Positions 1 to 64,000 of a stretch of 64,000 bases of DNA are shown here, one piece after another. The translations under genes and the position numbers were made by a program. The DNA lies in the NCBI RefSeq assembly GCF_016464015.1, contig NZ_JACDXT010000012.1, forward strand, positions 62,001 to 126,000. Direction: 5' to 3'. Below the pieces are notes generated by a model that worked only from the letters and a program-made list of their open reading frames with translations, made no database searches and was not told where the DNA came from. The stretch is from Psychrobacter sp. bablab_jr014. Lineage in GTDB: Bacteria > Pseudomonadota > Gammaproteobacteria > Pseudomonadales > Moraxellaceae. Every line of letters begins with the position of its first letter. Position 1 is the first letter of the stretch.

Positions 1-255
1 GAGACGCGCCTTGGGATGCAGGCTGATGATGGCAATATCAAGCGCTTTTTTGTCGGACCAGAAGGCTGCGAAGTGACGGGCATCACCATGACCCCAGACT
101 TTAAGACCCTATTTATTAATATTCAGCACCCAGGCAATACATGGGGCGCTGTGGCAGGCGGCTCAACACCGCGCTCTGCGACCGTGATGATTACCCGTAA
201 AGATGGCGATGTCATCTTGGCAGAATCGTTTGCTGCACCTGCTGCCAGTGCATAA
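1..255 (+). CDS. PhoX-like alkaline phosphatase (DUF839 family), C-terminal fragment
   Basis: The frame is open from the first base, so this is the 3' end of a gene beginning outside the window. The 85 visible residues contain the tail typical of PhoX/DUF839 phosphatases: a G-P-x-G-C-E-V-T-G turn, then T-P-D-x-x-T-L-F-I-N-I-Q-H-P-G, then an alanine-rich end. PhoX enzymes are usually secreted calcium/iron-dependent phosphatases that release phosphate from organic esters. Catalytic residues lie in the missing part, so activity cannot be judged. A hairpin terminator follows within about 50 bases. Confidence 0.75.
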   Translation, partial: ETRLGMQADDGNIKRFFVGPEGCEVTGITMTPDFKTLFINIQHPGNTWGAVAGGSTPRSATVMITRKDGDVILAESFAAPAASA

Positions 256-306
256 AACTGCGCCGAGATAACGTTTAAACAGCACAATAGTTTTTATGTC
301 ACATTT

Positions 307-338
307 ACCACCCAATGCAGCGGCTTTGGGTGGTTTTT
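307..338 (+). terminator. Intrinsic terminator of the PhoX-like gene
   Basis: ACCACCCAA (307-315) pairs perfectly with TTGGGTGGT (326-334) around a 10-base loop and runs into five T residues. It overlaps the first codons of the longest reading frame of the next gene, which argues that the next gene starts further downstream. Confidence 0.8.
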
Positions 339-517
339 GTGGTTATCTATATAGACGCTATCCTACAAAGTCTGCACATCATACCAGCAGTGACATATTG
401 ACCCGCTCTGCCCAACAACGGCTATACACGAGATACAAATCCGCGCTTGGTTTTAGGGGCGTCAAACCGCTAGTATTAGCATCTAATGAACATGTTATAC
501 CACTGTATTGGGTCTTT

Positions 518-1969
518 ATGAATGACAACCTGCTGAACTTCAAACGCCGCCAACGGGCAAGACGCATTGCCAAAGCAAAGCGCGCGCGCGACGCTGCGTT
601 TGATGCTGAATTGTACGCGCAGCTGGAGTCGATAGACATGGCAGACATCGAGCCTTTATTGTCTGAGCGCCGTGCGGATGATGCACGTAAAAGCGCGCCG
701 CAATCGATTGCGGATGTCATAGAAGGGTTGACCCAGCTGGCAACTGTAGGGGTGGTTGGTGCGACCGACATTACCGAAGCGCTGCATCGGGAGATTATTC
801 TGCGGCCGCTTGGGCGCTTGAATGAAAAAAACATCAATAAATGGCCGACAGGTTGTATTGGCCGCGTTTATGGTGGGGTGCGCAGTCTGACCACATTTGT
901 GGGTGACAACATGACCTCTGGTATGCGCTGGTACAATCAGTTGCGCCCAGCCAATAAGCCTGTATCTACACGTTTAAAACGCCTGATTAATGTCTTAAAT
1001 GGGGTGATGGGTGACCATTTGGTGCGTCTAAAAAATCCTCTTGCCATCAGCATGAGCCTGTATGATTATACAGGTCAGCGCCCAAAAGCACCGCTGTCAG
1101 GTCGGGTAATTATCTTATGTCATGGGCTGTGTATGAGTTATTTGAGCTGGGAGAACAGCTACGGCGACAGCTTAGGCCGCTATTTGCATGACGGTCTTGA
1201 AGGCACGACGGTCTTATATCTGGACTACAATACAGGGCGGCGCATTTCGGATAATGGCCTCAGTTTGGCGGCTGAATTACAGACGCTCGTCACCAAGCAT
1301 CCCGACATTACCCAAATTGATTTAGTAGGGCACAGTATGGGCGGTTTGGTGGCGCGCAGTGCGCTGTTTTATGCGCGTCTGCAAGGGGACAGCTGGGCGC
1401 AGCGCGTGGGCAATCTCATTACTTTAGGCTCGCCACATCATGGCGCAAGCCTTGAGCGTATCGGCTACTATATTCATGATTTGTGGGCGCGTATTCCGTT
1501 CGCCAGCTCGTTTGCTAAGCTTGGTGATTTGCGCAGTGCAGGCATTATTGACTTGCGTTACGGCAGTATCCGCGAAGCCGATTGGCAATCGCTTGAGGGG
1601 CGAGGCATCTTGCCACCAGAGTTTTTACATCCCGCGCAGCTGCCTTTAGACATTTACAGCTATTTTGTGGCAGGTACGCTGATGGAGGAGCATTACGACG
1701 CCCGCGCCAGCAGTTTTTTGGGTGATGGCTTGGTCACAGTCGCTTCAGCGCTTGGCGAGGCAGAAGATGACGAGCATGTACTCTTTGTGCCTGAGTCGCA
1801 CAAGGCAGTGTTTTACGGTGTCAGTCACTACAACTTGTTGTACAACGAGCGTATTCATCAGCAAGTATTGCTTTGGCTAAAAGACAATGGGCGACAAGTG
1901 CTTGATGATGATTATGCCTTACGTGGGCGCATTCATTCTTATCCTGAGCATTTTGAATTGTTGTGGTAA
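518..1969 (+). CDS. Alpha/beta-hydrolase, probable lipase/esterase
   Basis: About 483 residues. The nucleophile elbow G-H-S-M-G-G is obvious, preceded by a strand with I-I-L-C-H-G-L (oxyanion-hole region) and followed by L-G-S-P-H-H-G-A, the pattern of PGAP1-like and triacylglycerol lipases. A late D-G-L-V and an S-H-Y near the C-terminus are plausible acid and histidine of the triad. The first about 100 residues are charged and helical; no signal peptide is seen. The frame is open back to an ATG at 296, but that start lies inside the terminator of the preceding gene, so the ATG at 518 is preferred even though no strong Shine-Dalgarno precedes it. Substrate unknown. Confidence 0.75.
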   Translation: MNDNLLNFKRRQRARRIAKAKRARDAAFDAELYAQLESIDMADIEPLLSERRADDARKSAPQSIADVIEGLTQLATVGVVGATDITEALHREIILRPLGRLNEKNINKWPTGCIGRVYGGVRSLTTFVGDNMTSGMRWYNQLRPANKPVSTRLKRLINVLNGVMGDHLVRLKNPLAISMSLYDYTGQRPKAPLSGRVIILCHGLCMSYLSWENSYGDSLGRYLHDGLEGTTVLYLDYNTGRRISDNGLSLAAELQTLVTKHPDITQIDLVGHSMGGLVARSALFYARLQGDSWAQRVGNLITLGSPHHGASLERIGYYIHDLWARIPFASSFAKLGDLRSAGIIDLRYGSIREADWQSLEGRGILPPEFLHPAQLPLDIYSYFVAGTLMEEHYDARASSFLGDGLVTVASALGEAEDDEHVLFVPESHKAVFYGVSHYNLLYNERIHQQVLLWLKDNGRQVLDDDYALRGRIHSYPEHFELLW

Positions 1970-2019
1970 GAGCAGCTTACAAGCTCATCATTATTTTTTT
2001 AAATACAAAGACCGCCCAT

Positions 2020-2063
2020 AAAAAAACACCGCGTTTCTCTTTTTAGAGGCGCGGTGTTTTTTT
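2020..2063. terminator. Bidirectional terminator between hydrolase and hslO
   Basis: A-run plus CACCGCG (to 2033) pairs with CGCGGTG (from 2050) followed by seven T residues. It lies between two convergent genes and can serve both. Confidence 0.85.
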
Positions 2064-2112
2064 AAGTGCTGTCAGTCATGTCTTAGCATAACTAAGCGTG
2101 AGGGTAAGGCTG

Positions 2113-3063
2113 TTATTCAGCAAAAATCTCTTGCACATCAGCGGTATCAAAGCGGTAGACCGCGCCGCAAAAGCCGCAATCCATCTCAAATATGCCGCCC
2201 TGTTCTTCAACGATGTCCAAGGCTTCGCTTTCGCCGATTTGCTCAATCGCCATCGCGCATTTTTCTTTTGAGCAGGTACAGCCAAAGCTGAGCGCCGCCG
2301 ACTCAGGCAATACCACTTCTTCTTCATTATACAAGCGGTACAAAAGCTCGGTCGCAGGCAGGCTGGTCAGCTCTTCAGGCTTGATGGTACGCGTCAGCAT
2401 GGATAAACGTGGCCATAGGTCGCTATCGACTTTTTCTTGCTCTTCATCGTCACGACGCGGCAATAGCTGCACTAGGATACCGCCCGCTTGCAAGCCGTCT
2501 GAGGCAAGGCTAATCAAGGTCGGAATCTGTGCCGATTGCTTTTGATAATGCGCAAGGCAGTCAGCAAGGTTGTCATGACTGCGCTCAACGATACCTTGAT
2601 AGGCTTCGCTGCCCTCAGGGTGAATGTTAATAAATAACACGCCTTCGCCCATTGCGCCCAATTCTGCAAAGGCTTCTTTGGCAAGGGTTTTTTCGTTCCA
2701 TGCTTGCACTTGTTCTTCGGTGTCCGCTTTCCAGCTGGCAAGCGCACGAATCACGCCGTCGTGGTCGCACTCTGCCATTGCCCAGTTGAGCAGGCTGTTG
2801 TCATCAGACGATTGCAGCTGAATCGATAGGCGACCGTTGACCTTGAGCGTACCAATCAATAGGCTGGCGGCGGTCAGCATTTCCCCAAGCAAACGCTTGA
2901 TGGCTTCAGGGTAGGCTTTTTGCGAAATGATGGTCGCATAGCTGCGCGATAGGCGCACCACGTCACCACGGACGGGCGAGTTTTCGATAAAAAAGCGCTG
3001 GCGAATGTCGTTGTGATAGGCGTCGGCAGCTGAGATTTGGTGGTCTGTCGTGTCTTGTGTCAT
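2113..3063 (-). CDS. hslO: Hsp33 redox-regulated chaperone
   Basis: 316 residues, normal for Hsp33. The C-terminal zinc/redox switch is intact: a C-x-C (F-G-C-T-C-S) and, about 30 residues on, C-G-F-C. In the family, oxidation of these four cysteines releases zinc and activates ATP-independent holdase activity in the cytoplasm under oxidative and heat stress. The N-terminal domain shows the usual pattern (V-R-G-D-V-V-R-L near residue 35). It ends on the shared terminator with the hydrolase and is divergent from the flavoprotein gene, so the regulators of both probably sit in 3064-3254. Confidence 0.96.
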   Translation of the reverse strand: MTQDTTDHQISAADAYHNDIRQRFFIENSPVRGDVVRLSRSYATIISQKAYPEAIKRLLGEMLTAASLLIGTLKVNGRLSIQLQSSDDNSLLNWAMAECDHDGVIRALASWKADTEEQVQAWNEKTLAKEAFAELGAMGEGVLFINIHPEGSEAYQGIVERSHDNLADCLAHYQKQSAQIPTLISLASDGLQAGGILVQLLPRRDDEEQEKVDSDLWPRLSMLTRTIKPEELTSLPATELLYRLYNEEEVVLPESAALSFGCTCSKEKCAMAIEQIGESEALDIVEEQGGIFEMDCGFCGAVYRFDTADVQEIFAE

Positions 3064-3254
3064 AAGGGTTGTATACCATTAAGAAGTTGCTAACTTTATG
3101 GGGACACGCGTGCATTTATCAAGCGCTTACCTGTGCTGCTAGAGAGGTGAGCTGGGTGGAGATAGCTGCTACAATAGCGCCAGTCATGCTGCCAAGTCGT
3201 GCGCTGGCAGCTACACAGTTGAGAGCCATAAAACAAATCAATAAGGAAGTCGTT

Positions 3255-4436
3255 ATGAGTAGCGAGCAAACGAACCAGCAAGGCGTGGTGGTGATTGGGG
3301 CAGGTCTGGCAGGCTGGCATGTGATTGATGCCATCCGTAGTAAAGACAAAGACGTGCCGATTACCCTTATCACGGCGGACAATGCCGACCGCTATCACAA
3401 GCCGATGCTGACGATGGCAATCAGCCAAAACAAACGCGCCGCCGACCTTGTGCGCGCCAGTGGGGCAGATGCCGCGAGCGCGAGCAATGTCAATTTGCTT
3501 GCCCATACCATCGTGACCGACATCCATGCGGACAACCAGACCATCAGCATCAAGCCTGCAAATGCGGAGGGTGACAGCTCTGAGACCATCGGCTATGACA
3601 AGCTGGTCTTAGCCATGGGCGCGCATCCGATTTTTCCGCCGAGTTTGCCGCGTAATGTGGTCTGGCACGTCAATCATATTGAGCAGTTTGGGCGTTTGCA
3701 AGATGAGCTGGCAAGCGGCAGCCAGCGCGTGGCGATTGTCGGTGCGGGTATGGTCGGCACCGAGATTGCCGAAGATTTGCTCAAAGCAGGGCACAAGGTC
3801 ACCTTGATTGACCTAAACGATGCGCCTTTATCACAGATGCTACCAGCGACCGCCACGGCGCGTATTGCCAAGGCGATTGATTCACAAGGCATTCGCTTTT
3901 TGGGCAATACCCAAGTCAATAACGTCAGCCGTTTGGACAATGGCGCCTTGCAAGTGGACTATCAGCATAATGATGCTGATGAAGATAACGGCTTCTCTAT
4001 CGAAGTTGACCACGTCATTGCCAGTACAGGCTTGATGGTTGATGAGGCGTTGCCGAGCGCTGCAGGTGTGGGCTTCGACCGCCGCACGGGTATTACCGTG
4101 GATGCCAGCACCTTGCGCACCGACGCCGACCACATTTACGCCATTGGTGACTGTATGTCGATTGATGGTGTGCCCTGCCGTTATGTCGCGCCGCTACGCG
4201 CGCAGGCGGCGACCATCGCGGATGATATCTTGGGCGCAGAGCACGCAGGCTACGCGCACAAGCCGCCGATGATTCGCCTAAAAAACAAAGCCATCTCGGT
4301 CATGGCGACAGGTACGCCGCACGTCTCAGGTAACTGGCAAACCACCACCGAAACCGAAGACGAGCTGGTCATGGAGCGTCTTGACGATGCGGGTAACGTC
4401 ATGGCAACCGTGACGATTAAGTCGCCTGCGGCTTAA
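3255..4436 (+). CDS. FAD/NAD-dependent oxidoreductase, rubredoxin reductase-like
   Basis: 393 residues from the ATG at 3255, which has AAGGAAG upstream; the frame is open back to 3069 but that extension looks like untranslated leader. The N-terminal FAD Rossmann motif is V-V-V-I-G-A-G-L-A-G-W; a second dinucleotide motif V-A-I-V-G-A-G-M-V-G-T-E is central; the FAD-binding I-Y-A-I-G-D-C lies near residue 315. Overall layout matches rubredoxin-NAD reductases (RubB/AlkT type), which pass electrons from NAD(P)H to rubredoxin for alkane hydroxylation or oxygen detoxification. No rubredoxin gene is adjacent, so the partner is inferred. Confidence 0.82.
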   Translation: MSSEQTNQQGVVVIGAGLAGWHVIDAIRSKDKDVPITLITADNADRYHKPMLTMAISQNKRAADLVRASGADAASASNVNLLAHTIVTDIHADNQTISIKPANAEGDSSETIGYDKLVLAMGAHPIFPPSLPRNVVWHVNHIEQFGRLQDELASGSQRVAIVGAGMVGTEIAEDLLKAGHKVTLIDLNDAPLSQMLPATATARIAKAIDSQGIRFLGNTQVNNVSRLDNGALQVDYQHNDADEDNGFSIEVDHVIASTGLMVDEALPSAAGVGFDRRTGITVDASTLRTDADHIYAIGDCMSIDGVPCRYVAPLRAQAATIADDILGAEHAGYAHKPPMIRLKNKAISVMATGTPHVSGNWQTTTETEDELVMERLDDAGNVMATVTIKSPAA

Positions 4437-4469
4437 TTCCTCACGTTTCGTTTAAGCAAACGATTCAAA

Positions 4470-4502
4470 AACCGCGCTGGCATAAGCTGGCGCGTTTTTT
4501 TC
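4470..4502 (+). terminator. Probable terminator of the rubredoxin reductase-like gene
   Basis: CGCGC (4473-4477) pairs with GCGCG (4490-4494) and is followed by a long T-run. The stem is short, so efficiency is uncertain. Confidence 0.55.
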
Positions 4503-4543
4503 TTATTTATAAATTGATAAACAAAAGTAAATTTAAAAATAAA

Positions 4544-4555
4544 TTATGCTATAGT
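4544..4555 (+). promoter_or_regulatory. Extended -10 element upstream of the TonB-C-like pair
   Basis: TATGCTATAGT contains TATAGT with the upstream TGN of an extended -10; no good -35 at 17 bases is seen, as allowed for extended -10 promoters. The same TGCTATAGT string recurs before the lytic transglycosylase gene. Confidence 0.4.
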
Positions 4556-4631
4556 ACACAGCACAAGAATGATGGCCTTTCTTAATATTTGCGTATTTTG
4601 GTTATATTTTAATAAGGAATTTACTGGTTTT

Positions 4632-5048
4632 ATGTCTGTTTATTTTCGAGCTGGTTTTATAAAAAATAGCGTGGCGGCAGCGCTATTATTGGGTGCAATG
4701 GCGACGGCAATACCCAGCCATGCCGAATTGATTGAGGATTCAAAAACGGTGATACGCTTTAGCTCGTCAGATGCGCGCTGGATTAGACCGCCTAACTTTT
4801 CCGAGCTGAGTTCCCATCGTGAATTTCTGCATAAAGAGATTGCGCTTGAGGTCTCTATGACAACGAATAAGCAAGGCGATATTACATACGTGCGGATCAC
4901 CACTAATACACCCACACTCAGCGAAGAGTCACGTCTCATGTTAGAAAGAATAGTCAAAAAAGCATTTTATCGCGCTAAAGTATCACCGTTCGTCATCGAT
5001 GGCCATGCTGTCGAGGGCATGGTAACAGTACCTGTTAGACTGCAATAG
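4632..5048 (+). CDS. Secreted TonB C-terminal-like protein, copy 1
   Basis: 138 residues from the ATG at 4632 (AAGGAA 12 bases upstream); an in-frame ATG at 4569 would add an odd hydrophobic leader. A signal peptide ends at S-H-A. The mature protein begins A-E-L-I-E-D-S, contains S-D-A-R-W-I-R-P-P and then the strand-helix-strand pattern of a TonB carboxy-terminal domain ending V-E-G-M-V-T-V-P-V. There is no transmembrane anchor, proline-rich spacer or ExbB/ExbD neighbour, so energy transduction by the classical route is unlikely. Function unknown; the TonB link is by fold pattern only. A paralogue follows 18 bases later. Confidence 0.6.
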   Translation: MSVYFRAGFIKNSVAAALLLGAMATAIPSHAELIEDSKTVIRFSSSDARWIRPPNFSELSSHREFLHKEIALEVSMTTNKQGDITYVRITTNTPTLSEESRLMLERIVKKAFYRAKVSPFVIDGHAVEGMVTVPVRLQ

Positions 5049-5066
5049 ATAAGGAATAAATAAAAA

Positions 5067-5573
5067 ATGAGGCTGCTTAACAGCAAACTTTTGAACAGGA
5101 TGGTTGTGAATGCTTTGCTGATTAGCAGCGTTTTGACCGTGATGACACCCAGCCATGCCGAACTGATTGAGGACTCAAATACGGTGATACGCCTTAGTGC
5201 GTCAGATGCGCGCTGGATTAGACCGCCCAACCTCTCTGGTATTTTTATTAATAAGTCAGGTAAGGATATTGAAATTTCGGTAACATTTTTAGTCAGTACC
5301 ACAGGAAGTATACACAACATAGCAATTAATGGCAGCATAAGTAGAAGAGAAGCATACGACTTAAAAGAGGCGTTTTTTCGTGCTCGGCTCAAGCCTTTTA
5401 TGAAAAATGGCGTCGCGGTACGAGGCGTCGCGACCTTGGCAATAATCATCGAAGCGGATGAGTATTATCCTACTCATCCGCAGGCTGACGTCTGTGCTCA
5501 AAATAGCGCGCCAGACCGCCCAGCAGCAGATTGTCGCGCAGATGCACAGGGCGAGAGATATGCTGAGCAATAA
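5067..5573 (+). CDS. Secreted TonB C-terminal-like protein, copy 2, with extended tail
   Basis: 168 residues with AAGGAA 10 bases before the ATG and a signal peptide ending S-H-A. Residues just after the cleavage site (A-E-L-I-E-D-S to W-I-R-P-P-N) are almost identical to copy 1, also at DNA level, while the rest is diverged. The TonB-like fold appears complete at about 5460; the last about 37 residues (start E-Y-Y-P-T-H-P) are read from DNA that is the antisense of the end of coaX. That tail is probably a by-product of a lost stop codon. Likely co-transcribed with copy 1. Confidence 0.6.
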   Translation: MRLLNSKLLNRMVVNALLISSVLTVMTPSHAELIEDSNTVIRLSASDARWIRPPNLSGIFINKSGKDIEISVTFLVSTTGSIHNIAINGSISRREAYDLKEAFFRARLKPFMKNGVAVRGVATLAIIIEADEYYPTHPQADVCAQNSAPDRPAADCRADAQGERYAEQ

Positions 5574-6207
5574 TGCTGGCATCGCCGCCTGTCATAATCA
5601 GCTCAAAGTTCGGATGACGGCGGTGGATTTCGTTGACCGCGCCGACGATGGACAGCAAAATCCCGCGATGCACCGCGTTTTGTGTGTTGATGCCTTGGTC
5701 AATGCTGTCAAAAGTACCGTTTGAAATGCTGATTTGCTTGGTGCCCGAAAACAAGGCCTCGCGCTGCAAATAGATATTGGGAAAGATATAGCCGCCCAAA
5801 TGCTCGGCATGGTCGATTAAGTCAATGGTCACCGCCGTACCGCAGCCAATCACGCATTGGCGCTTTTTTTTGTCCACCGCGCCGAGCATCTGTAGCCATC
5901 TGTCCACGCCCAGCTGATTGGCGTCGTAACGGCTTGAGAGCAGCGCATGATTGGCATCGACATGCACAAACTCAAAGGGAATGTCTAAGCGGCTCAAGGT
6001 TTCTGCCACGCGGGTATTAATCGCCGCGCCCAGCACCGAGGAGATACCGATAAAATCAGGTGCGTAGCGCTCAAAGCGGTCGGTCAAACCCATCAACAGC
6101 TCAGCAGGCGACTGCAAATGCTGCTTGGCATCATGCGCGACAATCTGTCCGATATCATCGGTCAGCCAGTATTTTAACCGCGTGTTTCCCAAATCAAGCC
6201 AGAGCAT
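5470..6207 (-). CDS. coaX: Type III pantothenate kinase
   Basis: 245 residues, first step of coenzyme A synthesis (ATP-dependent phosphorylation of pantothenate, cytoplasm). Start chosen at M-L-W-L-D-L-G-N-T-R-L-K, the ASKHA phosphate-binding loop that opens this family, with AAGGA upstream; the frame stays open upstream only because it overlaps birA. Other hallmarks: G-V-D-R-W near residue 100, C-G-T-A-V-T-I-D, G-G-Y-I-F-P-N, and a late T-G-G-D. The start overlaps the end of birA by 14 bases, so the two are coupled. The 3' end overlaps the convergent TonB-like copy 2 by 104 bases. Confidence 0.93.
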   Translation of the reverse strand: MLWLDLGNTRLKYWLTDDIGQIVAHDAKQHLQSPAELLMGLTDRFERYAPDFIGISSVLGAAINTRVAETLSRLDIPFEFVHVDANHALLSSRYDANQLGVDRWLQMLGAVDKKKRQCVIGCGTAVTIDLIDHAEHLGGYIFPNIYLQREALFSGTKQISISNGTFDSIDQGINTQNAVHRGILLSIVGAVNEIHRRHPNFELIMTGGDASIIAQHISRPVHLRDNLLLGGLARYFEHRRQPADE

Positions 6208-7105
6208 GCGTATCCTTTTTCGCGTGAGGGTCGATGACATCAATGCGACCTGTGAATAATGAAATGACCTCGCCGTCAGCCAATACCAAACGCAAGCAGC
6301 CGTGCGCATCAATGCCATCGGCGCGCCCCGTTACCGTGCCGTCTGCCAGTTGTCCTGATTCGCTGATGCGCAAAGTCTTGCCGCGCAACACATCGGCGGC
6401 GGCGAACTCGCGGAGTATTACTTGCTCGGCTGCATCGGTGTCATCAACTGAGAGGGCAATAAATTGCGCGACCGCCTGGGTTAAGGCATTGCTGAGCTGT
6501 GCGTATAAGTCAGGCAGCGTAGGCGCAGTAATGGGCGCTGGCAAGTCATTGATGATGTCTTGCACGCTGATGGCGTGATAGCTCATGCCTTCAGCGGTGC
6601 GGGCGGTCAGCTGCGGCGTGGTTTGCACATTGACGCCGACGCCGATGACGATGCCAACCAGTTTGCGCGCATACCACACAGGCTCAATTAAGATGCCTGC
6701 CAGTTTTTGAAAGTAGGGCAGCCCTGTTGCCGTATCCGCTACGTCTTGATAAAAGCCCAAATCGTTTGCCCATTTTACGCCGATTGCGGGTGCATTATCA
6801 GCCCGTGCGTCATTTAGCATTTGAATAATCGGCATTGCTGCAAGCTTGCTGCCGATAATCAGCGATAAAATGCCGCTGAGAGGTACGGACAGCGGGTGAT
6901 AGAGGGACAGATACACATTGCCCTTGGGCGATTGCCATGAGCGCCCATGCTGTCCGCGCCCGCCTGATTGGGTGTCTGCGGTCAATAAATGTCGGTGCGT
7001 GCAGGCCAATTCGCCCGCTTGCAGCGCGGCAATCAGCTCGCTGTTGGTCGAGACACTTTGCGCCACATGGCGATGAAACAGGGGCGGCGTATGGGCAGCG
7101 GACAT
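6194..7105 (-). CDS. birA: Biotin-[acetyl-CoA-carboxylase] ligase, monofunctional
   Basis: 303 residues. The biotinyl-AMP loop is clear: S-G-G-R-G-Q-H-G-R-S-W followed by G-N-V-Y-L-S-L; then G-V-K-W-A-N-D-L and G-I-L-I-E with V-I-G-V-G-V-N-V. It attaches biotin to the carboxyl carrier protein. The conserved S-T-N motif is already at residue about 20, so the N-terminal winged-helix domain of E. coli BirA is absent and this copy should not repress biotin genes by itself. Operon with coaX. Confidence 0.93.
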   Translation of the reverse strand: MSAAHTPPLFHRHVAQSVSTNSELIAALQAGELACTHRHLLTADTQSGGRGQHGRSWQSPKGNVYLSLYHPLSVPLSGILSLIIGSKLAAMPIIQMLNDARADNAPAIGVKWANDLGFYQDVADTATGLPYFQKLAGILIEPVWYARKLVGIVIGVGVNVQTTPQLTARTAEGMSYHAISVQDIINDLPAPITAPTLPDLYAQLSNALTQAVAQFIALSVDDTDAAEQVILREFAAADVLRGKTLRISESGQLADGTVTGRADGIDAHGCLRLVLADGEVISLFTGRIDVIDPHAKKDTHALA

Positions 7106-7238
7106 GAGGTACTCATTTGTATCGGGCGGTGAGAGGGGCAGCGTTGCTATGTGAGGCGGTCACGCTTGGCGCGTGCGTTTGCCGAGCAAGTTGGCTATTA
7201 TGATACAAAATTTTGTGCGATGAAAGGTTGAAGCGATA

Positions 7239-8042
7239 ATGTTATATATGTGGTTTGTTATCGCAGGCGCGTTTGCGGGTGTCTGTGCAGGACTGTTCGG
7301 TGTGGGCGGCGGTATGATTATCGTGCCTGCGCTGGTGTGGATTTTTACCGCCTATCAGATGCCGCCCGACGTCATCACTCATATGGCGGTCGGCACGTCA
7401 CTCGCGACCATCATCGTCACCTCTATCAGCTCATTAAGCGCGCACCACAAGCGCGGCGGCGTGCGCTGGGATATCTGGCGATATATGGCGGGCGGCTTGG
7501 TCATCGGCAGTATCGTCGGTGCAGGCGTTGCCGATAATATTAATGGCGATGCTCTCCAAGCCATCATCGGTGCAGGCGCATTGCTCGTCGCCTTTAAAAT
7601 GCTGTTCATCCCCAATAAAGAACAACTGGGCAAACCCTTGCCACCCAAAAGCATCCAATTTGGCGCGGGCACAGGCATTGGACTGGCGTCCTCTATCTTT
7701 GGTATCGGCGGTGGCAGCTTGACCGTACCGTTTTTAAACTGGGCGGGACTGCCTATGCGGCAATCGGTCGGCACCTCAGCGGCGTGCGGTCTGCCGATTG
7801 CGGTGGCGGGCGCGCTCGGTTTTGCGTGGTTCGGTCAAGACGTGCAAAACCTGCCTGATGGCGCGGTCGGCTTTGTGCATATCACAGGCTTTTTCTTTAT
7901 CTCGATTGCCAGTTTTATTATGGCAAAGCTCGGCGCAAAATGGGCACATCAACTACCAGCGGCAACCTTAAAACGCGCCTTTGGGATTTTGCTACTGATT
8001 GCAGGCGGTCAGTTGTTGTTAAGCGGGCTTGGGGTGTTTTAA
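7239..8042 (+). CDS. TauE/SafE-family permease (putative sulfite/sulfonate exporter)
   Basis: 267 residues, mostly hydrophobic, with about eight membrane segments. Two repeated glycine-rich motifs (G-L-F-G-V-G-G-G near residue 20 and S-I-F-G-I-G-G-G-S near 150) mark the two halves of TauE/SafE (DUF81) proteins, inner-membrane exporters of small sulfur or organic anions. Substrate cannot be inferred. Divergent from birA; a second, distantly related family member is at 18118. Confidence 0.88.
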   Translation: MLYMWFVIAGAFAGVCAGLFGVGGGMIIVPALVWIFTAYQMPPDVITHMAVGTSLATIIVTSISSLSAHHKRGGVRWDIWRYMAGGLVIGSIVGAGVADNINGDALQAIIGAGALLVAFKMLFIPNKEQLGKPLPPKSIQFGAGTGIGLASSIFGIGGGSLTVPFLNWAGLPMRQSVGTSAACGLPIAVAGALGFAWFGQDVQNLPDGAVGFVHITGFFFISIASFIMAKLGAKWAHQLPAATLKRAFGILLLIAGGQLLLSGLGVF

Positions 8043-8118
8043 TAACAATCTTGTGAAACAGTCATATCAGTATTAATGTCATCTTGTGGTCTACAAACAA
8101 ACCTAACTGCGAAGAAGC

Positions 8119-9102
8119 ATGATCATGAAAGCAGCAGAGAAATATCGCAAAGTATTTGGCTCAATCAGCCATCTTAAAGAGCAGTTGCCGTGGACTACAG
8201 GCTTATCCAATATGGCGGAATTTCTCGTTTGGGAGCCGCAGCGCGTTCTTGGCGTCAGTAAAAAACAATATGTACAACAGATCATCAAATGGGCAACGCA
8301 GCCAGAATTAAGCGGTAAAAGCTTTGCAGAAATAGAGAAAGTAGTTAATAAAAAACTCATTCAAGAAATGCAAGCATCCGAGCAGTTAGAGACCTATTCT
8401 GAGCAAACGACTGGGATTTGTAACGCTCGAGAAGCTGTTCGCCGTATGACGTTTTTTTCTGAGGCGTATCTGAATAAAGAGTTCGATATCTTTCTCAGTT
8501 TATGCAGTGATGTTTATCTAGACTTGTTTTACAGTCAATTTATTGATTTTAATAAAGGCGGGTCATGGTCAACGCATGGCAACAGTTGCTTGTTTGAATA
8601 TAGCACTGAGCTACAAAGTATGGCGATGGACAATCTCGCCTATAACCACCATGCAAATATCTTGGTTGCTAATGAGCTAAAACTTAATGGCAGTAAAAAC
8701 CCTGACCAAATCTTAAAATACTGCCTAATGTATGCGCATTTATTGGATAAAGGGTTTATCAAAAAGGACACCAAATTTTTGCTGCTATTTATTGGTAGTA
8801 AAATGTTGGTAGGAGACAAGCAAAGCCTCGTTGCGCAAGAGATTGAGCGGTGTCAGAGCAACCCTAAAAAGTATCAATATCTATTAAAAGAGACGCTGCA
8901 AGACGTCATTGCGCATGTAGACGTCATTGGCAGTACATGGACAGCGCTGATTGATTTTAATGAAGCTTATTTAACACAGTCGATGCCTTGCCAAGTCGAG
9001 CGAAAATTGCTTCAAGGTTTTAATCAGAGCTTACGGAAAAAATCCTTTATGGCACTGGCTGACCAAAAACGGGCTGAAATAAAGAGCGGCTCAACAGATT
9101 AG
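8119..9102 (+). CDS. Hypothetical protein, unrecognised
   Basis: 327 residues; a start two codons later is equally possible. No signal peptide or membrane segment; predicted mainly helical and soluble, rich in K, E, Q and L. It carries scattered cysteines without a metal-binding pattern. Composition is more AT-rich than the flanking permease and smc, suggesting an accessory gene. It has its own downstream terminator. I do not recognise a family and assign no function. Confidence 0.65.
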   Translation: MIMKAAEKYRKVFGSISHLKEQLPWTTGLSNMAEFLVWEPQRVLGVSKKQYVQQIIKWATQPELSGKSFAEIEKVVNKKLIQEMQASEQLETYSEQTTGICNAREAVRRMTFFSEAYLNKEFDIFLSLCSDVYLDLFYSQFIDFNKGGSWSTHGNSCLFEYSTELQSMAMDNLAYNHHANILVANELKLNGSKNPDQILKYCLMYAHLLDKGFIKKDTKFLLLFIGSKMLVGDKQSLVAQEIERCQSNPKKYQYLLKETLQDVIAHVDVIGSTWTALIDFNEAYLTQSMPCQVERKLLQGFNQSLRKKSFMALADQKRAEIKSGSTD

Positions 9103-9150
9103 CGTGCTGGGCGCTCGCTTAAGCTAAGAACACTTCCACAAACCCTAAAA

Positions 9151-9191
9151 ACCAAGCGCGATTTACGTTAAAATGGCGCTTGGTTTTTTTT
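9151..9191. terminator. Intrinsic terminator upstream of smc
   Basis: ACCAAGCGC (9151-9159) pairs with GCGCTTGGT (9175-9183), followed by eight T residues. Confidence 0.8.
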
Positions 9192-9210
9192 GTAGATGAA
9201 TTGACACGCC

Positions 9211-12200
9211 ATGCGCCTAAAATCCTTAAAATTGGCAGGCTTTAAGTCTTTTGCCAATGTCACGACGTTCAATTTTCCCAAAGGCATTACCGCCATCGTT
9301 GGCCCGAACGGCTGCGGCAAGTCCAATGTGATTGACGCCATTCGCTGGGTGCTGGGCGAGACTTCAGCAAAGCAGCTGCGCGGCGGGGCGATGAGTGATG
9401 TGATTTTTGCAGGGACAGAGTCCCGCGTCGCCAAAAGTGTCGCCAGTGTTGAGCTGACTTTTGAGCACACCCAAGACGAGCACACGGGCATCCGCCACGA
9501 GCTGAATCTGTATCACGAACTGTCGGTACGCCGTCAAGTCAATAAAGAGGGGCGCTCGGATTATTTTATCAATGGCACGCGCTGTCGCCGCCGCGATGTG
9601 GTGGATATCTTTTTGGGCACAGGCTTGGGCGCACGCAGCTATGCGGTGATTGAGCAGGGCATGATTGGGCGTATTGTTGATTCTAGCCCGTTGCAGCTGC
9701 GCGAGTTTATCGAAGAGGCGGCAGGCGTGTCGCGCTATCAGGTTAGACGCGAAGAAACCTACAAAAAACTTGAGCAAACCCGTGACAATCTGGCGCGCCT
9801 ACACGACATCCAAAGCGAGCTGACCCAGCAGCAAAAACGCCTGAGCAAACAAGCCGAAAGCGCCAAAACGCACGCCGCCTTAACCTTGGAACAAAGCGAA
9901 TTGGCACAAGCGCTCAGCATCCAAGCGCTCTACCGCGCCAAACAAACACAAATGACGCAAAAGGCGCAAAAGAGCCAGAGCGAAGCCGCCGCCAGCGAAC
10001 AGCAGCAGGCTTATGCCTTACTCAAACAAAAACAAGACACCCTAAGCGCGCGCATTAATGAGGCACAGTGGCTCAAAGACGAGGCGCAATCGAGCTTTTA
10101 TGAAGAAAAGCTCGCGCACCAACAAAGCGAGCATCAGCGCAATGAGCTTGCCGCCCAGCTTACGCAAATCAACGAGCAAATCACCCAAATTGAGCGTCAG
10201 CGCGAGCGTCTTGATGCCGACATCGAGCGCCTAGAGGCAGAGACTGCGGCGCAAGCGCAAAGCCTGAGCGAGCTGCGCCCTCAACTGACCGAGATTACCG
10301 AGAAGCGCGCCCGCTATGAGTCTTCTAGCGCGCCACTACAAGCGGCGTGGGATGACGCAAAACAGACCTTGCACCAACTAGAAGAACGCCTGCGTACCCT
10401 TGAGCAGCAGCGCGCCATTGAGCGCGAAGCACAAAAGCGTCTTGAACGCAGTGAGCACAAATGGACGCAGCAGCAAGAGAGCTGGCAAAATCGCCTCGCG
10501 CAGCATCAAGCGCAATGTGAGGGGCAAAAGAATGACGACAGCGCCGATAGCCTAAAAGACAGCCGTGCGCATATCGACACCCTAAATGCGCAGCAGCAGG
10601 CGCTACAAGAGCAAATCCAAGACACTGAGCCACAAGCCGCCAAATTGCAAGCCGCACTTGACGAGCTTACCCGCGCGCACAGCAATGATGAAAAGTGCCA
10701 TGCCACCTTAGCGGGCGAATATGACGCCCTGCACCGAATTCTTCATCCCGCACCGACCAAAAACGCGCCTAGCCAAGCGAGCAGCCTAGCCAACAGCGCC
10801 ACCCCATACGCGGTCGAGGCACATATTCAGACCCTACGCGAGCACATTGAGCTGACCGCAGCGGGACAAGCGCACGCTGCCACCTTGGATACATGGCTTG
10901 AAATGTTACTAGAGACGCACGTCTTGGACAGCAAAGCCTTGAGTATCGATGCGTCATTAGGCGCATTATTGTGGCAATATCAGCAAGGCGTTGAGACAGA
11001 CAACGGCCGCGACAATAACAGCAAGAACAATAAAAACAGTGCTCAGGATAAGAAAAGCGGCGCCCATATCGGCTTGTGGCTACCCGCGCAACAGACAATC
11101 AAAGCTGCTGAGAACTTGCCGCCCGATGTGTTCGCTGTCCGTGAGTTAATCAAAGCGCCTGCACTGTCCATTTTTCAGCATTGCTATCTGTACGCGCCTA
11201 CCACCGAGAGCGACAGCAGTACACTTGCCGCTATCTTGGCAGGCTTGCCGCCGCACGCTTTACTGCTCACCACCGATGGTTGGCTGGTCAGTACGCATGG
11301 CACATGGCATTTGCGTAAGCTGATGGGCAAAACCGACACCAGCAGCGCCTTTTTAAGTGAGCGCCTTGCCCAGCGTCATCGCTTGACTGAACTCGAAGAC
11401 GCGCTCGATACGCTTGAGGCGGCGATGGACACGCGCAGTAAAACCATCAAAGCGCAGACCCGCGACTATGACGCCATCAAAATTAACCTCGAAGAATTGC
11501 ACGCCCAAAGCCAGCGCTTAACCCAAGACATTCACCGCGCCGAGCAAGCCTACAGCGCGCGTAGTGCCGCCTTTGAGCGCAACCAAAGCGCTGCCCAGCG
11601 TTTGGATTCGGACAAGGCGCTGCTCGATACTGAGAAAAAAGAGCTGGATGACGAGCGCCAAGCGATCACCGACAGCATGGATACACTGCAAGCAAGCATC
11701 AACGAGTTGACGCCCAAGCTGCACGCCGCACGTGCCGCTTGCGACAGTCATCAAGCCGAGCGCCAAGCCATGAGCCAAGCGCGCCGCGCCGATGACGACA
11801 CCTATCAAGCATTGCAGCTAAATATCCAGCAGCAAGAAATCCGCCACGAGCACAGCAGCAGCAGTCTGGTGCAAGCCAAAGAGCGCCACTACCAAGCAGG
11901 ACGCAAAGCGCAAACGCTACTTACGCGGCAAAAACGCTATCAGCAGCAGCTGCCCGAGCTGACCGCCGAGTGCGCCCGCACCCAAGCCGCAAAAGACGCC
12001 AAAACCGCGCTGCTCGCCGAGCGTGAGCAAGAGTTAAGCACGCTAAAAGCTGACTACAGCACCCGCCAAGCCGCCCTTGATGCTGCAAGCGAGCTGCTGC
12101 AAGTCAAACAGCACGCCGCTGCCGAAGCCGCCACCGCCTTAGCGCTCAGCAATCAGCGCCTAGAAGACGCGCGCGCGCATACCGAAGCCGCTATTGCCGC

Positions 12201-13005
12201 TTATCAAAAACATAGCCGAAGCGATAGCCAAAAACAGGACAGCCAGCCTCAGCACGTTGGCTCACTGCTCAGTGATTTTATTGCCCATCCGCATCGCCTA
12301 AGCGAAGACAAGACCGCCGAGCTGACCGCTCAATATGACGCGGTGACGCGCAAGCTGTCGCGTATCGGTGCGGTCAACCTTGCTGCTGCCGCCGAGCTTG
12401 CCGATGTGGAGGCGCGCCTTGAGCCGTTAGAGGCGCAAACCACCGACATTCGCCAAAGTATCGAGACATTAAGCAGCGCCATCAGCGCGATTGATGAGAC
12501 CACCAAAAGCCTGTTTATGCAGACCCTGAGCGCGGTTAATGCTGAGCTTGAGCGTCTGTTTGCCAAAGTATTCGGCGGTGGTAAAGCCAGCCTCAGTCTA
12601 AACATTGACGAGCTGCCCGCTGGCACGCCAAAAGCCGAGCACTGGCGCGCAGGTCTGACACTAATGGCACAGCCCAAAGGCAAGCGCAACAGCCGCCTTG
12701 CGGTACTCTCAGGCGGGGAGAAAACCTTGACCGCGCTCAGCCTAATTTTTGCAATTTTTAAGCAGCATCCCGCGCCGTTTTGTGTGCTTGATGAGGTCGA
12801 TGCGCCGCTTGATGATGCCAACGTGACGCGCTTTACCAGCCTGATTCACGAGCTTGCCGAAGAGGTGCAGTTTGTCTTTATTAGCCATAACAAATTGGCC
12901 ATGCAAATCGCGCATGAGTTAAAAGGTATCACCATGCCGACGGCGGGTATCTCGACTTTGGTCAGTGTGTCGCTCGACGAGGCGGCGCAGTATATCGAGA
13001 GCTGA
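9211..13005 (+). CDS. smc: Chromosome partition protein Smc
   Basis: 1264 residues. Walker A G-P-N-G-C-G-K-S at residues 31-38, two long coiled-coil arms (heavily A/Q/E/K), ABC signature L-S-G-G-E-K near the C-terminus and Walker B C-V-L-D-E-V-D-A-P-L-D-D. Smc with ScpA/ScpB forms the condensin that organises and segregates the chromosome; this replaces MukBEF of enterobacteria. The hinge region (about residues 510-720) is long and contains a low-complexity N/K/D-rich stretch around 11000-11060. No scpA/scpB lie nearby. It heads the smc-zipA-ligA cluster. Confidence 0.97.
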   Translation: MRLKSLKLAGFKSFANVTTFNFPKGITAIVGPNGCGKSNVIDAIRWVLGETSAKQLRGGAMSDVIFAGTESRVAKSVASVELTFEHTQDEHTGIRHELNLYHELSVRRQVNKEGRSDYFINGTRCRRRDVVDIFLGTGLGARSYAVIEQGMIGRIVDSSPLQLREFIEEAAGVSRYQVRREETYKKLEQTRDNLARLHDIQSELTQQQKRLSKQAESAKTHAALTLEQSELAQALSIQALYRAKQTQMTQKAQKSQSEAAASEQQQAYALLKQKQDTLSARINEAQWLKDEAQSSFYEEKLAHQQSEHQRNELAAQLTQINEQITQIERQRERLDADIERLEAETAAQAQSLSELRPQLTEITEKRARYESSSAPLQAAWDDAKQTLHQLEERLRTLEQQRAIEREAQKRLERSEHKWTQQQESWQNRLAQHQAQCEGQKNDDSADSLKDSRAHIDTLNAQQQALQEQIQDTEPQAAKLQAALDELTRAHSNDEKCHATLAGEYDALHRILHPAPTKNAPSQASSLANSATPYAVEAHIQTLREHIELTAAGQAHAATLDTWLEMLLETHVLDSKALSIDASLGALLWQYQQGVETDNGRDNNSKNNKNSAQDKKSGAHIGLWLPAQQTIKAAENLPPDVFAVRELIKAPALSIFQHCYLYAPTTESDSSTLAAILAGLPPHALLLTTDGWLVSTHGTWHLRKLMGKTDTSSAFLSERLAQRHRLTELEDALDTLEAAMDTRSKTIKAQTRDYDAIKINLEELHAQSQRLTQDIHRAEQAYSARSAAFERNQSAAQRLDSDKALLDTEKKELDDERQAITDSMDTLQASINELTPKLHAARAACDSHQAERQAMSQARRADDDTYQALQLNIQQQEIRHEHSSSSLVQAKERHYQAGRKAQTLLTRQKRYQQQLPELTAECARTQAAKDAKTALLAEREQELSTLKADYSTRQAALDAASELLQVKQHAAAEAATALALSNQRLEDARAHTEAAIAAYQKHSRSDSQKQDSQPQHVGSLLSDFIAHPHRLSEDKTAELTAQYDAVTRKLSRIGAVNLAAAAELADVEARLEPLEAQTTDIRQSIETLSSAISAIDETTKSLFMQTLSAVNAELERLFAKVFGGGKASLSLNIDELPAGTPKAEHWRAGLTLMAQPKGKRNSRLAVLSGGEKTLTALSLIFAIFKQHPAPFCVLDEVDAPLDDANVTRFTSLIHELAEEVQFVFISHNKLAMQIAHELKGITMPTAGISTLVSVSLDEAAQYIES

Positions 13006-13122
13006 TGGTAGCGCGAAAGACCGCGCCCTATGTGCGCTATAGACCGAAATCGGCACTTGACAAAGCGCATGAGAGAGACAAAATATAGGCGGTACTTGGC
13101 GCACGCTGAGCGCGACAATGTG

Positions 13123-13151
13123 GTGACGGGTAGGGCGTAGCGTGCTAGACT
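13123..13151 (+). promoter_or_regulatory. Possible zipA promoter
   Basis: GTGACG (13123-13128), 17 bases, then TAGACT (13146-13151) with an upstream TG of an extended -10. A second TTGACA at 13057-13062 has only a weak -10 partner. Both lie in the 237-base gap between smc and zipA. Confidence 0.4.
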
Positions 13152-13242
13152 GTTTCCGTTTATACCGTCTTTGCGGGTCGGTTATTTTTAGGTATTTTTT
13201 GTTTTTTCTTTCCTTTATCTATTGCATCAGGATGTGTTTCTC

Positions 13243-14289
13243 ATGACTGCTATTCAGTTTATATTGATTGTCATTGCCGCATTAATCGTTTTGGCAGGGC
13301 TGCTTATGGTCATGCGAAGCCTCAAACAGCGTCAGGACGTTGACCAACCTGTCATCAACTATGACAAAAATGGCATTCCTATCATTCCGCGCCACGAGCG
13401 CAAGTTGCCCGAAACGCTGGATGCAGATGAAGACGACGCGCCAGAAGCCGACAGCCAAACGGCACAAACGCCGTCTGCTGAAGTCGCGAGCAGTCGCGTC
13501 AAAGAACACACCAGCAAACAGCCAAAAACCTATAAGCCCAAAAATGTCGTGACCGATGACAATGCGTTTGCTGGCGATAATGACAGTGACGCTGCCACAA
13601 CCCCTGCGAGTGGCAGCAGCGCCGACACCCAGCAGCTAGACGCGATGCTGGCAGCTAGTGCGCCAAGCGATGACGACTACGCACCGCGCATCATTGAGGA
13701 TGATGAAGACGATGCGTTCTCAAGCCTTGTCTCGGCGACCGACCACATCATGCCGCCGATTGAAACCGCGGACGAGCCTGACTTTACCGAAAACAGCCCG
13801 ATACTGGATCGCCATTTGATTGAGTCGGCAGACGACGCACAAAACGCGCCGCTAATCTATGCCGAAGACAACCTGAACATCACCATCATGCCGCACCAGT
13901 ACCGCGACCGCCCAGCGAACATCGTGCGCGGACGTGACCTCTTGGCATTGGTGGACAAATACGGCTTGCGTTTTGGTGCAATGAACATGTTCCACCGCTA
14001 CGAAAACAAAGACGGCACAGGCATCTTGTGGTTTAGTATGATGGGCGTGACCGACCAAGGCATTGCGCCGTTTGACCCGCACAATGTCGCCACCAGCACC
14101 TATAATGGCGTAGTGTTGTTCTTATCCTTGCCTCATCCGCAAGCGGTCATGGGCTTTGATGGTATGATGAGCATCGCTTATATGATGGCGAGCGACTTAA
14201 ACGCTGAAGTACTGGATGAAAACAACGACCCCATCACCTCAGAATACAAGCAAGTCTTGCGCAACCAAATCCGCGAATACGGTATCTAA
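13243..14289 (+). CDS. zipA: Cell division protein ZipA
   Basis: 348 residues from the ATG at 13243, which has AGGA 10 bases upstream; an in-frame TTG at 13222 is less likely. Architecture is classical: one N-terminal membrane helix (I-L-I-V-I-A-A-L-I-V-L-A-G-L), a long acidic, Asp/Ser/Ala-rich disordered linker, and a C-terminal FtsZ-binding domain of about 140 residues. It anchors FtsZ to the inner membrane at the division site. Position between smc and ligA is the usual order in Pseudomonas and Acinetobacter relatives. Confidence 0.93.
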   Translation: MTAIQFILIVIAALIVLAGLLMVMRSLKQRQDVDQPVINYDKNGIPIIPRHERKLPETLDADEDDAPEADSQTAQTPSAEVASSRVKEHTSKQPKTYKPKNVVTDDNAFAGDNDSDAATTPASGSSADTQQLDAMLAASAPSDDDYAPRIIEDDEDDAFSSLVSATDHIMPPIETADEPDFTENSPILDRHLIESADDAQNAPLIYAEDNLNITIMPHQYRDRPANIVRGRDLLALVDKYGLRFGAMNMFHRYENKDGTGILWFSMMGVTDQGIAPFDPHNVATSTYNGVVLFLSLPHPQAVMGFDGMMSIAYMMASDLNAEVLDENNDPITSEYKQVLRNQIREYGI

Positions 14290-16458
<2,169 letters not shown>

Positions 16459-16461
16459 GTT

Positions 16462-18069
16462 ATGGAAGATAATTTATTTGATGGTTTGGATGAAGCAACG
16501 CGTAAAGAACTTGAGAAGTTACTGCAAGTAACGCGTGAAAAGGATGGAAATAAAGCCTATGCAAATGCTCAAATCGATATATTCAGATATATATTGGAAC
16601 CATATGAGTTTGGTCATGATAAACTTGATAATGGTATATTTTATTTACGTAATGTGAAAGAAGCAGATGGAAACAATTATTACTTAGCAATATCTTTTAT
16701 AGCCTTAACACAGAGTATTCTTAAAAAAAATTATGATGAAAATTGCCTGTTGTTTATAAGGGTTTTAGAAGAAGGTAAATGGTCATTTGATGTTTTTTTC
16801 AATAATGCTTTTAAAATTGCTAAAGAGTGTCTTGAAAATGGAGATTGTAGAAATTCTAAGAAGTTGTTTAGTTTGATTGGGGGTTCATATTCATATCAAG
16901 CGACTTGCTATGAAAGAGTATGTGAATTAACAATTAAGATGGAGACTAAAAGAATAGGAGAGTTGAGCGAATCTCTGATAAGGAAGGTAGAGGAAATCAT
17001 AGATATTTTAAGACTAGATTTTCTTCCTTTATCAGAAGACGAGCAAGCTCCTGAAAGAAAATTAGCACATTATACAGGTACGTACACCACGAACAAGTTA
17101 CTTTTTAAAGAAGAAAATAAAGACAAAGCAAGCGCTTTCCGTCTAAATACTATTAATAATGTTAATGACCCTAGCGAAGGTAAATTACTCAAAAATTATC
17201 TTGAAGATGTGAAAGAAAGCTCTTTCTACAAACCTGATTTTGATGAAAAATTACATGCGTTTATTAGCTGTTTCACTTTCAACCATGACAGTTTAAATCA
17301 GTTTAGGCTGTATGGAAAAGAAGATAACAAAGAAGCCTCTGGCGTAAGTTTGGTATTTAATAAGGAGTTCTTTAAAGAGACTGATAGCCAGTCTAGTATG
17401 ACTAATATATCTATTGATAGAACGATAAAAAATGTAAATGATGATTCAGATGAAGAAAAAGGTGATAGTTCAACTAAGAGAATAGAAAAACAATCAGTGA
17501 TGAGATGTGTGTATATTGATCCTACTTCTGACTATATCCATTTAGCTCAAAGAAATCGCCTGACATTTTTCCGTGAGTTTGGTCGTGAAAATTTGGAAGG
17601 AAGTAGTACTGCTAAAGCTGAAGCTGAGTGGAATGAGTATAAAAAATATATAACAGAGAAAACAGAGGAGTTTAAAAAAGCATTTAAAGAGCTAAAAGAG
17701 ATTTATCGTGCTGCTATAGCAAGCAAGAAATCCTTAAAAAATGTAAGTGAAGAGGATATAAATGAGATAGACAGCTTGCTAGACATGATAATTCTACCTC
17801 TAAAATATCTCATCAAGCATTCAGCATTTCAAGAAGAGCAGGAATGCCGTATGGTGTATATCACATCATTGAAAGACGAAAGAGTACAAATGGATTTCGG
17901 CAAGTTTCTATACGTAGAGTACGAGCCAGAGGTAAAAGCAAATTTGGACAAAATTTATATCGCACCAGCCGCAACACAATATCAGACTTACTTAGCAAAA
18001 CTGCTGTGCGATACTGATGTCAAAATCGAACTCTCAAATAACCCTTTCCGCTTACCTACGAGCCACTAA
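16462..18069 (+). CDS. DUF2971-like protein with helical N-terminal region
   Basis: 535 residues, clearly more AT-rich than ligA. Residues 1-190 are helical and may be a TPR-like region. The C-terminal part has the spaced motifs I associate with DUF2971: H-Y-T (203-205), N-D-P-S-E (235-239), S-C-F-T-F (269-273), F-R-L-Y-G (281-285), then a late F-Q-E-E-Q-E-C-R. Biochemical role of that family is not established. There is a charged, repeat-poor insert around 300-345. Only three bases separate it from ligA, and its Shine-Dalgarno (GGGGAG) lies in the last ligA codons, so it is probably read from the ligA transcript. Likely horizontally acquired. Confidence 0.65.
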   Translation: MEDNLFDGLDEATRKELEKLLQVTREKDGNKAYANAQIDIFRYILEPYEFGHDKLDNGIFYLRNVKEADGNNYYLAISFIALTQSILKKNYDENCLLFIRVLEEGKWSFDVFFNNAFKIAKECLENGDCRNSKKLFSLIGGSYSYQATCYERVCELTIKMETKRIGELSESLIRKVEEIIDILRLDFLPLSEDEQAPERKLAHYTGTYTTNKLLFKEENKDKASAFRLNTINNVNDPSEGKLLKNYLEDVKESSFYKPDFDEKLHAFISCFTFNHDSLNQFRLYGKEDNKEASGVSLVFNKEFFKETDSQSSMTNISIDRTIKNVNDDSDEEKGDSSTKRIEKQSVMRCVYIDPTSDYIHLAQRNRLTFFREFGRENLEGSSTAKAEAEWNEYKKYITEKTEEFKKAFKELKEIYRAAIASKKSLKNVSEEDINEIDSLLDMIILPLKYLIKHSAFQEEQECRMVYITSLKDERVQMDFGKFLYVEYEPEVKANLDKIYIAPAATQYQTYLAKLLCDTDVKIELSNNPFRLPTSH

Positions 18070-18117
18070 AATTAACACTTAAAACTTTTTCTTTCTTGCT
18101 AATACGGGGGTGTCACG

Positions 18118-18882
18118 ATGTTTGAGATGATACAAGCCATTCCTGTTTGGCATCTGGTCGGGCTGTTTGTGGCAGGGGTGATTGCGTTTGTTGTCTCGAC
18201 CATTTCAGGAGGTGGCGGCGCATTGCTATTGATTCCTGTTACCTCGGCGCTGATTGGTACGTCCGCCGCGCCGCCTGTGATTAACTTGGGGACTTTTATT
18301 AGCCGTCCCTCACGCCTTTATCTGTTTTGGCACGATATCGACTGGTCACTGATCAAGTATTACGTCCCCAGCGCGATTATTGGCGCGTGGCTAGCGGCAT
18401 TGTTATTTAGCCGACTTGAGGGCGGCTGGATTCAGCTGTTGGTGGGTGTGTTTTTGATATCCACGGTCTTTCAGTATCGCTTTGGCAAAGTAGACAAGTC
18501 GTTTGCTATGCCAAAACTGGGCTTTGTGTCTTTAGGTTTTATCACCGCATTTATCAGTACGCTGGTCGGTGGTTTGGGTCCTGTGCTCAACCCTTTTTAT
18601 ATGAATGCCGGACTCAAAAAAGAAGACCTCGTCGCCACTAAGACCGCCAATTCTTTTTTTGTGGGGCTTGCGCAGATTGGCAGTTATGCTTTTTTTGGCG
18701 TGCTTAGCCTTCAGCTTTGGATTTATGGCTTGGCGCTTGGGCTGGGTGCGGTGGTGGGCAATATCATTGGTAAGCGCTTTTTGGCAGGTATGAGCGTCAA
18801 ACAGTTTCGAGTGCTGCTCATTATCTTGATGGTCGTCAGTGGCGTGGTGATGGTTGCGCAAAATGTGACGGTCTTATTTTAG
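18118..18882 (+). CDS. TauE/SafE-family permease
   Basis: 254 residues, hydrophobic throughout, about eight membrane helices. The first glycine-rich motif is T-I-S-G-G-G-G-A at residues about 29-36 and the matching second-half motif is L-V-G-G-L-G-P-V-L-N. Start supported by GGGGGTG before the ATG. Exports a small anion of unknown identity. It is not a close copy of the family member at 7239. Convergent with the lipoprotein gene at 18948. Confidence 0.87.
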   Translation: MFEMIQAIPVWHLVGLFVAGVIAFVVSTISGGGGALLLIPVTSALIGTSAAPPVINLGTFISRPSRLYLFWHDIDWSLIKYYVPSAIIGAWLAALLFSRLEGGWIQLLVGVFLISTVFQYRFGKVDKSFAMPKLGFVSLGFITAFISTLVGGLGPVLNPFYMNAGLKKEDLVATKTANSFFVGLAQIGSYAFFGVLSLQLWIYGLALGLGAVVGNIIGKRFLAGMSVKQFRVLLIILMVVSGVVMVAQNVTVLF

Positions 18883-18947
18883 CGTAAGCCCTTCTTTATA
18901 CCGCGTTGCCTTTGGCGTATAGCGGGACGACAGCGCAACGCGATAAG

Positions 18948-19526
18948 TTACGACCCCGCGTGCGCTGCACTCATCTCATCAGTGGCGGACGTGTCTTTCA
19001 CCCCATCAGGGACAATCTCAATCGGCAGCACCAAGCCTTTGCCAAAGTCGCCCGCAATCACATAGTCATACGTGGCGGCGGGGACGGCGTCGGTGGTGTG
19101 GACGACCAGTTTTAAGTCATTACCGTCAATGATTTCGTGCGACACATAGTTGGTGCCCAGCTGGTCGAGCAGTTTGGACAGCGCTTCATTGCTCGCCATG
19201 CTGACGGTTAGGTTGTATTGTGCGGTGGCGGTATCTACCCCAAAGTAGTCCATATAGGCGCGCACAGGTTGGCTGTCGGGCGCAAAGGAGTAGTCGTAGT
19301 CACTAGGCGCGACTTTGGTAACGCCTGTGTCCAGCTCTGTCCAGTCGATAGCGCCTTGTGCACTGCTTTGTGCGTCGTCCGCGCTGTTTGCGTTTTGCGT
19401 ATCCGCTGCCTCAGTTGCTGTGTCTGTACTCGCATTGTCCGCGCCACTCGTTTCATTATTGGGCGTGCAAGCAATGAGAAGCAGCGCGCTAAGCGCCGTG
19501 ATACTGGCAAGGTGAGGCAGACGCAT
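18948..19526 (-). CDS. Putative lipoprotein, unknown function
   Basis: 192 residues from the ATG at 19526 (AAGGAA upstream). Signal peptide ends in the lipobox L-L-I-A-C; the mature protein starts with a Thr/Asp/Ala/Ser-rich linker of about 40 residues and then a compact domain of about 120 residues with no recognised motif. Residue after the cysteine is Thr, so outer-membrane sorting is expected under E. coli rules. It lies 42 bases beyond the next lipoprotein gene and is probably co-transcribed with it. Confidence 0.7.
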   Translation of the reverse strand: MRLPHLASITALSALLLIACTPNNETSGADNASTDTATEAADTQNANSADDAQSSAQGAIDWTELDTGVTKVAPSDYDYSFAPDSQPVRAYMDYFGVDTATAQYNLTVSMASNEALSKLLDQLGTNYVSHEIIDGNDLKLVVHTTDAVPAATYDYVIAGDFGKGLVLPIEIVPDGVKDTSATDEMSAAHAGS

Positions 19527-19568
19527 GGGGCACGATTTCCTTATTAGAGGTGTTGGCAAGCGGGCAGT

Positions 19569-19973
19569 TTATATGCGCTCACAGGTGATGTGGTAGCTCT
19601 TACCATTGTTCCATTTCATAGCGAGGAGGCCTGCACCTGGCTTCATGTGCCAAGCGTAGATAATGTTGTCTTGCGCATCATTGATATAGCTTGCGGTGTC
19701 GCCTTGGACGCTGCCATTCATGATGATACGCTGATCCTTCCAGCCAATGTTTGGCACGGTTGCGGTGATCATGACTTGTTGTTTATTAATTGATTGCTTG
19801 GCAGTAATCACGGCATCATCGGTGCACTGATAGCGCGGTGATGCCATGCGGTCATAGGCAGCACTTGGCGTTTGACTTGCGCCGTCACTGACAGGGGCTT
19901 TTGGTAATGTGGTCGCACAGGCGCTCAACAAAGCGATGGCAGGAATAAGGGCTAGTGATTTTGATAGGGTCAT
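19569..19973 (-). CDS. Small lipoprotein, MliC-like
   Basis: 134 residues from the ATG at 19973 with GGAG upstream (the TTG four codons earlier is disfavoured). Lipobox L-L-S-A-C. The mature domain has Y-Q-C near its start, a G-D-T-A-S-Y strand, then A-G-L-L-A-M-K-W and a final T-C-E, resembling membrane-bound lysozyme inhibitors of the MliC/PliC type, where two cysteines form a disulfide. The similarity is weak and by eye; if right, it would protect peptidoglycan from host or environmental lysozyme. Confidence 0.6.
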   Translation of the reverse strand: MTLSKSLALIPAIALLSACATTLPKAPVSDGASQTPSAAYDRMASPRYQCTDDAVITAKQSINKQQVMITATVPNIGWKDQRIIMNGSVQGDTASYINDAQDNIIYAWHMKPGAGLLAMKWNNGKSYHITCERI

Positions 19974-20032
19974 GAGGTGCTCCAATCAGTATATATCGTC
20001 AAAAAACAGAGCCTTAGTGTAGCAGACCAATC

Positions 20033-20063
20033 GCCGCGTGCGTATAGAAAGTGCGCACGCGGC
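20033..20063. other. Perfect 10-bp hairpin downstream of ygiQ
   Basis: GCCGCGTGCG (20033-20042) pairs with CGCACGCGGC (20054-20063), 11-base loop. It sits just past the ygiQ stop but no T-run follows on the minus strand; possibly a weak or factor-assisted terminator. Confidence 0.5.
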
Positions 20064-20080
20064 AGGTAGCTGCGGGCGCG

Positions 20081-22558
20081 CTATTTTTGTTTGCGTGGCG
20101 GCAATCCTGTGTGCTGGGTTTGGAAGTTGCCCTTTTGTACGCGTTTACGCGCAGGCGGCTTGCCTGAAGCTTTTTGCTTGTTGGTTTGGCTGCCATTACC
20201 GTCTTGCTTGCCGCGGCGTTTCACCGAGTCGTTACCCAGACGGCTGTTCTTTTTACGCGCCGATTGATAGCTGTCTTGCCCTGCGTCACGACCCTCAAGG
20301 CTTGCGTTAAACGGCGGAATAAGACAAGCGCGGCTCTTGCCAATCAAGTCACTGCGCCCCATGGCTTTTAGCGCATCACGCAGTAGCGCCCAGTTTTTGG
20401 GGTCGTGATAACGTAGGAACGCCTTGTGCAATTTACGTTGTTTGCCCGATTTGACGATGGTCACATCGCCTTGCTCGCGGTTGATTTTGTGCAGCGGGTC
20501 TTTGTGCGTGTGATACATAGTGGTCGCGGTTGCCATCGGACTTGGGTAAAACGCCTGTACCTGGTCCGCGCGGAAGCCATTGCGTTTGAGCCACAGCGCA
20601 AGGTTCATCATGTCTTCATCGGTGGTGCCAGGGTGCGCGGCGATAAAGTAAGGGATGAGGTACTGCTCTTTGCCCGCCTCGGCACTAAAGCGCTCAAACA
20701 TGGCTTTAAACTCGTCATAACTGCCCATGCCAGGTTTCATCATTTTTGACAATACGTTGTCTTCGGAGTGTTCAGGCGCGATTTTTAGATAGCCGCCGAC
20801 GTGGTGCGTGACCAGCTCTTTGACGTATTCAGGGTCTTTAACCGCCAAGTCATAGCGCAGACCTGAGGCGATAAGGATTTTTTTTACGCCCTTGATGTCC
20901 CGCGCTTTGCGGTACAGCTGGGTTAGGTTGCTGTGGTCGGTGAGTAGGTTTTCGCACACCGTTGGGTACACGCACGAGGGCTTACGGCAGTTTTTCTCAA
21001 TGCTTTCATCTTTACAGCTTAGGCGGTACATATTCGCTGTTGGACCACCAAGGTCAGAGATGACGCCCGTAAAGTTCGGCGCGGTATCGCGGATGGCTTC
21101 GACTTCGCGCAAGATAGATTCTTCTGAGCGGTTTTGAATAATGCGCCCTTCGTGCTCAGTGATGGAGCAAAAGGTACAGCCGCCAAAACAGCCGCGCATG
21201 ATATTGACCGAAAATTTAATCATATCAAAGGCAGGGATACGCGCATTGCCATAGCTTGGGTGCGGCAGGCGAGCGTATGGCAAATCAAAGATATAATCCA
21301 TCTCTTCGGTCGAGAGCGGCACAGGTGGCGGGTTCAGCCAGACATCAATCGCGGTCTGCGCGTTGCCGCCCATGCTGTGACGCTGCACGAGCGCGCGGGC
21401 GTTACCGGGGTTGGTTTCCATATGTAGGATACGGCTGGCGTGCGCGTAGAGGACTGGGTCAGATTTGACGTGCTCATAATCGGGCAGGCGAATCACCGTC
21501 TGCTCGCGTGGCGGCAGCTTTAGTTTGTGCTTGCGTGCGGTTTTTGGCTTGTTAAACGCACTATCTAATGTGTTATCAAAGCCGCGCAGCTGCACCACTT
21601 GGGTATCGGTATCGACTTGCTCGGCGTTGATGATTTTATTGGCGACAGGCTCAGCGACGAAGCCTTGATACTGCGAGGCCATTGATGACGGCATGGCTTG
21701 ACCGACAGGTGAGTCGCTCGGCTTTTCTTGTTCAATCTTGCAGCTGTCGACGTCTTCGGTCATGACATATGGGTTGATAATCGGGTCGACGCGCCCGACG
21801 GTATCAACGTCATTACTGGCGATTTCGGTCATGTCTGCTTGCCAGTGACGGCGTGAAGGCGTCAGTAAGTAGGCTGCACCGCGCAGTTTGCTCATTTGCT
21901 CAAAGCTATAGCCCTTTGACAGTCCATGCACCACATCGACGATGGCGCGTTCGGCATTGCCATACAATAAGACATCGGCGCGCGAATCCAACAGCACACT
22001 GCGGCGCACCTTGTCCGACCAGTAGTCGTAATGCGCGATACGGCGCAAGCTGCCCTCGATACCGCCTAGAATAATCGGCACATCGGGGTAGGCTTCGCGG
22101 CAGCGCTGGCTGTAGACGATGGCAGCGCGGTCAGGGCGCTTGTTCGCCACATTACCAGGCGAGTAGGCGTCGTCGCTGCGGATTTTGCGGTCGGCGGTAT
22201 AGCGGTTAATCATGCTGTCCATGTTGCCCGCCGTCACGCCATACGCGTATACAGGCTTGCCCAGTTCCATAAACGCGTCTTTGCTCGTCCAATCAGGCTG
22301 CGCGATGATGCCCACGCGAAAGCCCTGCGCCTCAAGCAAACGCCCGATAATCGCCATGCCAAAGCTTGGATGGTCGACATAGGCATCACCCGTCACGATA
22401 ATCACATCGCACGCGTCCCAGCCGAGCGCGTCCATCTCCGCACGGCTCATCGGCAGATAGGGCGCAGGCTCGTAGCAGCTTGCCCAATGTTTGTCGTAGT
22501 CATAAAGTGGCTTGGTGCCTTGTTTAAAGGCGGTGCGGGCGATGGTATCGGCAGACAT
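20081..22558 (-). CDS. ygiQ: YgiQ-family radical SAM protein
   Basis: 825 residues from M-S-A-D-T-I-A-R-T, with AGGGT upstream; the frame extends to 22645 but the extra residues are unlike the family. An N-terminal UPF0313 region ([11 protein letters not shown]) precedes the radical SAM core with the 4Fe-4S motif C-x3-C-x2-C at about residues 457-464. The C-terminal about 90 residues are basic and disordered (K, R, Q, N, G), possibly RNA-binding. A B12-binding-like N-terminus is usual in the family, but the reaction is not known. Confidence 0.9.
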
Positions 22559-22764
22559 GGGCGACCCTTTGGCTGATTGGCTGAAGTGGCGTAAAACGAT
22601 GACGGCGCACCGTTTAAAAAAACGGCTCATCTTATCATGAATCACGCTCAGGTTGTGTAAAACTGCCCAAATAACTGCGAAATTATCAACGGATAAGTTA
22701 TTGATAGTCTAAGAAAAAATGTCGATAAATAGCGCGCTGCTTTACTGTTAATCCAGCACGGCTT

Positions 22765-23232
22765 TTAATCCAGCGCAATCTTGGTTCCACTTTTGGTAAA
22801 GTTCATCACAAACTGACTTTTAAAGTGGCGCACGTTGTTTTCATCGGTCAGCACGCTGCGGGTAAAGCGGTGATAGTCGCTCATATTTTTGGCATTGACC
22901 ACCAATAAAAAATCCACATCGCCTGAAATTTCATAGCAGCTCATCACCTCAGGCTGGCGCGTCATCAAGCGTTCAAAACGCTGCTGCATCACGCGACTAG
23001 AGCGCTGCATCTCTATCATCACCACAGCGGTCAGACCATAGCCGACCTTGTTGGGATTGACGATAGCGACTTGTTTGGTAATCACGCCCGTGTCGGTCAG
23101 CGCTTGGATACGGCGTTGCGCGGTCGCGGTAGACACATGCACCGCCTCGGCGACGCGTTTTAGAGGCAAGGTCGCATCGTCTTGTAATAAGTTCAAAATG
23201 GCCTTGTCGATGGCGTCGAGCTCGTGCTGCAT
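22765..23232 (-). CDS. Lrp/AsnC-family transcriptional regulator
   Basis: 155 residues. N-terminal helix-turn-helix (L-D-A-I-D-K-A-I-L-N-L-L-Q-D-D, then S-T-A-T-A-Q-R-R-I-Q-A-L) and a C-terminal RAM/AsnC ligand-binding domain (C-Y-E-I-S-G-D-V-D-F-L-L-V-V). Typical feast/famine regulators bind amino acids and often control the divergent gene, here a RarD-like exporter at 23592. The target is inferred from this arrangement only. Confidence 0.93.
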   Translation of the reverse strand: MQHELDAIDKAILNLLQDDATLPLKRVAEAVHVSTATAQRRIQALTDTGVITKQVAIVNPNKVGYGLTAVVMIEMQRSSRVMQQRFERLMTRQPEVMSCYEISGDVDFLLVVNAKNMSDYHRFTRSVLTDENNVRHFKSQFVMNFTKSGTKIALD

Positions 23233-23591
23233 GGTTCCTCCTATCTTGCGTTATAAAAAATAATTGCCGTCAAATGCCAACAGAAAAACATCTCCTGATA
23301 AACACGCGAGATTAAACGATATTTTTCTTGCTTGCTGTGACTGCGTCTTTCGATGCTGCGAAAAACATCATTTAATCTTACTGCATTGATTTTAAAAAAT
23401 AATGTCTATATTGTGCCCAAAATAACGTATAAATGAACAGAAATTTCATGAATTTTTTTAAAATGATAAAAAAGTTGTTAAATTAACGACAATTAGAAAA
23501 ATATAACCATAAAAATGTAAAATTAGAGAAGCGTTATCACCGATAGTCGTTACACTGTGCCGCATATCAACTCTTATCACAATAATGACAT
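23233..23591. promoter_or_regulatory. Divergent AT-rich control region, Lrp regulator / transporter
   Basis: 359 bases without a gene, strongly AT-rich from about 23380 on. A plausible rightward promoter is TTGATT (23386-23391) with TATATT (23407-23412), spacing 15. Runs of A/T every turn or so are the kind of DNA Lrp-type proteins bind, but no precise operator can be defined by eye. Confidence 0.4.
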
Positions 23592-24593
23592 ATGGGGTCT
23601 GCGATGCTATCTACTTTGACTTCAAAATCAAGATTTCCAACTTTTGGCTTGGGCACTTATTGGCACAGCCGTTCAGCAAGCGAGCGCGTGATGATGTCAG
23701 GTATCGCGCTGCTGCTGTTTTCTAGCGTGCTGTTTGGCGTGCTGTATTTATACAGCAATTTTTTAGCGCCGTTATCAGGCACGCAGGTGTTTTTATGGCG
23801 TATCGTTGCAATGTGGACGGCGCTGGTTTTGGTACTCATGGTCAGTGGTCGTTTGGGCGAGCATGTGGCGATTGTGCGCGGTTTGCGTACATGGCGCGCT
23901 TGGGCTTTATTGCTGCTGCCCACGCCGATTTTTCTGAGTCAGTTTTGGCTGTTTATGTGGGCGCCTGTCAATGGTCAGAGTATCCAAACCGCGATGGGTT
24001 ACTTTTTATTGCCATTGACGATGGTGCTTTCAGGCTGCGTGGTGTTTAAGGAGCGTTTAAGCCCGTTGCAGTGGCTCGCGGTTGGTTTAGCGGTTTTGGG
24101 CGTGAGCGCAGAGATTTGGCGCACGCACAGCGTGTCTTGGGCGACCTTGTGGGTGTGTAGCACTTATCCGATATATTTTGTCGTGCGCCGCGTGCAGGGC
24201 ATCAGCGCAGTGACGGGGTTGCTGTTTGATTTGACTGTTGCCTTGCCATTTATCCTTGCGTATTTGTGGTGGATTGACAGCAGCAGTCTTGCGGTTGTTG
24301 GCGGCTCAGGGCTAACGATTCTGCTGCTTGCGGGGCTTGGTGTGATTAGTGTCTTGGCGATGAAGACCAACATTGATGCCAGCCAGCTGTTGCCTTTAAA
24401 CATGTATGGCATGCTCAGTTATGTGGAGCCCGCGATTTTGTTTGTACTTGCGGTGACGGTGCTCGGCAATCCGCTAGAAACGGCAATGCTTTATAGCTAT
24501 GGCTTGATTTGGCTTGGGATTGTGTGTTTGCTCGTGCACGGGGCGCGGCAGCTACGTCGTCCGCGCGATGCCAAAAAGGCATTGCCTGTTTAA
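23592..24593 (+). CDS. RarD-like EamA/DMT-superfamily transporter
   Basis: 333 residues with about ten membrane helices, two EamA halves. The pattern F-L-W-R-I-V-A near residue 67 and the length match RarD rather than short EamA members. A second ATG at 23604 is possible. Inner-membrane metabolite exporter of unknown substrate. The divergent Lrp/AsnC regulator suggests amino-acid-related export. It ends with a strong terminator. Confidence 0.8.
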   Translation: MGSAMLSTLTSKSRFPTFGLGTYWHSRSASERVMMSGIALLLFSSVLFGVLYLYSNFLAPLSGTQVFLWRIVAMWTALVLVLMVSGRLGEHVAIVRGLRTWRAWALLLLPTPIFLSQFWLFMWAPVNGQSIQTAMGYFLLPLTMVLSGCVVFKERLSPLQWLAVGLAVLGVSAEIWRTHSVSWATLWVCSTYPIYFVVRRVQGISAVTGLLFDLTVALPFILAYLWWIDSSSLAVVGGSGLTILLLAGLGVISVLAMKTNIDASQLLPLNMYGMLSYVEPAILFVLAVTVLGNPLETAMLYSYGLIWLGIVCLLVHGARQLRRPRDAKKALPV

Positions 24594-24611
24594 ACTTTAG
24601 TGATGTATATG

Positions 24612-24655
24612 AAAAGAGCCGTCCTCACGTAATAACGTGGGGACGGCTTTTTTTG
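24612..24655. terminator. Bidirectional terminator between transporter and lipoprotein genes
   Basis: AGCCGTCC and the adjoining CACGT arm pair with ACGTG and GGACGGCT around a four-base loop; A-run on the left and seven T residues on the right. Confidence 0.88.
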
Positions 24656-24685
24656 TGTTTGTCACTTTTGGCTAACAAAGACGTC

Positions 24686-25405
24686 TTAATCTGCGGCTTT
24701 TTCAAGAATTTGTAGCGGCAGGGTGACCACATCAAAGGCCAACGCAAAAGGCAATAAAATTAGCTTGTCTGCGGCGTTCTTGCCGCGATTGTTGGTTGTT
24801 TTTTGGTAGTTATAAAACGATACGGAGTAAGGTTTGCTGAGCGGGCGGTAATTGGCACGGATGACGTTTAGGTTACTGACCGCAGGGTAGATGGCGCCGC
24901 GTACAGGCACATGAAAACAAAAACGCTGCGCATTAATACGGGTATCGCTGCTGCTGGTGCAGTCTTCGCCGCCATGTTGTAAAAAGTATTGATAATCGCG
25001 CTTATTAAACTCTTCTTTGAGCTTGGCATAAGAAAAACTCATCATGCCTGTAAAGTAGCCATCATTGTTGGGCACTTCAAATTCCATGGCGTTTTTGACC
25101 GTGATGTATCTGGGGTCAAGGTTGCTCAGCAGGTTAATCATTTCGTTACCGCCTTCGGTCAGCACATAGCTTTTCTTCTCACCGATGATGACCATCGATG
25201 CGTTGGGTGTGCGCGGAAGTGCTTCAGCAGGTTTACCAAAGGCGACGATTTGGTCGGTAGACAGCGTGACTTTTTCCGTTGAACTGTATGATGAGCCATC
25301 ATTGAGCACGCTGCTGGTAGCACAGCCCGAGCTGGCAAGCATGGCTGCTATTGTGCCTGTAGCGAGTAGGGTCTTGTAGGTTGGGCGCTTGAAGAATTGA
25401 GACAT
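24686..25405 (-). CDS. Putative lipoprotein, unknown function
   Basis: 239 residues from the ATG at 25405 (GGAAA upstream). Signal peptide with lipobox A-S-S-G-C. The mature protein has two cysteines in the middle (E-D-C-T and R-F-C-F) and a hydrophobic C-terminal segment L-L-P-F-A-L-A-F-D-V-V-T-L-P-L-Q, a motif I associate with YceK/YidQ-like lipoproteins, though the rest is longer than those. Function unknown. Monocistronic by its flanking terminators. Confidence 0.7.
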   Translation of the reverse strand: MSQFFKRPTYKTLLATGTIAAMLASSGCATSSVLNDGSSYSSTEKVTLSTDQIVAFGKPAEALPRTPNASMVIIGEKKSYVLTEGGNEMINLLSNLDPRYITVKNAMEFEVPNNDGYFTGMMSFSYAKLKEEFNKRDYQYFLQHGGEDCTSSSDTRINAQRFCFHVPVRGAIYPAVSNLNVIRANYRPLSKPYSVSFYNYQKTTNNRGKNAADKLILLPFALAFDVVTLPLQILEKAAD

Positions 25406-25529
25406 AACGATTTCCATTCATAATCAAAGAGAGCAATAAAAGACAAACTTTCGTTGGTATATTAGCGGGTTTGTGTTCATTTGCGCCAGTGTTTTATTTC
25501 ATGAAAAGTAAGGCAGACTTTTAACAAAT

Positions 25530-25565
25530 AAAAAAGCCAAACGCATTACCGTTTGGCTTTTGGAT
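25530..25565 (-). terminator. Terminator of smpB
   Basis: AAAAGCCAAACG pairs with CGTTTGGCTTTT around a six-base loop; on the minus strand it follows the smpB stop by about 25 bases and runs into T residues. Confidence 0.8.
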
Positions 25566-25589
25566 AAGGCGGGTAGCACGAGTACCCGA

Positions 25590-26066
25590 TTAATCCATAT
25601 GCTGCTTAAAGCCGCGCTCTTTGTCACGTTCCCAGTCACGGTCTTTGGTGGTTTTGCGTTTGTCGTGCAGTTTTTTACCTTTGGCAAGCGCGATTTGGCA
25701 TTTGACCAATGAGCGCTTCCAGTAGCATGACAGCGGCACGCAGGCATAGCCTTTTTGGTTGACCGCACCGTATAAGGTGTCAATCTCGCGGCGGTTAAGC
25801 AGCAGTTTGCGCGTGCGAATGTTATCAGGGCTGATGTGCGTCGAGCTTGAGAGTAGCGGCTGAATGTGCGAGCCGAACAAAAACGCCTCGCCATCACGCA
25901 AGATGATGTAGGCTTCGGTGATGCTCATTTTGCCTGCGCGGATGGCTTTGACTTCCCAGCCTTGCAAGGAAATACCCGCTTCAAAGGTCTCTTCAATAAA
26001 GTATTCGTGCCGCGCCTTTTTATTGGCGCAGATTTGATTGTCTGGTTTTTTGGCTTTTTTTGACAT
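25590..26066 (-). CDS. smpB: SsrA-binding protein SmpB
   Basis: 158 residues from M-S-K-K-A-K-K, with GAGGA upstream; the frame runs on to 26204 but the extra N-terminus is not family-like. Motifs: [28 protein letters not shown], and the basic C-terminal tail ([10 protein letters not shown]) that enters the mRNA channel. It delivers tmRNA to stalled ribosomes. No ssrA is seen in the window. Confidence 0.97.
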
Positions 26067-26276
26067 GGTGTCCTCATTATTGCTTATCCTTAGTTCACGC
26101 ACACCCTTTATAAGCCAAGGGACAGACGTGAATAAGTCGAACCCGCATTGTAACAAAGCCTGCGCCCGTTGTGTATGACGATAAGGGGCACAAATGTAGC
26201 GCATGAGTATTAAAAGTGCCTAAAATTTGCTAGCATACACGGTACTATTTTGCATTCTCCAGCCACCGACCGATAG

Positions 26277-26780
<504 letters not shown>

Positions 26781-26793
26781 CCTGTTATTCTAA

Positions 26794-27051
<258 letters not shown>

Positions 27052-27192
27052 GGCGTTTTTAAACGTTCTTTATTAAGTCGCTAAAAGAGCGAGTTGTTGA
27101 TAATACCGTCGTCTGCTTTTCTTCTTTATCCTTTATAAAGCGTTGCCTGTTATTTGTCTGTAGCAAAAACAAGCGCGCCTGATATAAACCAT

Positions 27193-28506
27193 ATGTCTTT
27201 ACTCCCCTCTGAGCACCCCAGCAATACCAGCGATTTTGACCAACAGCATTTATGGCATCCGTATGCCAGTTTGCCGCCGACGTATCCCAATTTGGTTATT
27301 GACCGCGCCGAAGGGGTGTATATTTTTACCCAAAATGGCACGCTCCTGATTGATGGTATGTCGTCGTGGTGGGCGAGCGTGCATGGCTATAATCATCCTG
27401 CCCTTAATGCTGCGATACGTGCCCAGCTCGATAAGATGGCGCATGTGATGTTTGGCGGACTCACGCATCAACCTGCGATTGATTTGGGCAAAAAGTTACT
27501 GGACATTGTTCCCGCTGGGCTTGAAGCGATTTTTTATGCTGACAGTGGCAGCATCGCTGTCGAGGTAGCGCTGAAAATGGCATTGCAATATCAAATTGCC
27601 GCGGGTTACGAGCACAAAAAACAATTTGCCTCCACGCGCTCAGGCTATTATGGCGATACGTGGCACGCGATGAGTGTGTGCGACCCTGTGACGGGCATGC
27701 ACAGCTTATATGGTCGTCAGTTGCCGATGCAGCACTTTATTGACGCGCCACCGCTGGGGTTTTCGCGCCCTTTAAAGACGGCGGAGCGTGAGCAGGTCAC
27801 GGCGTTTTTTGCCGCGCAAGGTAAGGAGTTGGCGGCGTTTATTATTGAGCCGATTATTCAGGGCGCTGGCGGGATGCGCTTTTATAGCCCTGAGTATTTA
27901 CAGCTTGTGCGCCAACTGTGTGATGACTACGGCGTGCTCCTGATTGCTGATGAGATTGCCACAGGCTTTGGGCGTAGTGGCAAGCTGTTTGCCTGTGAGC
28001 ATGCCGATATCTGTCCTGACATTATGACCATTGGCAAAGCGCTGACGGGCGGCTATATGAGCTTTGCTGCGACCCTATGCACGCGGCACGTGGCGGATAC
28101 GATTGGTCAAAGCGACTATCCTGCGTTGATGCATGGTCCGACCTTTATGGGCAATCCCTTGGCGTGCGCGGTGGCGTGTGCGTCAGTGGACTTGATTGTC
28201 TCATACGACATTGAAGCCCGCACCGCCCACATGCAGCAGTTAATGACTGATATGCTTGCGCCTGCTCAAGACTTGGTAGGCGTAAAAGAAGTGCGCTGCT
28301 TGGGCGCGGTCGCCGTGATTGAATTGATAGACGCGGTTGATATGCCGACGTTTCAGACCTTGCTGCTTGAGGCGGGTATTTGGGTACGTCCCTTTGGACG
28401 GCTTGTGTACATCATGCCACCTTACATCATTAGTGACGATGAGCTGACAACGTTATGCACGGCGCTCTTGTCCGTGGTGCGTCGCTATTTGTCTGCTGCG
28501 GCATGA
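27193..28506 (+). CDS. bioA: Adenosylmethionine-8-amino-7-oxononanoate aminotransferase
   Basis: 437 residues from the ATG at 27193; a TTG start at 27154 would add 13 residues. Class III aminotransferase: H-L-W-H-P-Y-A at the N-terminus (specific to BioA), S-S-W-W-A-S-V-H-G-Y, D-S-G-S-I-A-V-E, L-L-I-A-D-E-I-A-T-G-F-G-R and the PLP lysine in T-I-G-K-A-L-T-G-G (K282). Uses SAM as amino donor to make DAPA in biotin synthesis. bioD follows 163 bases later. Confidence 0.95.
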   Translation: MSLLPSEHPSNTSDFDQQHLWHPYASLPPTYPNLVIDRAEGVYIFTQNGTLLIDGMSSWWASVHGYNHPALNAAIRAQLDKMAHVMFGGLTHQPAIDLGKKLLDIVPAGLEAIFYADSGSIAVEVALKMALQYQIAAGYEHKKQFASTRSGYYGDTWHAMSVCDPVTGMHSLYGRQLPMQHFIDAPPLGFSRPLKTAEREQVTAFFAAQGKELAAFIIEPIIQGAGGMRFYSPEYLQLVRQLCDDYGVLLIADEIATGFGRSGKLFACEHADICPDIMTIGKALTGGYMSFAATLCTRHVADTIGQSDYPALMHGPTFMGNPLACAVACASVDLIVSYDIEARTAHMQQLMTDMLAPAQDLVGVKEVRCLGAVAVIELIDAVDMPTFQTLLLEAGIWVRPFGRLVYIMPPYIISDDELTTLCTALLSVVRRYLSAAA

Positions 28507-28669
28507 CTTTCTATATAGACCTTTTTGACTATACAGACCTTTTTGATAACAAAGGTTTGATACCAAACGACAGACAGCGGCAGGTTTGACCGCGTTTGTA
28601 CTGCCTTATTCTGACCACCACTTATTATCGTTACTCTTATTGCCCTATTAATTTGACCTAAGGAAGTTT

Positions 28670-29404
28670 ATGCGCGTTTTATTCGTTTCAGGCATTGATA
28701 CCGAAATCGGTAAAACCTACGTCACAGGGATGCTCGCGCGCGCCTTGCAAAATCAAGGCGTCAAGGTCATTACCCAAAAGCTTATACAGACAGGCGTGCC
28801 GCAACACGCCATCTCGGATGACATTATTATCCATCGCGAGCTGATGGGCATGCCGCTCCAGCTGTGCGATTTAAACCACACCACCTGTCCGTATCGCTAT
28901 ATCAAGCCTGCGTCACCACATTTGGCAGCCGCGCTCTCAGGACAAACGCCAGATTTGAAGGTGGTGACAGACGCGACCCGCGATTTGTTGTCTGAATTTG
29001 ATATGGTGCTGCTCGAAGGGGCAGGTGGCTTGTTGGTGCCAGTGACCAATGAATTGCTGAGCTTAGATTACATCGCTGAGCAAGGCTACCCGATTGTACT
29101 GGTGACGACGGGACGGCTTGGCAGTATTAATCACACATTGCTCAGCCTTGAAGCCATCCGCCAGCGCGGTTTGACCGTGCATAGCGTGATTTATAATCAC
29201 ATTCACGATGACGATAAGCAAATTGCCAATAGCAGCATTCATTATATGCGTAACTATATCCGCAAACATTATCCTGAGACCTATTGGTTGGGTATGGCTA
29301 TCAGGCCGCCCGTTCCCAACAGTTTGCAATCGGCTGATGCGATGTTGCCCGATTTGCCCACAGATTTTGTGGCGACGCTGACAGCCGACTGGGAGGACAA
29401 ATAA
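28670..29404 (+). CDS. bioD: Dethiobiotin synthetase
   Basis: 244 residues; GGAAG before the ATG. P-loop S-G-I-D-T-E-I-G-K-T at residues 8-17, then V-L-L-E-G-A-G-G-L-L-V-P, the conserved BioD motif. Carboxylates DAPA to dethiobiotin with ATP. It lacks bioB, bioF, bioC and bioH nearby, so the pathway is split over the chromosome. Its first P-loop residue is Ser-Gly rather than the usual Gly-Thr, a conservative difference. Confidence 0.93.
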   Translation: MRVLFVSGIDTEIGKTYVTGMLARALQNQGVKVITQKLIQTGVPQHAISDDIIIHRELMGMPLQLCDLNHTTCPYRYIKPASPHLAAALSGQTPDLKVVTDATRDLLSEFDMVLLEGAGGLLVPVTNELLSLDYIAEQGYPIVLVTTGRLGSINHTLLSLEAIRQRGLTVHSVIYNHIHDDDKQIANSSIHYMRNYIRKHYPETYWLGMAIRPPVPNSLQSADAMLPDLPTDFVATLTADWEDK

Positions 29405-29418
29405 GCCAAAAAAGACAG

Positions 29419-29447
29419 TTCACACAGCCGATACGGTTTGCTATACT
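29419..29447 (+). promoter_or_regulatory. rnpB promoter
   Basis: TTCACA (29419-29424), 17-base spacer, TATACT (29442-29447); the predicted transcription start is at about 29454, where the RNA's P1 helix begins. Confidence 0.8.
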
Positions 29448-29452
29448 AGCGC

Positions 29453-29828
<376 letters not shown>

Positions 29829-29880
29829 GCTGTTCAGTGGTTTTTAGGGCGTGACCCTATACTACAGATGACAGTTTTTT

Positions 29881-29918
29881 AAAAAAAGCCAAAAAAAGCG
29901 CAAAAAGGTTAAAAAAAG
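29881..29918 (+). promoter_or_regulatory. Phased A-tracts upstream of the tRNA promoter
   Basis: Four A-tracts of 5-7 bases begin at 29881, 29891, 29902 and 29911, close to one helical turn apart, ending about 14 bases before the -35 box. Such phasing produces intrinsic DNA curvature and can act like an UP element for stable RNA promoters. Confidence 0.6.
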
Positions 29919-29931
29919 TATGGCTCGGGGG

Positions 29932-29960
29932 TTGACGATAGGTCACTGCTTGGGCATAAT
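29932..29960 (+). promoter_or_regulatory. Promoter of the CAU tRNA
   Basis: TTGACG (29932-29937), 17-base spacer, CATAAT (29955-29960), 14 bases before the tRNA 5' end. Strong, as expected for a stable RNA gene. Confidence 0.85.
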
Positions 29961-29974
29961 ACTGAGCCTCAAAT

Positions 29975-30051
29975 GGCGATGTAGCTCAGCTGGTTAGAGC
30001 GCACGACTCATAATCGTGAGGTCGAGAGTTCAAGTCTCTCCATCGCCACCA
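29975..30051 (+). tRNA. tRNA with CAU anticodon, probably elongator tRNA-Met
   Basis: 77 bases with encoded CCA. Acceptor arm GGCGATG/CATCGCC, D arm with GCTCAGCTGGTTAGAGC, anticodon stem CACGA/TCGTG with loop CTCATAA, T arm GAGAG-TTCAAGT-CTCTC. The D-arm sequence excludes the initiator. The CAU anticodon leaves elongator Met or lysidine-modified Ile2; Met is judged more likely from the acceptor and T arms, but not proven. Confidence 0.9.
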
Positions 30052-30077
30052 TATACTGCACGTTACGTGCGAAAAGA

Positions 30078-30106
30078 ACCAATCCGCTGTGATTGGTTTT
30101 TTTTTG
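30078..30106 (+). terminator. Terminator of the tRNA gene
   Basis: AACCAAT pairs with ATTGGTT around an eight-base loop, followed by eight or more T residues. The rest of the 314-base gap up to lepA holds only promoter-like DNA. Confidence 0.82.
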
Positions 30107-30184
30107 CCTGTTTGTTTTTGCTTGGCGCGCGCCGCCGTTTGTCTTATCTATAGCATGTAGATACACAGCTAAAATAAAATCGCC

Positions 30185-30212
30185 TTACTTTATAGCCGAA
30201 AGCTGGTAGAAT
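30185..30212 (+). promoter_or_regulatory. Possible lepA-lepB promoter
   Basis: TTACTT (30185-30190) and TAGAAT (30207-30212) with spacing 16 and a TGG immediately before the -10 (extended -10). It lies 154 bases upstream of lepA. Confidence 0.45.
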
Positions 30213-30365
30213 ACGGTCACGTGTATATCACTGCCAGCGCACAACAGACGCACGGTCTTTGGCTGGCAGCCAAGTGCCAAACAGGCATTTTCTTCGTACG
30301 ACACGACCCATATTTTATTATTTTCCACGATGATTTTTTAATCACCATGATTTCGTAGGCGCTTT

Positions 30366-32165
30366 GTGACTGCACTAGCTAATATTCGTAACTTTTCTAT
30401 CATTGCTCATATTGACCACGGCAAGTCGACCTTGGCTGACCGTTTTATTCAGATGTGTGGTGCGCTGCAAGACCGCGAGATGCAAGCGCAGGTACTTGAT
30501 TCGATGGATATCGAGCGCGAGCGTGGTATCACCATCAAGGCACAGTCGGTGACGCTGTATTACGACCACCCTAATGGTGAGCGCTATCAGCTTAACTTCA
30601 TTGACACCCCAGGTCACGTGGATTTCTCTTATGAGGTCTCGCGCTCACTGGCTGCCTGTGAAGGCGCGCTTTTGGTCGTCGATGCGGCGCAAGGCGTCGA
30701 GGCACAGTCGGTGGCCAACTGCTATACCGCTGTTGACCAAGGTCTTGAAGTCATGGCGGTGCTTAACAAAATCGATTTGCCACAAGTTGAGCCTGAGCGT
30801 GTGATTCAAGAGATTGAAGACATCATCGGTATTGAAGCCGTTGACGCCCCACGTGTATCGGCCAAGTCAGGGTTGGGCGTCGATCATTTGCTCGAAGCGC
30901 TCGTCGACTATATCCCTGCGCCAGTAGGGGATCGTGATGCACCGTTACAGGCCTTGATTATCGACTCATGGTTTGACAACTATTTGGGTGTGGTCTCGCT
31001 GGTGCGCGTGCGTGAAGGTACGGTCAAGCAAGGCGACAAGATTTATATCAAATCCACCAAAGAGGCACATCCTGTTAGCGCTATCGGTGTGTTTACCCCA
31101 AAGCCGCTAGATACAGGCGTCCTTGAAGCAGGCGAAGTGGGCTTTATTATTGCGGGTATTAAAGACATTGCTGGCGCGCCAGTCGGTGATACCATCACCC
31201 ATGCCAAGACCCCAGATGTTGAGCGTATTCCAGGCTTTAAACAAGTCACGCCGCAGGTGTATGCGGGCATGTTCCCTGTAGATTCAAGCGACTTTGAAAA
31301 GTTCCGTGAAGCCCTGCAAAAGCTACAAATCAACGATGCGGCGCTGTTCTTTGAGCCAGACACCTCAGATGCCCTAGGCTTCGGTTTCCGCTGTGGCTTC
31401 CTTGGTATGCTGCACATGGAGATTATCCAAGAGCGTCTAGAGCGCGAATATGACTTGGACTTAATCACCACCGCGCCATCGGTCATCTACGAGATTGAAA
31501 AGAAAAACGGCGATATCCTCTATATCGATAATCCATCAAAGTTGCCTGAGCCAAACAATATCCAAGAATTCCGTGAGCCGATTGCGCGCTGTCATATTCT
31601 GGTGCCTCAAGATTATTTGGGCAATGTCATGACACTGTGTATTGAGCGCCGCGGCGTTCAAGTGGACATGCGTTTTATGGGCAAACAAGTACAGCTGATT
31701 TTTGATATCCCGATGGGCGAGGTCGTCATGGATTTCTTTGACCGCTTGAAATCAGTATCACGCGGTTTTGCATCATTGGATTATAACTTTGAGCGCTATC
31801 AAGACGATAAGCTCGTCAAAGTAGACGTGCTGATTAATGGCGAAAAAGTCGATGCCTTAGCGATGATTTGTCACCAAGAGCAAGCGCGCTATCGTGGCAA
31901 TCAGCTGGTTACTAAGATGAAAGAGCTGATTCCGCGTCAGATGTTTGATGTGGCGATTCAAGCGGCGATTGGCAGTCAAATCATTGGCCGCAGTACCGTT
32001 AAAGCCATGCGTAAAGACGTCTTGGCAAAATGTTATGGTGGTGACGTGTCACGTAAGAAAAAGCTACTGTCTAAGCAAAAAGAAGGTAAAAAGCGCATGA
32101 AGCAAGTGGGCAGCGTGGAGATTCCACAAGAGGCCTTCCTTGCGGTACTCAAGGTGGATAGCTGA
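30366..32165 (+). CDS. lepA: Elongation factor 4 (LepA), GTPase
   Basis: 599 residues with a GTG start (TAGGCG upstream). G1 A-H-I-D-H-G-K-S-T, switch region [10 protein letters not shown]3 D-T-P-G-H-V-D-F, G4 N-K-I-D, and the LepA-specific C-terminal domain ending in [15 protein letters not shown] and a lysine-rich tail. Ribosomal GTPase that helps initiation and back-translocation under stress. lepB follows after 54 bases, the classical lepAB operon. Confidence 0.98.
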
Positions 32166-32219
32166 TTTTCTCATTTGCAAACAAGCCGCAGTGCGATATG
32201 CGCAGATAGGTAGCTGAGT

Positions 32220-33122
32220 ATGGATTTTGATTTTAACTTGATTTTGGTGCCCTTAACCTTGGTATTGGGCGTCATTTGGCTGGTGGAAAAATTTGCGCTC
32301 AAGCAGCGTAAGACACGCGGACGGGGTCAAGAAAATGTCTTTGTCCGCTGGGCTTATGACTTTTTCCCTGTCCTTGCTGTGGTGCTTGTGGTGCGCTCAT
32401 TTTTACTTGAGCCGTTTAATATTCCATCCTCATCGATGGTACCGACGCTATACACGGGTGACTTTATTGCCGTGAACAAATACGCCTATGGCGTGCGTCT
32501 GCCATTGACTTATAATAAGATATTAGATACTGGCAGCCCTGAGCGCGGCGATGTGGTGGTCTTTCGCTATCCTGAAAACCCCAACATCTATTACATCAAG
32601 CGCTTGATTGGTTTGCCGGGCGATACGGTCAGTTTTGATAATGGTCAGATTTCTATCAATGGCGAGCCTGTCCCTACTAAAGTGGCGGACTTTGATGCCA
32701 ATCCTGAGCTGACCGCGCAGCTGTATGGCGCAGGTGAGGTCGCTCCAGGTCAAATGCTAGATGCCAAGCAAGCCAAAGAGATGGGCGAATCTGAAGAGAT
32801 GGGTGCTCAATATCTGCAAGAAACTCAAGGTGAACATCAGCACTTGGTACGCTATATTACAGGTATGAACAGCTCGCAATATGGGCCATTTTTACAGTCG
32901 CAGTCACCTGATGTGGTCAGCTCAGAAGGCAAGCAGTGGCAAGTTACTGTGCCTGAAGGGCATTACTTTATGATGGGTGACAACCGTGACCGCAGTGCGG
33001 ACAGTCGCTTTTGGGGTTTTGTCCCTGATGAAAACCTTGCAGGCAAAGCCGTGTACATTTGGATGCATAAGCCTGCAGGCCTAACGCTGCCAACCTTTGA
33101 CCGTAATGGTGCGATTGATTAA
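32220..33122 (+). CDS. lepB: Signal peptidase I
   Basis: 300 residues. N-terminal membrane segment, a cytoplasmic stretch, a second membrane segment, then the catalytic domain: the nucleophile S72 in I-P-S-S-S-M-V-P-T-L, the general base K127 in Y-Y-I-K-R-L-I-G-L-P-G-D, and box E G-D-N-R-D-R-S-A-D-S-R. Cleaves Sec and Tat signal peptides on the periplasmic side of the inner membrane. Compared with E. coli there is a polar insert around residues 165-210. Confidence 0.97.
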   Translation: MDFDFNLILVPLTLVLGVIWLVEKFALKQRKTRGRGQENVFVRWAYDFFPVLAVVLVVRSFLLEPFNIPSSSMVPTLYTGDFIAVNKYAYGVRLPLTYNKILDTGSPERGDVVVFRYPENPNIYYIKRLIGLPGDTVSFDNGQISINGEPVPTKVADFDANPELTAQLYGAGEVAPGQMLDAKQAKEMGESEEMGAQYLQETQGEHQHLVRYITGMNSSQYGPFLQSQSPDVVSSEGKQWQVTVPEGHYFMMGDNRDRSADSRFWGFVPDENLAGKAVYIWMHKPAGLTLPTFDRNGAID

Positions 33123-33164
33123 ACCTTACGCGCGGTTATTGATGCATGAGAGCGACATAAAGGC

Positions 33165-33433
33165 TAGGGCGTGTTGAACATTCGCAAATAGGCACTGCTG
33201 ATTGCTAAAATTGTTCCAGACAAGGCACAAAGCGACGATAATGCAGATGCCTTAGCGAGATTTGTAACGCAGTATGGGGCAATTTTAGCATCAGCCCGCA
33301 GGGACAGGACTCTTTGTTGCCGCTTCATCGTTAAAAATAAACGCTTAGAATGACTAAACTTATTATTTTTAACCTCGAATCGCCTAAAAAATAGTCGCTG
33401 TCAGTGCCATGGTCGAATGGTCAACACGCCCTA
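33165..33433. mobile_element. MITE-like element with 13-bp perfect terminal inverted repeats
   Basis: TAGGGCGTGTTGA (33165-33177) and TCAACACGCCCTA (33421-33433) are exact inverse complements; the outermost TA at each end could be a TA target duplication. Inside, TGCTAAAATTG (33203-33213) and CAATTTTAGCA (33280-33290) form a further inverted pair. The 269-base element has no coding frame and fills most of the lepB-hflX gap. One of its ends recurs at 58214. It is probably a non-autonomous transposon mobilised in trans. Confidence 0.65.
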
Positions 33434-33519
33434 ATATTATTATGATTTTTATACCCCTCTGCTTCCATCAACGATTTTTACATTCTCATTTTTTAATAAC
33501 ATGACATAGGTGACTATTT

Positions 33520-34929
33520 TTGGAATATTTTGACAGATATGAAGGCGGCGAACGTGCCATTTTGGTACATTTGGATATTCGCCAGTTGCAAGACCCAGAC
33601 GACTTGGGCGAGTTTGAGTTGCTGGTCGATTCAGCAGGTGCGCAACGTTTGGCACTGGTCACAGGCTCACGTCTCAAGCCTGATGCCAAATACTTTGTCG
33701 GCTCAGGCAAGGCAGAAGAAATCGCCGAGCTGGTGCGCTTGCACAACGCGGATATTGTGATTTTTAACCACAGCTTGTCCCCTTCGCAAGAGCGTAATAT
33801 CGAATCGATTGCCAAATGCCGCGTGCTTGACCGTACGGGCTTAATTTTGGATATTTTTGCCCAGCGTGCGCGTACCTACGAAGGTAAGCTTCAGGTCGAG
33901 CTGGCGCAGCTCAATCACCTATCCACGCGTCTGGTACGCGGTTGGACGCATTTGGAGCGCCAAAAAGGCGGTATCGGTCTGCGTGGTCCTGGTGAGACGC
34001 AGCTTGAGACCGACCGCCGCTTGCTACAAACGCGGGTCAATCAGCTCAAAACCAAGCTCGATAAGGTCAAGCAAACCCGCGCACAAGGTCGTGCGAAACG
34101 CCAAAAGTCAGACGTGCCGACCATTTCTTTAGTGGGCTATACCAATGCGGGCAAATCAACCTTGTTTAACCGTTTGGTCGATGAAAACATCTATGCCGCT
34201 GACCAACTGTTCGCGACTCTAGACCCAACTTTGCGCCGTTTGGATTGGCAAGGCGTTGGCCGTGTGGTACTCGTAGATACCGTTGGTTTTGTGCGTCATT
34301 TGCCGCACGAATTGGTCGAGTCGTTCCATGCGACGCTAGAAGAAACGCTAGAGGCGGACTTGCTACTCCACGTCATCGACGCCTCAAGTGAAGACATGCA
34401 TGAGCAAATCAACGCGGTTAAGGCAGTACTGGCAGAGATTAATAACGACGTACCTGTATTAAACGTGTACAACAAAATCGATGTGACAGGCGAGCCGCCG
34501 CATGTGGGCTATGCGGACAAAGATACGCCCAATCGTGTGTATATCTCATCGCGTGAAAACCTCGGTATCGAAGGCTTATCGCTTGCGGTGCAGCAGCTCC
34601 TCACAGGGACGCTGACGACTTTTGAGCTGACTTTGCCATACGATGCAGGGCAGCTTAAAAATGCGCTGTATGAGCTAAACGTCATCGAAGAAGAAAGCTT
34701 TGACGACACAGGGCATGAGCGTCTGACCGTGCGTCTACAAAGTGACAAACTCAAGCAGCTGCTTGGGCAAGCACGTCTGTCACCAAGTGACGTGTTGCCA
34801 CCTGCGCAAGCCACGCTACTGATGCCAAAGCTAGAAGAATTTGAGCAAAACAAAAGCGCCGACGTCACTGATGCATATGATGCGCCTATGGACGATGATA
34901 CCTTTGACGAGGCATCGCTAGATTCTTAA
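33520..34929 (+). CDS. hflX: Ribosome-associated GTPase HflX
   Basis: 469 residues. The start is a TTG at 33520: the translation E-Y-F-D-R-Y-E-G-G-E-R-A-I-L-V-H matches the start of known HflX proteins, there is AGGTGA eight bases upstream, and no ATG is available. The GTP-binding part has G1 G-Y-T-N-A-G-K-S, G3 D-T-V-G-F and G4 N-K-I-D; the N-terminal HflX domain carries G-L-R-G-P-G-E-T-Q-L-E. Splits or rescues ribosomes under heat stress. Unlike many relatives it is not next to hfq. The C-terminus ends in an acidic tail. Confidence 0.95.
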   Translation: MEYFDRYEGGERAILVHLDIRQLQDPDDLGEFELLVDSAGAQRLALVTGSRLKPDAKYFVGSGKAEEIAELVRLHNADIVIFNHSLSPSQERNIESIAKCRVLDRTGLILDIFAQRARTYEGKLQVELAQLNHLSTRLVRGWTHLERQKGGIGLRGPGETQLETDRRLLQTRVNQLKTKLDKVKQTRAQGRAKRQKSDVPTISLVGYTNAGKSTLFNRLVDENIYAADQLFATLDPTLRRLDWQGVGRVVLVDTVGFVRHLPHELVESFHATLEETLEADLLLHVIDASSEDMHEQINAVKAVLAEINNDVPVLNVYNKIDVTGEPPHVGYADKDTPNRVYISSRENLGIEGLSLAVQQLLTGTLTTFELTLPYDAGQLKNALYELNVIEEESFDDTGHERLTVRLQSDKLKQLLGQARLSPSDVLPPAQATLLMPKLEEFEQNKSADVTDAYDAPMDDDTFDEASLDS

Positions 34930-34966
34930 TCTTTAATGTCCGTTAACGTATCAATGAGCGTTACTA

Positions 34967-35002
34967 AAACGCGCCGCTTGTCATAAGAGGCGCGTTTTTT
35001 TA
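34967..35002 (+). terminator. Terminator of hflX
   Basis: AACGCGCC (34968-34975) pairs with GGCGCGTT (34989-34996), followed by T residues. The remainder of the 326-base gap contains only the promoter below. Confidence 0.85.
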
Positions 35003-35129
35003 TACGTGCTATTTTTTAAAAAATTACCATAGGCATTGATTGTTTAATAATATCAATAAAAACATTCAGTTACCTTAGATTGCTGCCATGACAAAAATCA
35101 CATCACCACCGCTGATTGTTCAACTGGGG

Positions 35130-35158
35130 TTTATGATTGGTATACACAGCGTTATAAT
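35130..35158 (+). promoter_or_regulatory. Possible promoter of the LrgA/LrgB-like pair
   Basis: A perfect TATAAT at 35153-35158, with TTTATG as a weak -35 at 17-base spacing, about 98 bases before the LrgA-like start. Confidence 0.5.
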
Positions 35159-35255
35159 CTTGCATACCTTTTTATGACTATTCCTGTGCGCGCTTTTATG
35201 TCCTAATGCATCCGCAGGTATATTTGCTCCTCTTTCTTATCCGCAAGGACTGTTT

Positions 35256-35684
35256 ATGCGCTCGCCCGCTACTTCTACCCTACCGCGCTGGATGGGTATT
35301 GTTATAACACTTGCCATGGTCATTATCGTGCGCGAATTGGCAGTACTGGTCTGTGCAGCGCTGGGCATGGATAAAGCCGCCAATATCGTCGGTCTGGTTG
35401 TGATGTTTATCCTATTGATATTTTGGCGTGTGTGGCGCGGTTTGCCCAGTTGGTTGACCAGTGCGAGCAACACACTACTTGTGGACAGTGGTTTTGCTTT
35501 CTTGCCTATCTCCGCAGGCGCAGGTCTTATTTTATTTGCGATGGGAGATGAGCTGTGGGGCGTGCTTGCGACCATTGTCATCAGCACCCTTATTCCACTT
35601 TGGGGCTTGGTGCATTTAGCAAAGCGCGCCTTAAAAGATACCCCAAGCGCGCAGTCCACGACTACAAAACAAGGACAATCCTAA
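35256..35684 (+). CDS. CidA/LrgA-family membrane protein
   Basis: 142 residues with four hydrophobic segments, AAGGA before the ATG. The stretch G-L-P-S-W-L-T-S-A-S-N-T-L-L-V-D-S-G-F-A-F-L-P-I-S-A-G is typical of CidA/LrgA holin-like proteins (usual form: L-L-x-N-M-x-L-x-F-I-P-x-x-V-G). The family works with LrgB in murein hydrolase control or in export of pyruvate and other metabolites. Stop codon TAA overlaps the next ATG (TAATG), so the two genes are translationally coupled. Confidence 0.8.
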   Translation: MRSPATSTLPRWMGIVITLAMVIIVRELAVLVCAALGMDKAANIVGLVVMFILLIFWRVWRGLPSWLTSASNTLLVDSGFAFLPISAGAGLILFAMGDELWGVLATIVISTLIPLWGLVHLAKRALKDTPSAQSTTTKQGQS

Positions 35685-36367
35685 TGATAATGGCTGTAAT
35701 CGCTGCTTTTGTATTGACCTTAGCTGCGCACATTGGCTCACGTATGATATCGCGCAGGTTCCCTGTGTTTCCTACCGTCATTACTGCCCTTGCTTTGGTA
35801 TTGTTATTGCTATGGTTGGTTAAATGGGATTATCAGGAATACTATACCGCAGCAAAGCCTATTTTTGACCGTCTACTGGGCTATGTGACGGTGCTGCTTG
35901 CTGTACCGCTTGCCGCAATGAACTTTAAGGGCTTGCCTGTAAAGCGCCTGTGTATGATTGTCGCTACAGCAAGTGCTGCTGGCGCATTACTGCCTATGGG
36001 CTTGGCATATCTGTTTACGCTACCGCTAGATACTATCTTAGCGTTTGCTACTCGTTCTGTAACGACACCTATTGGTCTGAGTGTCGCAAGTCTGATACAC
36101 GCGCCCTTAGCACTAGCAAACTTAATTATTATTGTTTCAGGGTTGCTTGGCGGCATGCTCAGTAAGTTCTTATTTGCCAATATTGACGACGACCGCGCCA
36201 AAGGTTTAGCGCTAGGCTTAGCAGCACATGCTTTTGGTACCGTTGAAGCATGGCAAATCAGTACCGCCGCTGGCCGTTATGCTGCATTTGGACTGGCGGT
36301 CAATGGCCTATTGACTGCCATTTGGCTACCCATATTTATGAGTATGCTGGCGTTACCTGCGCCTTAG
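35684..36367 (+). CDS. LrgB-family membrane protein
   Basis: 227 residues, six to seven membrane helices. LrgB pattern seen in K-S-V-T-T-P-I-G-like R-S-V-T-T-P-I-G-L-S-V-A and the late H-A-F-G-T-V-E-A (usual form G-T-A-x-A), followed by a hydrophobic end. Partner of the LrgA-like protein just upstream; AAGGA precedes the start. Precise role not established. Confidence 0.82.
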   Translation: MIMAVIAAFVLTLAAHIGSRMISRRFPVFPTVITALALVLLLLWLVKWDYQEYYTAAKPIFDRLLGYVTVLLAVPLAAMNFKGLPVKRLCMIVATASAAGALLPMGLAYLFTLPLDTILAFATRSVTTPIGLSVASLIHAPLALANLIIIVSGLLGGMLSKFLFANIDDDRAKGLALGLAAHAFGTVEAWQISTAAGRYAAFGLAVNGLLTAIWLPIFMSMLALPAP

Positions 36368-36758
36368 TGGATTCTTTAAAAATAGATAAATTTTTAGCAT
36401 CATCAGAGAAATTTTATTAAACAAAATGTCTGCCCATTTTTATAAGCTTAAAGACGCAAACTCTTAAATAGCAGTCATCTCTCTTATCATTTATTGACCG
36501 CTTAAAAACCTAACCTTTTGATATTGTAATAAAATTTACAGGTTTACAAAATATTTTCGCGTTGTATCTGCTTTATGCGCAATATCATGTAGCGGTCATA
36601 TTTTTTATGCTATAGTAAGTAATTATTATATTTTGTATCTATTGCACACACTTTCGCTGCCTGCTGGGTAACTTTGTTGATCGTTAACTTATCGATTAAC
36701 ACAGCCAATCATTACCGCTGCCCATAGGCTGTAACTCGTCTGTGTCATCTGCGACCGT
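36368..36758. promoter_or_regulatory. AT-rich spacer before the lytic transglycosylase gene
   Basis: 391 bases without a gene. TGCTATAGT (36608-36616) is an extended -10 like the one at 4544; no clear -35. No terminator with a good stem is seen for the LrgB-like gene. Confidence 0.4.
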
Positions 36759-37616
36759 ATGACCACAAGTGGTACCACTATGATAAATGCTGCTCTACCT
36801 CGTGTTTCCGTCCTTTCGCTGTCTACTCTATTTATCTTAAGCGCTTTTACTCTTACCGCTCATGCCAATAGCGGTGTCAAAATGTCGATTTATAAGGATA
36901 AAAATGGGCAAGCGCTATTGACCAATGTCAAGCCAAGCGGTCAGAATTTTCAAAAATATACCAAGCACGTCAAAACCACCTATTATAAAGGCAACAGCAG
37001 CGCTGGTAGCTATAGCAATAATTATGGCAGTAACAGCTACGGTAATGCAGCCGCGAGCAGCAGTGGCAACCGCAATGCCTATGACAGCTATATTCGCGCA
37101 TCTGCAGCGCGTCATGGCGTTGACCCTGCACTCATGAAAGCGATGATGCATACCGAATCAGCATTTAATCCCAGCGCCCGCTCCCCTGTGGGCGCACAAG
37201 GGTTAATGCAGCTGATGCCAGCCACTGCTCGGCGCTTTTCAGTCAACAATCCATGGAATCCTGCGGAAAATATCGAGGGCTCGGCCAAGTATATCGCATG
37301 GCTGATGCGCCGCTTTAATGGCAATGTTGAACATGCAGTAGCAGGTTATAATGCTGGCGAAGGCAATGTCGATAAGTACGGCGGTATACCACCCTTTACT
37401 GAGACGCGCAACTATGTCAAAAACGTGATGAGCCGCTATCATACGCTGTATAAAAATGATGCAGGGCTGTATGGCGGTACAATGAATGCCAGTAATAACA
37501 GTACGGTAAATGGCTCTATGCGCAATGTCAGCTATGGCACGAGCAGCAATAGCGCCAGTATTGGTTATGCCAATGTGAATGCCAACGCCAATCAAGCGTA
37601 TGCTGCTTTGCGTTAA
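36759..37616 (+). CDS. Lytic transglycosylase, SLT domain, secreted
   Basis: 285 residues; a second ATG at 36780 gives a more usual signal peptide and may be the true start. Signal peptide ends in T-A-H-A. Then a short DUF4124-like strand (S-I-Y-K-D-K-N-G), a Ser/Asn/Gly/Tyr-rich linker, and an SLT domain with the catalytic glutamate in H-T-E-S-A-F-N, followed by G-A-Q-G-L-M-Q-L-M-P and A-G-Y-N-A-G-E-G. Cuts peptidoglycan glycan strands in the periplasm. The tail is again Ser/Asn-rich. Confidence 0.92.
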   Translation: MTTSGTTMINAALPRVSVLSLSTLFILSAFTLTAHANSGVKMSIYKDKNGQALLTNVKPSGQNFQKYTKHVKTTYYKGNSSAGSYSNNYGSNSYGNAAASSSGNRNAYDSYIRASAARHGVDPALMKAMMHTESAFNPSARSPVGAQGLMQLMPATARRFSVNNPWNPAENIEGSAKYIAWLMRRFNGNVEHAVAGYNAGEGNVDKYGGIPPFTETRNYVKNVMSRYHTLYKNDAGLYGGTMNASNNSTVNGSMRNVSYGTSSNSASIGYANVNANANQAYAALR

Positions 37617-37675
37617 GGTTGTAAGAATATACCCAATCAGTAACAGGCTTTAGACCAACGCTAAATACCAACCAT

Positions 37676-37710
37676 AAAAAAACCCGCCATAAATTATGGC
37701 GGGTTTTTGC
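37676..37710. terminator. Bidirectional terminator between transglycosylase and tsf
   Basis: AACCCGCCAT pairs with ATGGCGGGTT around a five-base loop, with an A-run before and a T-run after. Confidence 0.87.
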
Positions 37711-37742
37711 TTAAGCAATGTTTTGTTTAAGCAGTATCACGC

Positions 37743-38621
37743 TTATTTAGCAGCTGATGCTTGGGCAGCAGCAACTTCAGCAGCGAAATCTTCTTGCTTC
37801 TTCTCGATGCCTTCACCAACTTCTAGACGTTTAAAGCCAAGAACTTTTACGCCTTCAGCTTTTAGTACATCGCCAACTTTCTTTTCGTTGTCCATGACGT
37901 ATGGCTGACGCAGTAAAGTCACTTCGTCTAGGTACTTACGCAAGCCACCTTCGATCATTTTCTCAACGATGTTGTCAGGCTTGCCAGATTCTTTTGCTTT
38001 GGCTTCGATGATGTCTTTTTCACGTGCAAGTACGTCTGCAGACACATCTTCATCGTTTACAGCAACTGGGTTAAATGCAGCGATGTGCATTGCTAGGTTT
38101 TTGCCAGTTGCTTCAGTGCCGCCTTCGTAAGAAACCACAACACCAATACGAATACCATGACGGTATGACGCTAGGTTGTCGCCTTCGATAGTTTCAGCGC
38201 GGCGAACTTGGATGTTTTCACCGATTTTTTGTACTAAAGATACACGCGCTTCTTCAACAGTTTGACTGTCGCTGTATGCCAACTGAGCAATTTCATTTAC
38301 GTCAGTAGTGTTGTTTTCTAGAGCAATGTTCGCCACTTTTTCAGCAAATGCTGTGAAGTTGTCGTCTTTTGCAACAAAGTCAGTTTGGCAGTTTACTTCT
38401 AGTAGCAATGCTTTATTGCCATTTTGCGCGATAATGATAGCGCCGTCAGCTGCGATGTTACCTGCTTTTTTGGCTGCTTTTGCTTGACCTGATTTACGTA
38501 GGTTGTCGATGGCTACTTCAACATCACCATTTGACTCTTCTAACGCTTTTTTACATTCCATCATGCCAAGACCAGTACGGTCACGCAATTCTTTTACCAT
38601 TTTGGCGGTTACTTGTGCCAT
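37743..38621 (-). CDS. tsf: Elongation factor Ts
   Basis: 292 residues. N-terminal UBA-like module with [16 protein letters not shown], the T-D-F-V-A motif that inserts into EF-Tu, and the second core domain with H-I-A-A-F-N-P. Guanine-nucleotide exchange factor for EF-Tu. Codon use is strongly biased, as in highly expressed genes. Second gene of the rpsB-tsf operon. Confidence 0.98.
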
Positions 38622-38731
38622 AAGAGTTACCTCAGTATTGTTATAAAAAAATAATTGGGTGTTATGGTAGCAAACGTCAGTGACATACGTGTGACCGATA
38701 CCTTAAATCTTGTAACGGCCTAATAAGAACA

Positions 38732-38761
38732 AGGCATGACGAGTTAGCCTACATCATGCCT
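38732..38761 (-). other. Hairpin in the rpsB-tsf spacer
   Basis: AGGCATGA (38732-38739) and TCATGCCT (38754-38761) form an 8-bp stem with a 14-base loop. There is no T-run, so it may act as an attenuator or processing site that lowers tsf relative to rpsB, rather than a full terminator. Confidence 0.5.
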
Positions 38762-38822
38762 GTCCATTACGTATCTGACTGACTTAAGGTGACGACGTCA
38801 GAAAACGTCTCCCTTGATAGGA

Positions 38823-39605
38823 TTACTGGTCAGCTTGTGCTTCTTCAGTAGTGTCAGCAGCTTCTTCTTGCTCAGCAGCGGCGTTGTTGCCAGCGGCTTG
38901 AGTTTGTGCGTACTCTTTACCTGCGATGATCGCATCAGCAACAGCAGTTACGTACAAAGTTACGGCGCGGATAGCGTCGTCGTTTGCTGGGATGATGTAA
39001 TCAACGTTATCTGGGTTTGAGTTGGTATCAACGATACCGATAACTGGAATACCTAGGTTTTTGGCTTCTTTGATAGCGATGGCTTCGTGGTCAACGTCAA
39101 CAACGAAGATAGCGTCAGGTAGGCCACCCATGTCTTTGATACCACCTAGTGAACGCTCAAGTTTTTCCATATCACGAGTACGCTCTAGCGCTTCACGCTT
39201 AGTCAGCTTAGCAAAAGTACCGTCTTCAGCTTGCTTTTCTAGCTCTTTTAGGCGGTTGATTGACTGGCGTAGGGTCTTCCAGTTGGTCAACATACCGCCC
39301 AACCAGCGATGGTCAACGTATGGCATACCAGCACGTGCTGCTTGCTCACGGATGATGCCGCTTGCTGCGCGCTTAGTACCAACGAACAAGATTTTGTTTT
39401 TCTTGCTGGCTAGGTTATTTACGTAGTTTAGCGCTTCATTGAAGGCTTTAACGGTGTGCTCTAGGTTGATGATATGGATCTTGTTACGCGCACCAAAGAT
39501 GTATGGGCCCATTTTTGGGTTCCAAAAACGTGTTTGGTGACCAAAGTGAGCGCCTGCTTGTAGTAGGTCGCGCATAGATACTTGAGTTGGGTTTTGATTC
39601 GCCAT
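38823..39605 (-). CDS. rpsB: Small-subunit ribosomal protein uS2
   Basis: 260 residues from M-A-N-Q-N-P-T, with AAGGAC upstream; the frame continues 13 codons further but without support. Motifs: [28 protein letters not shown], and V-I-G-I-V-D-T-N. Ala/Glu-rich acidic C-terminal extension. First gene of the operon with tsf. Confidence 0.98.
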
Positions 39606-39656
39606 GGAATATGTCCTTTGTGTTGGGTTATGCCTCCACACCACAAAAACAGCCTA

Positions 39657-39708
39657 TCTGCTGATACGCATCTGCGCCATCAAGGGGCAAATTAATCAAA
39701 TCAGCAGA
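39657..39708 (-). promoter_or_regulatory. Inverted repeat in the rpsB leader, candidate autoregulatory element
   Basis: TCTGCTGAT (39657-39665) is matched exactly by ATCAGCAGA (39700-39708), 50-100 bases before the rpsB start. In related bacteria S2 represses its own mRNA through a structured leader; this is the candidate for that structure here. Confidence 0.5.
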
Positions 39709-39889
39709 CACCCAGCAGTTTTTTGCCGTGATGTGTGTGTCATTGGTTGATTAAAAATAAAGAATACTTTGATACTTATCTTATCGAGCAGTACAAGACT
39801 GAAAGATGGGAACAAGCATGCAAAGTTGCGGCGTATTTTATCACATTATCGCTCTTAACCTCTAGCTCTTTTACACTTGATCTGAGCAT

Positions 39890-39919
39890 AAAAAAACAGC
39901 GCCGAGACGCTGTTTTTTA
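39890..39919. terminator. Bidirectional-looking terminator beyond the CheX-like gene
   Basis: AAAAAACAGCG pairs with CGCTGTTTTTT around a six-base loop. On the minus strand it closes the signalling operon that ends at 39953. Confidence 0.85.
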
Positions 39920-39952
39920 TTTGCTATTACTGCTTTTTAAAATAAAACAGGA

Positions 39953-40399
39953 CTAGTTGATACAAATACCAATGACGGCACTGTGGCCACGCCAGCTAAA
40001 GGGCGTGATATAACCGTTGTTCTCTTTGTTCAGATGAACCACTGGCGCACCATCGACGATACTGGGTGGTGAAATAACAAAATCAGGGCCAAATTCAGTA
40101 CGCGCATTACCTGAGATAGTATTAGCCATCTCACCGAGTAAGTCTTTCATCATTGTCAAAGAAGAGTCAGGCTCTTGCATGACATTGATAATCTCACGCA
40201 GCATGATACTGGGCGCACTCACATACACACAACCTTCAAGCGGTCCTGAGATACGAATGACACCGCTATAATCATAACCAACAGCAGATTTATTGCTGTT
40301 GAGATAGGGCGTATCGAGTGCAACGGGGCTGTCGTCAATCTGCGAAAAAAAAGCACTGATTGAGCTTAAAAAAACCCCTAACTTTTCTACTTTAACCAT
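39953..40399 (-). CDS. CheX-like phosphatase, copy 2 of the signalling operon
   Basis: 148 residues, cytoplasmic. The core helix has D-L-L-G-E-M-A-N-T-I-S-G-N-A, i.e. the E-x-x-N signature (E90, N93) with which CheC/CheX/FliY phosphatases dephosphorylate receiver domains. It shares with copy 1 the opening V-D/A-L-D-T-P-Y-L, D-Y-S/T-G and G-N-A-R-T-E-F-G. The expected substrate is the receiver encoded two genes upstream. Last gene of the operon; terminator follows. Confidence 0.78.
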   Translation of the reverse strand: MVKVEKLGVFLSSISAFFSQIDDSPVALDTPYLNSNKSAVGYDYSGVIRISGPLEGCVYVSAPSIMLREIINVMQEPDSSLTMMKDLLGEMANTISGNARTEFGPDFVISPPSIVDGAPVVHLNKENNGYITPFSWRGHSAVIGICIN

Positions 40400-40434
40400 A
40401 ATATCTTATCGTCCCGACGCAACACACGCGTCAT

Positions 40435-40884
40435 TTAGTCTTGCAAACACACCACAATTTCCCCAACTTCAGACTTCCAAGTCACAGGAATGATAAATGA
40501 GCGTTCATTTTTGGGCAGAATGATGCTCTGTGGTGAACCTTTAAATACAAACGGTACAGAGATATGGAATGTCGAACCAAACTCCGTACGCGCATTACCC
40601 GCAATGGTATTGGCTACTTCACCTGCCAAATCTACCAAATTACTTTCACTTTTGTCTGACTCACCCATGCTGTCTAAAATGCGGTCTAGTAATTTCGTGG
40701 TAGATGAAAAGTAAACCACACCCTTTTGCACGCCTGAAATACCGATTAGTCCTGTATAGTCATGGACTTTTGGCTGCTCATTTTCTAGCAGGTATGGGGT
40801 GTCTACCAACAGTTCTTCGCCACCAAACTGCTGAAAATAACCAGTGATAATATCTAAAAAAACCTGAAGTTTCTGTTCTTTCAT
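40435..40884 (-). CDS. CheX-like phosphatase, copy 1 of the signalling operon
   Basis: 149 residues. E-x-x-N at E89-N92 in D-L-A-G-E-V-A-N-T-I-A-G-N-A. The rest has the alternating strand pattern of CheX and lacks any membrane segment or DNA-binding motif. About one third to one half identical to copy 2 by eye, so an old tandem duplication. Gap of 29 bases to the receiver gene and 35 bases to copy 2. Confidence 0.78.
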   Translation of the reverse strand: MKEQKLQVFLDIITGYFQQFGGEELLVDTPYLLENEQPKVHDYTGLIGISGVQKGVVYFSSTTKLLDRILDSMGESDKSESNLVDLAGEVANTIAGNARTEFGSTFHISVPFVFKGSPQSIILPKNERSFIIPVTWKSEVGEIVVCLQD

Positions 40885-40913
40885 AATCGCCTCTATAGCT
40901 TATGGTTCGGGTG

Positions 40914-41276
40914 TCAGTCTTCCATCAGCTCATCGAGAGCTTCTACCAATTCTTCTTCAGAAAAAGGCTTACACAAAAAGCCACTTGCGCCCAGCGACAA
41001 AGCTTCAATGCCTGTGGCTTTATCCGATAATGCCGAAACTACCAAGATACGTACATTAGGATCTTGAGCGATAATTTTTTCGATACACTCTAAACCGTCC
41101 ATTTGTGGCATGGTTAAATCCATAGTCACAACATCAGGACGGTGAATATTGAATTTTTCTAGTGCCATCACCCCACTGGTCGCTGTCGCAACTAAAGTGA
41201 ACTTGCCTGAATCATAAGCGCGCTGAATGCGGTTTCGAATGATATTAGAATCATCAACAATCATTAATTTATACAT
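40914..41276 (-). CDS. Stand-alone response regulator receiver (CheY-like)
   Basis: 120 residues, receiver domain only. Acidic pocket I-V-D-D-S at the start, phospho-acceptor D53 in T-M-D-L-T-M-P-Q-M-D-G, switch T/S in V-V-S-A-L, and K103 in C-K-P-F. No output domain, so signalling must go through protein contacts. Lies between the kinase and the CheX-like pair; 20 bases separate it from the kinase gene. Confidence 0.95.
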   Translation of the reverse strand: MYKLMIVDDSNIIRNRIQRAYDSGKFTLVATATSGVMALEKFNIHRPDVVTMDLTMPQMDGLECIEKIIAQDPNVRILVVSALSDKATGIEALSLGASGFLCKPFSEEELVEALDELMED

Positions 41277-41296
41277 AAGTATTTATCATCCTTAAT

Positions 41297-43453
41297 TTAA
41301 GCGTTTGGCAGGGTAATGACAAAACGTGTCATTTTGCCAAGCTCACTATTTACATTGAGCGTACCATCATATTCTTTAACTTGTGCTTTGATGATATCCA
41401 GACCCACACCGCGACCACCATCTTCATCCGCTGATTCTTTGGTTGAGAATCCTGATGAAAACAGTGCGTTTAATAGCTCTCCGCGCTCAAGCTCACGTGC
41501 TTCATCAATACTATAGCGACCCAGTGTCACTAAGCGATCGCGGATCTTATCATAGTCAATGCCTTGACCATCGTCTTGAATGGTAATGACAAACTCTTTG
41601 CCGTTGTTTTGCATGGTCAAGTCTGTATTACCCGCTGCAGGTTTACCCAGTCCCATACGTACTGAAGGCGACTCCACCCCATGCACGATAGCATTACGTA
41701 GCAGCTGGATGCTGATTTCTTTGACCGCTTTGTTTAGATGTTGCGGGATGCGCACATCTTTTAGGCTGTCGCTGTTTAGGTTAATTTGCTTACCTTGGCG
41801 AGCTGCAATCTCACGCGCAAAGTTTTGGTAATAGCTGTACAAATGATCGTTTTCATCATCTAAGCTGATTACTGCATCTGTGACGTCAGCCGCAATGGGG
41901 GCTGTGCTGTTGTCGGTTGCTACTGTGCTGGCTGCCACTGTACTGGTAGCTGCAGGTGATGAGCTATTAATACGCTGACCCAAGCTTTCGATGGTGTTTG
42001 ATAGGCTAAGCAGTTCATCAAGCTGTACGGTCAATGGTAAGAAGTCGTTACCAGAGAGCTTGCCTTGGTTTTGTAGCGCGTATAATTTGTCTTCTGCTTC
42101 TGATGCAATCTTAGTAAAGCTGTGTAGCTTAAGTGCAGAGGCTTCACCTTTTAAGCTGTGCATTTCACGATAAATGGCTTTGAGCTTGTTCTCTAGCTCG
42201 TACTGTGAGCTACCTGGGTTTTTCAGGATATTGTTAATTTTATCGATGTTGATCTTCGTGTTATTGATAAACTCGTTGATCACTTTTGGATTTACATTCA
42301 AGATGGTGGTCAACATCTCAATCTGCATGTCATTTTGCGCACGCTCTTTTTCTAGGCGCTGCTCTAGCATGACCGCGTCTGAAACGTCACTTACGTTGAC
42401 CAAAATACGGGCAATTTCTTTGTCTTCATAAACACGTGAGAATTTAAAGTCAAGGAAGCGACTGTCTTTACTTTGCTCGCCTGAGGTATTGTGTAGCATC
42501 ACTTTGTGTAGCGGATTGAGTGAGTCTACCAGCTTCTCTTTTACGCGTGGGTTGTAGAGCTGCTCAATAAACTGACGCGTGGTTGATAGGTCTTTGTCTG
42601 AAATACGGCCACGAAGTACTTGCGCAAAGTTCTCACCAGCCAATTTTTGCGTACCGATAATGCCTTCTAGTGCACGTGAGTGCTGCTGACCGATGTTTAG
42701 GTCTTTATCAAGTAGGAACAGACCTGTGTTTACGGTCTCTAGAATCTCTTCGGTCTCGCGACGGGCTTCGAGTACTTCAGCATCACTTTCACGTAGACGG
42801 CGTACGAAGAAGAAGATAAAGATTAGGAAGTAGCCCAAAATCGCCGCAACACCCAAAATCTGAATCAAACGAATGGTACGCGCTTGGTTTTCAGCGTCTT
42901 CAAATACTTCGTTGGTCAAGTCGCCTAATGATTCGTTCATCAATAGACTTGAGGTTTTCGCCTGCTCTACTGCCTGAGTCAATTCATCACTAGAATCAAC
43001 CATAACGTTATCTGCGTCTTTTAAATACGCCTGAATACGCGGCTCTAATAATTTCCACTGCGCATCAGCGACTTGTAGATTTTGCTGCGCTTCACCACTG
43101 ATGGTTGGCAAGGTATAGCTGTTATCATCAACAGTAATCGTACCACCTGTGCCAATCTGATCGATTGATTGGTTGATTAGGTTGGTATTGTTTTCTAAAC
43201 GCTCAAGCACACGTTGGATGTGCGGTGAGTTGGTATCTTCACCATAGCTGCTTTCTAAGTCGAACAAGTCTTTAATTACCGCCTGTGCGCTGTTGGCAAC
43301 TTGGTTGGTTTGGTCAATCAAAACCGTATTACGCTCAAGCAAGCTTGATGTATAAAAAGTAAAGGCCAAAAGAGCGCCAATCAAAGATAAGAACAGCGCA
43401 ATCGAAATAATCAAGCCACGGTAACGACCGTTATTTGTAGTAGTTGTCGCCAT
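41297..43453 (-). CDS. Membrane sensor CheA-like histidine kinase (HPt plus ATPase)
   Basis: 718 residues. Membrane helix 13-33, periplasmic helical sensor region 34-193 that looks like a PilJ/4-helix bundle, membrane helix 194-217, PAS-like region about 232-360, then an HPt domain with the phospho-accepting H432 in M-H-S-L-K-G-E-A, a Thr/Ala/Ser linker about 498-530, and a CheA-type ATPase: N-box L-L-R-N-A-I-V-H-G-V-E-S-P, G1 D-D-G-Q-G-I-D, G2 G-G-R-G-V-G-L-D. There is no HisKA dimerisation domain, no CheW-like P5 domain and no attached receiver. It thus resembles CheA rewired into a membrane receptor. The gene starts two bases after the binding-protein gene ends. Confidence 0.88.
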   Translation of the reverse strand: MATTTTNNGRYRGLIISIALFLSLIGALLAFTFYTSSLLERNTVLIDQTNQVANSAQAVIKDLFDLESSYGEDTNSPHIQRVLERLENNTNLINQSIDQIGTGGTITVDDNSYTLPTISGEAQQNLQVADAQWKLLEPRIQAYLKDADNVMVDSSDELTQAVEQAKTSSLLMNESLGDLTNEVFEDAENQARTIRLIQILGVAAILGYFLIFIFFFVRRLRESDAEVLEARRETEEILETVNTGLFLLDKDLNIGQQHSRALEGIIGTQKLAGENFAQVLRGRISDKDLSTTRQFIEQLYNPRVKEKLVDSLNPLHKVMLHNTSGEQSKDSRFLDFKFSRVYEDKEIARILVNVSDVSDAVMLEQRLEKERAQNDMQIEMLTTILNVNPKVINEFINNTKINIDKINNILKNPGSSQYELENKLKAIYREMHSLKGEASALKLHSFTKIASEAEDKLYALQNQGKLSGNDFLPLTVQLDELLSLSNTIESLGQRINSSSPAATSTVAASTVATDNSTAPIAADVTDAVISLDDENDHLYSYYQNFAREIAARQGKQINLNSDSLKDVRIPQHLNKAVKEISIQLLRNAIVHGVESPSVRMGLGKPAAGNTDLTMQNNGKEFVITIQDDGQGIDYDKIRDRLVTLGRYSIDEARELERGELLNALFSSGFSTKESADEDGGRGVGLDIIKAQVKEYDGTLNVNSELGKMTRFVITLPNA

Positions 43454-43455
43454 GA

Positions 43456-44328
43456 TTACGCTCCCTCTTTATTGGTTGCTGTCGCGTTTTCAGGTGCTGC
43501 ACCTTGCTCACCAAGCCATTTTTCACCAATTTTTGCAAACGTACCACTTGCTTTTAGTTTGGCAATACCGTCATTGACTTTGTTAATCAACTCATCATTA
43601 CCTTTAGCCATTAGGATGACCTGCTGTGCTGAAGGATTGTCTTCCCCTTCATAAGCAACAATGTTTACTTTGTATTCAGGATGGTTTTTGGCGGTGTACT
43701 GAAGAATCGGCAAATCATGCAAAATGGCATCCGTTTTGCCTTGTATCAAATCTTCATACAATAAAAACGCCGTAGTTCTTGTTGAGAAGTTACTGTATTT
43801 ACCCATCGCAAGTGCTTGATCGACCTGCTTAGAGCCTTCCATTGCAGAGATATTTTTACCTTGCAAATCATCTAAACTATTAACGTTTAACTCTGGTTTT
43901 GCGTACATAACGGCCGCAGGGTTGAAGAAATAAGAATTAGAGAGTCCGTATCTTTCTGCACGCTCATCTTTATAAGAAATACCAGAAATTGCTAGGTCAC
44001 GACTGCCTGACTCTACACTGTCAAACATGTCTTGCCACGTCTCTTTATAAAACTCGACCTTAAACCCTTCTTCTTCACCGATAGCACGGATCGAATCAAT
44101 GTCGATGCCTTGCATATTGCCGTAATCGTCTTGAAATGAGAATGGAGGCATGGTGCCTGTGGTCGCTACTTTGATAACAGGCGCATCTGCTGGCAAACTA
44201 CTAACAAACGCATCTTGGCCCTTTTCTTGCGTACTATTGCTGGCGGTCGTTTCTGGTTGGCTTGAGTTGTTGCACCCAACCATACCTACGCTCAATACAA
44301 GCGGGAGTATTCGATAAAGCTGTTTCAT
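43456..44328 (-). CDS. Periplasmic solute-binding lipoprotein (family 3)
   Basis: 290 residues; AAGGA eight bases before the ATG. Lipobox G-M-V-G-C, then a Ser/Thr/Gln linker and an SBP_bac_3 fold: T-T-G-T-M-P-P-F-S-F at the start, G-I-D-I-D and D-L-A-I-S-G-I-S in the first lobe, G-K-T-D-A-I-L-H-D in the second. Such proteins bind amino acids or similar small ligands. No ABC permease or ATPase gene is near, and the next gene is a membrane kinase, so a sensory rather than transport role is inferred. First gene of the operon. Confidence 0.85.
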   Translation of the reverse strand: MKQLYRILPLVLSVGMVGCNNSSQPETTASNSTQEKGQDAFVSSLPADAPVIKVATTGTMPPFSFQDDYGNMQGIDIDSIRAIGEEEGFKVEFYKETWQDMFDSVESGSRDLAISGISYKDERAERYGLSNSYFFNPAAVMYAKPELNVNSLDDLQGKNISAMEGSKQVDQALAMGKYSNFSTRTTAFLLYEDLIQGKTDAILHDLPILQYTAKNHPEYKVNIVAYEGEDNPSAQQVILMAKGNDELINKVNDGIAKLKASGTFAKIGEKWLGEQGAAPENATATNKEGA

Positions 44329-44663
44329 GACACATCCTTGTTACTTCGTGAAGTTCTGAACCTGTTTTCGCATTTTTTTTACAAACCAGCAATATTAAAT
44401 GACAAATATGCGGTTTATTTATTACATGCAGTTACACCGAATAATACTGAAGCAATCTAAGAAATGCAATTATTATCTAATGTTATCTTTGCAACTGAAT
44501 AAATAATGAAAGAAAATAGTCTAATTATCAACAATTTAAAGAACTATTGTCTATCAAGAATACGTATACTTTTTTAAGCGTCTATTATTTTTACTCATTA
44601 TGAACTTATGTTGTGTTTGAATATTATAATTCCTTAATTTTTTTATGGTTATTTTGATAAATA
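44329..44663. promoter_or_regulatory. AT-rich promoter region of the signalling operon
   Basis: 335 bases with no gene and very low GC. It must hold the minus-strand promoter of the binding-protein/kinase operon. Several TTG...TAAT combinations exist and none stands out, so no boxes are assigned. No clear terminator for the MFS gene either. Confidence 0.4.
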
Positions 44664-45914
44664 TTATTCTGCATCATCAAGATTCAATGTTTTGTCTATT
44701 TTCCAAACCAAAAAACACCCTGTTGCCATTAAGGCAAACATGGTTATACCCAGTTTTAACACTGGATTGACAGCAAATAGATTCAATAAAAGCCCGCCAA
44801 AGATACCGACAGAAAACATCAGTGAGCCTTGTAGTGCGCTAGCCATACCTGCGCGGCGCTTTTGAAATGCGAGCGCAATCGCTGACGCATTTGGCTGCGT
44901 CAAACCCAAGCCTGCAATACAAAAGAAGATACACACCAAGACCAGCGGCAACCATGCATCGCTACCAAAGAGCGACCCCAAAACAAACAGTCCGCCTGAG
45001 GCTACGACCTGCACCAGCGCGCCAAAGCGCAATAAGCTGAGTATACGAAAGCGGTTGGTCAACCATTGATTCAGCTGGGTCAGCGCGATAAAGCCTGCAG
45101 CATTAAATCCAAATATCCAACTAAAATGTTGTGCAGAGACACCGTAGGTGTCCATAAGCAGCTCAGATGCCGCACTGATATACACAAACATAGAACCCAT
45201 TAATAGCCCCCCACCGATAGCAGGATAATTAAACGTAGGGTCCTTTAATAAGTCCCAGTACTGACTGAGCACTTCTCTAGCGGGACGTAAATTGCGGTTC
45301 TCTTCGGCCAAGGTTTCAGTAAAAAAGAACTTGGTTAATATAAGATTCAATAGACCGAAGGCAGTTAAGAACCAAAAAATAGAATGCCAGCTAAAAAACT
45401 CCAAAAATTGTGCGCCTAATAGTGGCGCTAAAATCGGTGCAAGACCCATTACCAAAATCATAATTGAAAAGGCTTTTGCGGTTTGTTTTGCGGTAAGGCG
45501 GTCACGAATGGCAGCCCGCGTCACAACTGCTCCCACACAAGCACCCAAAGCCTGAACCGTCCGCCCAACAAACAAAATATATTCATTATTTGTCGTCGCG
45601 CACACCAAGGAGGCGACCACGTATAGGCTCATGCCAATATATAACGGCTTGACGCGCCCGATACGGTCACTAAATGGGCCATAAAACAGCTGACCAAAGA
45701 CCAGACCAACAAAATAAGCGGGTACAGAGTTGGCAATAAAAGCGGTCGATACCCCAAAGCTATCCGCCATGGCAGGCAGCGCAGGTAAATACATATCAAT
45801 AGATAAGGGACCTATAGCGACCATGAGGCCGAGCATCATAATCCATGCAACAGGTAGATCTGAGGAGCGCACACGGTCATTTGGATTGGGCAGATTGGGT
45901 TTGATAGCAGACAT
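44664..45914 (-). CDS. Bcr/CflA-family MFS drug efflux transporter
   Basis: 416 residues from M-S-A-I-K-P-N; starts at 45929 and 45980 are in frame but less natural. Twelve membrane helices. Motif between helices 2 and 3 is G-P-F-S-D-R-I-G-R-V-K-P-L; the D-M-Y-L-P-A-L-P in helix 1 is the hallmark of the Bcr/CflA (DHA1) group, proton-driven exporters of bicyclomycin, chloramphenicol and the like. Actual substrate unknown. Confidence 0.9.
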   Translation of the reverse strand: MSAIKPNLPNPNDRVRSSDLPVAWIMMLGLMVAIGPLSIDMYLPALPAMADSFGVSTAFIANSVPAYFVGLVFGQLFYGPFSDRIGRVKPLYIGMSLYVVASLVCATTNNEYILFVGRTVQALGACVGAVVTRAAIRDRLTAKQTAKAFSIMILVMGLAPILAPLLGAQFLEFFSWHSIFWFLTAFGLLNLILTKFFFTETLAEENRNLRPAREVLSQYWDLLKDPTFNYPAIGGGLLMGSMFVYISAASELLMDTYGVSAQHFSWIFGFNAAGFIALTQLNQWLTNRFRILSLLRFGALVQVVASGGLFVLGSLFGSDAWLPLVLVCIFFCIAGLGLTQPNASAIALAFQKRRAGMASALQGSLMFSVGIFGGLLLNLFAVNPVLKLGITMFALMATGCFLVWKIDKTLNLDDAE

Positions 45915-46119
45915 AAAGATAACCGTCATGTTGTGATAAGAAAAAATAAAACACCCTATGCCCCGCTTGGTAATACCCAAGGAGCAAAAATAAGGATGCT
46001 TTTACATTTAAAAATAAGGTATGTTTGAATAATCAGCTATAGTAAAACCTAAGTAAAACTGATACGGCATCAGAAACACGCTCGATTAAAGGCAGCAATA
46101 TTTTTGGTGCTCTTTTGCC

Positions 46120-46935
46120 TCACCATTGACGCGCTAAAAAAGACACGCTACTGTCCTTTGCGCGTTGTACCGCACGCTTACGGTTTTTGCCGAGTAACAG
46201 TTTTAGCTGCCATAGCTTTTCTTTATATAAAGTGGTCGTCGATACTGATTGCATACCATTAATAAGCTGTTTACTTGCCAGCACCGCATCAGGAGAACGA
46301 TTGGCAATTTGTTTTGCTAAGGCCATTGCCTCATCAGGAGGATTTACGCAAAGGCGCGTAATCAGGCCATAATCTAGCGCGGTCTTAGCATCACAAACTT
46401 CCGCACTCATCGCTAGTGCTTTAAGCGCATCGGCGCGCACCAGTCCTAGCGCCGATTGACTCAGCCCCATATCTGCGACAAGTCCCCATTTAGCTTCCAT
46501 AATAGCAAGCTTTGTATCTGTATGGGCAAAGCGCACATCGCACGCCAGCGCCAGCTGTAACCCTGCGCCAAGGCAGTGCCCTGAAAGCGCTGCAATCACA
46601 GGAATCGGTAACTCACGCCATACAAGGCACACCTCTTGGAACAGACTGCGCGTGGGCTTTAGCAGTTGCCAGACAATCCACGCTTGGCGCTTTGATTGAT
46701 TCAAATCACCAAGGTCAATACCTGAGCAAAAGGTATCTGCCGCGCCAGTGACGATGACCGCACGTAAGGTTTTATCCGCACGGATATGCTGCGCCACTTG
46801 TAGCAGCTCCTCCATCATCTCAATGCTCATGGCGTTTTTTTTGTCAGGACGATATAGCGTCAAAGTGACGATGGCATCATCGATACGGACTTGTAAGGTT
46901 TTATAACAATAGGTGGCAACGGCGTGCGGATGCAT
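46120..46935 (-). CDS. Enoyl-CoA hydratase/isomerase family protein
   Basis: 271 residues. Crotonase fold: R-P-D-K-K-N-A-M near residue 30, the oxyanion-hole segment D-T-F-C-S-G-I-D-L and A-L-S-G-H-C-L-G-A-G-L-Q-L-A-L-A-C-D. The position that carries one catalytic glutamate in true hydratases is not obviously occupied, while E of E-A-K-W-G-L is retained, a pattern also seen in dienoyl-CoA isomerases. Cytoplasmic, probably fatty-acid or related acyl-CoA metabolism. Not in an evident operon. Confidence 0.85.
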   Translation of the reverse strand: MHPHAVATYCYKTLQVRIDDAIVTLTLYRPDKKNAMSIEMMEELLQVAQHIRADKTLRAVIVTGAADTFCSGIDLGDLNQSKRQAWIVWQLLKPTRSLFQEVCLVWRELPIPVIAALSGHCLGAGLQLALACDVRFAHTDTKLAIMEAKWGLVADMGLSQSALGLVRADALKALAMSAEVCDAKTALDYGLITRLCVNPPDEAMALAKQIANRSPDAVLASKQLINGMQSVSTTTLYKEKLWQLKLLLGKNRKRAVQRAKDSSVSFLARQW

Positions 46936-47194
46936 GGTTTTTCCTTATCTATAATAGTGGCGGTATACAATCGCCATGCATCTCGTCATTTCGTGCAAAC
47001 CCTATTATCAAAAACGGTCATCGAAAAATGACAAAGCATGGCGTAAAATCAATATGACCCGCCAAAAACCATGCGTCAATGCGCGTTATTGTCTCAACCA
47101 GTCAATAAATGTTGCATCGTATAATAGTGGTTATTGTGCGCAACTGACTGAGGCAGCACCAGTCATTCTTGGTAACACATTGTGCCTTTAACCA

Positions 47195-50100
47195 TCAAAT
47201 CATTTTCCAAGTCATGTCATTTTCACTGAGCAAATGAAACTGCAGCTGTGGGTGGGCTTTTAAGTCCGCCGTTTTTAGATTATCAAGTGCATGCTGTAAT
47301 GCCTCATAATAAGGGGTGAGCATGGCAAACTGTACGGAGGTGGTGTGCTGCGTGTTTAATAAGCATTTGTCTTCAAGGTTTTGGCTGGCAAAGCGCAGCT
47401 CAGGCACACCCGTATAGCGGCTGGCACCCAAAATACGGTGGGCAACTTGCCCCAACTGCTGGCGGTCATGCGCTTGCCATGCGCGCGCAAGGGCCTCTTT
47501 TTCTTCATCGACACTATCAATCATCATGGTCAATAGCTTGATGGCCAAGTCAGGCTTGTTGGCTGAGCGCATGAGCGCGTCTTCCCAGTCGAGTACTGTA
47601 TGGTGCTCATGGGTACTTGGCATGGGGCTGTGTAGACCAAAATGTAACCCTGAGCTGTATTCAGACTCAGAACCAGCACCGTCTTGGGAGTCGTCAGAGG
47701 TATCCACGATAGCGCTGTTTGAGGTTGCGCTTTTAAGCACACTGTTGGTCACATCCTTAACGTAGCCATCACGAATTTTTTTCAAAGACAGCGGGCGATT
47801 GATTGGCGTTTCGGTGGCGTGCATTGCCATAGACGCCGCCGCTTGTACCGCCGTTTCGGTCGCATTGCCATGCGCAAAGCTCTCTGTACGTCCCAGCCAT
47901 TTTTGTAAGACTTGCAGTAGCTGCGGCTGGCTGATGGGCTTACCCACATAATCATCAATACCGATTGCCATCAGTTTGTCGCGCTCATCAGAGAGGCCAT
48001 GCGCGGTCAAGGCAATGATGGGAATGCGGCGTTCTCCGCCTTCGATGTTACGAATTTGCGCCGCCGCTTCTCGACCAGACATACGCGGCATTTGAATGTC
48101 CATAAATATCAAATCAATGCCTTCGCTTATGCTGCCTTTATCTTCGGCATCTGGCGTGTTTTGTTGGCGCTGTTCGGCTTTGGACTGTGCAGGCTTGTGC
48201 TCAAGGCGCTGCGTCTTGTTGCCTTTATTTTTTTGCACGTGCGCTTTACTGACCACCTCAATCGCTTCAAAGCCGCTATTGGCGGTAATGACTTTAATAC
48301 CCAGCTCGCTTAACAAGGCATCGAGCACCAGTAGGTTGGGCAGATGGTCGTCTACCGCGAGTACGGTCACTCCTTCCCAGCGCGGTGTGTTCACAACAGG
48401 CGCTTTGCTGCCTGCGGTGTCGAGCATGGCGTACAGCTGGCGTTTATCAAGTGGCTCGTAAAGCATCTTGGCATGATAGCGCCCTAAAAGGTGCTGATTG
48501 GCACTGACTTGATAACCAAAGACCGCCAGCTTGCCTTGATAATGCAGGCGAATTTGTTTTAACAATGCCATCATGTCATCTTGGGTATCGGTATCAACAA
48601 CCACCCAATCCCACTCGTTACCCTGCTCTTTTAATGATTGTAATAGTCCTGGTAAGGAGTTGGCGTGGGTAATACTGATGGGCAGCGTTTGCAAGCTTGC
48701 ATTTAAGACTTGTTTTGAGGCGTTGTGATTAATCCACACCAGCATGCGGAAAGTATCGTGCATGCGTGCCAGCGGTGACAATACTGGCGGCGCGATGCTA
48801 TCACCCGTAGGCACCTCAAGCGCATCAACATGCATGGGCATTCTAAACCAAAAAGTCGCGCCTTGTTTGTCGATGTTTTCTTGGGCATTGTCATAAAAAC
48901 CAATCTCACCACCCATCAAGCGCACCAGCTGCTTAGAAATCACCAAGCCAAGCCCCGTTCCCCCATATTGGCGGGTGATTGATGGGTCCCCTTGGCTAAA
49001 GCTTTGGAACAGACTTTTTTGTGCATCGGGCGAGATGCCTTTGCCACTGTCTTGCACACTAATCGTCAGGCAGTTGTCTTGATGATCATCGAGGCTGACA
49101 CGCACCAACACTTCGCCTGTATCGGTAAATTTAATCGCGTTACCTACGATATTGGTTAAGATTTGTTTGAGGCGCAGCGCATCGCCGATTATTTGCATCG
49201 GCACATCGTTATAAAACATCACCGCCATGCGCAGCCCTTTTTCTGCGGCGACTGGCGAGAGCATGTCCACCACATCATAAATGGTGTCATACAGGTCAAA
49301 CTCATGCTGATCCAGCACCAGTTTACCTGCCTCGATTTTAGAAAAGTCCAACACATCATTCACCAGCGCCAGCAAATGCGCCGACGACTTACGAATGGTC
49401 TGGACATACAAGTCCTGCTCAGGATTTAATTCGCCATGACGCGCCAGCAAATTAATAAAGCCATCAATACTGTTTAAAGGGGTGCGCAGCTCGTGGCTGA
49501 TATTGGTCAAAAACGCCGACTTGGCTTGGCTGGTCGAAATCGCGGCATCACGCGCATTACGAATGGAGATGTTTTGCATTTCCATCTCATCAAACGCCAG
49601 ACGTAAGTCGTCCTCAGTCTGCTCAGCATGACTTTTTAGCTCTTGAAAGCTGCTGTGCAAGCGGCGCAAGGTTTTGACCAAATCCTGCTGTAATAAGTTC
49701 AGCTCACCGTCCGATTCCACAGGAATGGGCTTATACAGATTGTCCACATTGGTACGCTGCAACTGCAAGCGCAGCTCATAAATCGGCGCAATCCAGCGCT
49801 TGGCATAGATATTCAGGCTTAGTAATAAAATTAAAATGGTAAACAGCCCCGTCACCATCAGCGCCATCGCGATACGATAGCGGGCAATGTACAGCGGCTC
49901 ATTGTCCATATCGATGAGCAGCCACAGATTTTGGCCTTCAAACTCACCCAAATACGTGCCGTAAGCTGTGCCAATGGGCGTGCTTTTTTGTGATAAAAAA
50001 TGGGTGTTTGGGTCAATCATTGGCCATGTGGCGTCAATACCATAACCGACTGTGGCCAAAACTTGATTGTTTTCGCGAATAATTGCGATGCGCTGTACAT

Positions 50101-50635
50101 GCTGCTCCGACTGCATACGGCTCAATCTGTCACGTATCATCACCAGCTGTGCAATCGCCCCTGTCGGTACATCATTTTTATTCATCTGACCGTCAATACT
50201 GTCAGCGCTGGCTGTATTTTGTGGTACAGGCGCCACGACATTACCCAGCGTGGGCGCGCTGCTCACCATGTAGCCCAAGCTGTTACTGTAGTATTCGGTT
50301 GGTTGATTTGAGAGTAGCGGCTGCGTGTCTTTGAGGCTGCTGCGGCGGGTCGGCTGCGAGCTGCGGTTTTCTACAATATCATCAACCACCCCTTGATTGT
50401 CTTCGCGCTGCTGGCGTTCTTGCTCCAGCAAGGTCGGTATCAGCTCGGTGGCCATGGGTTTGTAACGAATGAGTACCGCCTCAGCAAGCGCTTGCTGCTC
50501 AGATTCACTGGCACGCATCGTTTCATGAAATACCAGCAGCCCACCCACCATGGCGAGCACACAAATAGGCAAAAACACCAATAAAATCAACTGCCCATAT
50601 GCCGTACTGGTATCAAACCGCTTTTTGTAAGCCAT
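47195..50635 (-). CDS. barA: BarA/GacS-type hybrid sensor histidine kinase
   Basis: 1146 residues from the ATG at 50635, with GGTGA five bases upstream. Membrane helix about 15-35, large periplasmic domain, second membrane helix (F-T-I-L-I-L-L-L-S), HAMP, coiled coil, HisKA with H in N-I-S-H-E-L-R-T-P-L-N, HATPase (D-S-G-K-G-I, G-G-T-G-L-G-L), a degenerate receiver, a true receiver with D in F-M-D-I-Q-M-P-R-M-S-G, and a C-terminal HPt with H in A-H-R-I-L-G-A. It should phosphorylate the GacA/UvrY regulator, which is not in the window. The true receiver carries an unusual insertion of about 45 K/Q-rich residues. Divergent from cysM, as gacS is in Pseudomonas. Confidence 0.92.
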   Translation of the reverse strand: MAYKKRFDTSTAYGQLILLVFLPICVLAMVGGLLVFHETMRASESEQQALAEAVLIRYKPMATELIPTLLEQERQQREDNQGVVDDIVENRSSQPTRRSSLKDTQPLLSNQPTEYYSNSLGYMVSSAPTLGNVVAPVPQNTASADSIDGQMNKNDVPTGAIAQLVMIRDRLSRMQSEQHVQRIAIIRENNQVLATVGYGIDATWPMIDPNTHFLSQKSTPIGTAYGTYLGEFEGQNLWLLIDMDNEPLYIARYRIAMALMVTGLFTILILLLSLNIYAKRWIAPIYELRLQLQRTNVDNLYKPIPVESDGELNLLQQDLVKTLRRLHSSFQELKSHAEQTEDDLRLAFDEMEMQNISIRNARDAAISTSQAKSAFLTNISHELRTPLNSIDGFINLLARHGELNPEQDLYVQTIRKSSAHLLALVNDVLDFSKIEAGKLVLDQHEFDLYDTIYDVVDMLSPVAAEKGLRMAVMFYNDVPMQIIGDALRLKQILTNIVGNAIKFTDTGEVLVRVSLDDHQDNCLTISVQDSGKGISPDAQKSLFQSFSQGDPSITRQYGGTGLGLVISKQLVRLMGGEIGFYDNAQENIDKQGATFWFRMPMHVDALEVPTGDSIAPPVLSPLARMHDTFRMLVWINHNASKQVLNASLQTLPISITHANSLPGLLQSLKEQGNEWDWVVVDTDTQDDMMALLKQIRLHYQGKLAVFGYQVSANQHLLGRYHAKMLYEPLDKRQLYAMLDTAGSKAPVVNTPRWEGVTVLAVDDHLPNLLVLDALLSELGIKVITANSGFEAIEVVSKAHVQKNKGNKTQRLEHKPAQSKAEQRQQNTPDAEDKGSISEGIDLIFMDIQMPRMSGREAAAQIRNIEGGERRIPIIALTAHGLSDERDKLMAIGIDDYVGKPISQPQLLQVLQKWLGRTESFAHGNATETAVQAAASMAMHATETPINRPLSLKKIRDGYVKDVTNSVLKSATSNSAIVDTSDDSQDGAGSESEYSSGLHFGLHSPMPSTHEHHTVLDWEDALMRSANKPDLAIKLLTMMIDSVDEEKEALARAWQAHDRQQLGQVAHRILGASRYTGVPELRFASQNLEDKCLLNTQHTTSVQFAMLTPYYEALQHALDNLKTADLKAHPQLQFHLLSENDMTWKMI

Positions 50636-50890
50636 GCTCATCACCGATTGCTGATGCCCAAAACCCTAAGCCATCAGAGAGTAAAAATAAAAAGACTGCG
50701 CGCTATTTTAACAGTAAAGCGGTGTATCGCCCATGCACAGATACGCGCAGAGAGACACAAAATGCTATAATGGCGCCATTTCCTGTCTGAATTTTCAAAT
50801 ACACGCACCTGTAGGCATGATATTGATGCCTCAGCAGTGCATTTTATATATACCTGATTATTTATTACAATTTGCCATCAAGGATGCGTT

Positions 50891-51829
50891 ATGTCTTCTC
50901 AGCCCACAAGCAATGCCACCTTTATTACCCAAACCACAGCGCTTGCCGACTGTGTGGGTCAAACGCCATTGGTCAGATTGCACCGCTTGCCAACCGAAGA
51001 AGGCATCAGCGACAACACGCAACTGCTTGCCAAGCTAGAAGGCAATAATCCCGCAGGCTCTGTAAAGGACCGCGCCGCATTCAATATGATTTATCAAGCT
51101 GAAAAACGTGGCGACATTACCCCTGGCGACACCTTAATCGAAGCGACCAGCGGCAACACAGGTATTGCCCTTGCCATGGTGGCAGCGATGCGTGGTTATC
51201 CCATCATTTTATTAATGCCAACCAACTCAACCCAAGAGCGTAAAGACGCGATGAAAGCCTACGGCGCGACCTTAATTGAGGTGGATGAAGGTATGGAAGC
51301 GGCGCGTGACAAGGCACTGCAAATGCAAGCGGATGGCCTAGGGGTGGTGCTGGATCAGTTTAATAACGCCGACAATAAAGAAGCCCATTACTTAACCACA
51401 GGACCTGAGCTGTGGCAGCAGACCAATGGGCGCATCACCCACTTTGTCAGCTCAATGGGCACCACTGGCACGATTTCGGGTGTGGCACGCTACTTAAAAG
51501 AACAAAATCCTGAGATTAAAATCATTGGCCTACAACCTGATGAAGGTGCGTCTATTGCTGGTATTCGCCGCTGGCCTGCTGAATATATGCCAGGTATTTT
51601 TGACGCCGAACTGGTTGATGAGGTGATGGACGTTGACCAAAGCGTCGCCGAGCGCTATATGCGCAAACTTGCCCGTAGTGAAGGCGTTTTTGCAGGCGTG
51701 TCCTCGGGCGCAGCGGCGTGGGCAGCGATGCAGATTGGCGCGGCGAATCCTGATGCAGTAATCGCCTTTATCGTTTGCGACCGTGGCGATCGTTATCTAT
51801 CGACGGGACTGTTCGGCGTTGAGGACTAA
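50891..51829 (+). CDS. cysM: Cysteine synthase B
   Basis: 312 residues; SD AGGATG just before the ATG. PLP lysine K59 in N-P-A-G-S-V-K-D-R, phosphate loop S-G-N-T-G-I-A-L, G-T-T-G-T-I-S-G, and the CysM-specific R-R-W-P-A-E-Y (O-acetylserine sulfhydrylases of the CysM class, able to use thiosulfate). Ends G-V-E-D. Makes cysteine from O-acetylserine. A small GCCGCAT hairpin follows at 51866-51882. Confidence 0.96.
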   Translation: MSSQPTSNATFITQTTALADCVGQTPLVRLHRLPTEEGISDNTQLLAKLEGNNPAGSVKDRAAFNMIYQAEKRGDITPGDTLIEATSGNTGIALAMVAAMRGYPIILLMPTNSTQERKDAMKAYGATLIEVDEGMEAARDKALQMQADGLGVVLDQFNNADNKEAHYLTTGPELWQQTNGRITHFVSSMGTTGTISGVARYLKEQNPEIKIIGLQPDEGASIAGIRRWPAEYMPGIFDAELVDEVMDVDQSVAERYMRKLARSEGVFAGVSSGAAAWAAMQIGAANPDAVIAFIVCDRGDRYLSTGLFGVED

Positions 51830-51906
51830 TCTTTCTTCTTGTCTGTTTATATGTTTTGGTTTGAGGCCGCATCCTATGCGGCGACCGCCTTTGTGTAGGA
51901 AATACG

Positions 51907-52716
51907 ATGACCCACGATTTGCCATACAATCCCGTTTTGGTTTTTGATATTGAGACTGTCGCCGACATTGAAGCGGCGAAGCGTATTTATCCTGAACTGA
52001 TGGGATTAAACGATGATAACGCCTTAAGCGCGCTAAAATCCTTGCGCATCCAAGAGTCAGGGCACGATTTTATGCGTACACCGCTCCAGCGGATTGTTTG
52101 TATCTCTGCTTTATATATTAAAGACGGACAAATCAAGCAGCTGTTTTCTTTAAGCTCGGAGCAGTTGTCCGAATGCGAGATTTTACGCAAATTTTTTCGA
52201 GCCTTCAGCCAATTTGATGACCTGCCGCAACTGGTCAGTTGGAACGGTTCAGGTTTTGATCTGCCTGTACTTATGTATCGTGCCATGCTGTATGACTTAA
52301 GCGTGCCTTTATTGTTTGAAGAAGGCGATAACGCGCGCGATATGCGCTTTGATAACTACGTTAATCGTTATCACAGTCGCCATTTAGACCTCATGGATCG
52401 CTTTAGTCAATTTGGCGCCAGCCCTCGCCAGCCTATGGATGTGGTCGCAAGCCTCTATGGCTTACCTGGAAAAACCGATGTCGATGGCAGCATGGTGGGG
52501 GATTTGGTCGCGAGCGGTGATTGGCAGACCTTAACCACTTATTGCGAAAGTGATGTGTTAAACACGTGGCTGATTTATCTGCGTTGGCAACGCTTGACTG
52601 GAAGGCTAAGTGATGAGGCTCACGACGCATGGAAAGAAAAGACAAAAGTCTATCTAAAGTCCATTACAGATGATGATGGTCAATATCGCCATCAAGCATT
52701 TATTATGGATTCATAA
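51907..52716 (+). CDS. PolB-like 3'-5' exonuclease
   Basis: 269 residues. DEDD nuclease motifs: V-F-D-I-E-T (Exo I, D and E), W-N-G-S-G-F-D-L-P-V (Exo II), and Y-C-E-S-D-V-L-N-T (Exo III). This is the stand-alone predicted 3'-5' exonuclease related to family-B polymerase proofreading domains. It removes nucleotides from DNA or RNA ends; physiological role not established. Likely in one transcript with cysM. Confidence 0.88.
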   Translation: MTHDLPYNPVLVFDIETVADIEAAKRIYPELMGLNDDNALSALKSLRIQESGHDFMRTPLQRIVCISALYIKDGQIKQLFSLSSEQLSECEILRKFFRAFSQFDDLPQLVSWNGSGFDLPVLMYRAMLYDLSVPLLFEEGDNARDMRFDNYVNRYHSRHLDLMDRFSQFGASPRQPMDVVASLYGLPGKTDVDGSMVGDLVASGDWQTLTTYCESDVLNTWLIYLRWQRLTGRLSDEAHDAWKEKTKVYLKSITDDDGQYRHQAFIMDS

Positions 52717-52765
52717 GCCCTTACTTTGCGTACAAACATACATATATTTATATAAATATTTTACT

Positions 52766-52793
52766 AGGCACTTGTTTTGGTGCCTTTTTTATT
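52766..52793 (+). terminator. Terminator after the exonuclease gene
   Basis: AGGCAC (52766-52771) pairs with GTGCCT (52780-52785), followed by six T residues. Confidence 0.75.
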
Positions 52794-53117
52794 CCATAAT
52801 CGGCAAAGAGATGCTGGTTAACCAATTGCATGGAAGCGAAACCGCCCTCATTCTGCACGCCGCTTCTACTGCACTTCATCTGTTAGATTCACAGCCCTCT
52901 CTATTTATCTTAATTTAGATAACCTAAACATAATGTCTATTATTTGCTTATGTTTATTGGCTATGCGCGTACTGTTTGCACCCTACCATCCACAGTATGC
53001 AGCATAGCCTTAAAACTATTTTGGGGTGCATATTCATCAATAAATGCTCATGCGGTAATAATCATTGGTATGCAATGCTATTATCTTTAGCATGATTTAA
53101 CACACAAGGAGTGTAGT
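52794..53117. promoter_or_regulatory. Upstream region of the tctC operon
   Basis: 324 bases with no gene; AT-rich. It must contain the promoter for the tripartite transporter; TATTAT at about 53078 and a short purine-rich SD (AAGGAG) before tctC are visible. No regulator gene or clear operator is present. Confidence 0.4.
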
Positions 53118-54158
53118 GTGAAAAAACTATCCTATTTGGCGCTTGGCCTGTCTGTTCTTTCCCTTACCGCGTGTAATAATGCAAGCAATGAAACTGCTGC
53201 TGGTGCTGATGCCAGCGCGAGTGCTGAAGGCTCTTTTGAAGGTCCATCACGTCCTGAATGTATCGCTCCTGCAAAGCCAGGCGGCGGTTTTGATTTGACC
53301 TGTAAGTTGGCACAAAGCGGTCTAAAGGATACAGGTATTCTTGAAAGCCCAATGCGCGTTACCTATATGCCAGGTGGCGTTGGTGCTGTGGCGTATAACA
53401 AAATCGTTGCTAACGACCGCGCAAATGAAGACGCGATTATCGCCTTTTCAACTGGCTCTATCCTAAATTTATCACAAGGTAAATTCGGTCAGTTCACTGA
53501 AAAGGACGTTCGCTGGTTAGCAGGCGTGGGTACAGACTACGGCGCTGTTGCAGTAAATGCTGACTCACCAATGAAAAACTTAGACGATCTCGTTGCTGCT
53601 CTTAAAAAAGACCCTAAATCTGTAAGCTTTGGTGCTGGTGGTAGTGTGGGTGGTCAAGATTGGCTACAGACCGCTATCTTGGCAAAAGCTGCTGGTATCG
53701 ATCCTAAAGACATGACCTACGTCGCTATGGAAGGCGGCGGCGAAGCCATGACTGCGGTTATGGGTAACCACGTGACTGCGGTGAGCTCAGGTATTGCAGA
53801 GCTGATGCCACAAGTGGATGCTGGTAAACTACGCGTGCTTGCCGTATTCTCTGATGAGCGTCTAGAAGGCAGCCTCAGTGAACTACCAACCGCAAAAGAG
53901 CAAGGCTATGATGTGGTCTGGCCTGTTGTCCGTGGTTACTACATGGGTCCAGATGTGAGCGACAGCGCGTACAACTGGTGGAAAGAGAGCTTCGATAAGA
54001 TGCTTGCCGATCCAAAATTTGCTCAATTACGTGAGCAGCAAGAACTCCTACCCTTCTCTATGACAGGCGAAGAACTACAGCAGTATGTCTACAAACGTAC
54101 TGGTGAGCTGCGTGAATTGTCAGCTGAGTATGGTCTGACTGAGGCTGGCGCCAAGTAG
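53118..54158 (+). CDS. tctC: Tripartite tricarboxylate transporter binding protein (TctC/Bug family), lipoprotein
   Basis: 346 residues, GTG-proximal start with AAGGAG. Lipobox S-L-T-A-C. The Bug fold is visible as C-I-A-P-A-K-P-G-G-G-F-D (first ligand-binding loop) and Y-M-P-G-G-V-G-A-V-A-Y (second). In the family this protein captures citrate or other carboxylates in the periplasm and hands them to TctA/TctB. As a lipoprotein it stays tethered to a membrane. First gene of a three-gene operon. Exact substrate unknown. Confidence 0.9.
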   Translation: MKKLSYLALGLSVLSLTACNNASNETAAGADASASAEGSFEGPSRPECIAPAKPGGGFDLTCKLAQSGLKDTGILESPMRVTYMPGGVGAVAYNKIVANDRANEDAIIAFSTGSILNLSQGKFGQFTEKDVRWLAGVGTDYGAVAVNADSPMKNLDDLVAALKKDPKSVSFGAGGSVGGQDWLQTAILAKAAGIDPKDMTYVAMEGGGEAMTAVMGNHVTAVSSGIAELMPQVDAGKLRVLAVFSDERLEGSLSELPTAKEQGYDVVWPVVRGYYMGPDVSDSAYNWWKESFDKMLADPKFAQLREQQELLPFSMTGEELQQYVYKRTGELRELSAEYGLTEAGAK

Positions 54159-54215
54159 TCTCGTTAAGACCCCATCCCCTTAATGATTGAATACTCAAAT
54201 TTATAGTATTTATCG

Positions 54216-54249
54216 AAGGTTGACAGATGCCATATCTATCAACCTTTTT
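54216..54249 (+). terminator. Intra-operon attenuator between tctC and tctB
   Basis: AAGGTTGA and AGAT pair with ATCT and TCAACCTT (one mismatch between the two stem parts, five-base loop), followed by five T residues. Read-through past it would give more binding protein than permease. Confidence 0.7.
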
Positions 54250-54274
54250 ATTTCAAAATTTAAGGAATACTTCT

Positions 54275-54730
54275 ATGACAATGGAACGTGTGTTCTCGGG
54301 ACTGATGGGACTGTTTAGCTTATTTTTAGTCTATTTGGCTATCGGTTATGTCGCTCCTATCGCCTACGACCCAATTGGTCCACGGCCATACCCTATGCTG
54401 ATCTTCGGCTTGTTGGCACTCATGGCGCTATTTGTTGCCTTTCGTCCAGCAAAATTCGCCAAAGCGATTGATTTAGGGTACAACAAAGTCGTCATTCGTA
54501 ACCTTGTATTGTGCGTCAGCGCATTACTCATTTATAGTTTAATTTTTGAGCCGCTAGGCTTTATTGTGGCTACCGCCCTGATGTGTTTTGCGGTTGGTTT
54601 GTTATTCGCAGGCAATCCTATTAAAAGCCTTATTTTCTCAGTTGTGATCAGTTTTGTACTCTATGCCTTATTTGATATGGCACTAGACGTTATTCTGCCA
54701 CTCGGAATTTTATCAGGAATAATGGGGTAG
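54275..54730 (+). CDS. tctB: Tripartite tricarboxylate transporter small permease TctB
   Basis: 151 residues from the ATG at 54275 with AAGGAA upstream; an upstream in-frame start at 54227 lies inside the attenuator hairpin and is rejected. Four hydrophobic segments, with D-P-I-G-P-R-P-Y-P near residue 35, the TctB loop. Small membrane subunit of the carboxylate transporter. Confidence 0.87.
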   Translation: MTMERVFSGLMGLFSLFLVYLAIGYVAPIAYDPIGPRPYPMLIFGLLALMALFVAFRPAKFAKAIDLGYNKVVIRNLVLCVSALLIYSLIFEPLGFIVATALMCFAVGLLFAGNPIKSLIFSVVISFVLYALFDMALDVILPLGILSGIMG

Positions 54731-54735
54731 CACTT

Positions 54736-56238
54736 ATGGATACTTTTGATTTTTTAATGCACGGTTTTTCCGTGGCAATGCTGCCTAAAAACTTACTGAT
54801 TGCGCTTATTGGTGCATTCATCGGTACGATTGTAGGTATGTTACCTGGTCTTGGCCCGATTAACGGTGTGGCGATTCTATTGCCCTTTGCCTTTGCCTTA
54901 GGTCTGCCGCCTGAGAGTGCGCTGATTTTGCTGGCTGCGGTATATTTGGGCTGTGAGTACGGTGGTCGTATTTCGGCTATCTTGCTGAACGTCCCTGGTT
55001 CAGCGGCAGCAGTGATGACCTCGCTTGATGGCAACCCGCTGGCCACGCAAGGTAAAGCAGGTATTGCCCTTTCTATCTCAGCGGTCGCATCGTTCTTTGG
55101 TTCGACCATTGCGACAGTGGGTGTGATTTTGTTCGCGCCTTTATTGGCAAAGTGGGCAGTATCCTTTGGCCCTGCAGAATACTTTGTATTGATGGTCTTC
55201 GCGGTGACGTGTTTGAGCGGTTTGGTCGGCGACCAGCCTGTCAAAACAGCGGTTTCTGCCTTGATTGGTTTGGGTCTTGCGACCGTTGGTGTTGATGCCG
55301 TGACAGGTATTTACCGTTTCACTTTCGACTCAGTTAACCTAGCAGATGGCATTCAGTTTACGACCATCGTTATTGGTTTCTTTAGCGTCAGTGAAATTCT
55401 AATTTTGCTTGAGCGCACCAGTGTCGGCGGTAAAATCGTCGAGCAAGGCAAGCGCAGTTTATTTAACCTAAAAGAGTTTACCTTTGCCTTTGGCTCAATG
55501 ATTCGCAGTGGCATCATGGGCTTTTTCGTTGGTATTCTGCCAGGCGCAGGCGCGACCATCGCCAGTGCAATGACGTATGCCAGTGAGCGCAAAATTGCAG
55601 GCGACGAGGGTAAGTTTGGTGACGGCGATTTACGCGGCTTAGCATCACCAGAAGCGGCAAACAACGCATCAGCATGTGGTTCGTTTGTACCCATGTTGAC
55701 TTTGGGTGTACCAGGTTCTGGCACGACGGCGGTTATGATGGGTGCATTGACCCTTTATAACATCACGCCAGGCCCACAGCTATTTACTGAGCAACCTGAT
55801 ATTGTTTGGGGTTTGATTGCGTCACTGTTTATCTGTAACGTGATTTTGCTCGTCATGAACATCCCATTGGTTGGCTTTTTCTCAAAGCTACTTAATGTAC
55901 CCAACTACATCTTGATTCCATCAATCGCAGCCATCAGCTTCGTTGGTGTGTATTCTATCAACAGCACCACGTTTGATATGGTGTTTATGGTTGGTTTGGG
56001 TATCTTTGGTTACTTCTTACGTAAGCTGCACTTCCCACTATCAGCGCTTATTTTAGGCTATGTATTGGGTGAGCTTATGGAGTCTAACCTACGCCGCGCA
56101 CTATCTATCTCGCAAGGCGAATTGTCTATCCTTTGGGGCAGCCCAATCACCATGTCACTATGGGTACTTGTGGTATTGATGGTATTTATGCCCATCATCC
56201 GCAAAATGTACCGCAAACGCTTTAAAAAAGCGGCGTAA
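54736..56238 (+). CDS. tctA: Tripartite tricarboxylate transporter large permease TctA
   Basis: 500 residues, about eleven membrane helices. Diagnostic G-x-x-x-G-x-L-P-G-L-G-P near residue 40, the mirrored G-I-L-P-G-A-G-A-T in the second half, Y-G-G-R-I-S-A-I-L-L-N-V-P-G and G-V-P-G-S-G-T-T-A-V-M. Catalyses sodium- or proton-driven uptake with TctB and TctC. Five bases from tctB, so coupled. Confidence 0.94.
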   Translation: MDTFDFLMHGFSVAMLPKNLLIALIGAFIGTIVGMLPGLGPINGVAILLPFAFALGLPPESALILLAAVYLGCEYGGRISAILLNVPGSAAAVMTSLDGNPLATQGKAGIALSISAVASFFGSTIATVGVILFAPLLAKWAVSFGPAEYFVLMVFAVTCLSGLVGDQPVKTAVSALIGLGLATVGVDAVTGIYRFTFDSVNLADGIQFTTIVIGFFSVSEILILLERTSVGGKIVEQGKRSLFNLKEFTFAFGSMIRSGIMGFFVGILPGAGATIASAMTYASERKIAGDEGKFGDGDLRGLASPEAANNASACGSFVPMLTLGVPGSGTTAVMMGALTLYNITPGPQLFTEQPDIVWGLIASLFICNVILLVMNIPLVGFFSKLLNVPNYILIPSIAAISFVGVYSINSTTFDMVFMVGLGIFGYFLRKLHFPLSALILGYVLGELMESNLRRALSISQGELSILWGSPITMSLWVLVVLMVFMPIIRKMYRKRFKKAA

Positions 56239-56271
56239 TGTATCAATAATATCAATCGACTGAGTGACACC

Positions 56272-56300
56272 AATAGCGACCCTAAGCGGTCGCTATTTTT
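56272..56300 (+). terminator. Terminator of the tct operon
   Basis: AATAGCGACC (56272-56281) pairs with GGTCGCTATT (56288-56297) around a six-base loop, followed by T residues. Confidence 0.85.
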
Positions 56301-56435
56301 ATGCCTGCGCGTTTTATCTATGCAATTGCACAGACAGCCGCCGTTGTCATTGGCATTCTATGGTAAAATTGCTGCCATTCATAGTGAACCCATTTTTACT
56401 GCCAATTCAGGCAGTTGACGACTATAGGCAGGTTT

Positions 56436-57950
56436 ATGCAACCCACCGATTCAAAACGCGCCGCTAAGGCAAACGCTATTATTACCCCACCGAGCAAGAA
56501 AAAATCAAAGCCGTCATCCAAGGTGCGCCGCCGCTTAAAAGACGCAGCACCTGTACCGTTTGTCATTGATAGTCTATCGCATGATGGTCGCGGTGTCGCA
56601 GTCTATGGTAACGGCTACAGCGAACATGAGAGCCACATCACTGATAAGCATGGGAAAAAGGTCTTTGTGAGTTTTGCCTTGCCTGGTGAGCACGTTGATG
56701 TGCAGCTGACCAACAGCCGCAACAGCTTTGAAGAAGGTGACGCGGTCGCCCTACTCAGCAACCCCAATCCTGAGCGTGCTACCCCGCCCTGCCCGCACTT
56801 TGGCGTATGCGGTGGCTGTAGCTTGCAGCACTGGCAGCCTGATGGGCAGATTCATTTCAAACAGTCTGTCCTTGCTGAGCTGCTCGCGCACCAAGCCGAT
56901 ATCCAGCCTGACAACTGGCTACCACCTATCGTGGGTGACCGTTTGGGCTACCGCACTAAAGCGCGTTTGGGCGTGCGCTATGTCGCCAAAAAAGACACCG
57001 CGCTTGTGGGCTTTCGTGAGCGCGCCAGCAACTTTTTGGCAGAATTAAACGAGTGCCACATTTTAGATGAGCGCATTGGCTTTGAGATTGAAAACCTAAA
57101 GGCACTCGTCAGCAGTTTAGAAGGTCGCAGTACTATTGCTCAATTAGAGCTGGCAATGGGTGAAGCACTGCCCGAGCTGCCTGATGGCAATCAACCTGTT
57201 GCGCTGATTGTGCGTCATCTTGAGCCGTTATCAGACAGCGATATTGACAAGCTCAAAGCTTTTTTTGCCGAGCGTAATTGGCAGCTCTATTTGCAGCCGA
57301 AAGGCGTGGACAGCATCCACCGTGTGGCACTGCATGCGGACGATGATACCAGCCGTCAGTTTGGACGCTTGTATTATCAGCTGCCTGAGTATGACTTGAC
57401 CTACGAGTTTATTCCTACCGACTTTACACAGGTCAACTTATCGGTAAACCGTCAGATGACTAAGCTGGCGTGCGAGCTGCTGAACTTAAAAGCAGGCGAG
57501 CGCGTGTTGGACTTGTTCAGTGGTTTGGGCAATTTTAGCTTACCACTAGCACGTCTGGTCGGTGAGACAGGTAAAGTCATTGGCGTGGAAGGCAGTGATG
57601 CGATGACTGAGCGCGCCGCACACAATGCAGCACGCAATGGCATTGAGCATGCAGAATTTTACACCCAAGACCTGACTCAAGATTGCTCAAACGAGCCATG
57701 GGCAAACCAAGGCTTTGATGCCCTACTTATCGATCCGCCGCGCTCTGGAGCGTGGGAGATTATGCAATACCTGCCCAACTTTAATGCTGAGCGTATCGTC
57801 TATGTGTCTTGTAACCCTGCCACACTCGCCCGCGATACCAAAGCGCTGCTCGATAACGGCTACCGCCTAACGCATGCAGGGGTGATGGATATGTTCTGTC
57901 ATACTGGACACGTTGAATCGATTGCCCGTTTTGAAAAAATAAAAGACTGA
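56436..57950 (+). CDS. rlmD: 23S rRNA (uracil-1939-C5) methyltransferase
   Basis: 504 residues from the ATG at 56436; the in-frame TTG at 56415 is unlikely. Basic N-terminal tail, TRAM domain ([13 protein letters not shown]), an iron-sulfur motif [10 protein letters not shown], then a class I methyltransferase with D-L-F-S-G-L-G-N-F (SAM), D-P-P-R-S-G and the catalytic cysteine in Y-V-S-C-N-P. Methylates U1939 of 23S rRNA. rlmD followed by relA is also the order in Pseudomonas. Confidence 0.94.
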
Positions 57951-58432
57951 TTATCGAGGTTTTGAGGCAAGGTAGAGTCAGTATGTGTGATGGCGCATAC
58001 TGACTGTCTTATTACTGTCATCATTATACATTACCCTATATGGCCTTATTAAAAGGCAAAAGTCCGTCTTTAACATGGTACTGTATTACGTTATATGGCA
58101 GGATAATTACAGTTTATCGCTTGAATTGTAACTTTGAGGTGACATAATAGCAGGATAAGTGACCAAGGATTGGCTGCTTCTTTAGAATATGTACTGAATC
58201 CCTGTGACATGTTTAGGGCGTGTTGAAAATTTTCACCAACCACACTTTTGTTATCAGATAAACTTTTAGTTTCATAGCCATAACGCGGTTTGGCAATGAC
58301 GCATCGTCGTATCTGCACGTTATAAAAGTCTATTGCTGGCATGGCGCATGGATAAGTACCTATTAAACAACTGATACAACACGAATAATAACGAGACAAC
58401 TATTGTCCCTAAATAGCTAAGAGGAGTCGGCT
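57951..58432. other. rlmD-relA spacer with hairpin and a solitary transposon-like end
   Basis: 482 bases without a supported gene. AGTCAGTATG (57976-57985) and CATACTGACT (57996-58005) form a perfect 10-bp stem with a weak T-tract and may end rlmD transcription. TAGGGCGTGTTGA (58214-58226) is identical to the end of the element at 33165; no opposite end is seen. The relA promoter must lie in the last 200 bases but is not obvious. Confidence 0.5.
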
Positions 58433-60949
58433 ATGGTCAAGATTCGAGAAGGGCTACCATTGGTAGATGGACAAACGACTGAGGCAGACAGCGCGACCTC
58501 AGCAGCTCAGCTGGTAGCCAACCAACGCTCGCATCAATCTGCCAATAGCTACGCACAAGTACCGTTTGATATTAAAAAACAGCTCAGTACTCACAAACTC
58601 CATACCACCTTTGATCGCTCTGAACGCTATGCGCCCTTAGAAGACAGCATTTTTGATGAAAATGCCTTAACGTCCGATGATCTTGCAGCCATCGCTGATG
58701 ACGATACTGATCAGGCCAACATTGACGTACCTGCATGGCTTGATAATGTGGCCAAGCGTATTGGTCAAGACAGCGTGCCTGATTTGGCTTTTGCCTGCGA
58801 ATTTATCCGTAGCCGTATGAATACCAGCAAGTCTGAACGCTCGGGCGCTTATGTCACGGGCATTGGTATGACGGATATCTTAACCTATTTGTATCAAGAT
58901 GAAGATGCGCTTGTCGCGGCGATGCTGTACCGCAGTGCGCGCAAACGTCTGATTAGCATGGCAGATATTGAGGAGCGTTTCGGCGCTCAAGTGTCTACCT
59001 TGGTAAAAGACACGCTCGCCATGGGGCAACTCTCTGAGATTATCGAGAGTAACAAGCGCCTCGAAGATCACTTTGTAAACAATCAGCGTGACCAGCTGTC
59101 AAACATTTATAGCATGCTCATCTCTGTCACCAACGATGTTCGCGTGGTGCTCATTAAACTTGCCGAGCGCACTTTTGCTATGCGAGAGCTGTCTTTTGGT
59201 GGCGAAGAGCGTCAACGCCGTGTGGCACGTGAAGTGATGACAATTTATGCGCCTCTCGCCCACCGCCTTGGCATAGCCCAGCTAAAATGGGAGCTGGAAG
59301 ATTTAGCATTTCGCTATCTTGCACCTGAGCGCTATAAAGAAATTGCCAAGCTGTTGTCCGAAAAACGTAGTGAGCGCGAAGCCTATATTCAGCGCGTTGA
59401 AGACAAACTGTCAGAAGCACTAGACAATGCAGGCATTGCTGGTGAAGTGTCTGGGCGCGTCAAACATATTTATTCTATTTATCGCAAAATGAAGCTCAAA
59501 GGCTTGTCCTTTGACCAACTGTACGATATCCGTGCGCTGCGCGTGCTGGTAGACAATCCTTCTGACTGCTATCACGTTTTGGGCTTGGTGCATGGCTTGT
59601 GGCGCTATATTCCTGAGCAGTTTGATGACTATATTACCAACCCAAAACCCAATGGCTACCGCTCACTGCATACGGCGGTGATTGCAGAAAATAAATCATT
59701 AGAAGTTCAGATTCGTACACACGAGATGCACTTTGAAGCAGAACTGGGCATGTGCGCCCACGTCAACTACAAAGAAGGACTCAAGAATAAAAAAGACAAT
59801 TATCTGAACCAAAAAATCAGCTCTTTGCGTCAGTTGCTCTCTATCAATAACGAAGTGCGCAATCAGCAAGGCAAATCTATTGATGGGGACGATACGCTTG
59901 ATTTAGACGATGATGAACAAACCGTTGATTTTGATGGTCTTGAGCGTATTTATATCTTTAGCCGTGATGGTGATATTACCGAGCTGCCAAAAGGCGCAAC
60001 GGTACTCGATTTTGCTTACTACGTGCATACCCAAGTGGGTAATCGTGCTCAAGCGGCGCGCGTCAATCAGCGCTACGTGCCCCTCACCTATTTGTTAAAA
60101 ACAGGTGAACAGGTTGAGATTATTACCAAGTCTTCGCGAGAACCCAATCGCGATTGGTTGGTTGCCTCACTTGGCTATATTCATACCAACCGCGCGCGCT
60201 CCAAGCTGCGTCAATGGTTTAATCGCCAAGACCGTGATAAAAATATCGAAATTGGTCGCCAAATGCTAAGCAAAGAGTTGGAACGTCTTTCTGTCCATCC
60301 GAACAGCATTGATTTAAACGACTATTTGCAATACTTTAACGTCAATACCACCGATGACATTATCGTCGGTTTGGTAACGGGTGAGATAGGCATGAACCAG
60401 CTGACCACGCACATCTCGCGTCAGCTACAGCTCGAGCCTGAAAAAGACGATGAGGATTACACCCCCAGTGTCGACCCCAAATCAACGGGGAAACTGGACG
60501 CCTATAAAATTTGTATCGATGGTCTAGACAATATTGATATCAGTTTGGCAGGCTGTTGCCATCCTGTACATGGCGAGCCTATCTCAGGCTATATCACTCA
60601 GTCGCGTGGCGTCAGCATTCATAACCGTGGCTGCCCTGAATATCTGCGTCTGATTGAGCGTGACCCTGAGCGTGAAATCAGCGCGGCATGGAAATCTAAA
60701 TCAGGCCGCTACCAACCCGTAGATATTCATATCGAAGCTTATGATCGCCGTGGTTTACTGCGTGATTTGACCCAAGTGATTGATAAGGAAAATGTCAATA
60801 TCCGACAGGTTGAGACCCTTAGTAATGATGAGAATATCGCTTTTTTAAAGTTCCATGTTGAGGTATCGGGTTTGGCGCACTTGTCCAAACTTCTGGCAAA
60901 ACTTGAGCAGCAACCTGGTATTTTGCATGCCCGCCGCGCTGTTGTCTAA
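58433..60949 (+). CDS. relA: GTP pyrophosphokinase RelA ((p)ppGpp synthetase I)
   Basis: 838 residues; AGGAG before the start. An N-terminal degenerate hydrolase domain lacking the H-D motif (Y-R-S-A-R-K-R replaces it), a functional-looking synthetase domain with Y-R-S-L-H-T-A-V and E-V-Q-I-R-T, a TGS domain (I-Y-I-F-S-R-D-G-D-I-T-E-L-P-K-G), a conserved C-C-H-P-V motif and a C-terminal ACT domain. It is therefore the ribosome-activated stringent-response synthetase, not a SpoT-like bifunctional enzyme. Confidence 0.96.
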   Translation: MVKIREGLPLVDGQTTEADSATSAAQLVANQRSHQSANSYAQVPFDIKKQLSTHKLHTTFDRSERYAPLEDSIFDENALTSDDLAAIADDDTDQANIDVPAWLDNVAKRIGQDSVPDLAFACEFIRSRMNTSKSERSGAYVTGIGMTDILTYLYQDEDALVAAMLYRSARKRLISMADIEERFGAQVSTLVKDTLAMGQLSEIIESNKRLEDHFVNNQRDQLSNIYSMLISVTNDVRVVLIKLAERTFAMRELSFGGEERQRRVAREVMTIYAPLAHRLGIAQLKWELEDLAFRYLAPERYKEIAKLLSEKRSEREAYIQRVEDKLSEALDNAGIAGEVSGRVKHIYSIYRKMKLKGLSFDQLYDIRALRVLVDNPSDCYHVLGLVHGLWRYIPEQFDDYITNPKPNGYRSLHTAVIAENKSLEVQIRTHEMHFEAELGMCAHVNYKEGLKNKKDNYLNQKISSLRQLLSINNEVRNQQGKSIDGDDTLDLDDDEQTVDFDGLERIYIFSRDGDITELPKGATVLDFAYYVHTQVGNRAQAARVNQRYVPLTYLLKTGEQVEIITKSSREPNRDWLVASLGYIHTNRARSKLRQWFNRQDRDKNIEIGRQMLSKELERLSVHPNSIDLNDYLQYFNVNTTDDIIVGLVTGEIGMNQLTTHISRQLQLEPEKDDEDYTPSVDPKSTGKLDAYKICIDGLDNIDISLAGCCHPVHGEPISGYITQSRGVSIHNRGCPEYLRLIERDPEREISAAWKSKSGRYQPVDIHIEAYDRRGLLRDLTQVIDKENVNIRQVETLSNDENIAFLKFHVEVSGLAHLSKLLAKLEQQPGILHARRAVV

Positions 60950-61069
60950 GCCAGCTTTAGCGGTGATTGCCGCCCTTACAACTTTCACAATCAGCACGGC
61001 AGCCACCATGATGGTTGCCATGCGACATGACCTTACTTGTTTTTGATTTATTTGCCGTATTGGGACGCT

Positions 61070-61939
61070 ATGCCTGAATTACCTGAAGTTGAAACCACCA
61101 AAACCAGCCTCAAGCCCTTACTTGGACAGAGAGTAGTCAACGTACAAGTTTTTCAGCCCAAACTGCGCTGGATGATACCGTCTGATTTAGACAAGCTTAT
61201 TGGCTATCACCTTGAGCAAACAGAGCGCCGTGCCAAATATTTAATCTTAACGTTTGCTAAAGATAACACTCCACCACTTAAATTAATTGTCCATTTGGGC
61301 ATGTCGGGCAGCTTGCAACAGCATCCAGCAGATAGTAAAAAACGCAAACACGATCATTTGATATTTACCTTTGACAATCAAAACGGTGTGCTTAATCAGC
61401 TGCATTATCACGACCCAAGACGCTTTGGTGCGGTGCTGTGGTTTGATGATTACGCGCACAAATTGTTCGACCACTTAGGTAAAGAGCCACTCGATGACAG
61501 TTTTGACGCCGAGCATTTATACGACTTGATTCAGCGCACACATTCAGAAAAGAAGCAGCGCCCTATTAACAAACCCATCAAAGCCGTCATTATGGAACAG
61601 CAGAATGTGGTGGGTGTGGGCAATATCTATGCAACAGAAAGTTTATTTTTGGCAGGCATTCATCCTGCAACCCCTGCCGCTGCCATCAGTCAGGCGAAAA
61701 TTACAGAATTGACCGCGCATATTAAAACCATCTTGGCACGAGCGATTGAGCTTGGCGGCTCGACCTTGCGCGATTTCACGGTTGCAAGCGGACAGACAGG
61801 CTACTTTCAACAGACGCTGCATGTTTATGGAAAAGAAGGTGAGCCATGCCCTACGTGTGGCACTACTTTAGCAAATGAAAAAATTGCAGGACGCGCCAGT
61901 GTTTATTGCCCTGTTTGCCAACCATTCACGCCATCATAA
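61070..61939 (+). CDS. mutM: Formamidopyrimidine-DNA glycosylase
   Basis: 289 residues from M-P-E-L-P-E-V-E-T, whose Pro is the catalytic nucleophile after Met removal; the frame extends 11 codons upstream but this start is fixed by mechanism. H-L-G-M-S-G motif, N-I-Y-A-T-E-S-L-F, and a C-terminal zinc finger C-P-T-C...C-P-V-C. Excises 8-oxoguanine and Fapy lesions. About 120 bases after relA, same strand. Confidence 0.97.
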   Translation: MPELPEVETTKTSLKPLLGQRVVNVQVFQPKLRWMIPSDLDKLIGYHLEQTERRAKYLILTFAKDNTPPLKLIVHLGMSGSLQQHPADSKKRKHDHLIFTFDNQNGVLNQLHYHDPRRFGAVLWFDDYAHKLFDHLGKEPLDDSFDAEHLYDLIQRTHSEKKQRPINKPIKAVIMEQQNVVGVGNIYATESLFLAGIHPATPAAAISQAKITELTAHIKTILARAIELGGSTLRDFTVASGQTGYFQQTLHVYGKEGEPCPTCGTTLANEKIAGRASVYCPVCQPFTPS

Positions 61940-62100
61940 CAATCGCAAATCCCATAATAAATCTTGCAGAAAAGTGTATTTTTGTTGCTTATTAATAGGC
62001 AACTTGCTTTAATAGAAATGTATAATGCGCCCAACACCGCAACACATGGCTACGCTTTTGGGCAGCACTTTTATCTATTTATCAGTTTTAGGACAGAATC

Positions 62101-62550
62101 ATGATAAACAATGCCCTACATGTGCCAAAATATGGCCTTGCTACCCATATTGCCAGCTTGATAGCGGGCGCGGCTTTATTATGCGCCAGCCTACAGTCCG
62201 CCAATGCCGCTATTGAGATTGATGAGAGCGACTTTGGCCCTTCTTATGAGACGATGGTCCTCGATACAGTGGTTGGTAAACCTTTAGGTTTGGTAGCGGC
62301 AGTGACAGGTACTGCCGCCTATATTGTGAGCTTGCCCTTTTCCTTAATCGGTGGTAACGCCGATCAAGCCCAAGAAAAATTGGTGGTTGAGCCGTGGAAC
62401 GCCATGGGACGCTGCTTGGGTTGCAGCGTGGCTGAGGATAATTATTACAAGTCCCAAACCGCTGATGATAATGTGGTACGTATCGTGGTCGATCGTCCCT
62501 CTGAAGTGCTTATCAGCACCAATGACAATGTCATCGTCACCCCGCAGTAA
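62101..62550 (+). CDS. Small exported protein, unknown function
   Basis: 149 residues; AGGA upstream. Signal peptide ending in A-N-A, then I-D-E-S-D-F-G-P-S-Y-E, a hydrophobic stretch P-L-G-L-V-A-A-V-T-G-T-A-A-Y-I-V-S-L-P-F-S, a C-L-G-C pair and a short end. The middle motif (V-G-K-P-L-G-L-V...V-S-L-P-F-S) is seen in small proteins of Pseudomonas-like bacteria, with no known role. It could be membrane-anchored through the second hydrophobic stretch. Confidence 0.65.
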   Translation: MINNALHVPKYGLATHIASLIAGAALLCASLQSANAAIEIDESDFGPSYETMVLDTVVGKPLGLVAAVTGTAAYIVSLPFSLIGGNADQAQEKLVVEPWNAMGRCLGCSVAEDNYYKSQTADDNVVRIVVDRPSEVLISTNDNVIVTPQ

Positions 62551-62619
62551 TGAGTCTATAACCTATACGATACTATTACGCATAACAATTAAGTAGATTA
62601 TCCATAACATTCAAGCGTA

Positions 62620-62650
62620 AAAAAAGGCTAACTAAGGTTAGCCTTTTTTG
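62620..62650. terminator. Bidirectional terminator beside typA
   Basis: AAAAAAGGCTAAC pairs with GTTAGCCTTTTTT around a four-base loop, between the small exported-protein gene and typA, which converge. Confidence 0.88.
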
Positions 62651-62667
62651 TGTCTAATGAGACTGTA

Positions 62668-64000
62668 TTACTTCTTACGACCGTGACGCTTACGTTCGCT
62701 TTCAGTCAAGAAGCGCTTACGCATACGGATTGATTGTGGCGTTACTTCTACCAGCTCATCATCTTCGATGTATTCAAGCGCTTGCTCAAGCGTGAATTTA
62801 ACTGCTGGTGTTAGCGTCAACGCTTCATCTGTACCACTTGCACGTACGTTGGTCAACTGCTTACCTGTGGTTGGGTTAACCACCATGTCATCACTACGTG
62901 AGTTCTGACCAACAATCATACCTTCGTAGACTTCAAGCTGTGGCTCAGCAAACAGCTTACCGCGTTTTTGCAGGTTAAATAGTGCGAAACCTAAGCAAGT
63001 ACCATTGGTCATTGATACCAAGACGCCATTACTACGGCCACCAACATCACCGACCTTTTGCGGGCCATAATGTGAGAAGCTTGAGGTCATGATGCCTGAA
63101 CCTGAAGTTAGGGTCAAAAACTCAGAACGGAAGCCAATCAAACCACGTGCTGGCATGGTCGCCTCAATACGCATACGACCTTTACCGTCCAGCTCCATAT
63201 TGGTCATTTCGCCTTTACGCAGACCCACCTGCTCCATGATCGCGCCTTGATGCTCTTCTTCCACATCAAATACGACGTTTTCATACGGCTCTTGTAGCTC
63301 GCCATCGATCTCTTTTACGATAACTTCAGGACGCGATACACCCAGCTCAAAGCCTTCGCGGCGCATATTTTCAATCAATACTGATAAATGCAGCTCACCA
63401 CGGCCAGAGACTTTGAACTTCTCAGCAGACTCTGTGTCTTCAACACGTAGTGCCACGTTGTGAATCAGCTCACGCTCTAGACGCTCACGGATGTTACGTG
63501 ACGTCACAAACTTACCTTCGCGACCTGCAAATGGTGAGTTGTTAACTTGGAAGGTCATTGATACCGTTGGTTGATCAACAGTCAATGGTGGCAGTGCTTC
63601 AACGTGGTTAGGATCACAAATAGTGTCTGAGATGTTTAGCGCATCGATACCTGTGATACATACGATATCACCTGCTTGCGCGTCTTCAACATCGACACGC
63701 TCAAGACCATGATAACCCATGATTTTTAGGATACGACCGTTACGGGTGTTGCCTGCTTTATCAATGACCGTCACTTGCGTATTGGTGCTTACTTTACCGC
63801 GTTGGATACGGCCAATACCGATAACACCAACAAAGGTATTGTAGTCGAGGCTTGAGATTTGCATGCGGAAAGGCGCATCTGCTTCTACTTGAGGTGGCTC
63901 AACCACATCAACGATGGTCTCAAACAGTGGCGTCATGTCGTCCGCTAGGTTGTCCGCTTCAAGACCAGCAATACCATTTAGCGCTGATGCGTAAACGACT
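62668..64000 (-). CDS. typA: Ribosome-binding GTPase TypA/BipA, C-terminal part
   Basis: Frame is open to the right edge, so the N-terminal GTPase motifs are outside. The 443 visible residues start in V-Y-A-S-A-L-N-G-I-A-G-L-E, the stretch just before domain II, then contain N-S-P-F-A-G-R-E-G-K-F-V-T-S-R, S-G-R-G-E-L-H-L, P-A-R-G-L-I-G-F and the BipA-specific end M-R-K-R-F-L-T-E-S-E-R-K-R. Translational GTPase needed for growth at low temperature and under stress. Its terminator is shared with the gene at 62101. Confidence 0.97.
   Translation of the reverse strand, partial: VVYASALNGIAGLEADNLADDMTPLFETIVDVVEPPQVEADAPFRMQISSLDYNTFVGVIGIGRIQRGKVSTNTQVTVIDKAGNTRNGRILKIMGYHGLERVDVEDAQAGDIVCITGIDALNISDTICDPNHVEALPPLTVDQPTVSMTFQVNNSPFAGREGKFVTSRNIRERLERELIHNVALRVEDTESAEKFKVSGRGELHLSVLIENMRREGFELGVSRPEVIVKEIDGELQEPYENVVFDVEEEHQGAIMEQVGLRKGEMTNMELDGKGRMRIEATMPARGLIGFRSEFLTLTSGSGIMTSSFSHYGPQKVGDVGGRSNGVLVSMTNGTCLGFALFNLQKRGKLFAEPQLEVYEGMIVGQNSRSDDMVVNPTTGKQLTNVRASGTDEALTLTPAVKFTLEQALEYIEDDELVEVTPQSIRMRKRFLTESERKRHGRKK

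Follow-up and report, generated by a model that had tools for sequence, protein, structure and literature searches.

The window, that is, the whole stretch of 64,000 nucleotides from Psychrobacter sp. bablab_jr014 analysed here, contains a five-gene operon on its reverse strand, whose presence and coordinates are confirmed:

39891 to 39918, no strand assigned: near-symmetrical stem-loop AAAAAACAGCG...CGCTGTTTTTT separating CheX2 from rpsB, candidate operon terminator (pattern match from a consensus scan, listed for the forward strand only)
39953 to 40399, reverse strand: CheX2, 148 aa (PF13690, 1.2e-19, 70.5 bits)
40435 to 40884, reverse strand: CheX1, 149 aa (PF13690, 9.2e-21, 74.2 bits)
40914 to 41276, reverse strand: single-domain response regulator (receiver only), 120 aa (PF00072, Response_reg, 1.7e-28)
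41297 to 43453, reverse strand: membrane histidine kinase, 718 aa (PF02518, HATPase_c, 1.9e-15; PF01627, Hpt, 3.5e-6)
43456 to 44328, reverse strand: family-3 solute-binding lipoprotein (type A), 290 aa (PF00497, SBP_bac_3, 1.6e-34)

All five packed, same-strand open reading frames described in an earlier note on this DNA were found, with intergenic gaps of 35, 29, 20 and 2 bases in the order from CheX2 to the binding protein, and the HMM search proposed there matched CheX twice, Response_reg, HATPase_c with Hpt, and SBP_bac_3. The statement that no permease is near holds for ABC permeases, none of which is present among the annotated neighbours (33.5-50.6 kb of the window), and neither permease nor ATPase genes of the ABC type stand beside the window's binding-protein gene; it fails for transporters of another kind, as the same strand carries a Bcr/CflA MFS efflux gene 335 bases upstream of the binding-protein gene. 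Genes for MCP, CheW and CheR/CheB are likewise missing among the annotated neighbours in the same 33.5-50.6 kb, and the linkage of such genes to the kinase that characterizes a classical chemosensory pathway was not found. The note's claim that CheW, MCP and methyltransferase are absent is thus a local one: the sole MCP gene of the genome is located on contig C45, where CheW and CheR genes adjoin it in a Pil-Chp-like cluster.

In its AlphaFold2 model (pLDDT 77.5) the kinase is composed of TM1, a periplasmic four-helix bundle (residues about 35-193), TM2, a PAS-like region (244-356), a coiled coil (358-386), an HPt domain with His432 (389-498), a disordered linker (499-533) and a CheA-P4-type ATPase (536-718), the limits of the transmembrane segments being read by eye from sequence and model. 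The bundle matches the structure of Vc1313-LBD (8bsa_B; Z 16.0, rmsd 3.1, 156 residues) and the ATPase that of CheA P4 (1i59_A; Z 22.6, rmsd 2.6, 176 residues). The PAS domain reported before has no Pfam match at E<=1 and is represented by strands and helices of the model. Across 33 aligned kinases there is no variation at H432, at N587 or in the G boxes, and when strict patterns are applied, HPt is matched in 112, the N box in 107 and the G box in 113 of 130 kinases; the more distant L144 and L145 were excluded from these patterns and from the identity comparison of gene-lacking kinases given below. An HPt with a phosphorylatable histidine and a P4-type ATPase are features of CheA. Two other features of CheA were not found at E<=1 in Pfam: P3, in whose place the model has the disordered linker and whose Pfam model is said to be insensitive, and the CheW domain (P5, PF01584), the protein ending with the ATPase fold at residue 718. 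Because P3 and the CheW domain, the latter present in 100% of surveyed CheA (PMC10782961), are absent, the assignment of the kinase as a CheA was ruled out. HisKA gave no match at E<=1 either.

The binding protein, lipid-anchored and of amino-acid type, may serve as ligand receptor in the periplasm. Besides the SBP_bac_3 match, its N-terminal cysteine (Cys19) is invariant in 20 aligned proteins, in agreement with the family-3 lipoprotein first described; so is Asp205, while Arg123 is conserved in at least 90% of them, and Arg123 and Asp205 align with an Arg and an Asp of the GlnPQ binding domains. Regular adjacency to an ABC transporter, named earlier as grounds for refutation, was not observed. 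In most Psychrobacter loci its upstream neighbour is the MFS efflux gene, and five other upstream neighbours that were checked are four unrelated proteins and one ABC ATPase, of oligopeptide type and about 570 bases away, in Moraxella oblonga (L205). The ABC-linked family-3 proteins of the genome are located elsewhere and are 24% identical to the binding protein. A component of an ABC importer would be linked to permease and ATPase genes; such linkage was not found.

Only Response_reg was matched in the 120-residue receiver, which thus has no output domain, as had been claimed, and must therefore be expected to act by binding another protein. Of the receivers in the surveyed loci that score over 100 bits, 138 with duplicates counted, 134 retain the pattern of Asp-Asp, Asp, Ser/Thr and Lys. 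CheX1 and CheX2 both score well above the PF13690 cut-off of 27 bits and both carry E-x-x-N, which confirms them as members of the CheX family. E89 and N92 of CheX1 are invariant in 13 aligned CheX, and E-x-x-N-x-x-x-G is present in 214 of the 216 CheX found (146 different). CheX dephosphorylates CheY by means of this asparagine and acidic residue (PMC3035606), and CheX1 and CheX2 are probably receiver phosphatases. The two paralogues, one of them on a long branch, belong to separate clades and stand side by side in Moraxellaceae: CheX1 groups with CheX of Neisseriaceae (SH-aLRT 92), and the CheX2 clade (15 rows, support 100) contains Moraxellaceae only. No CheX relatives were found in viral contigs and no plasmid record had one place covering 80% of the kinase; a virus or plasmid origin was accordingly discarded.

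The neighbourhood survey, put forward earlier as a possible refutation, found the genes linked in relatives: kinase, receiver, two CheX and rpsB-tsf keep a constant order in Psychrobacter and occupy the same site in another genus. In the Psychrobacter genus sample CheX is present in 50/50 kinase-positive and 0/16 kinase-negative genomes. The block is gone and the MFS gene stands beside rpsB in 11 of these 16, one of which (L259) retains the CheX2 tail only. On the rpsB-tsf tree, built from 14 of the 50 genomes of the sample with the kinase and from all 16 without it, presence or absence changes 8 times, at least 4 of the changes being forced by well-supported branches. Kinase, receiver and CheX are present together or missing together, in the manner of a single unit. 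In the family sample the kinase was counted in 66/199 genomes, a tally that includes G018 and G027 (ATPase only, CheA-like), G033 (partial match to residues 172-491 only, no CheX) and G080 (broken genes); ten family genomes have CheX and no kinase.

Outside the family, kinase, receiver and CheX follow in this order in 23 of the 26 loci read, so the linkage of the three genes is not due to chance. This three-gene core is widespread across Gammaproteobacteria, usually with one CheX, and the five-gene layout is its Psychrobacter/Moraxella form. The exact layout noted before is therefore real for these genera; the wider unit, with three genes and an exchanged sensor, had been missed, and no output had been proposed. 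Searches of open-access PMC found no description of the module. Upstream of the kinase, a family-3 or Peripla_BP_4 gene (the two families sought) was found in none of 22 rows, L120-L142. Among paralogues, a Peripla_BP_4 gene lies directly upstream in 6 of 11 loci and none upstream in the other 5, and the loci of the paralogous kinase-receiver pairs L057-L066 contain no CheX. The kinases of L067, L068, L120 and L131 have a PilJ sensor domain. Around the trio, any one neighbouring gene family occurs in at most 4 of 44 loci outside Psychrobacter/Moraxella (E<=1e-15), and even these small sets contain repeats of one genome (L132/L213, L123/L220) or close relatives; a linked output gene was rejected on this basis. 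Some genomes entered the linkage, paralogue and motif surveys more than once, and the best 80 of 438 CheX loci were retained, a set biased to Psychrobacter.

The binding protein and the periplasmic part of the kinase evolve together. Their pairwise distances correlate with r 0.90 (57 pairs; partial r 0.88 given cytoplasmic divergence), and 0 of 2000 permutations gave a correlation as high; the control, the MFS gene that flanks the binding-protein gene on its far side, gives r 0.24 and partial 0.16 (51 pairs, with another binding-protein gene separating the two compared genes in tandem loci). Within type A alone partial r is 0.49 (45 pairs). Six Psychrobacter kinases without a binding-protein gene show periplasmic identity of 11-17% and PAS-HPt identity of 81-87%; the truncated L191, with 36% over 106 periplasmic positions, is not among them. 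The sequence difference of these kinases spans the N-terminus through TM2 (12 type-A, 6 type-B and 6 gene-lacking kinases compared). The swapped sensor of one of them, L148, has the same four-helix-bundle-plus-hairpin layout in a model from five sequences, so what is exchanged is the sequence and not the fold class. Residues 91-130 are 12-26% identical between types A and B vs 52-75% within a type (45 type-A, 6 type-B kinases), and the TM1 region, which lies between them and the binding-protein gene, is 67-86% identical between the types. Placement of this difference at the membrane-distal tip was dropped, as in the model residues 91-130 run from the end of helix 2 over a beta hairpin into the beginning of helix 3. 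There are exceptions: the kinases of L043, L044, L049 and L201 have no adjacent binding protein, nor one in the sequence available around them, and a periplasmic part 40-51% like that of the window's kinase, and their binding protein may be elsewhere or not needed; in Dichelobacter nodosus (L132/L213) periplasmic identity is 36% with no binding protein nearby. In 56 of 80 named loci a family-3 gene lies upstream of the kinase at a distance of at most 150 bases; with this and the partial correlation of 0.88, the binding protein is both linked to the sensor and evolving with it, as would be expected of a binding-protein-gated kinase.

We propose that the operon encodes a signalling unit complete in itself, assembled from chemotaxis components but lacking receptors, CheW and the enzymes of methylation. 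The lipid-anchored binding protein would capture a ligand and dock on the four-helix bundle of the kinase, as co-evolution suggests. To judge by the architecture, the signal would cross the membrane via TM2 and the PAS/coiled coil, and the motifs indicate that autophosphorylation of His432 on HPt by the CheA-type ATPase would be altered. Homology and fixed linkage point to transfer of the phosphate to the adjacently encoded receiver and to its removal by CheX1 and CheX2; the receiver would act by binding another protein. We consider this logic, from binding protein through kinase to receiver, to be probable. The input step, already inferred in the earlier note, is well supported by co-evolution, by sensor exchange and by the pairing of some paralogues with binding proteins of an unrelated family. 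Transfer of the phosphate to the receiver and its removal by CheX, which rest on intact catalytic motifs and fixed linkage, are plausible. The earlier reading of the operon as a whole is partly supported.

The kinase might instead sense alone, its bundle binding a small ligand directly, as in Tar or Vc1313, and the binding protein being a buffer or a stray uptake part that shares the promoter. The structural match to Vc1313-LBD, a direct-binding 4HB domain seen with D-Arg (PMC10390336), would suit such sensing, as would the lack of a family-3 or Peripla_BP_4 gene upstream in most relatives outside the family (all 22 rows named above) and the ABC ATPase gene of Moraxella oblonga. Yet the binding protein co-varies with the periplasmic domain (control 0.24), the sensor sequence is exchanged in the six kinases without its gene, the adjoining gene usually encodes an MFS efflux protein and not an ABC permease, and an unrelated binding-protein family pairs with the paralogues; we hold direct sensing to be rather improbable. 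Quite improbable, in our estimate, is that linkage alone produced the correlation, both segments having been replaced in a single recombination tract without any physical interaction of the proteins. The two segments do adjoin on DNA, and gene-lacking kinases differ all the way from the N-terminus through TM2, but the MFS gene, which flanks the binding-protein gene opposite the kinase, gives a correlation of 0.24 only, and the intervening TM1 region is 67-86% identical between types A and B against 12-26% at residues 91-130. As for the CheX proteins, they could be more than off-switches, namely readers of the phosphorylated receiver or an output heterodimer, which would put the receiver's target inside the operon. 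The receiver without an output domain, the retention in Moraxellaceae of two paralogues from separate clades, one long-branched, and the lack of any other family beside the trio in more than 4 of the 44 loci speak for this reading; a pure reader would not need the E-x-x-N motif that both proteins and 214 of 216 CheX possess, and we regard it as unlikely.

The proposed unit resembles CheA-CheY-CheX chemotaxis (Borrelia burgdorferi; Thermotoga CheX) in its HPt and P4 ATPase, stand-alone receiver and CheX with E-x-x-N; in Borrelia burgdorferi the genes form the cluster cheA2-cheW3-cheX-cheY3 (PMC10703414). Unlike that system, the operon is without CheW, MCP, P3 and P5, its sensor is inside the kinase, and FliM is absent from family genomes with the full kinase. 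Outputs other than motility are described for chemotaxis-like kinases of Borrelia (CheA1) and Myxococcus (DifE-EpsW); CheA1 has P1-P5 (PMC10703414), in contrast to the operon kinase, which has neither P3 nor the CheW domain. The CheX family also includes Vibrio cholerae VC0377, whose role is called undetermined (PMC8789113). The pairing of a binding protein with a periplasmic kinase domain recalls LuxP-LuxQ, TorT-TorS and XylFII-LytS, in which that domain reads a periplasmic binding protein (PMC6321045). The LytS sensor (5xsj) matches the swapped sensor with Z 13.1, rmsd 2.1 and 117 residues, which is near chance for helical bundles. The operon differs from these three systems in its CheA-derived kinase core with HPt replacing DHp, its receiver without an output domain, the attached CheX, and a binding protein that is lipidated and of family 3. 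LuxQ and TorS have a core of HisKA/DHp type, in place of which the operon kinase has HPt and the CheA-type ATPase. In QseG-QseE, too, a lipoprotein, here of the outer membrane, partners a histidine kinase sensor, and chain C of 9m08 matches the swapped sensor (Z 12.3, rmsd 3.7, 156 residues), which may be a common helical-bundle arrangement; QseG is not known to be a solute-binding protein. The Pil-Chp system (PilG, PilH, PilI, PilJ, ChpA) is likewise chemotaxis-derived, with HPt, CheA ATPase and stand-alone receivers, and some module kinases have its PilJ sensor domain. It is nevertheless a separate, full cluster on another contig, to whose two receivers the operon receiver is 32% and 24% identical.

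The likeliest target of the receiver is the type IV pilus, a tentative assignment to which we give less than even weight. It is based on the family sample, where PilT is present in 66/66 kinase-positive vs 105/133 kinase-negative genomes and FliM in 0/64 genomes with the full kinase vs 14/135 others (G018 and G027 counted on the kinase-negative side, G018 itself having FliM). Outside the family the excess of PilT is weak (21/21 vs 49/59, p 0.056; genomes taken by handle order, two of the ten without PilT being smaller than 1 Mb). An initial PilT search at E<=0.001 was uninformative (35/35 genomes), the family also catching other pilus ATPases. The pilus link is confounded by descent, because the five Psychrobacter genomes without PilT are one clade and genus g15 is mostly PilT-positive and kinase-negative. 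Flagellar output was ruled out within the family only, where no genome with the full kinase has FliM; outside the family, the trio is also found in genera such as the flagellated Marinobacter. That the receiver has an unlinked partner by which the pathway controls something else, be it transcription, c-di-GMP, surface polysaccharide or a Ser/Thr kinase, has in our view about an even chance. Among the minority of neighbours annotated, none adjoining the block was recognised as a pilus gene, a receiver-Ser/Thr kinase gene directly follows the trio in L135, and the single-domain receivers EpsW, MrrA and McvR have been published with other outputs; the PilT and FliM counts in the family point the other way, as does the occurrence of the kinase and its trio in genera such as Moraxella, Neisseria and Dichelobacter, which twitch and are not known to have flagella. 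A broader form of the pilus reading is doubtful, if conceivable: an array-free pathway of non-flagellated bacteria with exchangeable binding-protein/bundle cassettes on a CheA-derived kinase, whose CheX-damped receiver would steer pili in parallel to or through Pil-Chp. The ligands, in this same joint and equally doubtful reading, would be amino-acid-like, and sugar-type in the paralogues.

Without a receptor array, the chemotaxis parts of the operon apparently act as a two-component system of the ordinary membrane-sensor kind. As the input of the module is exchanged on a fixed cytoplasmic half, natural swaps offer a direct test of how sensor and output are coupled. In 16 analysed Psychrobacter strains, cheY and cheX were reported in the absence of other chemotaxis and flagellar genes (PMC4754876), and the operon offers an explanation for these lone genes. 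If the pilus link is true, it would provide a second chemosensory input to twitching besides Pil-Chp.

The genes of the operon are arranged as the earlier note claimed: all five open reading frames are present on the minus strand, separated by gaps of 2, 20, 29 and 35 bases, and each gives a clear Pfam match.

43456-44328, minus strand, family-3 binding protein
41297-43453, minus strand, kinase
40914-41276, minus strand, receiver
40435-40884, minus strand, CheX1
39953-40399, minus strand, CheX2

One flank of the operon is formed by rpsB and tsf; on the other lie a Bcr/CflA efflux gene, a crotonase gene and, adjoining the latter, a gene for a BarA-like hybrid histidine kinase (1149 aa, window 47195-50644). 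The sole MCP of the source genome is encoded on a different contig, in a Pil-Chp-like cluster that also codes for CheW, CheR, two receivers and a kinase of 2346 aa in which HPt, ATPase, CheW and receiver domains are combined. Just beyond the window (G000:C38:54401-59035, locus L230) lies a complete family-3 ABC importer cluster: an ATPase, two permeases and, in tandem, two binding proteins whose starts are lipobox-like. It offers a natural contrast to the operon, whose binding protein has no transporter beside it.

In the kinase, only HPt and HATPase_c exceed the curated Pfam cut-offs. Its AlphaFold2 model (mean pLDDT 77.5, pTM 0.47, 33 sequences) starts with a long helix that leads into a four-helix bundle in the periplasm, which includes a beta hairpin, and continues with a long fourth helix; the cytoplasmic half consists of a PAS-like domain (244-356), a coiled coil, a helical HPt (389-498), a disordered linker (499-533) and the ATPase (536-718). 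The modelled bundle matches Vc1313-LBD of Vibrio cholerae (8bsa_B; Z 16.0, rmsd 3.1, 156 residues), described in the cited text as a 4HB chemoreceptor domain (PMC10390336), and the modelled ATPase matches P4 of CheA (1i59_A; Z 22.6, rmsd 2.6, 176 residues). The catalytic half is from the same stock as CheA. Neither Pfam nor the model revealed a P3 or a CheW domain, and because the latter is present in 100% of CheA proteins according to the cited part of a survey of thousands (PMC10782961), the kinase is not a CheA. Assignment to the HisKA-type kinases was rejected as well. All 33 kinases of the alignment have H432, N587 and the glycines of the G boxes, and the strict HPt, N-box and G-box patterns are matched by 112, 107 and 113, respectively, of the 130 kinases at the surveyed loci. 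In the trio of L128 (G199), the same cytoplasmic half is joined to a further sensor class, dCache instead of a helical bundle.

The kinase was found in 66 of the 199 genomes of the family sample (E<=1e-30; G018 and G027, with ATPase-only matches, and G033, matching residues 172-491, are included) and in 50 of the 66 genomes of the genus sample. CheX (E<=1e-8) accompanies it in 50/50 kinase-positive and 0/16 kinase-negative genus genomes; in the family sample ten other genomes carry CheX without this kinase, and no CheX was found in G033 despite its partial kinase match. Profile searches (E<=1e-50) detected the kinase in 22/341 order and 17/369 class genomes, ten of these matches beginning only at model position 396 or later. 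Missing linkage in relatives would have spoken against the earlier note, but the genes are linked there; outside the family, the order kinase, receiver, CheX is kept in 23 of 26 loci examined. Among the best 80 of 438 CheX loci from named genomes, 78 include the kinase, the hosts include Moraxella, Neisseria, Alysiella, Dichelobacter, Reinekea and Marinobacter, and the top named-genome match of the window's CheX1 is Psychrobacter aestuarii (91% identity), which suggests Psychrobacter or a near relative as the source of the window. A family-3 binding protein lies within 150 bases upstream of the kinase in 56 of these 80: in 55 of the 64 Psychrobacter/Moraxella loci (two of the remaining nine, L168 and L191, lie at contig ends) and in one Neisseriaceae MAG (L223), where CheX is upstream, not downstream. 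This distribution indicates a core of three genes, to which the binding protein and the second CheX were added mainly in Moraxellaceae. No recurrent neighbour family was found beside the trio in more than 4 of the 44 loci outside Psychrobacter/Moraxella. Locus L138 (G609) contains two kinase-receiver-CheX sets in tandem plus extra CheX-like genes, two of them (5047-5496 and 9205-9705) without E-x-x-N. At L137 the end of CheX overlaps with a gene (9592-11406) whose product, 604 aa long, carries a TonB C-terminal domain.

In 11 of the 16 kinase-negative Psychrobacter genomes the efflux gene directly adjoins rpsB. One of these junctions (L259) retains the tail of CheX2, therefore the block was lost there and not absent from the start; the remaining five kinase-negative genomes form a single clade, in which other genes occupy this side of rpsB. 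Mapped onto a 30-genome tree of rpsB-tsf, kinase presence changes 8 times, at least 4 of them on well-supported branches. The operon of L056 (G080) is undergoing decay in situ, with the kinase in pieces with stops, a shortened receiver and one CheX left.

Three lines of sequence evidence, namely co-varying distances, sensor exchange and a second binding-protein family, support a link between the binding protein and the kinase sensor. Distances between binding proteins track those between periplasmic domains in 57 adjacent pairs (r 0.90; partial 0.88 with cytoplasmic distance removed, 0/2000 permutations as high); conversely, their partial correlation with cytoplasmic distance is -0.28 once the periplasmic part is accounted for. 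For the control, the efflux gene at the opposite end, r is 0.24 and the partial 0.16 (51 pairs, tandem loci having another binding-protein gene in between); restricting the comparison to type A gives a partial of 0.49 (45 pairs). Six Psychrobacter kinases without an adjoining binding-protein gene (L045, L046, L047, L055, L148, L190) retain 81-87% identity over PAS-HPt and 60-69% over the ATPase, whereas the periplasmic part is only 11-17% identical; the one such sensor modelled is still a four-helix bundle. Type-B binding proteins are 35-36% identical to that of the window, and kinases of the two types (45 type-A, 6 type-B) differ above all over residues 91-130, where identity is 12-26% between types and 52-75% within a type. 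In other genera of the family, 6 of 11 loci with kinase paralogues encode an unrelated Peripla_BP_4 protein directly upstream. Against the link, the sensors of L043, L044, L049 and L201 resemble those with a binding protein (40-51%), yet the flanking DNA examined contains no binding-protein gene; likewise in Dichelobacter (36% sensor identity) none is nearby. The earlier note would have been contradicted by a binding protein regularly beside an ABC transporter; among five upstream neighbours outside the efflux-gene arrangement this occurs once, in Moraxella oblonga (L205:217-1812, a double ABC ATPase gene of oligopeptide type, some 570 bases upstream, the only such neighbour at any locus checked), the others being an M48 peptidase (L042), DsbB (L048), an M24 peptidase (L202) and a deaminase (L223).

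The paralogous Moraxellaceae kinase-receiver pairs (L050, L057-L066) show 32-34% identity in the three aligned (L059, L060, L065), and their Peripla_BP_4 protein is of sugar type. No CheX was found in the ten loci L057-L066, whose nine genomes also possess the first kinase locus. Two or three tandem binding-protein genes precede the kinase at L146, L162, L177, L193, L195, L198 and L199; the last four hold types A and B, the kinase-adjacent gene and the kinase sensor both being type A.

In 20 aligned binding proteins Cys19 (lipid anchor) and Asp205 are invariant and Arg123 is at least 90% conserved. Arg123 and Asp205 correspond in the alignment to an Arg and an Asp in AncQR and the GlnPQ binding domains, residues which hold the carboxylate and amino group of the amino acid. 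Our best guess for the ligand is an amino acid or close analogue.

Phosphotransfer to the receiver and removal by CheX are predicted from retained motifs: 134 of 138 surveyed receivers above 100 bits have the Asp-Asp, Asp, Ser/Thr, Lys pattern, and 214 of 216 surveyed CheX proteins (146 different) have E-x-x-N-x-x-x-G. According to the cited text, CheX brings the Asn of this motif and an acidic residue into the receiver site, where they hydrolyse the aspartyl phosphate (PMC3035606). CheX1 and CheX2 fall in separate clades.

As to the output, our foremost guess is type IV pili. PilT (E<=1e-140) occurs in 66/66 kinase-positive and 105/133 kinase-negative family genomes (Fisher 5.5e-6), and in 50/50 versus 11/16 within the genus (p 0.0005); FliM occurs in 0/64 versus 14/135 family genomes (p 0.0056), which excludes the flagellum as output in the family only. 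None of these tests corrects for descent, and the five Psychrobacter genomes without PilT make up one clade. Outside the family, PilT/PilU-level matches (E<=1e-120) were found in 21/21 versus 49/59 genomes (p 0.056), the ten without them being mostly below 2 Mb. A receiver-Ser/Thr kinase fusion directly after the CheX gene of one trio (L135:9046-10290) is another candidate output.

In working mode the operon would resemble LuxPQ, TorTS and XylFII-LytS, kinases gated by a binding protein as outlined in the cited text (PMC6321045), but it differs from them in its CheA-type catalytic half and CheX-damped lone receiver. Searches of open-access PMC found no description of the module. One genome study notes cheY and cheX in 16 analysed Psychrobacter strains without other chemotaxis and flagellar genes (PMC4754876); the operon would explain their presence there.
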